Shown: piece by piece, positions 1 through 64,000 of the stretch | Numbering within the stretch: the stretch's first letter is position 1 | How the letters are laid out: each line of letters opens with the position of its first letter | Origin: Nemopilema nomurai | Taxonomy: Eukaryota > Cnidaria > Scyphozoa > Rhizostomeae > Rhizostomatidae | Reading direction: 5' to 3' | Length of the DNA stretch: 64,000 nucleotides | Assembly (NCBI GenBank): GCA_003864495.1 | Contig: ML133471.1 | Span: 3,160,257-3,224,256, forward strand | Notes under the pieces: generated by a model | What the model was told of the DNA's origin: nothing | The model's input: only the letters and a program-made list of their open reading frames with translations | Databases searched by the model: none | Position numbers and translations under genes: made by a program

Positions 1-213
1 GTTCACACGGCACCGATAAAGAAACGGATCCAAATGGATTCACTTTCTAATCGTACCCAAAAGAGTAGGATCTCTCCAAGAAAAGATACGGATCCTAACG
101 TGTCCGTGTATGCCTATCGTAGACGCAAGGCCTATGATAGTCAGTTTGGGCACGAATCTAGGCGGGTCCGTTCGCGTTTCATTTCTATTCATTTAAGGAG
201 GTTTGTCCCGTGA
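1..213 (+). CDS. possible 3'-terminal coding exon of an upstream gene (partial)
   Basis: Frame 1 is open from the left edge of the window to a TGA at 211-213, about 70 codons. The translation is Arg/Lys/Ser-rich and I do not recognise it. No start is needed if this is the last exon of a gene beginning outside the window. An AATAAA at 759-764 could be its polyadenylation signal, giving a 3' UTR of about 550 bases. A 70-codon opening arises by chance a few percent of the time per frame, so this is weak. It could equally be non-coding. Confidence 0.2.
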   Translation, partial: VHTAPIKKRIQMDSLSNRTQKSRISPRKDTDPNVSVYAYRRRKAYDSQFGHESRRVRSRFISIHLRRFVP

Positions 214-3200
214 TTTGAACCAGCCTCATAACGAGATTTGAAGGTCTCCTTTCCTATGGGCATGAAACTCTTTTCAGCGCGGGCCCCTAATGCACCTTTT
301 CTAGTCAATCTCGTTTTGGCACGGATAGCAGCACCCTTTTGGACGGCTTCTAGAGTCCGCGTGCAAGCGAATGGCCTAATCGCATTTATCTGCAAGCTGT
401 ACCTGAAGGTTCCACTTAGAAGCCAAAGTCACTGACATGCTCTAGTCTCTGGTTACCTGGTTACCAATTTGGCGTCCTTTCTCCGATCACTCTTACCATT
501 GTTTCGAAACAGAAGAAACGCAAAAGAAAATATGGTGGCAGACATGTGAAGATTATCCCAAAGGCTTACGTTTTGCAAGCCACCTTCACGCTCAGCTGCC
601 CGGCATTCTGTGTTCCCTTCGTAGAAAGGGGCTTCAACCTTTCTTTGAAAGCGGATAATATACATGATAATATAATGATATTGCCTGTATATGTTAGTTT
701 GTCTGAGACTATGTGGAATCGTGAAAGGCCTGCTTATAATGAGAGGTAATTAGCTGCCAATAAAATTGCTTTCAATTTTTACTGCGCCAAGAAATATTGG
801 CATTGCGACAAAACTGGGAACTCGTTTGTTGTTATGTGCTGTGGATAGTACTTTTGTCTTGATTTCTGTTTTATCGCCAAAGCATAGCAGTTCTTAAAAT
901 TCATCTTTTCATTACAACAATACGATTACCCTTCCGTACAATATGGTTGTCTGCCTTTGTTTTGCTGACAATTGTGCTCATGCAACCGTGCCGCCCTTCC
1001 TTAAACCGTCGTCTCGTCGAATGGAGACGTAGGTTAATGTTTGCGCGGGTTCTTGTTTACTCTAATGCAATTAAATGTCGAATCTTGTTAGATTTGCGCA
1101 GCGAGGTGCACTTCGCGTGCATTTTTCATGGATTTAGTTGTGTGCAAAGTTTGACGGCTTAGCGACGACTTCCATTACGGTGTGACTGGCCGAAGAGTTT
1201 ATGAATGGCGATACGCTTCTTGGACTCACCTACACGCAAGCAGAACAGAGTCGATGCAGTTCCTACCAGCGTAAGTAATCAGCGTTCTGATATTGATTCT
1301 GGATAGCAGAACGTGTTCGTGTGCCACCCGTAATCTTCAGGAGCATTATCTGCATATTTATGCTGTCGGGCCGAAGTAACGGACACAAAGTCGGTCGGTG
1401 GGAGTCCACATGATGAGAAATAAATAAAGAAACCATTCGTTGCAAAAAGTATAACTGGAGACCAGGTCGCAATCAGTTCAAGCGACGATCTAGCTTAGGT
1501 GTACTGGGAGATTTGGATTGTTGGGGAGAGCTACCCAAAAGCAAAGCAAGATGATAGATATTCGCTTCATTGGATATTTCAAGGGTCGGCGGTCCTTCTT
1601 CTCGCCTCTTGATTTCTTTTTTAAAAGACTTTTTGAGTTTAATGTGGATGTAACCGGCCCCAACTGTCGTTTTGTTTTTTATTCAAATCGCGGATTCCTA
1701 GCATCCAAAGTAGTTTTGAAGGCCTGTTTTTGTGGAAATTCAATCAAAGAAACCAATCAAAAGGCCCACCTGGGAAGGTGCTCCTGTGGGACGCGTTTGC
1801 AGAAGTCAGTTGATCTCCATTGAATTCCCACTGGACCACTCGACCAGCAGGATCAGTTGAACAACAACATCCACCTCGGAGCAAATTCGCATTCAGCAGC
1901 GCTCTGTGTGTTTCAGGCGATGTGGGTATTCACTGTCCTGTGGCTTGGTTTCAACGATGAGATTTTTATATTGCTTTTCAACAACCGGACTCTTTCAAAT
2001 ATGTCTTCATAAGCTTCCCATTCATTTACTGTTTCGCTGCTGGCTCTTTTAAAAGTTTGGTTTGCCCTTGTATGTATGGCAAGATGAAAATTCTTGTTCC
2101 CTGACTTTGAGTTGGATGCGGCGTTCAGTGATTGGTGCAAAGGTGTGATCTTATCAGTTCTTGGAAGTGTCGCATACCCAATGTCCAATTTGGATTCTTC
2201 CCATAAATCCAATTATGGATGAACACATGACAAATTTGATCTAGCAATCATATATTTAGTTCGCTTTTTTGGGCTTTACCAGGTATTTCCGTCTTTCGAT
2301 CATTCAAACCATGAAACAGAAAGGCCTGGAATTTTTTAATATTACGCAATGCTTAGCTTGTTAAAAACAGATTGTACTTCAGCATATCAGGTAAACTGAC
2401 CTTTTCGGTTGAAGCTAAATTGAGCCCGTCAACAGTTCGAAATCTGCGCCAGTTTTACTGCTAGGACAGTTTGCTGCCAGTTTGCTACAAGGACTAGTGC
2501 TTTCAAGCCATAACGGCAACTGGTTACTTTCTTCAAGATCCGGTGCTTTCCGTTGGATTCGATGTTCGCATGGATGAAAGTTTCGAAATGAACAATAGAA
2601 CAAGTTTGAATTGCCTTGGTTTGCTTCAGAGAAAAGGTGCTCAGAAATTGCTTTGGTTAAGTTACCAAAACCAATGTTGGTACAAAGTCAATCGGCCAGA
2701 ACGTAATCTGCAGTGAAAGCATACATGGTCGCCATTTGAAAGGTGGTCGAAGCAGCCCCACTGTTGCCGCCATTTATAAGGCCCCTGTTGTGTTGCCAGG
2801 GGACACCGTTTTGGTGCCTTGAGAAGACGACGTTTAATCCACAGAGATGACGAAGGTCTCGTTTGTCGGTGGCTGCTAATTTTAGGGCTTTCGCCGCCCA
2901 ATAGATGCTTTTTCATTTACTCTCCTGGCAAACATTTGCTCGTATTTACATAACATGTGCAGCAATGCAAACAATTGGTGGGTTATTTATTGCCAGTATT
3001 CACCGCCGCCATTGTCCGTTAGCCTTTTGACCTTGCTCAAATCAAGTGGTGAGCGGAGGAGGCTACCCAGTGGACTCGAATCATAGAGCCTCAAATCAAA
3101 CTGCCCCCGACCTATAAAACGGCAGCTGAACATAGGGCCTCCAGCCACGGGGCCTCTTCTTTTTAAACCCAGCTTTCTTACTTCAACCCAGTCTTTCAGA

Positions 3201-3626
3201 GATAGATACCCCGACGGGGGAGTAAGTTGGACAATTGTTGATCTGACAAGCAAGCAGTCGTTGATCCGTTGCCTCGAGTTTTCGTCACTTTTTGTTTTGA
3301 GACTTCCCCCGTCTTTGTTGGTGATGGCATTTTCATGGTTCCCGTGTTTATATTTAGAATGGTGGCTACCCTTCCCGTGCTTCCGATAATTACAAACAGA
3401 AACTGATGGTTTGACTCTCAGCAGATTGTTTTCCTTCCCGTCATAGCCTGTTTATGGCGTTTGTTTACCGGGGTTTGTTCCGATTCTTTCGCTAATGCAG
3501 ATGAGAATTTCGTCAATACTTGCACATTTGTTTGCTTGAAGGTCTCGAAATGTTCTGGTCCCCTGGTCCGCTGGAATCTCCTTTTTGAATTCCAGAAACA
3601 AACCGACATGAAGAACCTGAAGCGCA

Positions 3627-3634
3627 TGACGTCA
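3627..3634. promoter_or_regulatory. CRE-like palindrome, upstream copy
   Basis: Perfect TGACGTCA, the consensus full site for CREB/ATF bZIP factors, about 230 bases upstream of the semaphorin start codon. Its identity as a working site is inferred from the match and position only. Confidence 0.35.
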
Positions 3635-3693
3635 GCGCTATGATAAAAAGTGACTAACTTCGGACACGCATGACTTGCGGCCGCATGAATGAG

Positions 3694-3701
3694 TGACGTC
3701 A
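3694..3701. promoter_or_regulatory. CRE-like palindrome, downstream copy
   Basis: Second perfect TGACGTCA, 67 bases after the first and about 160 bases before the semaphorin ATG. Two perfect 8-base palindromes this close are unlikely by chance, which raises the odds that this is promoter sequence. Confidence 0.4.
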
Positions 3702-3861
3702 CACAAGCTTTGTTCTACAAGGAAGGGGCGTAGATTGAGTTACTAATAGAAAAGTTCCGCCTTATCATTGGCGCAATGTTGTTGTTTCATCGCCTCAGAT
3801 TTTAACTTAGTGTATTTTATTCACAGCTAAAAGCCTGATATTTCACGAAAAATACTAGAAA

Positions 3862-6800
3862 ATGGGGTTGGTCCGGATCCATATTTTGGTGGCTGTTTTC
3901 TTTTGTATGGCTGAAAGCGATGCTGAAATTGGATCTGCTCTTCACTCGGTGCCATCGACAAGTAAGTTTGTTTATTTACCACACTCTCGTGGTATCTTTC
4001 TCTTCTTGTCCATCTTGTCTTTTTTCTTTGCCTGTTCAACTAGCGTATCTCTAAAAAAACTGCCTGCTACCGTCATAAACAGTTCAATAAAACAATAAAG
4101 TTATATGATCCTAGGCAAGCCACCTTGAATTCCAAATATCAATTTACTGCGATTCTTTGAAAAACGCCCTAGGCGATAGCAATACATTTTATTCTTTATG
4201 CGCCAAAGCATATGTGTTGTTGCTGCTGTGACCTTTCATCTAGTCTGACTAGACAGCACATTAATCCCTCTTGAGCGATGTTTTCCAGTCAGGTCACCGT
4301 AAGAATTTTATTACGTTAAACGTGTTAGAGAATTAAAGTTTTCAGCGAAATCTGTCCAACTGCCTTGGAAACTTTTCTTACAATGATTAAATCACCCCGG
4401 AAAACACGTTTTATTAGTGAAGGCTGGTTATGGAAATTCAATATGGAAACTAAATGGTTTATTATCAACATTCTTACTTTCAGTCTTCCTGTATTAGAGA
4501 GTATCGTATGAGTTTAAGTTCGATTGTAAGTTGATAGCTGTGAATGGATTGCTAAGGCCTTGGTTCAAAATACAATTCGGCGTAATATAGGCCTACTGTC
4601 GCCGGCAAAAGCTGCAAAGAGGAGGCCCTTTTGAACTGGGTACGTGCGTACGTGCTGCAGAGCAAAAGAGGTCACTTTCCAGCTGGGCTTGAATTTCCAT
4701 GGCAACTTCAAAATACTTTTTCATGATGTTAAAATGCATCGAAGGTAAATGATAAACGGTAATGATAAACGGCATGAATTACTTGTGCCTTTTTCGACCC
4801 ATCCTTTTCCGTTTGGTTAATTTTGTTGACAAGGAGCAGCTCACGTGAATTGATGCATGGAAGATCTTCGTTGAAATTGGTATTGGCTGTTTTCTAATTT
4901 CCTTTGCTAGTCGGCGGCGTGACTTTAGCTCTGCGTCGGAGATTACCGTAAACCACGCTGTTTTAGATTGTAGTCTGTTTCGACTTCCGTGGGGCTTTTG
5001 TATTCGATATGGACTTCTGCATCGGCGTGACTGATTCATCAGCGAGAGCCCTCTTATCTGAAGACCCACCGGTGAATTTCTGTTACGTAAAACTGGTAGC
5101 TTTCATTATCGGCAATGATATGATCAGCCCCCTCATTTCCTAGGTAGATTTGCCATCTCTATCGAATATTTTTCTGAGTATTCACGTAATTTGTGCCAAA
5201 TGTAGGCTGCGTTAGTCTCTCTCTCCCCACAAGCCTACACTGAATTGCTCGTCCAGTTCGGAATTCGGCCGCTCAATATTTCATTTAATCTGTTCAAGTT
5301 TATCGAAGGCCAATGTTTTGATGTGCCGGCGTCAGACGATTTTTCTGACGTTAACCAACATTTCCACTCACAAAAGTAGCAGATTATGTGGCTGGAAATC
5401 CTCTTGTTGTCCTAGTTTGGTGTTGCCTGCTGCTGTTGTTTGTTTGCATTCCTTTGGGCATTTCCTTCATACAACTAGATGTTTATTATGATGCTTGCTT
5501 ATCTGAATGTTTGCAAATACGATTTGCATTAAAAGCAAGTCTACCCCCCCCCCCCTTAAATTTGTTAGAAGATTCCCCTTTATGATTTTCATGGAGAGCA
5601 GGCGTGGATAAAAGAATGCCTTCCTTAGAAAGAAAGGGGACGTTGTAGGGAATGCCATGTTGACACGCTCTCGCCCTTATATTCGCTCTCGCCCTTATAT
5701 TCGCTCTCGCCCTTATATTCGCTCTCGCCCTTATATTCGCTCTAGCCCTTATATTCGCTCTAGCCCTTATATTCGCTCTCGCCCTTATATTCGCTCTAGC
5801 CCTTATATTCGCTCTCGCCCTTATATTCGCTCTCGCCCTTATATTCGCTCTCGCCCTTATATTCGCTCTAGCCCTTATATTCGCTCTAGCCCTTATATTC
5901 GCTCTCGCCCTTATATTCGCTCTCGCCCTTATATTCCGGATATGCAGGCTGTAGACATAGCTGATGTCGCAGGTCAGTGTACGGCCCTTGCTCGACCTGC
6001 GAATGCTCCTCCGTTGAGCCAGTGTCGCATTCAGCCTCACGGGAAGCAAGCTCTTCGCGGCACACTTGGTTTTTTGGTCAATTTGAAACGTATGCCTGAA
6101 ACACCGTTCTAATCACCCCTATACCCCTCAAATGCCCCACCTTCCCATATTATAAAGTGAATTCTGGCAATCATCTTTTGCAGGCAGCAGCATTCGCCGT
6201 TTTCCAGTGGCTGGCTCCGAATACTCGAAGCTGTTAGTTGACTTTAGAAGTGTCGAACTAAGTCCCAAAAAGACCAATGTTTTGGTGGCAGCAAAGTGAG
6301 TTTCTTAAAGAGAGTGGTTTTGACCTTTTCTCCGCATGCACCCATTTTTAGGAAAGAGGATATCGCTCGCGAATTTTGAGTTCCCTGACTGCGTTTCAAT
6401 TAGCCAACAAACGTTTCATTTTTCAATCCAAGAAATGTCAGCAACATGTTAAATTTCTTTTTTCTAGTGCCTTTTCGGTTTCCTAACATTTCGTTAGCCT
6501 CGCTATTTATATTTCAATTTCTTTATAGGGAATATCTCTTTCGTTTGGACATAGAAACCTTCGACGTTCAGAATACGAGTCTCAGCGAGAATGTAAGTAT
6601 GACAGTGGTCTTTTGCAAAGTTCCTAAATGAATGAGGTTAGGAGCGACGGATTTTACTTTAAGGTCGATTAACGTCAATTAATGCCCCCTCAATTGAAAA
6701 GGAGCCCCTTAATCGTGAGCATCCCGTGAAAATATCCAACAGCCACCTTTCCCTAGAATGTGCATCCTATCATTAAAATTTCCGTCTCTTTCTGTTTACG

Positions 6801-9800
6801 GCCTCAAGTTACGGCCATCAGTTGTGCTTGCGCAAGCACGCTCTCGTTTCCTAAGCGTCTTATCTTTAGTTTTCACCAAAGCATCTATCCTTTTCTTAAA
6901 ACGCTGACATCTTGAAATCCCATCAACATTGTCACGATAAACGTTATCAAGCTCAATATGTGTTCTTTGTTATTCTTATTTTGAATGTGTCTGTAATTAT
7001 TGCTCTGTTGGTGTTTGGATGCATTAAGCCGCTGCTACTATCCTTGTATGTCAGATGACCTTCTCTTGTTTGATCTGCTATATTCTTGCTGATCCTGCGA
7101 TTTAAGGTGGATAACCTGACCTATTATGCCTAGAGAACCTCTGTACACGGGACCACAATTCGATGCTGTCGCATACTAATCATCCATCAGTCATTGATTG
7201 ATCAGCCGATTTGTCAATCGGTCGATCAGTCGATTTGCCAATCGGTCGATCAGTCGATTGGTGAATTTATGAATCGATCGACCGGACTCTGCAATTGTAC
7301 TTCTTTTAATCTTCATCGACTTAGCTTGAAGAAGAAGTGCTAAATAGATGCGATTTATTGTAATCTGATAAATGATAACCATCTTTTTCAGCTGCAGTAG
7401 CGATTTGAGATTCACTTGAGTTGCTTTCGTTGCTGTTATTGTTTGTTATCGATTCATCCTTTCGTAGATACTACATATGCCGGTGGAAAAAAAGTTGTAC
7501 GACCGATGCCTGGCTAATAAGATCGAAAAGGTACGTCCTATGATACGCAGATGCCAGGAAATCCAGCTTCCTGTCAACTATCAGCCCAGCCTTGTGGTAG
7601 TACAGTGTAGCAAGATGCAGCGACTGCAGTAGGCTACACGACCGACACAGTCCGTTGTTTAAGCTGGTTCCGTCTATTAGTTCCGCATGTCAACGAAACT
7701 TTTTCCTTGTTCATGGCTTTATTATACCCATATGCTGATACTGTGCCCTCTCGTGTCGTAGAATGTTTGCCCCAACTACATGCTCTTCGCAATTTACAAC
7801 AGCTCGTCGGAAATATTCGCTTGCGGCACCTACTCGCTCCTTCGACGGTGCTGGCTCGTTTCGGTTAGTAGTCAACACCTGGTTCATATTTGCGTTTGTT
7901 CCCTTGCTTTTACTCCTCGTCACAGTTCGACAGTGTTGTGCGAAAGCAAAGTGGAAGTGTGGTCCTTTCATGCTCGTCGCATTAGCAGCAGTTGCAAGTT
8001 TTTATAGAAAGCCAATAACAACTATGCTACAAGCAAAGTTTCCTACTCTTGCCATCATACCTCTGATGAGAAAATTTATTTTCAACATATCTTATCGATG
8101 TTCTTACTACTACCACACATTTGCAACATTTTGGAAAGGGACCTCTGGGAACAATTTGCCCAGAACTGCGTCAAGCAGCTGATATATATATATATATAAC
8201 CACGACATTGCATGAAGGAGTTTTTGTACTTGTGTGATATATTGGCCATAAAATACACCTATATGGACCCCACTTGCGTTTAATTTCACCTTTCTTCGAA
8301 CAGAATAGCACATTCAAAGTTATCAAACGAGTGGATGGAGAATTTGGTGCCAGCAACGAATTCACCCCCGATTTACCCAGCGGAAGCATCGTTGGCACAA
8401 CAACTGGTAAAAAAACCTTGTACACGATTTTAGATGCAAATGTTCTCTTAGCATAGCTAGTTGCTTTATTCTTAACCCCGTACAAAAGTTTCGCCTGAAC
8501 ATTATGGCATGGCTCAGTAGCAGCACCAATGTCAAAAGGGGGGGGGGGGGGGGGGGTTTGACCTCTTCTTTGTCTTGCTTTGCTTTTGCAAAGGAGGTCC
8601 TTTTCACCTCCTTGATTACGTTCTGGACGCTTTTCGTGTAGTCACTTAGCTGTGCGGCTGATCAGACCTTTGTGTTAGTCTGACCAACACGTTGCTCTGC
8701 CCTTTTCAACCGCTCTTGCTTTAACTGACATTCAACTGTCATTATGGCTACGATTCATTGGCGGTTCCAATGATATGTGACATTTTGCTGAAGGGAAATC
8801 CGCTCAGTCTTGCTTCATTTACTTCTGCTAAGATGCAATCCAGTTAGGATAATCTGCTCGTTTTGTTTCGAACTCCAGACTCAATTTCTTTTCGCGTGAA
8901 GGCTGACATACTTTCTGGCTGTCGCAACAATCCGTGCCATGGCTGATTAATCCATTTTGAAATCCCCATGGATTTTGGAAGAATATTTAAATGGCTGCCC
9001 TTTTACTCATCGATCATCTCTTTTAAATGTCATCTATTAAATCTCCCGTTGTGCGGTCTCTCGGGAATCTTGTTGTTGCGGCTGCTCGCCCTAGCAGCGT
9101 CTTAAGGCCTGTTTTTAATTACTCACATGAGTATCATTGGTGAGAGAAAGGGTGACTAGCCGTTTCAGCTCTTAACATTGAGACGACGCGCTTGATATAC
9201 AGGTCTGAAAGCGCAGATCCGTGGATTGCAAACAGTTTTCTAGTTCTGAAGTATGACACATTCCTTTTAGATAACGGTGGCATATACGGCGCTGTGGTAA
9301 TTAGAGAAAAGAAACGCAGCTCACTACATGCTATTTTGAGTGACGACGCTAAGATGAAATCAGGAAAGCCAACGCTGCAATTTAACGGTGAGTCGCATGC
9401 TAATCGCTCTCGTCTAAGATTGCCGTCAATCACCATAATTGTGTCTCTCTTGATCTTTGTTCTAAAAATCCCAGTATGCAATTCTCAAACTATCATCTTT
9501 ATCCCCAGACCCCCATTTCGTGTATTCGTACGCCGCTGATGATGGCTTCGTGTATTTCTTTTTCTCGGAAACGGCCGATGAAGTTTCAGATAGACAGGTG
9601 AATATGACGTTCTCATTTCTAATTTCATCTAATGTGTGCCCTATAATATTTTGGTTTTTGTTGCCCTGCCATTATAGACTTGTCTAATTCTCCAAACAGA
9701 ACACCCTGTTATACAAGTGGATGAACGACAGTAAAAATGTTCTTTTCGCCAACTTACTTGGCTGCTCGCTAAGACAATGGCCATGTAGGTTTTATAGGTG

Positions 9801-12800
9801 AACCCACGTTTCCCAACCTACCCAATTGTACCAGTAAAATGAAAAGTGGTCAACTTTGCTTTCTCTTTTTTGTAATAAGCTGACTTTGAAACGGGAGGGG
9901 TGGGCGAGTTTAGGCATCAACGTTCCTCTGGGTAGCATATTTCTCATTCACCAGCGATCTGTTTCCTTTAGATGGTGTACTCAAGAGTGGGCCGTGTCTG
10001 CTCGGTAAGCTCCACAGTTATTCCTCTGTTGTTGTTGATGCCATTTCTGTTTGCGATTGATTTCAATGTAGTCCTGTTGACGTAAGCCAGATTTAAGAGC
10101 TCTTTTTTCATATTGCAAGTCTTCGAAGGCCTGTTTATGCTGACATCATCATTTTCGATCTGCGACCAATTTTCTTAATGACTAACATAATTGCCCGTTA
10201 TTTTTTAGTACGACAGGGGATCGTTCTTAGCTGATTACAACACATTCATCTCCTTCACCAAGAGTCAGATTATTTGTTACGAGAAGGGTGCAGTCCGTGA
10301 CTATTACGATCACATCCGTACGTTCTTCTTTGCTCCATTTACTAAGCACTGCAACGTGCTTAGCTTTCTCATTATCATGCCACTCTTATCTGGTTTTTTC
10401 TCTCTATAGATATGCGGCCGTCACTAAATTGTTGTCTACCGGCCTATATGATACTCAATGTGATTGTTGAATTGAATCAAATTATTCATTGCCGTATACT
10501 CAAGTTTCTACAGATTATGTCTCCATCTTCCAAGGCTCTCTGTTATTTCATTTGGCTGTAGTTTTGGTTTGACCGATAGAGTAATATCGACAAATAGCTT
10601 TGAAGTACATTCAAATACATCGGTCCACTATATCAGCTACTTGAAAAAGCTGAGCAGTTCAAAACCATTGCTCTTAAAGTCGCCCAGTCTCCAACCTGGT
10701 AGCGTACTGGTCCAAAATCACCACGTGGTTTCTTCATGTTCCTTGTTTCTCTTTCAGAGAGTGCGACTGCAGTGACAGTTCATGATAGTAACGGAAAGCC
10801 AGAAGTCTTCATCTACGCCTCTTTTACCACAACAATGTTAGTCTCACCTTCATGTTTTGTCACGACTGTGATGTTTTTTCATTTGAAGATTTGCAATTTT
10901 TGTTTTCTATTTGAATTATTAAGCACACTTTTAAAGAGTACGTGTTTCTCACTTAACTGTGAGACATGATAAGGATGTTTGGCAAGAAAGTTTGCATTCT
11001 GTTAATATATTTCTTTATGTTTATCGCTGTTCATGCTGCTATTATCGCCATTAAAGTAGGACCCCCGGTCAGCTTGATATCAGTGACAAACAACCAGCCA
11101 ATGGGCAGGCAGGAATGCTGTTAGACAACCCCTCCTGCAAACCTGATGTGAATTGAAGTTTAGAAAATTGAAATAGTAAACGGAGATGCAATTCAATCCG
11201 GCATACCATGCTTTGTTCACTCTGTTGATTGTTGTTGTTGTTGTTGGTTTCAGGCGTGCTACTGGCAGCTCAGCTGTCTGCCGGTATAAGTTCACGGATA
11301 TTCAGAATTTGTTTCAAACAAGTCAATACTACGTGAAAAAGGTGGATGGTGGAAACGTGAAGTACGAGCCCCAGAACCACCCCGACTCAAAGTTCGATGT
11401 TAGCAGAATGAAGGTATACTAGCAACTTCTTGCTTTCGTCTGGAATTGAAGGCTGGCCGGCCAGCCAGCAACCCCTCCCCCTCCCCCTCCCCGGATTGGA
11501 GAGAGATTCGAACTATGGTTGTGAAAACCTTGCATCAACGCTTTACATATCTGGCTATTATTGAAGCTGGCCTAGCCTTGAGGGTTTCATTAGCATTTGA
11601 CATTTTTCTATGGTGGTAGTTTTTATTTCATGTTTCGTAGGAGGAGCATCAGTATCACCAATCTTTATTCCAAACTGAATCAATAGTTTTGTGCTTTTCT
11701 TTGAAACCTCATTATTTGGAAATATATCCAGAAACCTGAACGCACAGAAACCGTTTAAGCCATATTTGATATTAGGTTTATTCCTTCGCTTTTGAATCCC
11801 GTGTATGACGTAAGACGCCCAAATGTTTGAGGAATATCCTTGGCTCTTTTCAGTGCGACAAAAGCTTGAATACGGAGTCGATCAGGTCGCCCTCCTCGAT
11901 ATGGATCACCTCGAATCCGCTGCTTTACAGTGACAACGAGCCATTCGACCGCACCACAGTCACTACGTTCACCGAGAGGTTGGTATGCTCACGAATTCGA
12001 AGGCCTTTCTGTCGAGTGTCAGGTGCCACTTCAAACAGCTGTAAGCCCCTGAAGTGAGCTCTGCGAAGTTGCAGTCCTAAACTTGAGCACATATTTTCAT
12101 TGGTTTAATTTGGCCATGTATGGAAACCGGTGCCAAGCTTGAATTCCCTTTGTGCGTAGAAATGTTGCCACTGAAGCAGCATGTTGATGCAGTCGAATGC
12201 TCACCTGTGTTGTGTCTGCTACAGGGTTACCTCGATTGCCGTTGAGGACGTCCACCGAGAGACAAACAAGACCGATCCTGGCAAGCACATATTGTTCGCA
12301 GGCACAGGTACGTCACAAGCCCGCTCCACAGGGGCAGTAGCGAGTGTGTATGCAATCGACATTTGCAGAAAATGATCCAGCTTGTAGTGAGGGGGCTTGT
12401 TGTGAGATGTGCTCATTGTCCCATGATCAATGAGCGTTCGGCCTTCAGACTGCCTGTAGTTTCATGCTATCCTGTTTTTCGTGCAATCTTTTTCTCGAAT
12501 ATGTAACAGTACTCCCGCTAGAGTCGTGGCTTTCTAAGAATAATGTTACTTCTGTCGTTGTTTCTACGTTTACTTGCAAATCACAGCCTTTAGCAGAATC
12601 TCCCCAAGCTTGTCAAAGCGCTTCCTGTTCAGTGCTGCTCAGTTTCTGCTGTCAGCCATTACCAACAACTAATGCAATATCATATTGATATCTTCTTTTT
12701 GTAGACAACGGAAAGATAATCAAAGTAGTAATGAATGCTACCAACATTGGCAAGCCGGTGGCTCTCGAAGAAATTCAGGCAGTTGATGTGAGTTCTTCGC

Positions 12801-15800
12801 GCGATTCTGAAAACAACCAGCCTAATCTTCAATTTTAGAGTAGCTAATGTCCAGTGAAGAGTACATAATACTGTTAGTCAACTAGTGTTATCGTTTTGGC
12901 CAGATTGAGGGCCACACAATGTCAGTGATTGAAGGTAGTTGTTCATGTTTTCTTTTGTTCTAGGGAAGAGGAGCTATAACGTCCCTACATCTTACCGAGG
13001 TGATTAATTTTTGAAACATTTGATTAATTTTATGGCTCACTATGTGCTACGCCTTGAAAGAGGCAGGCCTTAGCTACGATCTCCTGAGGGGAGCATGTAT
13101 ATTGCGGACAGGTTAATGAATTATGTCAGTACTGAAACCAATCCTTGCTGATGGAGATACTCGACTTCTTACCATAGTTCATGTTATTCATTATCAAAAT
13201 TGACTACTGCTAGGCCTGTCAGATTATATTGTCACTTTTCGCACTTTATATGATAAGAGTTATTTGTTTCATATAGAAATACGTTATTGCATCTGGAAAG
13301 GAAGTGAACATGATCCGCGTTGATAAAGAGAGATGCGAGACAAAATACCTTATGTGCAGGTAGAGTAAACATTTTTTCGGATATTTCATCCTGAGAAGAT
13401 CTCAAGAAGATTTTCAATCCTTACTCTGCGTGGCGTCCAAAGGAGGAGGACAAAAAGCGACTTCGTTTACGTGCTTCTGTCAAAATGCTACATTCTAGCG
13501 TTGTGTTGTCGGTATAGAACCAGGAAAGGTTTAGCAACTTTCAGTTTGTGGAAGATTCGAAACTAGGCCAGCTCGACAACCTCAAGCTCTTACCAAGGCA
13601 GTCATCCTAAAGCCTTGTGCTAATGCTGGTGCGGTCATCCTACCAATGCTAATAACTTTGTGGAAGCCATTAGTCACCCGCCGCCCGCGATTTTTGATAC
13701 GTAGGATAGCTGATGTTGTTTTTTCTTGGTAGGGACTGTTTGAAGGCCAGAGATCCGTTTTGCGCTTGGAGTGTCAGCCAAAAGAAGTGCACAAGGACTG
13801 CCGACTTGGCACCCTCGTAAGTGATTCACTGTTTTTGAAATGGGCACGATCTGTTGATCAGCTGATTGCCGTATGAATTTTTTGGACGGGAAGCTGATGC
13901 TTTTGATGTATGATGGCCAAGAGGCAGCCTCAGTTGGCTAGTCATGTGAGCCACTGTCACTTTGTATTGAGGCTTTGAGTCAGAATACGCTGCTCACCCA
14001 TTAGTTTGGTTATGTTTCAGCGATCGTGTGCAAGACGTCGAAAGTGGCAGCGATAAGAAGTGCCCTCCAGGTTCGTTTCTGTCTGCAGTTTTATGAATAA
14101 TAACCCGTCGGCCCTAACCCGTCGGCCCTAACCCACTAACTTGGGGTACCACGTTTGCGGCTGTGTTGCACGGAGCGTGATTCCCACAAACCTGTTTCCT
14201 TGCAAGGGCAGGTGGACTTGATTATGTCCGCGGTTAAGGCTGCCCCGGGAAAATGATGTCCCTGTACTTCATTTGAGTCATTGGTTTGAGAAACTGCACG
14301 GCCCTCTCTACCTTGAACTCGAGAAGTGACCGCTGCGAAGTGATGGGTCCATCATTTGCTTTGTCCATGACGTAATTAAAGCACCAGGCTCCTTGGTTAA
14401 AGCTGAATTGCTTCCATTTCATTTCAATTAAATGCCGGCCGCGCCGAGTTGCTTCTATTTCAATATGGAGCATTCGCCCATGATGCAACACTTTTCCAAG
14501 GCTTAGAAACTGCAATGAAAGTACACGTGTTTAAAAGGCGTGTATTTGTAGGCTAGAGAAAAAAGTAAGGAAGTTCATTGTGCAAGAGTGATCGCTTTCA
14601 TTTCACCAAGCCACATCCTTACTATGGCACTTCATGCCTCATCTCGGTCTTGGCATCAACCGATCCACCAACTCATTTGTGCCTTTCCGGCACTTTGTTT
14701 CAAGGAAGTTATTTTACTTTTATCCAGAACGTCAGATTTTTTTAAAGCCATTTCAGTTTTACCATTATTTCATGTTTATATGCTCATGCTTGTGTCGATT
14801 CTGTCGGCATGCTCTTCGGAGAACCCATTGTTACTCATCTCATTTTTGTTGCCTAGTGGACGTGAATATATCTTGCTCCCTTACCGTTGTCGATAACATC
14901 CCTGGCGCTTGGACAGCGTTGCAATGTACGGGTCATGGTAAGATCGCTCCGAAAGTTCTAGCATGGAAGAAAGACCAGGCGCGCCTTCACGTAGACCAAA
15001 GCATTTATGAAATCAGGCAGATTAACGCATCATCTCAGCAGTTGATTATTAAGGGGTACACTACGAAGGAGCTTGGCACCTACGGATGCGTTGTTGGGCT
15101 AGAGAAGAACAAATCAGAGTGCTCTATTCCAATAAAAGGTTTGTTGACAAGCGTCTCCCAAAATGTACCCAATTTGTTTCCATAACCTGCTCATCACTCA
15201 ATGTTAGCCAGGAATAGCCCCTCCTAGAAGTACCGGCTAGAAATGGTTGTTTTACGCCATTATTTCATACCAACATTTGTTATGCACTAGTAAGAACACT
15301 CTTGGTGTCTCAGTGTTATCAGTGTTTCAAGAGCCAGTGTATTGTCAATGTACTAAGCCTCCGTCCCTAGGAGACATTTTTCTTGTAAGCAGCGCCAATG
15401 CCGACCCTTCCCGTGTTGCAACGAGCGCTGCAAGCACTTTGCTGCATGCAACTTGCACATTGTAGGTGTACTAATTGTTCTGCCAATGTCGCTATAACCA
15501 ATGGCAATTAAGGAACCGGTTGAGATTTGCAAACCCATTACCATTTCGAGAAGTAGTAGCACTTTTCCCGCTCAATCGCGCCTTTTCCCGCCCAATCGCG
15601 CCCTATTAAACAACGTGTTCGTGCCCTGTGTTGTTCGTGCTTACACTGTTTCGTCTCTTTGTGCCTCCTCCCTTTCTCCTCCGTATCCTTTCATCTCCCC
15701 CATCTGCCATTAACAGCTAAGCCATAGTAAATAAAAGTTACTTTGAATCAGGTGATCGTAAATCAATGACCAATGAAAGAGATGATTGTAAAGAAATACT

Positions 15801-18800
15801 TTACAAAATAATATCTAATTAACTAACTGGCATTAACTATCGCTAACCCAAACAATTAACAGTAATACCCAAAGAGGCAGCTTTTTGTTTGCAAGCTGGA
15901 TCGCCTGTCTTACGCCTTGGTCGCCCGTGCAAACAGCCTCTCGATTGTTTTCTCTTGGGAGCACAGCTAGGCCAATGCTGTTTTGAAATTGTCATGTGAA
16001 TCACAAAGATACCCTATAACCTTGAAGAAACTATTTGCCAGTTATGTTGTGTGTTAATTGAAGCATTCTACTTGCACACGAATCGTGCAGCTGGTCTTGT
16101 ATTGAATGCCTTAATGTTCGTTCATGACACTTAATTTGTATCGATGAAACGTTAAGTTGCACGTTAACTGTTCAAAATAGTGCCCAAACTGATTACTGAG
16201 ATCAAATCACTTATGGCGATGTTGTTGTTGTTGCACTCCCGCTAAAGCGGCTGTTATCGAAGGGTCCTTACCCGACCCTGGGATCGATGGTCTTGTAGTT
16301 GACTTTCATCCAGTCTCAATAGCCGAGAATTAGAGTTGGCTGAAAAAAACGAAATATCCTTGTTATAATTTCAATTAAGTAGTCTTAGAGTCAAAAACTA
16401 AATTACATTTATGTTACCAAGAATAGGCCCTAGCCCTATAAAAATAATGCATTAAAGCTGCATACTTAAGTAATGCAAATAGAACAAAGTTATCAACGTC
16501 TAATTTGTTTTCTCAATTACCAGTACTAAACCCAAACTAATAAAAATATCTTGTTTGTAAACATAACAGTTTTGGATATTCAGTGTTAAATTTAATCTTC
16601 TCGTGTTGTCTTATTTCAATCTAGGGCCCGCAAGCAATCGCTAGTCTCCTCTTTTTAATAATTAAATTTTAAAAATTAATGCTTAATGAAGATAACATTT
16701 GAAAATGAAGGTGAGTTAGATGTTTGTTGCTTAACTTTGATGTCTAATCATAACATTAGTGAAGAATTGTTAAGTGTCGCAAAAATAAGGCTAAAAGTAC
16801 AAAGCATTGAATTTTTAAATCTTTAGCTCCTAAAAATGTCTTTCAACTTTGAAGAAGCCCCCTAAACATGCCTTAATCTTTTAAAGCACATTTCCTTGCA
16901 ATTCTTCCCTCGCCGCACATTGCCATTTCTTAATCACGCACGGCGGGTGCATTTTTCGTGATTTGCCTCCAGTCTTCCACAATAGTTCGCTTTTTCTGGG
17001 CAAATAATCTTAAGCTACTTGCACAAACCAGGGGCCCCTGTTTCCTCAACTCTGGCCTTCGTTGCTACAGTTTTGCGTATGTCTGATCTTCATAGACTGC
17101 TTTCAATGGCACAAAATTTATGTTGCTGTGTTGCTCCTTCACAGGAGAGAAAGCCGAGGCTAATTGTGTAGCGAACTCGACCAAATGTAGCTGTGCGGTG
17201 ACAGGCTACCCTTTCCCCTCGATTAGAACACTCATCAATGGAAACCATACGGCGAAGATAGGTCGAAATGATTCACTTACCATTGGGCCAGGAGTGACCC
17301 TTTTTGCCTTCAACGCCTTTGGTGATGACGTTTTTACTTGCCCATTTGTTACATTGCCAACCATAACAACGACAACAACAACCTCGTCTCCATCCACCAC
17401 GAAAACTACAACAAAAACAACGACAACAACAACAACATCGCCAAGTACCCTTTCGACCGTTAAGACGACGACTTTAAGCAAGTCGACCCGTGAGAATTCG
17501 ACATTGGCAGGTTAGCATTGCATGAGAACGAGCACAATGCAAACAACCAATAAGCAGCAACAACAATTTCGAATTCGAGGGTTACCGAAAGCCCATGCCC
17601 GTGAACCAAAACAGTGCTTTTGCCTTGCCTTTTCAGAGCGTGCAAGTATCAACAGTTTAACGCTAAAAAGTTAACACTTAAATCTGAAAGGGAATTGATT
17701 TGATCTCAGTTAACAGTGAAACTTTAAAACGCTTTTAAAGCATCCCTTTAAGTAATAACTTTTCTTTTGCCTAAAAGGACAGCCTTTCTCTGCACGTTCT
17801 CGTTGTCTATCTTGTTCTGTTCAACTAGCGTTTTCTTCAACTCTTTGCTTTTGTTTGTTTATGCTAGGCCACCTTTTTATATTCACCATTTTACTGTCAA
17901 CAACGTTTCTGTAATTTTGTTCCTCTCAGAGGAAAACCACTGTGCAGTCGCTTCTTAAACCAGGTTTATCTAAGTTATTTACGATTGTTCGGGACTCTTC
18001 ATTTTTCATCACGTATGCCTTGCTGGTTACATTATATTTGATATTTTCATTTGCAAATTTTGCACTAGGGCAGCTGTAAGTTGTTAATTTAACGTTTGCA
18101 CCTTAATTTCTTTCGATGATCTAATTCTTTTTTACGGTTTTTAAAGTCTAGCAGTAACCTACTGATGAACGTAACTTTAATGCCCTAACTCTTAGCCACT
18201 CTTCGGTAGAAGGAAGATTAACGCAAAATCATCTTCACCGTTTGCATGTGTGAATTTACATAATACTGAATCTGCAAAGGTAACGTTTGACCTTAAGAAA
18301 CCAAGAAGACGATAAAGATAAACTCCGTTACCAGTAAACCCAATGTTAAAAGCTCAATGTCTTAAGTTAGTTAACAGTCCAGCTGACTTGTGCACTATTT
18401 GTGAAAAGGCTAGGGACCGGGTTCCTTCTGTTAATCTTGTCGCGTGCTTTGTAGGTTTTTGCCATGTGCTCTTTCCTCTCATTGTTACCTTGTGGGTAAT
18501 CGAAGTTGTGTTTTTTGTATTTGCTGTGCATTGTTTTTGTCCAGTTTTTGTGTTTTTGGTCTTGGATTAATGTGGTTAGCCAAGAGCTGCAAAATTGTTC
18601 CCCTGGCAAACTGATTCGTTTCACCTCAAAATATTCGCAAAACCTCGACGGTATCCTCGACTTTTTCGCGCCATTGTATTGTTGTCCGTGAACACCAACC
18701 GAGGAGGAATGGAAGGCTCCCCAATCCTTACCCTGTCCCAACATAAGCACGCACACGCCCACGGCTTGATGTTGGTTTCAATTTCACCCAGACTTCCTTC

Positions 18801-20411
18801 GTTGAATATTGTTTCAAGCGTTGAGGTTGTTGTTGTCTTTGCAGTCACCACACCGAGGCCTACGACCCTGTCGACTACCAGAAAGACGAAGAGACCCCCC
18901 ACAACCAGACATAAGACGGAATCGACCAAGGCAGAACGGACCAAGGCAACTTCAGGTGCAACCAGCCCACCCCATTCATCGACGCGGGCAAAGCCTGCAA
19001 CCCCCGGTATTCCTTTTCTTCATTCTTTCTTTTTTCATCTTCATTTTGACTCTTTGTTACTGCACCTTGAATCGTGCTGTTTTGTCGTTTGCAAAATATT
19101 GACTGGGACTGCTTTTGAATTTCGCGATGTTGTCGGACTTTTGTCTTGATGCAATTACACGCGATTGCACAAGATAGAAACGGGACATTATCAGAGAAAG
19201 TGCCTACTGGTCTTGCACCAAGCTATTATCAGTCCAACTGGCCTAACAAGTCGAGTTAATGTCCGAAGACAGGTTAACTTTTCACTCACTTGCGATTCCT
19301 TTTCGTTCACTTACGTTTTTATTTCGCTCACTTACGATTTCTTTTCGCTCACTTGCGATTCCTTTTCGCTCACTTACGATTTCTTTTCGCCCACATACGA
19401 TTTCTTTTCGCTCACTTACGATTTCTTTTCGCTCACTTACGATTTCTTTTCGCTCACTTGCGATTTCTTTTCGCTCACTTGCGATTCCTTTTCGCTCACA
19501 AACGATTTCTTTTCGCTCACATACGATTTCTTTTCGCCCACATGAGATTTCTTTTCGCCCACATGAGATTTCTTTTCGCTCACTTACGATTTCTTTTCGC
19601 CCACATGAGATTTCTTTTCGCCCACATGAGATTTCTTTTCGCTCACATACGATTTCTTTTCGCCCACATGAGATTTCTTTTCGCCCACATGAGATTTCTT
19701 TTCGCCCACATGAGATTTCTTTTCGCTCACTTACGATTTCTTTTCGCTCACTTGCGATTCCTTTTCGCTCACTTACGATTTCTTTTCGCCCACATACGAT
19801 TTCTTTTCGCTCACATACGATTTCTTTTCGCTCACTTACGATTTCTTTTCGCTCACTTGCGATTTCTTTTCGCTCACTTGCGATTCCTTTTCGCTCACAA
19901 ACGATTTCTTTTCGCTCACATACGATTTCTTTTCGCCCACATGAGATTTCTTTTCGCCCACATGAGATTTCTTTTCGCTCACTTACGATTTCTTTTCGCA
20001 GGTCGAAGAGGTGGCGGCGGTGTCGACAACAGCAACAAATATCTGGCCCCTTTTTTGGTTTTCCTCTGTCTCTTTCTCATTCTCCTATTTGCGGATTTAC
20101 TGTACCTGTGTCGCCGCTTAACGAAAAGGAGAGAGCGGGCATCAGATGAAATGGACGAGTTCGATGGTAAAAAAGGTACACTGAACATAAGTATGGAAAA
20201 TGACAGCAAAAAGGCACACAGTGTGTTTTATAAACCAAGCAGGTTAAAAAAGACGGACAGCACAAAACCGCTAATGAAAAAAGAACGCAGTAGGCCGCCG
20301 CATAACGGCTCTACGCCGAACCACACGGACGGGGGAGCGAAAACTGCAACAGAAATGGATGAGAGGGGGTCCAGTGAAAGTGGCAGATACATAACACACA
20401 TCAAGACGTAG
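3862..20411 (+). CDS. transmembrane semaphorin (Sema-PSI-Ig-Ig-like, Thr-rich stalk, TM)
   Basis: Cell-surface guidance ligand/receptor; semaphorins bind plexins through the Sema propeller. Exons: 3862-3961, 6184-6295, 6529-6592, 7468-7530, 7762-7863, 8304-8406, 9217-9387, 9509-9597, 9972-10004, 10209-10317, 10758-10836, 11254-11413, 11854-11978, 12225-12307, 12705-12787, 12964-12999, 13277-13359, 13733-13816, 14021-14070, 14857-15138, 17145-17510, 18845-19006, 20002-20411. Phases agree throughout and total 2949 nt, 982 aa. Residues 1-21 look like a signal peptide. The Sema domain spans about 35-525, with CPNYM...ACGTYS, DPHFVYSY...YFFFSE and YSRVGRVCS blocks. The PSI core RDCLKARDPFCAW is near 532-544. 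An Ig domain (two Cys, GTYGC) covers about 577-670, and a second Ig-like segment about 671-735. A Thr/Ser-rich stalk follows to about 845, then TM about 860-882 and a basic tail ending IKT. Ig plus TM recalls vertebrate class 4, but I do not assign a class. Exon 13 could instead end a few bases downstream. The last intron ends in a 21-bp minisatellite. Confidence 0.9.
5666..5935. repeat. 18-bp minisatellite in semaphorin intron 1
   Basis: Fifteen head-to-tail copies of CTCTCGCCCTTATATTCG. Five copies carry a C-to-A change giving CTCTAG. Because 18 is a multiple of three, both strands stay open (RSRPYI repeats on +, RARANI on -), which explains the long ORFs here. Not coding in my model. Confidence 0.95.
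7196..7280. repeat. palindromic CGATC/GATCAG short repeats in semaphorin intron 3
   Basis: Two to three imperfect copies of a 24-base unit built around CAATCGGTCGATCAGTCGAT. Each contains self-complementary GATC/CGATCG elements, so the stretch could form hairpins. It is intronic and no function is evident. Confidence 0.6.
8184..8199. repeat. TA microsatellite
   Basis: An uninterrupted run of TA dinucleotides in semaphorin intron 5. A run of about 19 G follows at 8537-8556 in the next intron. Confidence 0.8.
19284..20000. repeat. 21-bp minisatellite forming the 3' end of the last semaphorin intron
   Basis: About 34 copies of a 21-base unit of the form CTCACTTACGATTTCTTTTCG (one unit at 19329-19349). 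Variants are TTA, TTG, ATA, ATG or AAA at the variable codon, GCTCAC or GCCCAC, and TTTC or TTCC. The final copy runs directly into CAG at 19999-20001, the acceptor for the terminal exon. The period is a multiple of three and the unit has no stop in several frames, so long RFLFAHL-type ORFs appear and one stays open into the real exon. A 12-unit block is duplicated within the array. Confidence 0.95.
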
Positions 20412-20521
20412 TGACGTGCGACCGACAGCAAGTGTCCTCAAGCGAGGCAGGGACCCTCCGTTTGGGATTGTACCAGTACGTGTCGCACTGCCCTGCACAT
20501 ACCACAGTCGTGTGTGGCGTG

Positions 20522-20590
20522 ACACGTGCGGGGATGCCCTGGTAGCGTGGTGTACACGTGAGGGGATGCACTGGTAGCGTGGTGGACACG
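20522..20590. repeat. 32-bp tandem duplication in the semaphorin 3' flank
   Basis: Two copies of a 32-base unit beginning ACACGTGCGGGGATG, the second with two or three changes, followed by the start of a third. Each contains CACGTG, an E-box palindrome, in one copy or a close variant in the other. Confidence 0.7.
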
Positions 20591-20747
20591 TTTTAGTGTA
20601 CGTTGTTCACTGCGCAGCACTGCGCACACTTGACACTAAGGCAGACGCCGTGTCGCGAGATTGACCAGGCACCTCGCTAGACCTCTATCACGAACGCAGC
20701 CTGTCACGTGACGCGTATATGGATATCACCTGGTATTCATGGACGAC

Positions 20748-20825
20748 GGTTGATTGGACGACAATCAAATTGCTGACGCCTGATTGGACGAACATCAAAT
20801 TGCTGACGCCTAATTGGACGTTGGA
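20748..20825. repeat. about 30-bp tandem repeat with inverted CCAAT-like TGATTGGACG motif
   Basis: Two full copies and one partial copy of a unit containing GATTGGACG and ATCAAATTGCTGACGCC. ATTGG is the complement of CCAAT, but with no gene start nearby a promoter role is not supported. Confidence 0.65.
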
Positions 20826-21532
20826 ATGCCGTCATTACTGTTGCCTGCAGACTATATTTATTTCCTTGCTGTTGTGAAGTGCTACTAACACTTTAACACA
20901 CTTTAAGATTCTACGAGGTATAGAAATTCTGAATGCTAGGAGGATGAGCAGTGTTTTTAAGCCGAGTGGGACTAACTGTAAGTTTAAAAAACCCGCAAGA
21001 CATTCTTGGTCAAACGGAACTCTGAAACCAGAATTTCTGGAAAAGTTTCGAAATATCAAATTGACTGCTCATTTGATGTAATCGAATTTAGAAAGTTCTC
21101 TAAAGAAACTGGTAGAGCGATCTGTCTTAGGTAGTGTAGATATGTAAATAGTGGAATTTCCAGTACCTCGAGTGCTGTTTGGATGTTATTTTTTTAATTT
21201 TCATAATGTTAAATGAACGCAGCAATGCAAATGTCCTTCACTAACCAGACCTCACTCGATTGCTCTGTTACAAACATCGTTATTACCTGTTTTAGGGGCC
21301 CATGTACTCTGGAACGCTAATTCGAAGATCCATTTCCCTTCGTTTCTGGAGAATAAGCACCGTGATAGTAAAGTTGCATCTGCATCAGTTCTACCATCTT
21401 GGTAAATATGGTTAATGACCGAGCGAGAAACTGTCCTCAGTGCATCAGTGATTTTGATGTGGGTGGAATTCCCTCTTATTTGAATGACACCAGTTTGTTA
21501 TACGATTGAAATACACACGCACCGCACCGGTC

Positions 21533-21605
21533 ACTGCGTGGCGTTGTCACCGCTGCGTGGTATGATCACCCCTGCGTGGCATGATCACCCCTGCGTGGCA
21601 GAGTG
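21533..21605. repeat. CTGCGTGG short tandem repeat
   Basis: Four imperfect copies of a roughly 20-base unit (CTGCGTGGCATGATCACCC). Intergenic, with no evident function. Confidence 0.65.
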
Positions 21606-22400
21606 ACTACTCTATTTGATTCCGATCTACCCGCTTATCGCTGCATGAAATGTTGAAATTCATAGTGATTGCGTCGATTGCCGTGCAGTCCGTGGCCTAT
21701 TTGCCGGCTGCGTGCCCCAAAAGACGTTTCGAAAGAGAAGACCATGGTCTCCGAGCTGTCCCAATAAATTGACGCTCGAGCTGCAGGTTTCATTGAAGTT
21801 ACGGCGTGTCTTGAAGGTGATCGGGACATGCCTCCTGTTCGTGTTCTCGTTTCAACGAGGCTGTAAAACTTGCATTCAACGTACCCATTTCCTTTCGAGC
21901 TCCGTTATTGTCAGCATTGCCCGTCTGCTTGGGTGTAAATCAAGTTTTCCGGCTAAGCGAAGCGTAATTTGCAATGGAACAGATGTCGTTAGTTTTTATT
22001 TAATAATTGTGAAATGTTATGAAAATTAGAATCGATTTTATGTCATCGTTGTTTGTCTTTGACTTGCGTCTCAAGTGCGTGTTTGTCTCAGTGAGCTTTC
22101 GAAAGTGTTTTCTGTGTTTGTGCATGTGTCGAGTGAGTGGAGCTAGAATGGATACATGGAGGGAGGTTGCCGACGGTAAGGAGCAATTCACTCTTGCAAA
22201 TAGCGTAAGGGATTTGCACGAAAATAATAGGATTTCAAGGGATTTTGATAAAACAATAGGATTTTGACAAAAGGTGTACGAGAGGTAAGTTATACTGTTG
22301 CAGCTTCTTTTTTTAAATATATTTCTACACAAGTTAACCCTTCAGCTTATCGAAAGAAAGAAAAACTAAGAATCTAATCACGTACGTAATATGCTGAAAC

Positions 22401-23701
22401 AATAAGTCTTTTCATGGTTTCCAGCGCCATTATGAATTGGGTGAATAATGGCGGCACGCTGCAAAACAAAAGTTTCGTTCCAATTTAAAAATCATTCAAA
22501 AATATGCGAATGAGCTCTTTCAAAATGTAATTGCCATGCTATAAACTGTATACTCGTAGATAAACAACTTACAAATATAATCTAACCAGCCTTTCTTTAA
22601 TGCAGCGGCCTTGAAACGGTCTAAAATCAGTACCCCTCACAACACGGCAAATTTCTCAAAAATTCAGGCACCATTTTCAGGTATCATTCGAAATTCTGTG
22701 TAAACATATTGGATTGAGCTTCTTTCAGTGCAAAAATTGCCGTCATTGGTCTCTGTTTCGGTATGTTTTCACGAGCACAAAGTTAGGCCCCGTCTACACG
22801 GATGCGTTTTCAAACGAAAACGCAACAATTCCTTTGCCTTTTCATCCCGTCTTCACGACACCGGTAAGTCTTTGACTGAGAAAGCAAACTTTTGAAAACG
22901 CTTTCCAAAGTGGAATCTTTTGAAAACTATTTGCCCGTGTAGACACCAAAAACGCAAACATTTGAAAACGGTGCAACAGTAACAACTATTTGCAATGTTC
23001 AAGTTGGCGCTAAATTTCATCATGGAGGAAAAATTAGCTGCCATTCTTTTGTTGTTGTCAAATTTAATAGCTTTGTATCAAATGAATCTTTCTTTAATAT
23101 CTTTGCATCATATTGTGTCAGCTCAAAGAAAAGAAAGCTTTTGAATCTTTTGCTTCAAAGCCAGTCATATCACACCAAGGAGTCTGTTGGATAATGTAGA
23201 CGTAAACCTCCCAATAAACGTATTAGGCTATCATGCGTATTAGAGATGTCCTGGCACATATCAACTTTGGCCTTTTTCGTTAGCTAAAGTATTTGGCCAC
23301 AAGAGGGATGCTGCGTTGGGCCGTGACAGAACAAATCATCGTTGCCGGAAAACGTTGTAGTGAGAGGCCACGATTATGAACTAATATTTCATTCGTTCCC
23401 CAAGGGTAAACGTTTAAACGCATTTGGGTTAAAGGGCACTGATTTTAGGCCGTTTCAAGGCCGCTGCAATTAACAGAGAAAGTAACAAGGAAAGGCTGGC
23501 TAAGTTATGCTTGTAAGTTGTTTATCTACGAGTATACAGTTTCAATTTTATAGCATGGCGATTACATTCTGAACGAACCCATTCAGATGTTTCTAAATGG
23601 TTTTTAAATTGAAACGAAATTTTTGTCTTTGCAGCGTGCCGCCATTATGATAATTTTTAACCTAATTCATAATGGCGCTAGAAACCATGAAAAGGCTTAT
23701 T
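22401..23701. mobile_element. foldback / MITE-like element with long terminal inverted repeats
   Basis: The left arm (about 22401-22636) and right arm (about 23434-23701) are reverse complements of each other at roughly 80-85% by eye over about 240 bases. The shared stretch starts at TTTTCATGGTTTC, runs through the GCGCCATTATGAATT and ATACTCGTAGATAAACAACTT motifs, and ends at CGGCCTTGAAACGG. The roughly 800-base core has no transposase-like ORF. It contains a second, smaller inverted pair around GTCTACACGGATGCG (about 22790) and GCCCGTGTAGAC (about 22930), of the kind seen in hAT-type MITEs. I could not define target-site duplications. Confidence 0.7.
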
Positions 23702-23768
23702 GAAAATTATTATGAAATCTACAAATCTTATCTACGTTTTGATGTTCTTCCAGGGAGTTGTGTTTTAG

Positions 23769-23981
23769 CTAGCTCCTTAAATGCGTTTTCAGTTGTTTTT
23801 TAAAACGATCTAATGTAGGTAGTTGACGAATTTCAGCACTGTTCGAATCGACGCTGAGTAGCAACAAAGAAGGCAACGGTCGACAGGGTGTCTCGCTACC
23901 ACAAAGGTGTGCCGTGACCGCCATCGAAAGTGGCCGCTGATGCTGTGGCTTAATTAGGACACGCCGCTGGTGCTCGTGCAA
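23769..23981 (-). pseudogene. possible C-terminal remnant of a LINE-type reverse transcriptase
   Basis: A short minus-strand ORF ends in LPTLDRFKKQLKTHLRS. This resembles the usual C-terminal end of non-LTR retrotransposon reverse transcriptases (an IR..SL..FK..LKTHL pattern). No upstream palm or finger motifs (FADD box) are present nearby, so it would be a dead fragment. The resemblance is short and could be coincidental. Confidence 0.25.
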
Positions 23982-25282
23982 GTTTTTAGATTCTAACTGC
24001 TAAAGATATCCTCGGCCATTCAAGTATTGATTGGAGAATGGGTGCCAGTGACGCACTTCTTCACCGCAACTTGTGGCGGGATTCGCCAGCCAAGTATTGG
24101 GATACGTCCCAGCGCCACTGGTCGCTTCATGCCGTGCAGAGCTGTTTCAAGGACAACAGTGCGCAAGCGTTTTCTCTGTTCTTTTGTTAATCTACGCTTG
24201 TTGTACGTGGAGATGGATGGTGCAAAGCAATAAAAGCAGAAAAGCTGCAGTTCTCGCAAACATGGGTAGGTAGTCTCTCGCAGGCCGTGACAGCATGATG
24301 GTGCTGTCGACTACTTTTCATTGCCTGATGTCTTTTAACGGAATCTTTTAACGCAGACTCGGACGCTAAGCTTAGCTCAGGCACTTCCAAGGAACATCAA
24401 CTAGCTGCTCCAATCATACCATAGCCAGATTAATATGGATATTTAGCTCCGTTGTGCTAACCGAGGTTTCTGAAGTCTTTTAATAATTAGTCTTTAACAG
24501 GTCTGCACTCATAAAAAGATTGTCAGGTTCTTTGCTGTTGCAGAGCAATGGTTCTTGTATTCGTTTTACTGGTCGTCTCTTTTATTCACAAACGGTTGAG
24601 CAAAGTTTGATTGTGTGTCAATTTGCGTTGTATTTACGCGCTAGGGAGAGTCGGTAGTGCTTTGTTTCTGCAGGTGAAGCAGTGGTCACCTAGCAACAAG
24701 CAAGGGTTAGTCGCGAAGAGCGTCTTCTATTAGTTGATGCAAGTCGGTTAGCGAGTCTTGATTCTGCTCTTTGGGTGATACTGCAGGCCGTTCGTGTTAT
24801 TGCAAAAGAGTTTTGGTCCACATCGCTTCATGACGTAGTTTCGTTGTTTGAGATGCGATTGCCGATGGTGGCAGGTGTACAAATTGCGAATATCAATCGT
24901 GGCAACTTCTGCAAGGGGCCGGCCCTGACTCACCCTTGTCATCAGCAGAAACTCGTCAGTTTCAACGTTGGAAGGGGATTTGCAATGATTGGTGAGACAA
25001 TGTGCAGTCTGTGTGGATTGGCACTTACTTTGAGTGTAATGGATGAGCGATGGTTTGAGAGCAGAGTGAGACTGACACACTGCAAATCTCAACATCTTCG
25101 TTTCATCAACAAATGAAAGATTTTCTTGCAAACACATCACCTTTGAGCTTGCCTTGAATTCCTGATTTTTATCTTTTTACTAACTTAGGTACGTGTTTAT
25201 GTTGATAAATTATTAATGTCTGGTTTGTGAATTTCTCCTAGATAATCGAGATGAGAACGGTCTATAAACAGCCGTGCGAAAT

Positions 25283-28200
25283 ATGGAGGTCATTCGAAGG
25301 ATCATCAACTTCCTTTTCTTCGCCAACATTCTTCATTTTGCTGAAATGATTCCATGCAATACAACCAAATTATGTATGGTTCGCCTAAACCTCGCACAAG
25401 AGATGCATTACATGCAGGAGAATGATAATTGCCAGGACGTTTACAAGAAGAATTGCATTTGTCAGCAACCGATCGACATCCTTTTTACGGAAACACCGCC
25501 TTACATTTACACGGATCCCACCACCCGCAAAGTTGCCGGGCTTATCCCAGGTATCTCATTCTCATTCGGTCTGCACTCGCTGAATAAAGTTTTGTCGAGG
25601 GGAGAAATAAACAGAGGGGGGGGGGGCAAAACCATTGCTAGTTTTAAGACGTCATTGCCATTTTCAGAGCTGCAACCAAAGTGAAACTGTATGAATGAAG
25701 TGGGGCGAATGTCGTTTAATCAAAATTGACTTACAGAAGACCACCTAATCATATCTCCAAGTCGCTAACAATATGTTCAAGTGTCTGACCACGTGGCTAA
25801 CCTTTCTTTGTGTCATGTAAACTCTCTGTTCAAGATGTATATTTCATACCTTTATCCCTGTCAATATGTTGCAGGAATATTGAAACAAGCACTGGCTTCC
25901 TGCTGCCTTCACTCCAACTGCACGACGGTGAATTATTTGAAGCCCTTCGCGTCGTCTCTGGAGGCCCTTGTAACGTTGAAGGCGGCGACGCTGCTGACAC
26001 CGTACGCAACGCAAAGCGGAGCAGAAACCTCCCTGACCAATAGTTTTATAGAGCTCATTAAGTGTCGAGGTGTGTCCTACCTCACAAGTGAAGACATGAG
26101 CTACTCCTCGTTCGCAAGGTTCTTCGTCTCCGTTGGGTCCAATTGGCCCCTGTTCGGTCTGTCTTTGTTGCTTGCATTGGATGCCGGAATTGTTATCTGG
26201 CTACTGGTTAGTTCTTGCTCCTGATGTATGTTTAGGTGCAAGCTTGTCTTTTCCATGCAGAGAGCGATATCATACTAACGCTTGTGCCCTGTATCGCAAT
26301 GTATACTGAGATGCTAATGTGAACATGATTTTGCCAAATTATAGACAACATGGCTTCAAATGGTCTATCGCTTTATTTACAGTCAATTTGTTTAGATAGG
26401 GATGAAGCAATGTACAGATGCTAAATGCGATTAACAAATCTGATAGCACAGTTTTAGTATCCAATCAAAGTAGGAAAGGGTACTCTAGAGCGTTGATTTT
26501 AAAGCTCCGTTGACTATTTGAGGTTTTGAATATTGAAAACCTGACGTCAGCTCTGGTATTACGTTTGTCTGAAACATCGATTTTATACAAAGAGATTTTA
26601 CACTCATGAAAGTTTTGTACACTGTGCAAGCTGTCTCGTTATGTATACTACCCTAGCTGTGATATATGACAACGATGCTTGCTCGAAGGGACTGTTCGTG
26701 AGGACCCAAGCTGTCCATCCATGCAGCGTTTGCAATTGTCTTAGAACGGTTTCGCATCCTCAGACAGGGTGGCAATATCTGAAGTGCGGATCTATGTTGA
26801 AGATCACCCTTTTAGTGGTTTACGGTGAAGGATAAATATTAAAACACTTGCGCTTTCTCATTCTTCAAAGAATCTTACAAGTAAGAAGCGATTGTTGGCC
26901 CTTTTCAGTTTAGTGACGGACCATCTTCTAACCCACGATAGATTGCCATCTAGTCTTGGTCCTGATGTAATCTTCTGAGGCTAGGTGCGGCACGTAATGG
27001 CCTTTTTTGGTGTAATATTTCATTTTATTACTCTATTCGGTGGCAGTGTTTCTTAGCTTCTATGGCCTACCTTAGTTACCCAATAGTTACCTAAAGACGT
27101 AACAAAGTTTTGAAATTTTACAGATTTTATCGTGCAATCTGTTTATGGAATTACATGATATCTTTCGGATTCATAGAGATTATTCAAATCCGTTTGCAAT
27201 CCTTAGGACTCTTCACAAAACCAGAAAGATTTCCCCCCGAGCTTCAGGGATGGCATCATAGAAGGAACGTGGTGGGCATTTGTGAGCATGACAACCGTCG
27301 GGTAACTACAAAACTGATCATCTTGACATTCGTTTCTATTTGAAATTAAGCCTTCAATATACTCTACCTGTTTTCATCATCAAGCGCTTTGTACAAACGC
27401 AAACTCGACCGGTAATTAATGTTTGATGAGTTGTTCGTTGTTATCTGTCTCTACCTGTCTATATAAATATCGTTGCAACTCAACCTTCAGCTTGTGGAGC
27501 AGACGATGACCAAAGGATATCGTAAAAGGATATCGTAAAAGGATATCGTAAAAGGATATCGTAAAAGGATATCGTAAAAGGATATCGTAAAAGGACATCG
27601 TAAAAGGATATCGTAAAAGGATATCGTAAAAGGACATCGTAAAAGGATATCGTAAAAGGATATCGTAAAAGGACATCGTAAAAGGATATCGTAAAAGGAT
27701 ATCGTAAAAGGACATCGTAAAAGGATATCGTAAAAGGACATCGTAAAAGGATATCGTAAAAGGATATCGTAAAAGGACATCGTAAAAGGATATCGTAAAA
27801 GGACATCGTAAAAGGATATCGTAAAAGGACATCGTAAAAGGATATCGTAAAAGGATATCGTAAAAGGACATCGTAAAAGGATATCGTAAAAGGATATCGT
27901 AAAAGGACATCGTAAAAGGATATCGTAAAAGGATATCGTAAAAGGATATCGTAAAAGGATATCGTAAAAGGACATCGTAAAAGGATATCGTAAAAGGATA
28001 TCGTAAAAGGACATCGTAAAAGGATATCGTAAAAGGATATCGTAAAAGGACATCGTAAAAGGATATCGTAAAAGGATATCGTATATGGATATCGTAAAAG
28101 GATATCGTAAAAGGATATCGTAAAAGGATATCGTAAAAGGATATCGTAAAAGGATATCGTAAAAGGATATCGTAAAAGGATATCGTAAAAGGACATCGTA

Positions 28201-31200
28201 AAAGGATATCGTAAAAGGATATCGTATAATGGATATTCGTAAAAGGATATCGTAAAAGGATATCGTAAAAGGATATCGTAAAAGGATATCGTAAAAGGAT
28301 ATCGTAAAAGGATATCGTAAAAGGACATCGTAAAAGGATATCGTAAAAGGATATCGTAAAAGGACATCGTAAAAGGATATCGTAAAAGGATATCGTATAT
28401 CGTAAAAGGATATCGTAAAAGGATATCGTAAAAGGATATCGTAAAAGGACATCGTAAAAGGATATCGTAAAAGGATATCGTAAAAGGATATCGTAAAAGG
28501 ATATCGTAAAAGGATATCGTAAAAGGATATCGTAAAAGGATATCGTAAAAGGATATCGTAAATGGACATCGTAAAAGGATATCGTAAAAGGACATCGTAA
28601 AAGGACATCGTAAAAGGACATCGTAAAAGGATATCGTAAAAGGATATCGTAGGATATCGTAAAAGGATATCGTAAAAGGATATCGTAAAAGGATATCGTA
28701 AAAGGATATCGTAAAAGGATATCGTAAAAGGATATCGTAAAAGGATATCGTAAAAGGATATCGTAAAAGGATAATTGTTTTAGTCAACTCAAAGTTGCGC
28801 CAAGGTCCTTGTGTATATGGCAATTCATCTGCTTCCATCTTCTCTCGGCATTTGCCAGTTGGGTTACCCATAGCAGTAGACACACCATGGTTAATAAGCC
28901 GATACGCTGTATGTCTTATAAGCCTGGGACGACAAGGGCTTTTGAGCTTCAAGACTTATTTCTTAATGTCGTTGTTCTGTTCATAAGATACTGATGATCA
29001 TCAACCTCAAATCAATTGTCCCCTGAAGGTGCTAAAAGATTAACACAATATTGATAAAATTACTAACAAGACCAATATTGTACAGGTCTGTTTTTTAGAG
29101 CCCCCAAGGAACCGGGGGCTAGCTGATCGCTCCTGTCCCCACTTTAAGCCTAGGCCGGTATGATAACAGCATTGTCCGGTTCTGTCGCGCCCTGTCGCAG
29201 TGCAGCCCCCTTGAGTGGAGCTTTTTGTAATCGAGGTTCTTTTGTATACGACAGGTATGGCGACAAGACTCCAAAAAGCCTCTTCGCTCGGATTTTTGGC
29301 ATCCTCTGGATTACAGTCGGCATCTCTCTCTGCGGAGTATTCACCGCATCTTTGACAACGGGAATGACTCAATCGTTCATCGAACAGGAACTGTCTCTTT
29401 CTGGCAGAAGGGTAATACTGCAATCTCACAATAACGTTTAATGCTTAACTCTGTAAATGTTGATTAAAGGATTTATGCCACCTATTTTACTATGTCATTT
29501 TATTGATGCTTTCAGTGGGAAATAGGTCAAAATTAGGTATTTTGAAGTTTTTCGACAAAAATTCTATTTGGAGGGGGCCGTGCACACAATTTTACGAAAA
29601 TATCACGTGACCGCGTGACGTAGAAGTTGACAATCTGAGACCGGCCTACACTAGAAACGTACAGGGCTTCCGACTACTCGCGCACAAAAAGGATCTGGTT
29701 TGCTAAAAATGAGTGGTTCCGAAACAGATTTGGTTAATGGCGATAGCTATGGGATGGAAGTTGTACCTTACAACTTTGAACCACATTTACGAAGGGATAA
29801 CGCGGCGAATGACGGGACTTCAAGTTCGTCAGGATCAGACTAGGAACGTGGTAATGAGGAAAACGAGATGGAGTTAGAGCAAAGTTATCGAATTGGGAAT
29901 ACTGAATGATATGTTTTTTTCACTTTTACTCGAAAAATGCATGATATCAGATCACGTATTAATTTCGGCTCTTTAACAAAACCTTTTCATTCCTTTTGCA
30001 TTAAATTTTTGCTTGGGTTGGAAGGTTGGTTGTACATACTGGTTTTGAAACTAGACTTTAACAATTATTAATTTTACTCGTTCAGTTATAGAACATCCAA
30101 AAAATCTTGGATGATTGATAATACAGCATAAAAAATTTTTATGTGCACATGCGGAAGTTGTGTAGTTGTGGTCCACGGGTTGTGGAGAAACAGGCTGATG
30201 GCTGATGCAATCCCCAATATTTTTCATGTGTCTATTGCCTTGTCAGTATATAGTTATTAAATGGGCTCCGACGCAGGTTGGAAAGTGGAGGGGCAAAGGA
30301 AGACTTTAACAATCACAACAAAAGATATTTAGAAAAGCTCTATTGTTTTACAAAAAAGTGCGGGGGCCACTCCCCCCCCCCCCGGATCCCTTTCGTCGGA
30401 GGCCCTCAAGTTAATAGAACCTAAGAATAAGTAAATTTTGAGTGCCGACAATCTCTTGACTGCCGACTTACACTAAAACATTCTCACTATATTTGTGCCA
30501 CCCAGAGCTTCCGCAAAGTTCCGTCCCGTGGAAATTTGTGATGTCTGTCGGCACTCCCCGTACTGCGGGCGTGCACCCGTTGGCAATACAATTAGGCATA
30601 TTTTTCTAATTTCAAAGGATCTCTTAATTTCAAACCAATAAATTATTATTTTACAAAAATTTGGATCCATACTTATGAAAAAATTCCAAAAGAAATGATG
30701 CCCAAGTGCACTTACCGGGTAGAAGGCCTATAATGCCTACAGTGCGGAGGTTGTCAACTTTTACGTCACAGCATCACGTGACGGGTTTCCCGCCAAAATT
30801 TGAACGATCGTTTTGGGGGCTTTAAATACCCCATTTAGTGAAAATATTTTGCAGATATGTTCAGATAATCATTACTTACCATTATCAAACGAAAAAAATT
30901 TGGCGCCAAATTAGGTGGCATAAGTCCTTTAATAATGGCAAGTTGGTTGATCAGTAATGGTGCTGAACCTCATTTTCCCATCTTAATCAAACTAGAACAT
31001 CAGAATGTACTTTTTACAACTTGATAATCTTTTGAGCATTTTCGGACATTGAATCGCTTTGTTTTGACATCTGTCATTGGCCTTGTCATAAGAACATTAA
31101 ATGTTGCAATGTGGGCCCCATTCACAGTATCTTCTCCTGTTTGCCGCATGAATGTTCACCTAATCATTAATCACCTAATACGATTGATTAATGTGATTAT

Positions 31201-33846
31201 TGTGATTGATTTGATTGATTCCATTGATGTGATTGATTCCATTGATATGATTGATTCCATTGATGTGATTGATTCCATTGATGTGATTGATTCAATGGAT
31301 GTGATTGCTCAACAGGTCGGCGTCTTGAATAAAACGACTTACGAAAAGAACATTGCAATGAGGGAAGGAGCAAAAGTCACAGGTAGCAGCCAGCACTGAA
31401 AGATTAATGAAAATAAGCTACTTCCTTTAGAAATGTTCAAGGATTCAGGAATTTTTTCATCGTGTTATCGTTTCACCGTTCTTTTACGTGGCCAAAGAAG
31501 TTTTTCACACCTTCGGCAAATGAAAATCAAAGAACAGTCTCATTTTTATTTTTATTATTTTTCTTAAAAGCTTTTGAGAGTTTTCAAGTCGAGAGCTGAA
31601 ACCTAGTCCAGAGCATTGTGCTACTATTTTCGCTCCCAGATCTCTTTGGGCACATGTATGGGTGAAACCAGAAAATCCTACTATTTTGCCTGGATTTTTG
31701 CTGATGAATAAACTATTTAGCCTCGGCCTGTTTCCTTATCAACACATATACGAAGCTATCATCTTTTGCTATAAAATTGTGCACACCTTTTTCAGCTTTT
31801 TCCACATATGAGGAACTGAAGGGTGCTCTGATCAATGAAAAGATTGAAGGTAATGCTTCACTGCAATATGGGCTGTAACTGATTTTCTTCATTAACCCCT
31901 TCGAATCTTAGAAATTTCTATTAGGTACAGATTCCAGGTGTAAATCTGGGACTATGGGGCTTTTCTTCTCTTTTTCAAAGAATGTCCAAGTTCACTAATC
32001 TACAATTTCTATTAGTTGTTCTTTCTCCTCATTCAGCAGGTCTCTCGCATGCTTGCATTTTCTGGCTTCAACATTGTTTAGAGCTACATACTTGCAATGA
32101 AAACGTACTCTTATGCCCATGTATTATTACTTATTGGACTGCCTTGAAATTGGTCCCCAGGTATTGTTATGGACTCACTCACACTGAAGTACTATGCGGA
32201 GGATTTAGAGAATTCCGTCGACAGTTTCCATGCTCGTTCGAATTTCCTGGCAAATTCACCCACAAGCTATGGCTTGCTGTTTTCTTTGGATCGAAAATCA
32301 AATCAAACAAACAGAATGTGGGCAGATTTCTTGAAAGGGTTTTTCGATGAGAATAAAGACAACGTCGATCTGATGCTGCAAGTTGCCGAAGAAGACCTCC
32401 CTGTCACGGTATGTTCGAGGCACACGTGTCTTGCTTCAGGTCGTTGTGCGAGATCGTCGTGCTTGTTTGGCGCCTTCGACGCATCTCAAATACCTCAATG
32501 GCGATTCTTGTGACTCATTTTTGCAAAGCTGCCATTTTTTGGGTCATACGAATCTTGATAGCTGTCTGTCATCGAATGGTTTTAGTGTTTCACCAGACAG
32601 TGGCCTGGCCTGCAGTTTTATGCTCCTCCAGCTGGCAGTGTGTACCACGCAGTTGACATCACATTTGTTCCCCTTTTCTGATTCTTGGCTTCATCATGGA
32701 GCTCTTGGTGCCTAGAGGCAGGCCATTCGTATTCTGTTAAACTGTATACTGACAAACACAATCGGCATGAATATCTTGTCGGTCAGTTCATCTATTAAGA
32801 AACGGCGCGTGAAAGGCATCTTCTGATGTGTTCATTGCCTTTACCACCACTCCTTTGTCATAAAATGAGTTCATTTGATCATTTCAGCTACACGCCGCGC
32901 ATAAACACGGCAGCTCATCTGGGGAATCGTTGTTCAACGAGCCAACCGTCTATATGATGCTCTTTCGATATGTTGGACTCGCAACATTGGGTTTGTTGAT
33001 CTTTGGGTTTGTTTATGAAAGACTGTGGCTTGCAATCAGGTATTACAAGGCCTCTAGACAAGAGCGATGGATTAACAAGATAGGTTTGTATTTACTTCTA
33101 GCAATTTTGTACTCTCTTAAATCAATCACAAGGCTGTAAAGAAAGATATTTGAGTCTAAGTGTTATGGTTTTCCGACATTGACTGTAAGGAGTTAGATGT
33201 AACCATTTGGTTAAAAAATTATCAATCTCCGTATTCTATCTTGCATTCGTCTATACTCAGGTAAAAACATGAGTGAACTTGTTACTTTCAAGGTGCGTCA
33301 TTGGTGTATTTCCCCCTAAGTTTAGCTTGTTCTTTCCCAATGACTCTTTATGACCTGAAAAAACTGTTTATGTTATTGACATATCTCTTCTTTGATGAGT
33401 ATGAATGCATCATCTATCAAATAACTGTTTATGTTATCGACATATCGCTTCTTTGATGAGTATGAATGCATCATCTATCAAAAAACTGTTTATGTTATTG
33501 ACATATCTCTTATTTGATGAGTATGAATGCATCATCTATCAAAATTTTAGAAGACGAACCCCGACAAAGCCTGCGCCACCGACAAAGTCACGTGCAATTG
33601 CTCGACCCAGGGACGATATCGAGGCTGCAGGGCCGATTCAAAATCGTCATGAAGGAAATCGAAATTGAAGATGGCTGCAAAGACTATTCACAGATAATCG
33701 AAAAGATCAATCAAGAGGTCTTTGAGTCGGGCAATTTTTCGTGCCCAGAGCAAAACGTTCTGATTGAGTTGGACGAGTTGAAGTCCCAAGGCAATGGTGT
33801 GTCGTCTGCGCAAGCCAAAATCAGCAGGCCGAAGCAAGGAGAGTGA
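25283..33846 (+). CDS. ionotropic glutamate receptor-like channel with K+ selectivity filter (TTVGYGD)
   Basis: Predicted ligand-gated K+ channel subunit at the plasma membrane. Exons: 25283-25550, 25875-26206, 27207-27301, 29255-29411, 31316-31382, 31796-31849, 32161-32408, 32888-33083, 33551-33846. Phases match at every junction and the total is 1713 nt, 570 aa. Residues 1-21 look like a signal peptide. S1 covers about 60-178 (ILFTETPPYIYTD and GLIPGILKQAL match the start of iGluR S1). TM1 is about 179-200. The pore has TWWAFVSMTTVGYGDKTP, filter 229-235. TM2 is about 242-267 and ends VFTASLTT, like the iGluR SYTANLAA gate. S2 is about 285-425 and includes MDSLTLKYYAED, matching the ligand-contacting Asp region of NMDA-type S2, then SYGLLFSLD. 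TM3 is about 429-457, followed by a 113-residue hydrophilic tail I do not recognise. Prokaryotic GluR0 and the bdelloid receptor AvGluR1 have this architecture. The S1 arginine that binds the ligand carboxylate is not evident. There is no N-terminal ATD. Confidence 0.85.
27511..28773. repeat. 13-bp minisatellite, about 95 copies, in the filter-splitting intron
   Basis: Head-to-tail AAAAGGATATCGT, with AAAAGGACATCGT as the only common variant and rare length variants near 28081, 28225, 28396 and 28648. It fills two thirds of intron 3 of the channel gene. The 13-base period cycles through all three frames and lacks stops on the minus strand, so minus-strand ORFs of up to 490 codons (FYDILLRYPFT repeats) are artefacts. 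Confidence 0.97.
29465..30933. mobile_element. TTAA-flanked DNA transposon remnant (Kolobok- or piggyBac-like ends)
   Basis: The ends are inverted: TTAAAGGATTTATGCCACC at the left (from 29465) and its near-perfect complement ending at 30933, each abutting TTAA. Subterminal inverted stretches (CACGTGAC...TGACGTA...GTTGACAA near 29603-29632, and its complement near 30748-30783) support one unit of about 1.47 kb. TTAA target sites are typical of Kolobok and piggyBac. Inside, a reading frame from ATG 29709 is interrupted by TAG at 29841 and continues ERGNEENEMELEQSYRIGNTE to a TGA. The R-GNT-E pattern after an acidic stretch recalls the P2X7-like zinc-finger domain seen in cnidarian repeat-encoded proteins. 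It lies inside intron 4 of the channel gene. Confidence 0.6.
31200..31308. repeat. 18-bp tandem repeat next to a 3' splice site in the channel gene
   Basis: About six copies of GATTGATTCCATTGATGT with small changes. They end about 7 bases before the acceptor AG at 31314-31315. The repeat keeps one frame open (IDSIDV), so an ORF appears to run into the genuine exon. I interpret it as intronic. Confidence 0.85.
33361..33543. repeat. 61-bp direct repeat, three copies, next to the last acceptor of the channel gene
   Basis: Three tandem copies of a 61-base unit containing AACTGTTTATGTTATTGAC and GATGAGTATGAATGCATC, nearly identical. The third copy runs straight into the acceptor at 33549-33550 that opens the terminal exon. 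Confidence 0.9.
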
Positions 33847-34172
33847 ACAGCGGCGGCAGCCTAAGAGTCGTCCATTTACTTTCTTGTATTGCAATGCTTG
33901 GGTTTCTTCTGAGTTCCTTGTGCGTTGGAAACGCGGATTAACGGTACCAGAAATATCTAGCGTCAATGTGAAATCTTAAATTAAGTTATATGAAAAGGTC
34001 TTTTTGCAGTTATTTAAAGGGGAGTTCCAAGGCTGGTTCCTATTAGGTGTTTATAGACGTTCACTTGGTAAAGACTATACTTTGGATGTATTGTTAAACG
34101 CGAGTTGAACATTTCGTGCTATAAAGCGGTATAGTTTTGCCCAATTCTCTTTTTCAAGTTTATGTTGACGTC

Positions 34173-34178
34173 AATAAA
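34173..34178 (+). terminator. polyadenylation signal of the channel gene
   Basis: Canonical AATAAA 327 bases after the channel stop codon, the first such hexamer downstream. Confidence 0.5.
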
Positions 34179-35639
34179 TATTTAAGAGCAAGGTTTCTGC
34201 TACACGTAGTCTAGAAGACTCACGATGATTTCAAAATTCCTTGTGAATAATAATATCGTCGACTCGAAACTTGTCTCTTAACATGTTGGAAGAGGATTGT
34301 TATTTAATTTGAGTCTTCATAAAAAGACCTTCAATCTTAAAGGGCGTAAAAGCATTACTTACCTACACTCGCAAGTGGCACTGAAAGGGGAGGGGGCTTG
34401 TAGATTGGGGGCTCCAGTAGGTATCAAATGAAAAAGACATTTGAAACAAGGGAATCGGTTCATTATAAGGGTCATGTGAATAGGAGACTATAATAACTTC
34501 GAAGTACTTCAAAAGGAAGTTTTGAGTTTGTCTAATATCAGCGGCATATCAGCGGGCATATCTAGCCCGAGAAAAATAGGGGGGGGGGGGTGTTTACAGG
34601 AAATCCTGGGGTGGCCGACATCCTTAAGTGCTGGATTGCTCTGGTAATCTACTGGACGCAAGTGAAACATTGCTCATTACAATACAAGGATTACTTAACG
34701 ATACGTAATGCGTAGATGCGGAACTAGCAATGGAACATTTTAAACAAAAGAGCATGACTAGGGCAAGGAAAAGTAAATGAATGAACCAGCAAAGATAGGC
34801 CTAAAACTAGTAGTATAACAACGGACACTATAGATTATAAGATAACCTCTTACGTTAAGGTGATCTAATACTTCTTATTTCAAAAAGTTTGAAGATAGGA
34901 ATGCATCCAGCAGTTTAGGGAGACTGCCCGAACAATTCACACCAAAAGCTACTGTAATACTGCTAATTTTAGGCCTTTCTCTCTAGTCCATTCGTTTGAT
35001 TTTCCTTACCTAATCACTCTTGGTAATCTGTAATTTTCCTTGCTCGTTCCGCATTTTTCTATCACGTGTATTAGGATAATCTTTGCATTATTGTGAGTAA
35101 CTTCATACCTACGTCAATTATCAGCATGTTAAGTAGATCGCCATAGTAACCCAGTAATTAAGGGTATTACGCTACCCCCACCTCGTTCGTAACAAAATAG
35201 ATTACTTCCTTTTACCGTTTCATTTACGTATGTCTATTGTTTTTAGTTCAGTATATATTTGAGCCCCATACCTCATCCAGGAGGAAGAATTATGGAAAAG
35301 TAGCAGCAAGCGAAAGGAGTTTAGGCATGCACCGTTTTAGGAGCAAGATGCTTGTGGAAGATTTTGCTCTTAGTCGTGTCGAGACATTCATAGGAGATAT
35401 ATAAGTTTTGAAAGACCTCTGGGATAGTTCTTGAGAAAGATTATGCCCATGTCACGTGTTGATTATTATGCCGTTGTTAGCATGCAAGTTATGTAGCTGC
35501 AGGAACGATTTCATCGGAAGAAAAAAAGGAAAGATTAAACCGATTTACGTCGCACCATTTATTGGCCATCCTCTGACTTTTGAAAGGTCCTGAGAATTGA
35601 TCCTCATTTTTAAGAAACATTTTACACTACGTAAACAAA

Positions 35640-35715
35640 AGCAAGGAAGATTCTAACAATCAACAAAAGATATTTGGAAAAGCTCTATTGTTTTACAAAA
35701 AAGTGCGGGGGCCAT
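35640..35715. repeat. dispersed repeat fragment shared with 30296-30363
   Basis: About 65 bases are nearly identical to 30296-30363 in the TTAA element, including AAAGCTCTATTGTTTTACA and AAAAAAGTGCGGGGGCCA. Both copies lead into GC-rich sequence. This suggests a multicopy element. Confidence 0.7.
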
Positions 35716-35928
35716 GGTGAAGGTGTTGAGAAGAATTTTTTGGGGCCAAGGCCCCCTTGCTCCTGTCAACGCCACTGTCTAAAATTCGACTAAACGATTC
35801 TTAATACCCCTGTATGATCTTTCTTGGAAACTTTCAGCCATGCAGCAAGAAACTTCAGGCATAACTCAGCAACACACCATTATGATGAGCAACAACGACA
35901 ACATGAACAGTAACTTCGTCTTCCCAAA

Positions 35929-38900
35929 ATGGCAGCACCGCAGACGAAATGGTTTGTCGCTAATGCAAAGTAAGTTTAGTTTAGTCTTATATGACTAGTT
36001 ATGTGGTGCTGCTCAAGGATGGCGTTAGCAACATATTTGTACTTCTTCTTCCAAATTATCCTACTATTTCAAGGCTAGACTTCTGTCATTTTTTGATCAT
36101 GTTTGACCAAAACCTTAGCTTAGTTTTGTCCGGGTGAAAAACCTTTATGATCAATGCATCAGACGCAAACATGTATAGATACGTCAAAGTTTATGAAGAC
36201 TTACTAAAGTTACAGATAATTTTAGATGCAAGATCTGCGTTTCTAGGAAAGTATGGTTGGTTGTGATACAATTTCTTAGGGTTTGAGCTCCCCTGAAAAT
36301 GGCTATATTATGCTTCAAACAATGCATAATAGTACATGCCAAAACTGGCAAAACATGAAGCTGCAAATTGCGGTCAAATCTAAAGAAATATCAAAATATT
36401 CAAAACATGGTAACTTCCGAACGAACAGTCCAAACAACATTAATTTTTCACCAATTTAACAGTTTAAAGGTGAAGATTTCATTTCAGAAGTTATTTTTTG
36501 AGATAGATCAGTAGATTGCGAGATGCAAAATGTCAAACCGGATCAGAAAAAACACTCAACTGCATTTCAACATTATAAGTATGAAGGCTAGTTGCTATAG
36601 TTAATAAGGAAGCAACATGTTTACATGTTTATTTGAACAGCTGCACACCTATTATTAGAACTAGTAATTTCTGAGTGATATTAGCTGCTTTCTAAAGATC
36701 AATACAATTTTAGCTTGATTGTTTTTTGCTGTTCTTTAATTATGAGTTTCTAAAGCAAAAAGGCTAGGACAATGCAATATGTGTTTTAGAATATTACAAG
36801 CAATCACAGGGAATTACTTCTGCTTTAATCAAAACATGATAAGGGAAGCCTTGAAAAATTTGTTTACAATTTCCAACCAGCTTGAGACTGGTTAGACATT
36901 AAGTTGTTATGTCAATTGTAAAAAGGGATCTTTTAAAGTATCTTCTGTATATTTCAACAATAAGACAGTGAAAATTTGAAATTTTGGGTGATTGATTCGA
37001 AGCTGCAATACTGATTTTCATTGAGGATATTTTATTTCATTTAGCGATCACAGAATTTGTTTTAAGTGAACTAATGTTTTGTGGTACAAAAATTTACAAT
37101 TGCAAGAATTAGAAGAAACATGATTTTAGCATACTAAAAGTACTTCATTATACTTCAGCTGTGTTTGAAGCTGAAACATTTCAATCATTAGGAAACAAAA
37201 TTGTAGGGAAAATTCATCATCCATTTGCAGTAATGCCAACTATTAGGTTAAGGAGTATGTTCAGTAAGAAGTTGTGCTTAATATCTTGAAATGGATCCTC
37301 AGGGTCCCAGTTTTATGATCAGATATGTTTGAATTAAAAAGCTTTGGAAGCTTGAAGATATTCCAAATTTGGTCTGATTGAAATACAGTAGATGTGGAAG
37401 TGTTGAGAATTAAAAGAACCTTCAAAACCCCAAAATCTAGAACTTGCAATATTTCAAGACTTACCAAAGTCATGATTCTTCAGAATATCTGATCTCTCAT
37501 GCCAGTTTCCTACATGAAAATTTCTTCACTTGCTTTTGTATTTGAAAAATTGCATAAGATGCACAAAAGATTGAAGAGATTAGTTTAGTTTCTCTCTCCG
37601 CAATAAAACGAAATCTGAGAGTAACAGATAGCAGTGTCCCCTATTGATGTAACTAGATACTTTGTCTATGGTCAAGCTGCATATAACTTTGAAGGTTAGG
37701 GGTATCACATGTTGAGTGACAAAAGCATGCTTACCACTAGCCTGGGTTAAAAAGAATGGATCAAAAGTTATTCCCTTTTGCATTATGTTCCCCTTTCCCA
37801 AACTTTCGAAAAATAAATTATACTTTTGAAACAGGTCTCAAAGCAGATCTAGCCTGGGTATCTTTTAACCCACCATGGGATAAGCGGTAGCACCTAGCCC
37901 TGCTAATTTTTAATTCCTTTGTTCTCAGTCTTTGTAATTTGAGGCGTGCGATCGCACGCGCAAAACAAAGGATTTGCCACAACATTTTTTAAAATTGCTT
38001 ATGTTTTGAAGATTTTCAAAGCAGCGGTAACTCAAACCCGCCAAAATAGGTCTCCTTAAAAGCAGCACCCAGTTCTTGACAACAGGTATGAGAAACAACC
38101 GATAAAAAGCGGTTCGCACAGCACGCCATCGCATGCGCAGAGTAACAAAGACTGTGTTCTGACCTTGGTTAGTGGAAAGATTGCCTTACTAAAGATCGGA
38201 AGTATCAGCTCAGTATAAATTCTGATTTTACAGCAGGTGCAAAACTGCTTTGGAATTCTCTGAAAAACATACACAGCTTTAGTCTAGTTAAATCTGGTAT
38301 TCAACAAAATTTTATTTTTTCACAGGAAACACATTTATAACAGTTTTTTGTATCATATTAGCCTCTTTGTTATTTTCACTGTTTTATGTTATGCATACAT
38401 TTCTGGTTTTATTTACTCCATGCAGGAGAGCTGCTTATAAGAGTCTTATTGACTTGCTTTCTTGCTTCTATCTTGTATCTCACAGGTTGAACATTTAAGT
38501 TTTGTGTTAGATGTATCTATTGGTAACTTATTTATATATGAAGCAACAATTCCCTAGATTGTATCTCATTTCAGAAACATTTTTGTCCGTTATATTCTAT
38601 TCACTTCTATTGTTTTTATTCAACAGTCTGAAAAGAGCAATCCAACTGGTTAATGATTTAGATATATCAAAGTTTGGGAAGCTTCTCCAAAGAATTTTGC
38701 AAAAGATACATCTAAGGGTATGGCTATGCATGTTCAAGCATTAAAATGATATGCCTGCTGTTGTTTTTCTGCGTTCTTCCTATGAAAATGCTTGATTTAG
38801 TATTTTGCAACCATATTACTATGTTCCAAACGTGTTATGTTCCAAAACTTAACCATGTTCATATTCAATCTATTCTAAGATCACGTTTCTTTATAATAAA

Positions 38901-40910
38901 GTGCTTAGTTGAAGAAGTTTGTTATTAGGCTGATCGTTTTCAGCAGCTCCAAAGATCAACAATAGCATGTGATTGTTGTAACTTTTCACCTTGCTCAGTT
39001 TCCTGAAAGTAATCGGTTACTGCTTTGAGAGGAAAACGCCGGTCCTATGTTTATGAATAAACATGTTCAATGCGTATAGGATGAAAGATCGTTCACAGAT
39101 GAAGAAGAAGAGAAGCTACAAGCAGCGTTCCAGCTAGGACCAGACGAGATTGGGGCAGTTTTGGACACTCTCTCCTTTATTTTGGAACAAGCCGCATACC
39201 ATAATGCAAAGCCAACTGTCCTTCAACAGCAGCTGGAATCAATTGAATTGGATGCCGAAAAGGTAACATGGACTGATAATATCGCAATTAATCATTTTAG
39301 GTCCCTTGGTCTGCGAATGTTAAATCATTTTTTATTTTCATTTCGTTTTAAATTTTTTATTCACGCTGGCCCCATTAACCAAGAGTGGCTGCTTTTCAGG
39401 GGGCCGTGGGAAAAAATCAATTTACAATGTTATTGAAATAAGGGGTGTTGTTCATGACTGCCCACTTGATGAAGGAGGTTCGGCCTAAAGTTTCAAGTTT
39501 TCTTGTAGGTAAACGCCTTTGGTGATTTATGGACTGAAAATGGGGCATCAGTGATTGCTAAGTTGAGGAAAAGAACTCTTGCTCCCAAACAGGTACGTCG
39601 TTCTCGCGAACCTTGCTTTTCATATGGCTTTTTAATTCAAAATTCGTTACTTGATGCAATTGATAACTGCAACTGTCTCTGAGAATGTTAGTGTTTTTTC
39701 AGCTGGACACTATCAACTGGAGACTGAATCTACAACTTGGACAGAAGTCGAGAAGCAAGATGAAACACACCAACGCTTTCTTTGAACTCGGGCTGAAGTC
39801 TGCCTCTGAGGTGTGTTGAAAGTTGAAATTGTGCTTAAGTGCGCGATTATAAATATGGCACTGCAAAGATGGCTTCTGATAGGGAGCAAGTAGAACTCCT
39901 TGCCTTGTGTCGGAGTCAAAAAATTGTTATTGCCATTTGTTTAGTGTTGATTTGGGTGCTTCTTCCACGGGGCCACGTCTCGACTGTATACAGTTGACCC
40001 AAGGCTACGCAGGGATTTGATGAACCACTTTTCTGGTGCTATACGATGAAAACAGTTGGTCAGCACCAACCGGTTGTACCGCCTCAATAGACTCAACCTC
40101 TAGTCTTGTTTTGCTTCCATACTAACGGGTGTATTCTCTGTCAGGATGAAAAAATTCGACTTGAATTTACCCACAAAGAGTTGTTTGAATTTTTCCAAAA
40201 GGTAAGTCAATATGTTCTTATTTTCATTTTTGAGACTCGCTTGGTTAGTTTGCTTACTTTTTGCTCTTTTTATTTATATAAAATGTGGATTGTGTTGTAT
40301 TGTTGCAACAAATTTTCCGTACCGTCAGTACTGAAAAAAGGCGTCATGTACCTTCTGTAAATAATTCTCTATCTATATTTGAACTTTAACCCTTACCCTT
40401 TGCGGGGTAATGTGGTCATGCCCCCTCGATCTCTGTGCCGTGTACCTGAGTGCATTTCGCGGCAAAATTTGAAGACGATGACCCATGATCACGTGTACAT
40501 TTAACATTCGTCTGCAAAGCCATTCATCAGTCACTTCATGTAATTTTGTTGGAAGAAAAGTATGGGTCAAAAACTGAAGGAGACCGTTGTTTGGTTTCCC
40601 ATACACAACAAGAGTTGATGCTTAGACTATGTCTAGTAGAACTGCATTGATAAATGCCAAACACAGGAAAACGGAATCAGATGAGAAAATTCACATTAAT
40701 GCACCCATTACGTGAAGATTTCTTGATGATTGTAAACAGTACTCAACAATTCAGCTTGACTCTCTCAAGCTGCAAATGATAGCATCCCTCGCCCCCCCCC
40801 TCGCACCCCCCTCGCCCCCCTCTGCATCCTTGATACTGTTGATTACACCTTGCGTGTTCTTCTTGCAGCTTGAAACCATCCAGCAACAACTGGACACTTT
40901 GACAAGTTAG
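35929..40910 (+). CDS. COMMD10: COMM domain-containing protein 10
   Basis: A subunit of the COMMD ring of the Commander (CCC/Retriever) complex, which recycles membrane cargo from endosomes; COMMD proteins also modulate NF-kB and cullin ligases. Exons: 35929-35969, 38627-38717, 39080-39262, 39509-39592, 39703-39810, 40145-40201, 40869-40910. These sum to 606 nt, 201 aa; the human protein is about 202 aa. Recognisable blocks are [12 protein letters not shown] (helical N-domain), [27 protein letters not shown], then the C-terminal COMM domain from about residue 127 ([36 protein letters not shown]). It ends QQQLDTLTS. The start at 35929 (AAAATGG) is chosen because it gives the phase needed to join exon 2 and an N-terminus of the usual length. 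An upstream ATG at 35840 is out of frame. Intron 1 (2.7 kb) is A/T-rich with nothing I recognise. Confidence 0.95.
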
Positions 40911-42144
40911 CCTCGTGTTCGTTTGCGGCTCGATATTTCTAAACTGCTGGAGGATAAACTCTCTGTATTTAACTTGCCCGGTAAACTGTGTATCGTATCG
41001 AATCATTTGTCGATGTAAAACGGCAGGACAAGAAGCATTTTTGCAATATTTGTCTTCTAAATCATTGAAGTAATTAATCATGTGGAATCTGGTATAATGA
41101 GACTTTTCACGATTTCGGTCAACTGTATTAATTTCAGAAGTCACATTATGACTTGGAAAGTTTTCGATGCGTTCAACCCTATTATATGATACGTAAAACT
41201 TCATGACTATTAATCATTTAAGCGAAAGCTTTAAAAAGTTAACTGGAAATTCTTGTCTGATAATAACCTTTCCGTTCTGAAACATCGAATCGGTTTTGTT
41301 TCCAGACTTGGAAGTTCTTATAAGTGTCCTACACTTCATTTAACACTTCTGGATTAATCATGATTTCCCTTTTATATTTTGGTAGTAGCCTAGAATGTGT
41401 ACATATTGATTAAGTATGATAGAGTTTGGGTTTATTTTTGAAACACTACAATTTCTTTCGATTTCTGTTATGCCCTACAATTCGTATGTGGTGTAATGCA
41501 GCAACCAGTTAACATTTATTGTCGAAAATTCTTTCAACATCGCGGCTCTGGAGATATTTTATCAGTCTGTCTAAATAAATTGCTCGAAATTTCTGCTATT
41601 ACGATATTTTGGAATTATGAACTCATCCAAGATTTCTCGTTTCGCTAACGCATCACACTACAGCATATCTGCATGTCATCTCCTTTCATTAAATCCAGCC
41701 GTATTATTCCACTGGTCATTCTTCCTAAAATCTTCCAAGGCACTTAGATACCTGAGCCTCTTTGATTTTACATTTATAATTCACAGAATGTCATGCCACG
41801 AAATACCTCCGCATTCTTCCAAAGTATTATTTCCCTCGGATAATTTATGCGCTGACTAGAAGGGAAAGAAAATGCTGACATCATAACTAGGGCCGCATTC
41901 ATTGTCATCACTTTGAAAGCGTTACGATAGTTAACATCTTCAGAAACCAAAGGATGACAGAGCTTCACTATGAAGTGCAATTTATTTATGTATGCTTCTA
42001 TATTCAACGTATATTAACAGCGTAGTATTTGTTAAGTTGGTCTTCCGCATAAAGAAAATTGCTTGAGCATCATGACACGGTCACAAGTTACTCATCAAGT
42101 TTGATATCGAAGCTACCAGAAACCTTTACGAGCTCACGTTGAAA
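40911..42144. other. COMMD10 3' UTR and short intergenic spacer before ubiquilin
   Basis: AATAAA at 41574-41579 is a plausible COMMD10 polyadenylation signal, leaving about 560 bases to the ubiquilin ATG. A 153-codon minus-strand ORF (40743-41204) lies antisense to the last COMMD10 exon and its 3' UTR; it is low complexity in part (Gly/Cys-rich from a C-rich tract) and I do not call it. Confidence 0.5.
41574..41579 (+). terminator. candidate COMMD10 polyadenylation signal
   Basis: Canonical AATAAA about 660 bases after the COMMD10 stop and ahead of the ubiquilin start. Confidence 0.4.
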
Positions 42145-45100
42145 ATGGCGGACGCATCAGGGAAAAGTGACGACGAAAGTGCCGCCACAATAAATGTCAA
42201 TGTAAAAACACCAACAGGGAAGGAGACAATTGAGGTCGCTGAGAATGCTTCAATTAAAGAGGTTTGTTGGTAATTTCACGATCTATTCCACATGTTAAAT
42301 TCATTTTCTTTCTCAACGTTTCAAGTTTGGGCCTAGCCTCAGCCACGATGATGAAAGCAGTAACATGGTTTATAATGGAGATTTTAGATACTGTTACCCA
42401 ATGCTGGAGGAACATTTTGATTCTTGAATATGGTTCAATAAAAATTTGCCTAAAATCAATTTCATTACTCATACCAAATCATTTTTCTCGCCAAGGGCTG
42501 GGACGTTTTTGTTTCCCGGTCACTGAAGGTAACATGACAATAACCTTTTGGAGAAATTATAAAAACTTTAATATGCCTTTTTTGTCATTAATTTGGTGAG
42601 AGACCTTGACATAGCATACTTTCCATCCACAAATGTTTAGCGCTATATATACTAGATGTGCATTTTCAATTTGCTTCATCATAAAAAAGAAATCTTTACA
42701 TACAAAGTGGAGCAGCTGTTGCTCTTATTAGATCACATTAGTAAAAGGGGCAACATCTTCTGAATTGGGGTCGCCCAAGCCTATAATGTATTCCACAGAA
42801 AGTCTGTAGGAAAACCAGGAGTTGAAATTCTTCATTCAGAAGAAGTAGTCAATTTACAAGGAGATCTAAGACATTGGTTCAGACCATGCTGCCGTTCCAT
42901 GAAAACTTTTGTAGCCTGTTGGATTTAGTAAACTCATTTTTTGTGCTTTTGTCAAATACATCTCAAAAGTTTCCTCTTACATCTCCCTTGTAGCCCACAC
43001 AACCCTCTTGAGCTATGGTGTGTAAGAATTCCTATTATATATTCTTGACAAAATCTGAATTCTCTGAGGAATGTTTTCTCTATAACTTAATTCCACATTT
43101 TTTGGCATTCCATGTTTCATGATTTCAAGGTGGCTGTTCTCTTGCAACAGAAGTTTTCTTCCCGGTGGCTGTTGGGTCCATCTGCCTCATGTTCTTCTCT
43201 ATTATTTGTGCAATGTGTCCTACACAAACTTTGAATGAAAGATCTACCATATATGCTGAAATGGAAGCCAAATTCTCCCCATAACTACAGCAGTCATTCT
43301 TTTCTTGATGGCTATTCTCCACATTTATATATATATAAATGTTCATATATATATAAACATATATGTTCAAAAAGTACACATTTTTAGTACACACAACTTC
43401 CCTGACTTGGTGACATCTTGATGAAATCATGATGTTTCAATAGTTTTGAGGAAATATCATGATGAAATCCATAAGAGAATTTCAATTTTACTAAAGACTT
43501 CAGTCCTGAACTTTGGAATGGTTGTGAGGCATACACAAGCTAATTTTGGCAAGTGAATCAAACTGAATACAGCTCTAATATATGGAGCCCTGATTGAGTC
43601 TTTCAGGATTCTGTTGCTAAATGTAGGTCCTGGATAAGACTGATGCAGGCACTTTTGGAGTAGGGCGAGGAGGTTGAGGCTATTTAGCAGCAAATGTATG
43701 TTCGAATTGGACCTTAAAGTCAGTATTGACCATTGGGGAATGACCAAATGCTCACATATCAGTTTTCGTCATCTGCATACTCGTAGGACTGTCAGGCAAA
43801 AAAGTATATATATCTATTCTTTTGTTGTCATTTTACTGGTCCATGCTATTCTAAAGTTCTACAATATGAAACACACATGTATTGGGATAGTTCTGTTGCT
43901 AGTCTATGTGTTTGATTTTGTCAATATTGTTGCACAAATTAATGATGTTTTAAATTGTTTGTTTTCTTTCATGCCCAAACAGGCAGATTCTCTTTTGCTG
44001 ACCACTTGTGTTTGACTAACAAATGATATTTATGGTGATTATTAATACTTCATTTTTGTCTTAAGTTTCGTGAGCTGGTTGCAAAAAAATTTGAGGCTGA
44101 TGTGGGACAAGTCTGTCTGATATTTGCTGGAAAAATTCTAAAAGATCCAGACAATCTAAAAGGAACAAGTAAGTAGCTACATTGATGACTTAATATCCCA
44201 GCCTTGGAGTAGGTCAAGAATTAAAAAAGTGGGCCATGTAGTCATTGATTAAATCAGTTTTTAAAACATGCATAAATGATATGGCAATAAGCAAAGGTTC
44301 TACCATTCCACAGAATGTTCTTGAATTCACAGAGTTTCTAGAGTGCTCATAAAAAACCTTTAATGATTTGGGTCATTCTGTAAACTGCAGATTTATCTGA
44401 CACATGTATATTGACAAAATGTTTGCTTTTATGCTCTGAAATTCCAGAAAATAGTTTATTAATTTTGTTTTTTTTGGTAGATTTTAAAACATGATGTATA
44501 TGTACAGCCAATTATTTCCTTGTAAATGTAAGGCTCCTTGATGTATTTTATAAGACTTGAAAAATAGGGTGGTTTGTAACTTAAATCTACTTTATTCAGA
44601 TATAAGAGATGGTGTTACTGTTCACCTTGTCATCAAGACGAAAAGCAAGGTGTGTAATTTATGCATTAAGTATGCTCAAATGTATCAGATGCTGGAAAAT
44701 GTGAATATTAATTGGGCAAATAATTTCTGCTTTATATACATCAGTAATAATGCAGTTCTCTTAACAAGCCCATTACTTCACAAGCTCTTAGTTGTCATCC
44801 CCAGCGTAAGCCACCACCACTTATTGTATATATATTGGTAATCAATGTTCAACTAAATTGTTTTACCTTATTCATTATACATATCTGTAAAACTTTAAAA
44901 TGGCATATGAGTTGTCTGAGTGTCTGTATTTCATATGCAGCCGCAAGAATCAACAAGTCAAAGTACCACCTCAGCCAATAGCCAGGCAAGTTACTACCTT
45001 CATAAATGTACAAAGCTTGACCTTTTCCTGTCATTTTTGTTTTGAGCTGAACATAGCTGAGATAGAAGCCAATATTAATGAACTTAAGGACATTGGTAGT

Positions 45101-48100
45101 AAAAGAAATGTGAACTAAACATTAAATAATCTAAACATTTCATTAATCTGGAATCTTAAGGTGGCCAATATTGCCCAATGTTATTTTTTGGTTGGTTTTG
45201 TTTGTTTAGTAAAAGTATGTTGATTGGACTAGCCTTGTATAATGTTTTGTTGAAGTAAAATTGTGTAGAAAAGTCTATTATTGCTGACTTTACTGTGAAT
45301 TATTTTGGTGCATTAGCACACCATTGCATGCCTTGGCACCACAAGGATGTGCTTCAACACACCCCTTGCCATTTTATTACCAGCACCGCCTGTATAATCA
45401 TATCTATTATTGTTTTATCTTGGTAAGTAGTTGACAAAGAAGGATTTCCACCTGTTAAAACCCAAAAGATCTTTGATATGATCTTATTACCAGCATTTGG
45501 GCCCTTACTTTCAAGCACTCTGCCCTGTCAAATTTCAATAGTTCTACAACTAATGTCTATCAGTTTTCTCTGGTTATAAGTCTTTTAATATGATTGCCTT
45601 TGTTATATATTTTTTTGTACACATTTGTGAGCTTTTTGAAGAGAAAAGCTTAAGTTGCCATTTTTTAAATGATGTATACTTTTGTCAAATTACACGAATC
45701 TTCACCTGATACTTTGTAAAGGTAACATTAGATGTTACTTAATTAAACATATTGCCCAATTTTAGACCTCAACAACTACATCTGGACGACCAGCTGGTAC
45801 TAGGAGGGATAATTTAGCAGGGCTTGGTGGTCTAGGGGGGATGGGCATTGATTTTGGTGAGTGTTTGAAGAGGCTTCCTACCTCAGTACTATTTTCTTAT
45901 GCATCCTGTAATTATATGTACACAATAGTTTTTTATAATTTTTGGAAGCCAAGGGAGACACTTCAGACATTCCTTTGTTTGAAAGTGTCAATTGACAGGA
46001 TAAATCCTTTATTAGACATAAGTTTTTTCTCCTTATGTGTATATCAGCTGTCATCGAATGTCTCGAGTAAGGTGATTGATGAAAGTTACGTAGTTTATGA
46101 TTGATGGTTCGTGATTTTTTGTAATTGGAGATGAGTTTTATACAATTATGAAAAAATTTCGAAATGGTACTTTGTCAAGTACTTGGATTCTTTTATAAAC
46201 CTGCGACGGCTTGATGACGTGTTTATTTTTATTTATAGCGTAAATTGTACGTGGGTTAACATGATTTATTTTTTTTGCTAGGGAATCCTGTTCAGAATCA
46301 GATGGCTGAACAAATGGCACAGCAAATGGCCCAAAATCCAGATTTCCTTCGGCAGACCCTTGACAATCCCTATGTTCGGGTGAGTGTCTCTTAATGTCGA
46401 AACATCTTGCAAGGATGCCGAGGCTATTGGAGCTAGGTACCCATCCTCAGCTATTGTGTTTTAACTCTGCTTTGGTCCGTACAGCAGGCCTCAGAAATTA
46501 ATGCCTTCTCTAGGTATGCCCCTGATAATTGCTTCTGGGCTTCATTTGAGTTATAGAATACAACTTGACCAATAATAAAATTTTCCGGGTGCTTTTGATA
46601 GAAAAGAACCGAAAGCCTGTCGAGGAAGAAGAATGCCCTCCATTTGATCCAATGACTCTTATCAAGATGACTGTTGATCAATTAGATTGCAAGTAGTATA
46701 GCAGATCTCGAGGAAGACCCCATTACCAAATTTAACCATTAACGTACGGGGTTTATGCATTGTTTATGCGAACCTATGTTCACAGTGAGAATAAAGAGTT
46801 TCCAAACTTGAGAATCAGTTTTCGTTTTTGCTACCGTTAAAACGATGATCCAATCAAAGTTACTGCAAACCTTTGTCTCGCACGACAATCTAGGTTACTG
46901 CAAACCTTTGTCTCGCACGACAATCTTGGGTTATTTAGTTGAAAGCTGAGCGTAGATTTGGCTGCTGTTTTTATTGTAAGAATTAACTGGGTCATTTAAT
47001 TGCAGAATTTGATGTCGAATCCAGAGTTGATGCGCCAGCTGATGACGAGTAATCCACAACTCAGGCAGATGATGGAGGTGATTCTTATCCATTCTTCTTT
47101 GTTTGCCTCCTAGCATCCATTAATCCGTAGAAAAATCTCTCTTCGTGGGAAAGTTATATGCATTATTTTCAAATTATTTGCTTAATTGCAACGTAATCAA
47201 TAAGGACAGCTTTTAATTCTTAACTGCCATTATGTAATACCATTTTAATTGTATCAATGGCGTCCTCAACTTTTTCCCATTTTAATGAGTTTAAGCTCCA
47301 GGCATTCTCGCTGCGAAAATCTTCACCAATAAGATCTGCAAATGAAGCATTCTGTTTCTGATCTGCAAATGAAGCATTCTGTTTCTGATCTGCAAATGAA
47401 GCATTCTGTTTTTGATCTGCAAATGAAGCATTCTGTTTCTGATCTGCAAATGAAGCATTCTGTTTCTGATCTGCAAATGAAGCATTCTGTTTCTGATCTG
47501 CAAATGAAGCATTTTGTTTCTGATCTGCAAATGAAGCATTCTGTTTCTGATCTGCAAATGAAGCATTCTGTTTCTGATCTGCAAATGAAGCATTCTGTTT
47601 CTGAGCCGTGACGAACCTTATTGAATATGTCTTGAGTCAAGTGGTACCTTACCACGCTCTTCGTTTGTATATCCCCAATTTTAAAAGTCTGAGGAAGTTG
47701 ACAATCTAATTATTTTAAAGATATCATTTTTCAATGAAAATTGTTTCTATCTTTTTGTAAGTTTACGGGGAAGAATATTTTCTTATCCTCACTGACTTTT
47801 GTGTTTTAGAGAAATCCAGAAATTTCGCATTTATTGAATAACCCAGATCTACTTAGACAGGTACCTCTACGAATTTTCTCAATCCAAAAATGTTTCCAAA
47901 TCTTTCTCGTTTTCTAATTTGTCCTACCGCATTATTTTTGATATTTTACAACAGTCCTTGGCGTTACAAGTAGCTGTATTCTGCTTTTAAAATATGCATT
48001 TCCCTTGGTTCATAAAGCTGCCTTATTCTTTGCTTGCCTGGTTATTGTTTATACAAGGATCGTATGCATTACCGCCCCATCGCTGCTAACCTGTACTGTA

Positions 48101-51100
48101 CTTTACGTATCCTTTGGAATGGCTTTTCATACTTGTTACTCTATTTCATAACCTTTTGTATAATCCCTTCTCATGACCATTAGACCAAGCGTACAAAGGG
48201 GCAGTGCTTGATTTTCATATTTCTATGTTTTAGACATTTGAAATGGCGAGCAATCCATCCATGATGCAGGAGATGATGAGAAATCAAGACCGTGCCCTTA
48301 GTAACCTTGAGGTTGGTTTTCTTTTTTGCGAATATTTTATCTGCTGGGTATTATGTATTTTAGATTATTGGTGCATTTCCAAAGTTTCTGGTTCCGCTTA
48401 TCGTTAGCCTTTGGTGTTATTTGCTGCTTTGAATATCTCACGGTATTCTTTTTGAAATGAAGTCATTTATATCGAAAATTAGTTTTTTGGCTCGTTTAGC
48501 ACAAAATTCTAGTCATCACCAGACTGTGTGTGCGTCTTTTTTAACAGAGTATTCCTGGAGGATTTAATGCCCTACGAAGGCTATACACTGACATCCAAGA
48601 GCCAATGATGAATGCTGCCCAGGAGCAGGTGAGAGCCCCCACACCCCTCCTCCCTATTTGCTTTTTTTCTGCAAGCGTCCTTTATTGCTCTGGCTGCTCA
48701 AATATTTGTCTTAGACACACGTTTTAGGAGCCAGGCTTCGGTACAACTCGTTTACTTGCACTGGTTGTTCACTTGAACTGCGGTTTGTTTATTTGTCTGC
48801 GAGTTTGTTTGTCTGCGAGTTTGTTTGTTCGTTTCAATCGATTCTAAAATTCATTGTTAGATGCAGCAAATGGCCAATCCGTTCGCTGCACTGGCAAGAG
48901 GCAGTCAAACAGGTAAATGTACTTCACGCCTAAAATGTCTTCTGTGTTTGACATGTTTGCTATAAACAAAGTTGAATTTACCTACAAGGTAGTCAATTAA
49001 GAATCGACGTATTTTGCATAAGAATCAAGGTAGTCGCCATTTTGAATGTTGCCATTTATAGGGTCAAAAACAAGAATTTGAAGAATTAACCAAAGAAGAA
49101 CAATTTCTGGCTGTTTTCGTTTTGACAAGTCGTTCGTTTGCCGTAGATCTAACCCGAACGACTGAACACACCCAGCATCAGTAGCTCAGCTTTTCATATT
49201 AGTTAAACACTTCAAAAGATGTTTTCTCAATATTTTTATAGAGACACCCTCTTCAGAAGAAAACCCCCAACGAGGGTCAGAGAACATTTCTCCACTTCCA
49301 AACCCTTGGAACTCCACAGGAAGAGCAACAACAACAACATCTGCAACATCGTCAACATCTGCAACATCGTCAACACCAACGACCGCGGGTTTGAGCAGTA
49401 ATCCCCTAAGGTACTATCAGCTGTCACGATAAGCAGCCAGGCGTAGCCAGGAGTTATGGGTGCTTAGCAATACTTGTAGGCGTTGGGGTTTAAGCCGGAA
49501 GCGGAGGAGTCGCAGCGCTCACGCACCAGTTGATGCGTCCCAAGTCACTGAATGCCAGTGCAGCCAGTCCTCGCACTTATAAATGAAATTTCGATAACCG
49601 CATGTAACGCAATTTCAATTACCACACCCTACTATCATATGTAATCTTTCCAAAGTAATCGAGTTGTTGTTGCTGCCTTGTTTTGATACAGATGCCCGTA
49701 CCATCCTTCATGTTAGGCAATCTTTACCAGTTTATCAGCATGAATTTTGTTTGCAGTGGCCTAACTGGAGCAAGCCAGACAGGCATGTTTCAGACTCCCG
49801 GAGTTCAGAATTTATTATCGCAAGTTTCCTCGAACCCACAACTTTTTGAAAACATGATGCAGTCTCCATATATGCAAGAGATGATGAACCAAATGATAAG
49901 AAGCCCAGAGCTCATGGACAATGTAAGATTCAGCTCCTTCAGTTACAGTGATGGTTGAAATTTACATTGGTTGGGTGATAATTTAAATCTAAACTAAATT
50001 GGAAAGATGCCAATTTTGTGAGGTGCAGGGACGCCTGCGCACTCCCAGGGCAAGGAGGAGCAAATATAATGGCGAAATGAAAAAGCAGTCTACAGAAGGC
50101 AGCTGCTTCCACTGCCCCTTCTCTGTTGCTGGCGTCCCCTGATGACGTGCACCTGTGTTTTGGCTACGAACAGTGGATGCTTTGCTGTTTCTACTTTGTC
50201 GTTTGTTTCTCGACCCAACCCTAAGTCAATATTCATTTGATCCAATTTTTTTTATTGCTTACTGCTTTTAAACAAAGAAAAACCATAATCAATGTTTTGT
50301 TATGCCGTTTAATAATTGAAATCTTTATTGAGTGATTTCATTGAATTTTTGTTGCAACTTTTGTTTATTCATTCCCTTGTGATGCATTGGCTTGCTTGTT
50401 TATGGCAGATTCTTCGAGGTCATCCGATGTTTGCAAACAACCCTCAGCTGGCCGAGCAAGTAAGCATTCATGTCAACGAATTGTTCGAAACGTTCCCTTG
50501 TAGTGAATTCATTTTTCTGTTTCTTCGTTTGAAAAAAAGTTTTGTATTTTTTACATTTTCATTCATTTTGCTGTTTAGCTTTCATTGGAAAAATCAATTT
50601 TTGAAATCATCAAAAAATCATCTTTCTAAGCATGGTTTATCTAATTTAGATCAGTTCTCAGATGCCCAACTTTATGCAACAGGTAAGATTATCTTACTCC
50701 TTTCACCAAGCTAACTTAATCATAATCTAATCTTTTTTGAGAATTCTTTCATTTTGGTTACTAACAGATCAGATGCCTATCGTGAAGTCAAATTTTGAAT
50801 GTTATTTTACTACTTATACTTGTTTCATAATGGTGTGAATTCACATCGCCTATGTCTTTTTGACTTCGAAATATTTTATGCAATGATGAATTCTTACCAT
50901 CTTTCTCAAAATTGTCAAGCTGATATTCCTGCAAGTTCTTTAATCTTTGTCATTGGTCTTTTTAACCGCATCAAATTTACGCAGATGCAGAATCCTGTTG
51001 TACAACAAGCAATGACAAACCCCCGGGTCATTCAAGCAATGTCACAAATTCAAAGCGGCATGCAGCAGTTACAACAGGAGGCACCTGAAATGCTTCCACT

Positions 51101-52542
51101 TCTTGGCATGACTCCGGCTCCCGGCTGGAGCTCCATGGCAGCAACAACAACAAGCAGCTCGCCTTCCTCAGCCGCCAGCACAACAACAACATCCAGTGCC
51201 AACACAGCCACCACCACACAAACATCACCAGCGCCCGACCAAAGTGCTGGGAATCCCAACGCAGGGAATCCCCTGTTCACCCAAATGCTCCAATCAATGC
51301 TTCAGCAACAAATGGGCCAAACTCTTACCCAGCCTCAGGAAGAGAGGTTCAGTGCTCAACTCGAGCAATTAGCTGCTATGGGATTTGTGGATCGTGCTGC
51401 CAATTTACGAGGTACAATATTTTTTCGCTATTTACGGAACGACGCACTGACCGTATCTTCTTAGTGCTGATGACTGACCAAGGAAGGGAATGACTTTGCT
51501 AGTCACGTCAGTCAATGGTCAATTTATCGACAAAAATTTCGTAGAACAAAGCTCAGTAATGACAAGGAATAGCGGAAACAGTTTGTGCATACTTAAAGTA
51601 CTTGTTCGCCCGACACTCCTCAGATAATGCAGACGTCAGAAAATGAGACCAAAACCTGACAAATAAGCTAGTTGCGCACCGAAAAAGACACAGGATATTT
51701 GTGAGCAAATTGGCCAATGACAAATCAGCCTCCAGTAGAATGGTCAATTTTGAGCAAATCAGGCAGTGTTGCTTTTTTTCTTCAAGCTACAGTAAGTCCC
51801 CGCATATAAGAAACGTACATATAAGAAACTGCAGCCTGCCAGCACAGAGAATATTTTCTTCTCTATAAGAAACCAGCCAGCCTCATTTTTCCCCAATTTT
51901 TTATAAATTATGCTAAATGGAGAAAATCGTTTAATAAAATTAAAACTTTTTCTGAGAAAATAGATTTGTTCGAAGATATACAGTATTTTTTACTTATTTC
52001 ATCCATACTCATCTATTAGGGTATCCTTTGTTACAATGAAAAATGTTCCTTGAATTCAAAAATATGTTTTTTTCACAAGAAAGCCTCCCATAAAAAAGAA
52101 AATTTCTTAATGAACATATAAGAAACCAGCCAGCCTGATTTGAAAATATTTTCTTACGTATAAGAAACTCAACAGCCTAATTTGAAAATCTAAGTTTCTT
52201 ATATGCGGGGACTTACTGTAGTAGACACGACACTATTAGGTGGATGACATCTATGGAAAGAATTTCATAGACTTTTCTTCTCTATTTCTATTTTGGTGGG
52301 TTGGGACACCAGATGAGTTTAATGGGTTTGATGGTATGATGGGTTTAGGGTATGATGGGTTTTAATTTTTCTTGCCGTCAGCCATCCAGGGTTGAAATTT
52401 CTATGTGTCGATTGCGGTGATATGGCGCGGAGTGACTTCGGTTGTTGTTATTGTGACACTATGATGACGTGACCATGTCTTTTCAGCTTTGACTGCAACT
52501 GGTGGCGATTTGAACGCTGCAATAGAGCGACTGCTTCAGTGA
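42145..52542 (+). CDS. UBQLN: ubiquilin (UBL-STI1-UBA proteasome shuttle)
   Basis: Carries ubiquitinated and mislocalised membrane proteins to the proteasome and chaperones hydrophobic segments in the cytosol. Exons: 42145-42261, 44066-44168, 44600-44649, 44941-44985, 45766-45856, 46282-46379, 47006-47077, 47810-47860, 48234-48311, 48548-48628, 48861-48912, 49242-49410, 49757-49922, 50409-50459, 50662-50682, 50985-51411, 52487-52542. The total is 1728 nt, 575 aa, close to human UBQLN1. The UBL spans about 14-88 ([16 protein letters not shown] ... [10 protein letters not shown]). The first STI1 pair is about 140-262 ([35 protein letters not shown] block, [20 protein letters not shown]). A Thr/Ser-rich linker follows. 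The second STI1 pair is about 338-440 and the C-terminal UBA about 534-575 ([10 protein letters not shown] ... [13 protein letters not shown]). Intron 4 has a GC donor (CAG|GCAAGT). Exon 15 is a 21-nt micro-exon. AATAAA lies 47 bases past the stop. Confidence 0.96.
43327..43369. repeat. TATATA-rich microsatellite in ubiquilin intron 1
   Basis: Clustered TATATATATA and ATATATATATAAA runs within intron 1. No other structure seen. Confidence 0.6.
46858..46927. repeat. 36-bp tandem duplication in ubiquilin intron 6
   Basis: Two nearly identical copies of a 36-base unit containing GTTACTGCAAACCTTTGTC and TCGCACGACAATCT. Intronic, about 80 bases before exon 7. Confidence 0.85.
47332..47603. repeat. 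27-bp minisatellite in ubiquilin intron 7
   Basis: Ten head-to-tail copies of a 27-base unit containing GATCTGCAAATGAAGCATTC, almost without variation (one copy TTTTTG, one ATTTTG). The period is a multiple of three, so ORFs open on both strands; they are not genes. The low divergence suggests recent expansion. Confidence 0.95.
51613..51720. mobile_element. fragment related to the 58333-58832 element
   Basis: CCGACACTCCTCAG, a GACGTCAGAA-type stretch and later CCAATGACAAATCAG occur in the same order and spacing as the left half of the ADGRV1 intron 4 element, but the outer terminal repeat is missing. It lies just before the TA-flanked MITE in the last ubiquilin intron. Confidence 0.4.
51788..52220. 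mobile_element. Tc1/mariner-superfamily MITE with TA target duplication
   Basis: Perfect terminal inverted repeats of about 27 bases (CAGTAAGTCCCCGCATATA...) are each flanked by TA. The total is 433 bases with no coding capacity. The interior repeats ATAAGAAACCAGCCAGCCT-like stretches. A CAGT start with TA duplication fits pogo/Tigger-like non-autonomous elements. It sits in the last ubiquilin intron. Confidence 0.8.
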
Positions 52543-52588
52543 TCAAGTGCACGTCATTTAGGACAACAGAAACAAGAGGCAATTAAAT

Positions 52589-52594
52589 AATAAA
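52589..52594 (+). terminator. ubiquilin polyadenylation signal
   Basis: Canonical AATAAA 47 bases after the ubiquilin stop codon, implying a very short 3' UTR. Confidence 0.6.
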
Positions 52595-54497
52595 ATTTGT
52601 ATTCAAATATATTGTTATATAAAAGTTAAGCCAACATCTTGGCATTAATTTTTTCATCACTCTTCATTACTTGAGTCAAAAGATTGTGTACGTTTCTACT
52701 CTCTCTCTCTCGTATAATTAAACCATATTTCAACCTTGGAATTCCAGAAAACGATGTAAGTTATAGATTAGCGATATTTCATGGAAGTGTGATAGTTATC
52801 TCTTGACTATTCTGTATGACTCTGTGGTAATACAGTCTTAGGCGAATTGTCGCTATTCAAATTAGCGTAGCCAACAATGTCCTAATCAACATTGAAATGT
52901 CCAAACCGTACAATGTCCCAATCAGCTTCATTGTTTACTTAGTGGTTGGTGCAACTGGTGTTTTTTCGACCATCTGTCAACCGCAGTTAACTCCATGCGT
53001 AAATTGCCATTCACTGCCAACTCGAGAATAATTTCTTATTTGTCTGGTACAACAATCGCTAATTTTGCTACGTTTTTTCCCCAGTTGAACGTGTTGTATG
53101 TTTTCTTTATCGATATTAGCATAGCACATTCTTAAAGAACGTACAGTAGACACTATTAATATCTTTCAACACTTTTGTTACATTAGCTGATGGCATATGA
53201 TGTATTCGCAAAGCATTTCGACGTTGTCAATGATCCACAATTGCAATTGTTTCAGTATTGACTTACTCAGTAGTGAATCGTGACTTAATCCTGCCTTGAA
53301 TTTTCTTAGTACAAATGAGTCAGAAGTTGAATAGAGCATGCGTGACTTGATCCCAACTGATTGCTTTTTCTGTTTTTTCTCTGCACTTCTACCTAAACAT
53401 CTCTCAGTGGGGGTGCTGAGGAGAATCAATCTCGATTCTTAAAGTAAGTCAACGGGCATAAGTCGTCCGATTTAAAAATACACTGCAACTCAATTTAATT
53501 CAGGCGTGTGGATTGATTGTTTAGTCAAAGTGTTCACATGGGGGCCGCATCGTCTTGTATCACACCACATGCAGCGGTATTTGAATTGATCACATGAACA
53601 TCCACTCTTCTCAACCTTGATTGGATAGCTAAGAGTTTCTAATTTTAGGTGGCCCAGTCCCCTGAGCTAAGCTGCGTTTTAACTCCGTTGATTAACTTTA
53701 ATTACTCACTGCAAATATTTTGAAAGTTACAATTCAGCCTGAGACCATTTATATATAAAGGGGAGCACACTGATAATACTAAAATTGAATGACTTTTTGG
53801 AAAGATAAAAGAAAGTGGGAAAAACGTTGATGGGGACATTTTTGGGGCTTGTCTGACCCAAACGCGTATCCATATTTCATACTTAATTTATCATGCAACA
53901 TTCATCAGCATTGAAAGAAAGATTTATGCATCAATGTATTGGTACAGTTTATGGGGACATAAAAAAGTCAGCAGTAAGACGGCCAGATCCCAACTGATGA
54001 CGATAAAGAAAAATAAGGCACGAGGCCAGAGTCGAGGTGGATATCGGGATCAGATGCACCTTGATATCCTGCGGTTTTAGAGTCCCGCTTCTAATATTAA
54101 CTTTCAAATTATTTGGCTAAATTGTTTGTCACGATTCGATTCAATATAAGATATAGTATGATATGATAAAGCATGATACAAAGAGTTCTGAATTTGAAAT
54201 TATGAAAAGCTATGAAGGAAACTAATGGAAAGAAAGCAGGAGAGGTTTTTAAGTGTCTGAGGAAAATGTTACAAAAAATTGCTGTCTAGGAGAAAATTCC
54301 AAAATTTTTGATGGGTTTTTAATCGTGGCTTACAAGAAAAAGTTTTAAAAAGTTTACCTTTATTGTTAGGAAAAAGCTTGAAAAACTTGAAACCTTTTTC
54401 ACTGACGTTCACGCTCACTTGCTGTATTTTTTGAGTTCATGAACTGCGAGTGGAAACGCGAACATCCCGCGCGTCTGTGAGTCATTATTTCAAAATG

Positions 54498-54511
54498 GTT
54501 GCCATGGTTAA
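54498..54511. promoter_or_regulatory. imperfect RFX X-box-like palindrome upstream of ADGRV1
   Basis: GTTGCCATGGTTAA has a perfect left half-site for RFX factors (GTTGCC-AT-) and a right half-site with about two mismatches. It lies about 330 bases upstream of the ADGRV1 start. RFX factors control many ciliary genes, and ADGRV1 acts at ciliated or stereociliary cells in vertebrates. The site call is tentative. Confidence 0.2.
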
Positions 54512-54835
54512 TTGACGGGAAAGTCGGGGGCAATAAACACTACATAGGCTACATCTTTCTTACTAATCTAATTAGTAAACTTGGTAAAAATTATATTTTA
54601 GGAATAGTTTAAATTGTTTATAGGTTTGGTATGTAGTAGTTGATTGATTCATGGAAATTTTTAGCACGACTTCTCTTTTAAAGCGAGATATTTCTCCCCC
54701 CGTACAGAAAACTTAGTCTTGGCGTGGGTAATTCAAATATTTACTTGTTTCCCTATGCTCAACTGACGCACCTGCACAATGGCGGACACTCACTTCTGCA
54801 ACTGACCTGCAGAAACTTGAGAGCAGCATAACAAA

Positions 54836-57800
54836 ATGGTTCCTGGAAGTAAGTAGCCCTGCATTGAAGTAAAGCCTTTTCACAATTAAGCAATTTAAAT
54901 TTATGGTGTTCTTTTGATAAGGTTATGATACTCTTTTTGCAATAGATAATAATAGATGAAACCTTTCACGCCAATGTTTCTAGTTTCTGTTTACGTACAC
55001 CTACTAATACGTTCTTATCGTAAAATAGCATTTTCCAGTGCATACGAAGAGGCTTGGTGCCAATGCTTCTTCATAATTGTTGCATGTCCCTTTATATATA
55101 ATAGTATATCCTTGGTATTGCCACAATAATGTGATACTGCGAGCTCTGTTTTGTACCATGAATGATGACTGTTGGTATTGCTGGATGATAACAATAATTA
55201 ATGCTTCAAGAGAAGATGTTGTTATTCTTAAGAAATAGAAGTTTGAGCGTATCAGCTAGGATAAACGTGTATCTTCTCAGAAAATCAGCTTTGCAGCTAC
55301 GATTAAAATTTCTTGTAGTTTATTCAAATGTTTTAAGTAACAAGGTACCGTTTCAATGTTCCTTCGGTGCATTTCAAACTTGGCACCCCTTTGATTAAAT
55401 ACTAGTTTAGCTTCCAAAGTTATTAAAATAATAGTTCTAGCTGTCTTGAACTTTTAGTTCAAAATTAGCAAGTTTACTCAAATATATGCTTTTGGTGTTT
55501 TCAGAGAAAATAAGTTTAGGAAAGATGATTAATTTTTCACAATTATATAACATTTATTAATATTCAAGCTTTTTGGGGACGAAAAAGTTTAACTTAGTGC
55601 AAAAGAGTGGTATGCAACAATTTTGAGGGAATTGATCTAAGATTGATTTTAACCTTCCGTGCATTGTTGCATGTTTATCCTTGCAAAGTAATTCATGTTC
55701 TGCAGACAACACTCTAAAATGAAAATTCAGGAAGCAGGAAAAATCCTTGAAGCACAAAATTTGAAAGAGGTTAATACCTTGATGGACTTTGTGAAAACAA
55801 GGGTCTGTAAAATGAAAATTCAGGAAGCAGGAAGATCATTAAAGCACAAAATTTGAAAGGGGTTGATACCTTGTTGGACTTTATTAAAGCAAGGGCCTTA
55901 AGAACATGGCAAAATTAATAAAACTTGGTTCACAGTTGTTGCAAGTGACCACCAATGTCAGCTTTGGGTATTCCTAATTTATGTGATATTTCATTATGTT
56001 TACTGTTTTAGATGATCATTGCAACTATCTGATTAGCAATAATTCCTAACATATGGGAGAAAAGCTTTGTGACTATTCTGTGCCTTATGCTATGCTCTTG
56101 ACTTGAAGTGTTTTGCTTTATCAAATCTATTGTAATTGTTGCATTATATTCAACACTTAGTTAAATTCACTGTGATTGAGAATGAGTATTTAGTGTGATA
56201 ACATTTAGTGTGATATTTTTCTAGTATGTTTTGAATCATCTATGCGGTTTATCTATAGTGTTCAACTATTCGGCAGAAATTCCAAACTGCATTTCTAAGT
56301 GATTGTACATATATTTCATAAAAAAATTTCTTATAACATTTTTCAGTAAAGCAGATTAAATATTTGAATATCATTTTTCATTGTAGAAGGCATTTCAGGA
56401 GTTCCACTCACTTTTGCCCTCTTAATATCAATTTTGGCGTCTTGTGCACATGCTTCTGGTGTTATCAGTTTTGTGACAGAAGACATTGCTATCCAAGAAA
56501 GAGAATATGAACAGGCTGTATTTACTCTTAGAAGGGACTCTGGGAGTTCTAGCTCTATCTTCTTTGTCTGTGAGGTAATTGCAACATATAATATGGTCCT
56601 GTCTTTTCTATCCATGTATGTATGCTTGATTAGGCCTCTCCATGAGTATTTCAGTGGGCGCGTGCTCAAACGAGTGCCTCTTCTTGCTAAGGTGCGTGTT
56701 TTACCAAAAAATTCATGTTAAAGTAGGCAGAAATTTCATGTTTTTGCATTTAAATACTTTGTATCTAGAAATTTATAAGCAAACTACTTAATAGACCATA
56801 CTACTTATAAACCAGGCACATGATTTATTGCAAGCCTTGGCATTGCAGTGACCACGCGCCTTAAACTGAGAGGCCTGCTTGATGAATAACTCATTGGCTG
56901 CTAGAACAATGCTCAGTGACTGCCTATCTTTTAGTTAACTAGTGTTGTAAGTCTATCTTCATATTTGACTTAAGTAAAACGCTTCCAGCACCTAATACTT
57001 TGTCCTTTTGAAATTCTACACAACAAAAGCTGTGTGTAATTTTAAAATAAAGAGTAATATGTGCCTTTAGAAAGCCAATACTAATTTCTTGTTATTTTGT
57101 TATGTCTATATAACAACTTTAAAGATACTTGTCATTGCTTTGACCTGAAATACCATTTCCTTGAAAAGAGAAATGAAATTTGTAAGTTTATGTCCAAGTA
57201 TTTTTCTCTCTGACAGATTTTGAATAGCACAATAGCAAGTGATCTAATCAGCTCAACTGCAACCAGTCAATTTGATGATGGAGAAACATCAAGTTCTTGC
57301 ACATTCACAGTCAAGGAAGATAATATTCCAGAGTTGAATGAAACTTTCAATGTTGGAATAAGAATTAGCACTGTCAGCACAGGTGTAGCAACTGTTGGGA
57401 CACCAAGTATTGCACGACTAACAATACTTGCAAATGATGACCCATATGGGGTCATTGGATTTGAAAATGTGAGTTGTCTGATGTTAAGAATTTTAATTCA
57501 ATTTTTAGAATGGTGTGTAAAGTTGTATTAAGAGTATATATTAATTTTGTCGAATATATGCTATGTTCATTTCTATCAAGTGTATATAATTGAAGAAGTC
57601 TGTAACATTTGATTTAATCAAGTTGAGAATGACTATTAAAAGTATGTGGACAGTTTGTTCTAACTGAAGCTGTTATTTTACTGTTATTGAACATCTATTA
57701 ATAAGATCCATTGTAAACTACTCAATTATGTTGAGATTTAAGTTGAGCTATGAGTTTCTACTTACAACCATTACAACTAATCAATCATGGACTTTGGATT

Positions 57801-60800
57801 TGATAATTACTTTTTAAATTTCAGATATAACATACACAGTGTTTTGTAGTTAACTCTAATGTTGAATATCCATTGAAGGCCAACCAAGAAAAACGTGTAA
57901 AGGAACCCTTAGAAAGGCAGCAGTCTGTGGCTTCATTCAATGTTTTGAGGAGGAGTGGGTCCTTTGGAGCTAGTGTTGTATTTTGGCAAGTAAGTGTATA
58001 AGATGTGCTTTTAAATCAAGTTAGATAAGAGTGCATATATAAATAATTTGCTTTAACTTTTCCTTTATCTTGTTCTTGTATTGTAGGCATGGTTTCTCAT
58101 TTTAATGCTGTTTTACTTGTTAAGCTTGAATCATATTGTGAAATTTATTATTCTAACATGCTGTGTATTTTGACTCATTTCAAAGTATTTACAAGTTTGA
58201 TTTTGTATTGTTTTTTGATGAAGATTTTATTGATTTTTTTCCTGATGTTTTTAAAAAACTTAAAAAAGCTTGCTGTTTGGGTCAAAGCCTTATCTTCAGT
58301 AGATGTGACAGCATTTTTTTAAGTCATAGAAATATGAAAATGGCTTTGAAAAAAGCAAGCATTTTACGTCATACTAAAAGCTTTTGGGTCTGACACTCCT
58401 CAGTGCATAAAACGTCAGAATAAGGTTCCGAAAAACACGATGGAAAATATATACCCAGTTGTGGATCGAAATAAGCCAATCAGAAAGACCCAAGCACAAG
58501 ACTGGTATAGTTGACCAATCAGTGCCCCAAGCCTAAGGAAAAATTACCAATGGATTCCAAGAGAGAAAACAAACTCCTTCTCTCTACACAATGGTGGCTT
58601 TTTCGTTTTCATGTAGATCGACTCCAAAACTGCCAGATGGAAGGACGACCGGGCTCTGCCAATTATCCGAAACATGTCACCATTAAAGAGTTTTGCACAA
58701 TCTGGGTTGTCCAAAAGATGTTGACCGATGGCAGAATCACTTATTCTGACGTTTTATGCTCTGAGGAGTGTCAGACGAAAAAGCTTTTAGTATGACGTAA
58801 AATGTTTGCTTTTTTCAAAGCCATTTTCAAATTCTGTACCGCAAAACAATTGTTCTCATAGAAATATCTACAGGATATCTATATTTTTATTGTTTGTTCA
58901 TCTTTTCTGATTCTATTAGTCAATCCCTTGACTAGCTACTTGGAATACCTTTCAGAAGATGTTAAATCAGTTGTTGATGTTAAAACAGGATTTTTAGTAA
59001 CATTCTATTAGCTTTATCCTTGTACATATTGGCACAATCTTTACATTCAGACAATTTCTGAATTTTTAGGCATATTAAGTAGTTAGTGGCTCATGAACTC
59101 CAATGTTTTCAATGAAAAATCCATTTTAAAAGTCCTCTTCAAATTCAACAATGTTGTCATCGTTTTTACATTTGATTTTTTATAGTAACCAGTAAAAATG
59201 TTTCCCAATTATTCTGGTTAAAATTTGGATTTGATTTTAAGGTAAACAGAGGCTTAACTGTAAGCATCCAAGACCTGTCCCCGACCTCTGGCTCTCTAAC
59301 CTTTGCAGATGGAGAGAGCAGCAAAATGCTTAACATTTCAATACAGCCAGACCAGGTATGCTCCCTCAATGGTACCCTATGAAGCGGTAGTGGTGTGCAG
59401 AATGTGAGCCACTAGAAACTGCAAGCAAGCAGGAGCTATGCTATTGTGTCTGCCGGTGTTTAGAATAGCCCACCTTCAGCTGCTAGTAATTCACAATTAC
59501 TTGAATTTGAGTAAAATAAAAATTGTACATGGAGAACTTCCAGGCATTACATCAAACCAATTTCAGATTCCTGTAATGTTGGCTAGTAAATTTGGGTCGG
59601 GCGCTGATGAATCTACTTTTTTCAGATACCTGAAAACGACGAGCAGTACCTAATTGACCTTGTCAATGCAACTGGCGGTGCCTTTATCAACGCTTCATCC
59701 AGCAGAGCGTCTCTCGTCATTCTTAAAAACGACCCACCAGTCCAATTTGAATACCCTGTGCAATACGTCTCTGAATCCCAGACTTTGTCCGTCACAGTGC
59801 TGCGGGGGCAAGGTGCATCCGGGACAACTATTGGGGATATTTCCATTGCCACCAGTGTTTCATACAGCACTTCGGATGGCCAAGCAAAGTCTGGAGTCGA
59901 TTATCAAGCAGTTTCAGGTATTCTCAACTTTGCACCTGACGACACATCCAAATCATTCTCGATTCAAATACTTAAAGACCCTCACCCTGAAGTTGCAGAG
60001 AACTTTTCTGTAGTCCTTTCAAACCCTTCTCCTGGAAGCGTGCTGTCTGCACCATATATCTTGACTGTTGTCATTGGGAAAAATGACGATCCACACGGAG
60101 TGATCTCCTTCAAGTCCCCTGATGAAGTTTTGGTTTTGGATGAAGATTCCACGAGTTCTGGAACTGTGTTTGTCAACAGGTCACGTGGAACATTTGGCAT
60201 TGTTTCCGTTGGCTGGCGTGTCGTCTCTAGTGGCAGACCAACTTCTGTTACACCAACTAGAGTTCTAAATGTCACTGAAGGTCTTCTTGAGTTTGCGCCT
60301 GGCGAAGCCACCCGGTCGATCTCACTTTCTGTCCAACAAAACTCTATCCCTGAAGAGGCGATGGAGTTTTACATACAATTAGAGAATGCAACAGGCGGGG
60401 CGAGACTCAGCCCGATTTCACCCCAGTTGCGCATGCTCGTGAGGGACAGTGATAACGCATATGGTGTGGTGTCCCTGGGAAGTGCTTCTGAGTATAGAGT
60501 TGAACTGGTGAGTCTTGTTCCACTCTGGTTTCGTAGAGCTACCTTGCTTTTTGGCGAAAGACTTGAAGCAGTCGAATATGTAGCAAAATACCCCTTTGGT
60601 TTTCAGCAGTCCGCGGTACCTAATGATATGACGTTTTTAGTTTCAAGAAATGTAAATTGCTTTTGAAGTCTACCAAAGAATAATCATACACCTATTGATC
60701 AACGACCTTCAAGGCTAGGTTGCCACCCTGCCCTAATTAGGTGCCCTCCAGGTTCGCTTTAAGGTTTGCTTATTCAACTTTGTAGTCAAGATCACCTCGC

Positions 60801-63800
60801 AGAATTCTTCTGCCTGTCCGAAGAGTAGGAGGCGCTCTTGCTGCGGTTACGGTCAACATCACTGCCACGTATATGCTGCCCGGCTCAAGCTCCCCGTCCT
60901 CCGATGTCCAGCTGAATCATTCAAACTACGTCACCTTGGGAGTTGGCAGCTTTAATGCGACAGTCGAGATTCAAATATCGGAGAATTCGTTTTTGAGAAA
61001 GGACGCTGTTTTTTTAGTAACACTGGAGTCAGTGCGTCTTGAGAGTAAGTTTAACCGATGCTTTAATTTTTGACACTTTTAAGTAGTTATAGCTGATAAG
61101 GTGATGTTCTTTGCTCACATATTTGGAAGTTCTTTGATGCTCTTTATTTGAAATGACATTACAATGAAATGGTATTAGAACTAGGCATCCATATTTTTAG
61201 CCACAGTGGTTTTTATTGCTCCCATCTGAACAGTACACTTTCAAGGAATGAGCTTGCAAGGCTGGTTTTTCTGATAATTGATTGAATTTCATTTGGTCTT
61301 CAGCATCCAGTTTCCTGTCCTTTATTATCAAAAGCTGAAGTTCTTTGGTTTCTTAACAGGGCTTGAATCCCACCAATACTGCATGTACAAAACCATGACC
61401 CGTCGCCTTGATTCCTACTTATTCTGTGACTTCCTCATTACAGAACAAACTATTGTCAATGCAAAGACCCCCTTGATTGGCAGTCCACGGACAGCTTATG
61501 TCAATATAACATCTGAGCTTGCGAATGGTGAAATCGCGTTTTTCGGTAATCCTGTCAGTTCAACCGTGAACGAACCGCTGCGTGGGCAGGTCTTCAACCT
61601 TTCGCTGTTGCTGATGCGCGATGGGGTTTCCGGACCAGCCACAGTGAACTGGAGGGTGATTCCAAACACAGCTTCGTTTGGAGTAAATGATGCCTCGCCG
61701 TGGAATGGCGTTGTGTATTTTAGTCCAGGTACGCCCATCTACTGTTTCGTATTATGCGATTAGAACTTGCTGAATGACCTTCTTATTTTTGCTCAACTGT
61801 CAATTTGAAATTGCAACTTTCATTTGAATATTATTTGGTAAACTGTTGTCATTACACGATCTGTGTTTGCGGTATGTTTCTTAACGTACCCTTGTAACCC
61901 TTTCTTTGAAGGAACAAAGTAATAGGCAGGCATCCCAGACAGACATTTGGACTAAAGTATAATTTTAAGTAGCTCATAGCCTTGCAACCAAAATCTTCAT
62001 GACCGTTCAAAATCTTCATGACCTTCCCTTACTTTTTGATAGGCGCTGATAGAGAAAACCTCACAATAAGCATTCTTCCTGATGACCTCCCTGAAATCAA
62101 TGAGGTTTTCATTGTTGAGTTGACAAACGTGACAGAAAAGAACGAGCGACTTAGAGCTGGCGCAGTGAGTTTCCATTTCTCATTTCTCGCCATATTCAAA
62201 ATATATACACAGTAATTTTTTTGCCAAATTAATCTCTCAAAATTTCATCATGTTGAGTTTCTCTCCATTAATTGACATAGAATTCAAATGAAGATATACT
62301 GGTGATTTTATTTACCCACGCTACGAGGGTTCTGTGGTGTTATGTAATTCCAACTACTAACCGCATAACCAGTGTTTACCCTTCCTTTTAGAATCGTGCT
62401 ACTGTCACAATCAATCGGAATGACAATCCTGGCGGAACTTTTGAGTTCAATCATACAGGTCGCATCATATTGCAGGTAAATTCAACCTAACCTTTTCTGC
62501 TGCCAGTTTTCGTGAAAACTTCTTCCATGTTTTATGTTTTATACTTTTTGCGATTATTTGCGATCAAGGACGGGATAAGACAGATTATGACTGTTGATTG
62601 ATTTCGCGTTTCTGTATTTCGCAGGAAAGGGACGCAAGAACGGTCGATGTTATTCGCTTGGGGGGTGCACTGACAACACAACGAGTGCAAGTAACAATTC
62701 TCAACGGTAAGCATCATACAGCAATTGTTGGAGTTGAAGCCTCACCCTGATCTGCCTTCAAGTGACCGTTGATTCCTTCAACTTTTATTTCCTCGCCCAT
62801 TCATTATTTTTTCATTGTATCAAGTGAAGTTTTGAGCCTTAACTTTCAAAGTAATGCAGCATCCAAAATTGTCGTAGAATTCGTTATGGCCGGTCGTGCA
62901 ATGCAAAGTCTTGTATGTTATCTCGGCGGGGGTATCTTTGTTTTCCATATTGTTTGGTAGAAAGTTGTCTAAAAATACCTGTCCTTTAAGGACTGGCTTT
63001 CGTATTCCGAAATAAGACGCTTATTCTGTTTTAAATTGAGTAGGTTGTATCTCACGAAGGACAAGTAATAAGTCGTGCTTTGTCAGGCATTTTATAATGT
63101 ATATCACTTGTAGGACGAAATGACTTCGCCAGCGATACTGCGGTTTACAGATTTGATCCCAACCAAAGGGTGCAGAAGTTTTTCATTTTGACGAACGATG
63201 ACAATATTCCAGAGGTACTACATTTGGCCATTTGGCCTTCAATCAATTGAACCTTGTATTTTACACATATTCTCGACTGCTGATGATCATGTTTCCATTT
63301 TTTAAGTTTGTCGTGTAATTGATCATTTGTTATCTTGGTTTGGTTTCATGTTTGCATTGCATTTCAACATTCCGTTTTTTTCTAATTCCTGTTAAAGCAG
63401 ACATAGTTCTAAGAGTTAAGTGAAAGCTAGAGGAGGAGATTATTCGATATTATTGAATTTCGACAGGAAAATGAGAATTTCACGCTGGTTTTGACGTCTA
63501 TTGGTGACTCCATCTTGGGAGCTCGCACATCTTTGCAGATCACCATTCTGCAGAATGACGATGCAAATGGTGTATTTTCATTCTCAAACCTCACATCAAA
63601 TCTCTTCAAATATGCGAGTATGTTGCAAATCGTTTTTACCCAACTTTGTACTATGTGGATTTGAAAACATTAGAAAAACATTTCCAAGTTGTGTGTTCTC
63701 TACTAGAGGACTGGTTATGTTGCCTCTTGCTGACGAAATGGAGTTGATGTTTTCCGTAATGCTGTTTTGGTTGTTTTTTGTTTTCAAATTGTGCCTGTAG

Positions 63801-64000
63801 ATATCAGCTTCAAAAGTGACATGTTTTTTGGTTTCTCAGTCAGCCATCTTGCTTTTAGCAACCTTGCTTAGTTCCATATCTTTGAAAGCGCAGTCCACGA
63901 TCGGGCCCAATTCATTGACTTCTTTCTACCTTTCAGACGAGGTTAAGGGGTCTCCACACACAGTCTCCTTCGATATCGACAGAGACAGAGGAGCCTTCTC
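54836..64000 (+). CDS. ADGRV1: adhesion G-protein coupled receptor V1 (VLGR1), 5' part, runs off window
   Basis: A giant adhesion GPCR whose ectodomain is a chain of Ca2+-binding Calx-beta repeats; in vertebrates it forms ankle links and is an Usher syndrome gene. Exons: 54836-54848, 56387-56574, 57217-57468, 57879-57989, 59242-59355, 59626-60507, 60786-61044, 61444-61728, 62043-62164, 62392-62475, 62625-62706, 63114-63214, 63467-63617, 63937 onward. All phases agree; about 902 aa are visible. A signal peptide (PLTFALLISILASCAHA) is followed by about eight Calx-beta repeats, shown by recurring NDDPYGVIGF, NDDPHGVISF, NDDANGVFSF and acidic PE motifs (DNIPELNETF, DDLPEINEVF). Segments such as IPENDEQYLIDL, ANGEIAFFGNP and the signal-peptide-to-Calx arrangement are collinear with the vertebrate N-terminus as I recall it. 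The GPCR part lies beyond the window. Intron 4 contains a TIR element, and intron 1 a 93-bp duplication. Confidence 0.92.
55716..55901. repeat. 93-bp tandem duplication in ADGRV1 intron 1
   Basis: Two copies of a 93-base unit starting AAAATGAAAATTCAGGAAGC, about 90% alike. The first copy has an open frame (MKIQEAGKILEAQNLKEV...) that continues into the second and then stops. I take this as incidental or a repeat-derived fragment. Confidence 0.8.
58333..58832. mobile_element. MITE with about 90-bp terminal inverted repeats in ADGRV1 intron 4
   Basis: The left arm begins TGAAAATGGCTTTGAAAAAA and the right arm is its complement. Both carry CATTTTACGTCATACTAAAA, CTGACACTCCTCAG and AAAACGTCAGAATAAG in matching order over about 90 bases. 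The total is about 500 bases. A 94-codon ORF in the core (58511-58795) is unrecognised and partly made of the inverted repeat. Not assigned to a superfamily. A related fragment lies at 51613-51720. Confidence 0.75.

Follow-up and report, generated by a model that had tools for sequence, protein, structure and literature searches.

A jellyfish glutamate-receptor-like gene with a complete K+ channel filter and its relatives across cnidarians

The gene and its protein

The window, a 64-kb stretch of the Nemopilema nomurai genome, contains on its forward strand a gene of nine exons (positions 25283-33846) that encodes 570 codons followed by a stop. Splicing is in frame, with an AG acceptor and a GT donor at each internal junction. 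The features of the gene are as follows.

25283-25550, forward strand: exon 1, signal peptide, Cys-rich N-terminus and beginning of S1 (spliced translation)
25875-26206, forward strand: exon 2, remainder of S1, then M1 (spliced translation; own-genome match to the Rhopilema ortholog, 73%)
27207-27301, forward strand: exon 3, M1-pore linker, pore helix and filter TTVG up to bases 1-2 of the first Gly codon
27291-27301, forward strand: filter codons, part one (T T V G-)
27302-29254, forward strand: intron 3, phase 2, within the selectivity-filter codons (position common to 19 paralog stretches, by the YGD exon)
29255-29411, forward strand: exon 4, base 3 of the filter's first Gly codon, YGD, M3 and beginning of S2
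29255-29264, forward strand: filter codons, part two (-G Y G D)
29340-29360, forward strand: M3 gate motif FTASLTT, residues 261-267 (Thr262 in 50 of 51 aligned family rows)
31316-31382, forward strand: exon 5, S2 (spliced translation)
31796-31849, forward strand: exon 6, S2 (spliced translation)
32161-32408, forward strand: exon 7, S2, with Asp329 near the exon start
32888-33083, forward strand: exon 8, M4 (hydrophobic stretch 431-457; a helix in the predicted model of the Rhopilema ortholog)
33551-33846, forward strand: exon 9, C-terminal tail and stop (spliced translation)

The closest protein is LOC135687428 from Rhopilema esculentum, which is collinear with the 570-aa model and 72% identical to it across 98% of its length. 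Because this ortholog shares the start of the model, the latter does not seem to lack an amino-terminal domain upstream. Thus, the phase-consistent nine-exon gene without an amino-terminal domain that an earlier note had read from the DNA is borne out. The riskiest join, TTVG/YGD, lies inside the filter; it recurs in the same phase in paralogs from other parts of the genome, and TTVGYGD is uninterrupted in homologs from other sources. Much of intron 3, between the two halves of the filter, consists of a 13-bp minisatellite (AAAGGATATCGTA, 97.6 copies, window 27512-28773). Elsewhere in the window, open frames with Calx-beta domains (59611-60666; E 5.1e-25, two stretches) and with an immunoglobulin I-set match (14592-15185; 1.9e-5) were found, and Rfam at gathering scores yielded nothing within the 64 kb.

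Hydrophobic stretches of the protein correspond to the signal peptide (residues 7-25), M1 (182-200), M3 (245-269), and M4 (431-457). The order of parts is signal, Cys-rich N-terminus, S1 (about 61-172), M1, pore loop WWAFVSMTTVGYGDKTP, M3 ending in FTASLTT, S2 (about 276-406), M4, and tail. The S1 - M1 - K+ filter - M3 - S2 - M4 layout of the earlier note, with M3 ending in TASLTT and with a compact S1, is therefore upheld by the hydrophobic stretches, the TTVGYGD motif, and homology. M1, the P loop, M3 with its gate motif, and M4, all typical of the iGluR superfamily, are also found as predicted helices and in Foldseek comparisons, their orientation in the membrane being presumed. Pfam matches include Ion_trans_2 (5e-14), Ion_trans (1.2e-5), and Lig_chan (3.3e-7), the last at 30.7 bits, marginally below the 30.8 cut-off; all three are matched by each of the 35 homologs scanned. 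No Pfam ligand-binding-domain family was found in the 570-aa protein up to E = 1, or in any of these 35 homologs. Sequence searches of the PDB returned only K+ channels, via the pore, in the 60 best rows of 284 and of 411.

Copies in the genome and relatives across Cnidaria

The gene is not alone: about 40 such places, this one included, were counted in the Nemopilema genome. By hand count, 29 are separate places with an exon starting at the filter break, and 11 lie in arrays (five in contig C60, six in C73). The count is based on exon-wise searches with the proteins P0001, P0048, and P0008, in which the tool counts are lower bounds; some places are possibly haplotypes (C100 and C130 read alike, and C60 and C73 are perhaps alleles), and one doubtful place (C129:965658) was excluded. 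An exon starting with YGD is present in 19 of the 20 fetched paralog stretches and in the window, and in all 20 cases the Tyr codon is preceded by AG plus a single base; the twentieth fetched stretch, L032, continues the gene of L031. The first half of the filter, ending in GG/GT, was found by pattern in 10 stretches, the window included, after chance FGD matches (L033, L042) and a first half matched by chance within M4 of the window gene (32963) had been dropped. Thus, a phase-2 intron interrupts the first Gly codon of the filter. Three further short stretches are consistent with the same break, and altogether 23 of the 40 places gave a reading of the filter's second half.

The tandem paralogs of the C60 and C73 arrays (L050 and L049, respectively) differ in the filter, TTAG/YGD versus TTVG/YGD. 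The TTAG/YGD copies might differ in selectivity, or the two might be alleles of one array. A role in chemosensation or as transmitter receptors is suggested by the tandem arrangement of copies and by the divergence of the ligand halves. The same genome also holds a tandem array with 17 matches to ordinary Lig_chan and the pore FFTGEI (G000:C19:6228506-6373930).

Three homology searches yielded at least 249 different proteins (45 matches; best 120 of 174; best 120 of 267), which leave 149 family rows when 44 bacterial GluR0-type rows and 56 plain K+ channels are set aside. Among the matches listed, the minority of family rows that carry organism names span three cnidarian classes and come from Rhopilema, Nematostella, Actinia, Actinostola, Stylophora, Oculina, Acropora, Montipora, Porites, Pocillopora, Desmophyllum, Dendronephthya, Xenia, Clytia, and Hydractinia; P0002 is presumably from Aurelia, judging by its Gold/UCD label. 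Members from Nematostella include LOC5513742 and LOC5516852. No named non-cnidarian animal occurs among the family matches listed, in a search that scores only candidates sharing short words. With all named members cnidarian and a Rhopilema protein closest, the earlier assignment of the gene to a cnidarian is supported. Database names of members are 'uncharacterized protein', 'Potassium channel domain-containing protein', and 'Potassium voltage-gated channel subfamily A member 10', the last of which is not supported by the layout. One member, P0222 (eukprot gene18225-20043_t, 761 aa), carries CUB and immunoglobulin domains ahead of the same channel, and a similar exon is found in the Nemopilema stretch L046 (C152).

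A full-length tree was built from 36 family and 10 bacterial rows by a quick search with SH-aLRT support only, and long branches meet in it (the ena3 and Clytia1 rows and the bacterial outgroup). The window protein groups with Rhopilema (support 100), and the four scyphozoan rows group with two further rows (99). Of the four named hydrozoan rows, three join this scyphozoan group (95); the fourth, Clytia1, falls outside with two further rows, and the anthozoan rows form three groups. Five anthozoan rows are grouped with P0008 and P0222 (98), whose close matches in the Nemopilema genome are the C19 and C152 copies. Because anthozoan rows join proteins so close to these copies, more than one such gene was probably present in the ancestor of cnidarians.

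Pore, ligand domain and origin

The canonical K+ filter in an iGluR-type layout, the central observation of the earlier note, proves to be a family trait: TTVGYGD is found in 143 of the 149 family rows, the window protein thus sharing the complete TxVGYGD filter of GluR0-type channels. TTIGYGD occurs in one row, and the other five have ATVGYGD, STVGYGD, TTVGYGR, or TTVGYRD, or end after TTVG. The broken filters of P0193 and P0199 (TTVGYGR and TTVGYRD) are either sequence errors or point to members without K+ conduction. In comparisons with other pore sets, the family pore profile reaches 216 with bacterial GluR0-type pores, 138 with plain K+ channels, 107 with seven Kv-type rows, and 44 with four ordinary iGluR pores of this genome, values that serve as a guide only, since the sets are not of equal size. 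No gate of PxP type is found in the 146 family rows or the 44 bacterial rows, whereas 32 of the 56 plain K+ rows have one; the FTA-type pattern occurs in 123, 25, and 12 rows of these three sets, respectively. A voltage-gated K+ channel was rejected as an identification: besides the missing PxP gate, Ion_trans matches positions 159-228 of 241 only, and a single hydrophobic stretch lies between the signal peptide and the pore. In a pore-only tree (153 rows, 105 columns), a phylogeny that the earlier note had called for, the family holds together with a support of 74 and is not nested in Kv; this placement is weak, as 68 of the 149 inner branches are open, the GluR0-type rows are scattered, and the position of the family is beyond the resolution of the tree.

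The whole region of residues 61-369 matches a profile of 43 bacterial GluR0-type rows with E 5.6e-44. Compared piecewise, S1 matches S1 (5.3e-5), pore matches pore (8.7e-43), and S2 matches S2 (3.4e-10), with low off-diagonal and reversed controls. The nearest rows outside Cnidaria, among the matches listed, are bacterial-type proteins with SBP_bac_3 and a K+ pore (E from 6e-38), one of them from Saprospiraceae. This proximity, and the lack of any other named animal among the listed family rows, would be natural if a bacterial GluR0-type gene had been transferred into a cnidarian ancestor, had gained introns and M4, and had multiplied there, its likeness to the rotifer receptor AvGluR1 being convergent. 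We give such a transfer a substantial chance, somewhat short of even. Against it, family and bacteria are separated in the full-length tree by long branches, 1.04 on each side, with no nesting; M4 is common to eukaryotic iGluRs and lacking in GluR0, according to the available part of PMC11479355; and eukaryotic intermediates could escape a search confined to candidates sharing short words. A transfer concerns the origin only and is compatible with a ligand-gated K+ mechanism. Of the two origins proposed in the earlier note, the old lineage retained in some animals survives beside it.

The earlier note had also made its reading depend on a bilobed ligand domain. Such a domain, with S1 and S2 split by the pore segments as in the iGluR superfamily, is predicted with confidence for two diverged members, the Rhopilema ortholog among them, and agrees with the S1-S1 and S2-S2 profile matches. 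The GluR0 ligand core 1ii5 is the top structural match for two different members but ties with other binding proteins to within about 1 Z unit; both alignments behind the predictions included bacterial GluR0-type rows. The top Foldseek matches are whole iGluRs, with low whole-chain TM-scores (0.27-0.46) and rmsd mostly of 9-15.

In sequence, S1 is far less conserved than the pore. Of the 43 bacterial GluR0-type rows, 39 carry the S1 Arg; in the family it forms no conserved column, with at most 9 of 51 rows per column, and it is absent from the window protein and the Rhopilema ortholog. Arg occurs anywhere in that S1 segment in 22 of 51 family rows and one column off the aligned place in nine, mostly those grouping with hydrozoans, and some members may keep the anchor; the test is a sequence alignment that is loose in this segment, where hhalign aligns Ser137 of the window protein with the Arg and the column with nine Arg is 136. 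Since the S1 Arg is not conserved, glutamate is doubtful as the ligand. As the window protein lacks this alpha-carboxylate-binding residue, we do not class it as an amino-acid (glutamate) receptor, and we infer that many members bind something other than an ordinary alpha-amino acid. The acidic S2 residue Asp329 is kept in 39 of 51 family rows (bacterial rows have Asp in 21 of 43 and Ser in 20 of 43), an S1 Pro is near-invariant (47 of 51), and the S2 strands are retained. Among eleven members compared with the window protein, the eight distant ones are 52-62% identical to it in the pore and M3, 11-26% in S1, and 11-41% in S2. The family thus appears to combine one conserved output with many diverged inputs, although such low identities also mean a loose alignment.

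The low identities of S1 and S2, the unconserved Arg anchor, and the lack of a Pfam ligand-binding-domain match in the window protein and in 35 of 35 homologs could also mean that the ligand pocket is degenerate and that the protein serves as a K+ leak channel, or as an auxiliary or assembly subunit, without ligand gating of its own. We consider this unlikely in view of the confident bilobed fold of two diverged members, the retained S2 acid, S1 Pro, and S2 strands, and the roughly 40 diverged copies, which suggest selection for different inputs. Much less credible is the newly assembled animal chimera of the earlier note, an ordinary iGluR that would have acquired a Kv pore. It could account for the full canonical filter and for the K+ channels that are the best single-sequence PDB matches, but it is rejected on the piecewise profiles, which tie S1 and S2 to the GluR0-type set that the pore also matches, on the pore profile scores (with sets of different size), on the gate type, and on the pore tree, in spite of its weak support, and it fits poorly with a family present in three cnidarian classes. 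Finally, a chance or mis-spliced model, in which separate genes or a pseudogene were wrongly joined across an intron 3 of about 2 kb with a 1.26-kb minisatellite inside, has a negligible chance given the in-frame AG/GT joins, the collinear Rhopilema ortholog, the exon break recurring in paralogs, and the filter found in one piece in homologs.

Putative function and comparison with known systems

The most probable action of the protein, in view of its layout and the known behavior of iGluRs and GluR0, would be a ligand-opened flow of K+. We hold with good confidence that it is an iGluR-type subunit of a presumably tetrameric channel, with a bilobed S1/S2 clamshell that would be extracellular, M1, a re-entrant loop with the complete filter TTVGYGD, M3 with the iGluR/GluR0-type gate FTASLTT, and M4. 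Ligand binding would close the clamshell, closure would pull M3 open, and the resulting K+ flow would hyperpolarize or shunt the cell. In the available part of PMC13099474, GluR0 is described as transporting K+, with the ligand domain and both ends outside the cell. A wider proposal, possible but tentative, is that the roughly 40 places in this genome belong to a cnidarian repertoire of ligand-gated K+ channels descended from a GluR0-like receptor that was probably duplicated in the common ancestor, and that they act as inhibitory chemoreceptors or transmitter receptors, many of them for non-amino-acid ligands.

GluR0 and AvGluR1 are the only K+-type iGluRs named in the available parts of PMC12332018, PMC12226733, and PMC11479355. 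In the open PMC literature, which leaves most subscription papers out of scope, no title or abstract among the matches listed deals with K+-filter iGluRs in cnidarians. The main text of a 2018 phylogeny of metazoan GluRs (PMC6307864) contains none of the terms 'potassium', 'selectivity filter', 'GYG', and 'AvGluR1', and a 2024 jellyfish paper (PMC11250803) has, in its available part, no bearing on K+-filter receptors. A family with an intact K+ filter in three cnidarian classes would mean that a whole animal phylum has retained, or reacquired, the presumed ancestral form and has expanded it. It would question the working view of cnidarian iGluRs as excitatory; the available part of PMC13335744 treats iGluRs as considered cation-selective and excitatory. 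With it, simple nervous systems would also gain a set of unsuspected receptors, candidates for inhibition or chemosensation, and the K+-to-cation switch of iGluR evolution would become testable in tractable animals such as Nematostella, Clytia, and Hydractinia. Corals, anemones, hydroids, and jellyfish may use these receptors to quieten cells on signals.

The closest known systems are GluR0 of Synechocystis and the bacterial GluR0-type proteins, which share with the window protein the K+ filter between M1 and M3, the absence of an amino-terminal domain, the predicted bilobed S1/S2 (as the top structural match), and profile homology of all three parts. They differ in that bacterial rows such as P0036 stop after S2, whereas the window protein continues into M4 and a cytoplasmic tail, and in that the window gene is an intron-rich animal gene with a Cys-rich N-terminus and without the conserved S1 Arg. 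The rotifer (Adineta vaga) AvGluR1, likened here by description and not by sequence, is likewise an animal iGluR-type protein that combines a K+ filter with a fourth membrane segment, as far as the available parts of PMC12332018 and PMC11479355 describe it, the latter giving M4 as lacking in GluR0 and present in AvGluR1. However, AvGluR1 binds amino acids (PMC12226733, available part), and the cnidarian channels, which belong to a different phylum, form a large family.

Ordinary animal iGluRs (AMPA, kainate, NMDA, delta, epsilon) have the same S1-M1-P-M3-S2-M4 order and provide the top Foldseek matches. Their gate motif is SYTANLAAF, at whose place the window protein has its FTA gate. In contrast to them, it has a K+ filter instead of the Q/R/N site and no amino-terminal domain, and the pore profile is only distantly similar (44). 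Insect IRs are another expanded, diverged iGluR-type family without the conserved ligand Arg. They are, however, non-selective cation channels that excite, whereas the cnidarian family has a K+ filter; if the proposed function is true, the cnidarian repertoire would be their mirror image. The cnidarian pLGICs, including glutamate-gated chloride channels, also represent a radiation specific to cnidarians, of ligand-gated channels that are putatively inhibitory, but are pentameric Cys-loop chloride channels, according to the available part of PMC13335744. The K+-filter receptors would then provide fast ligand-gated inhibition based on potassium alongside these chloride channels.
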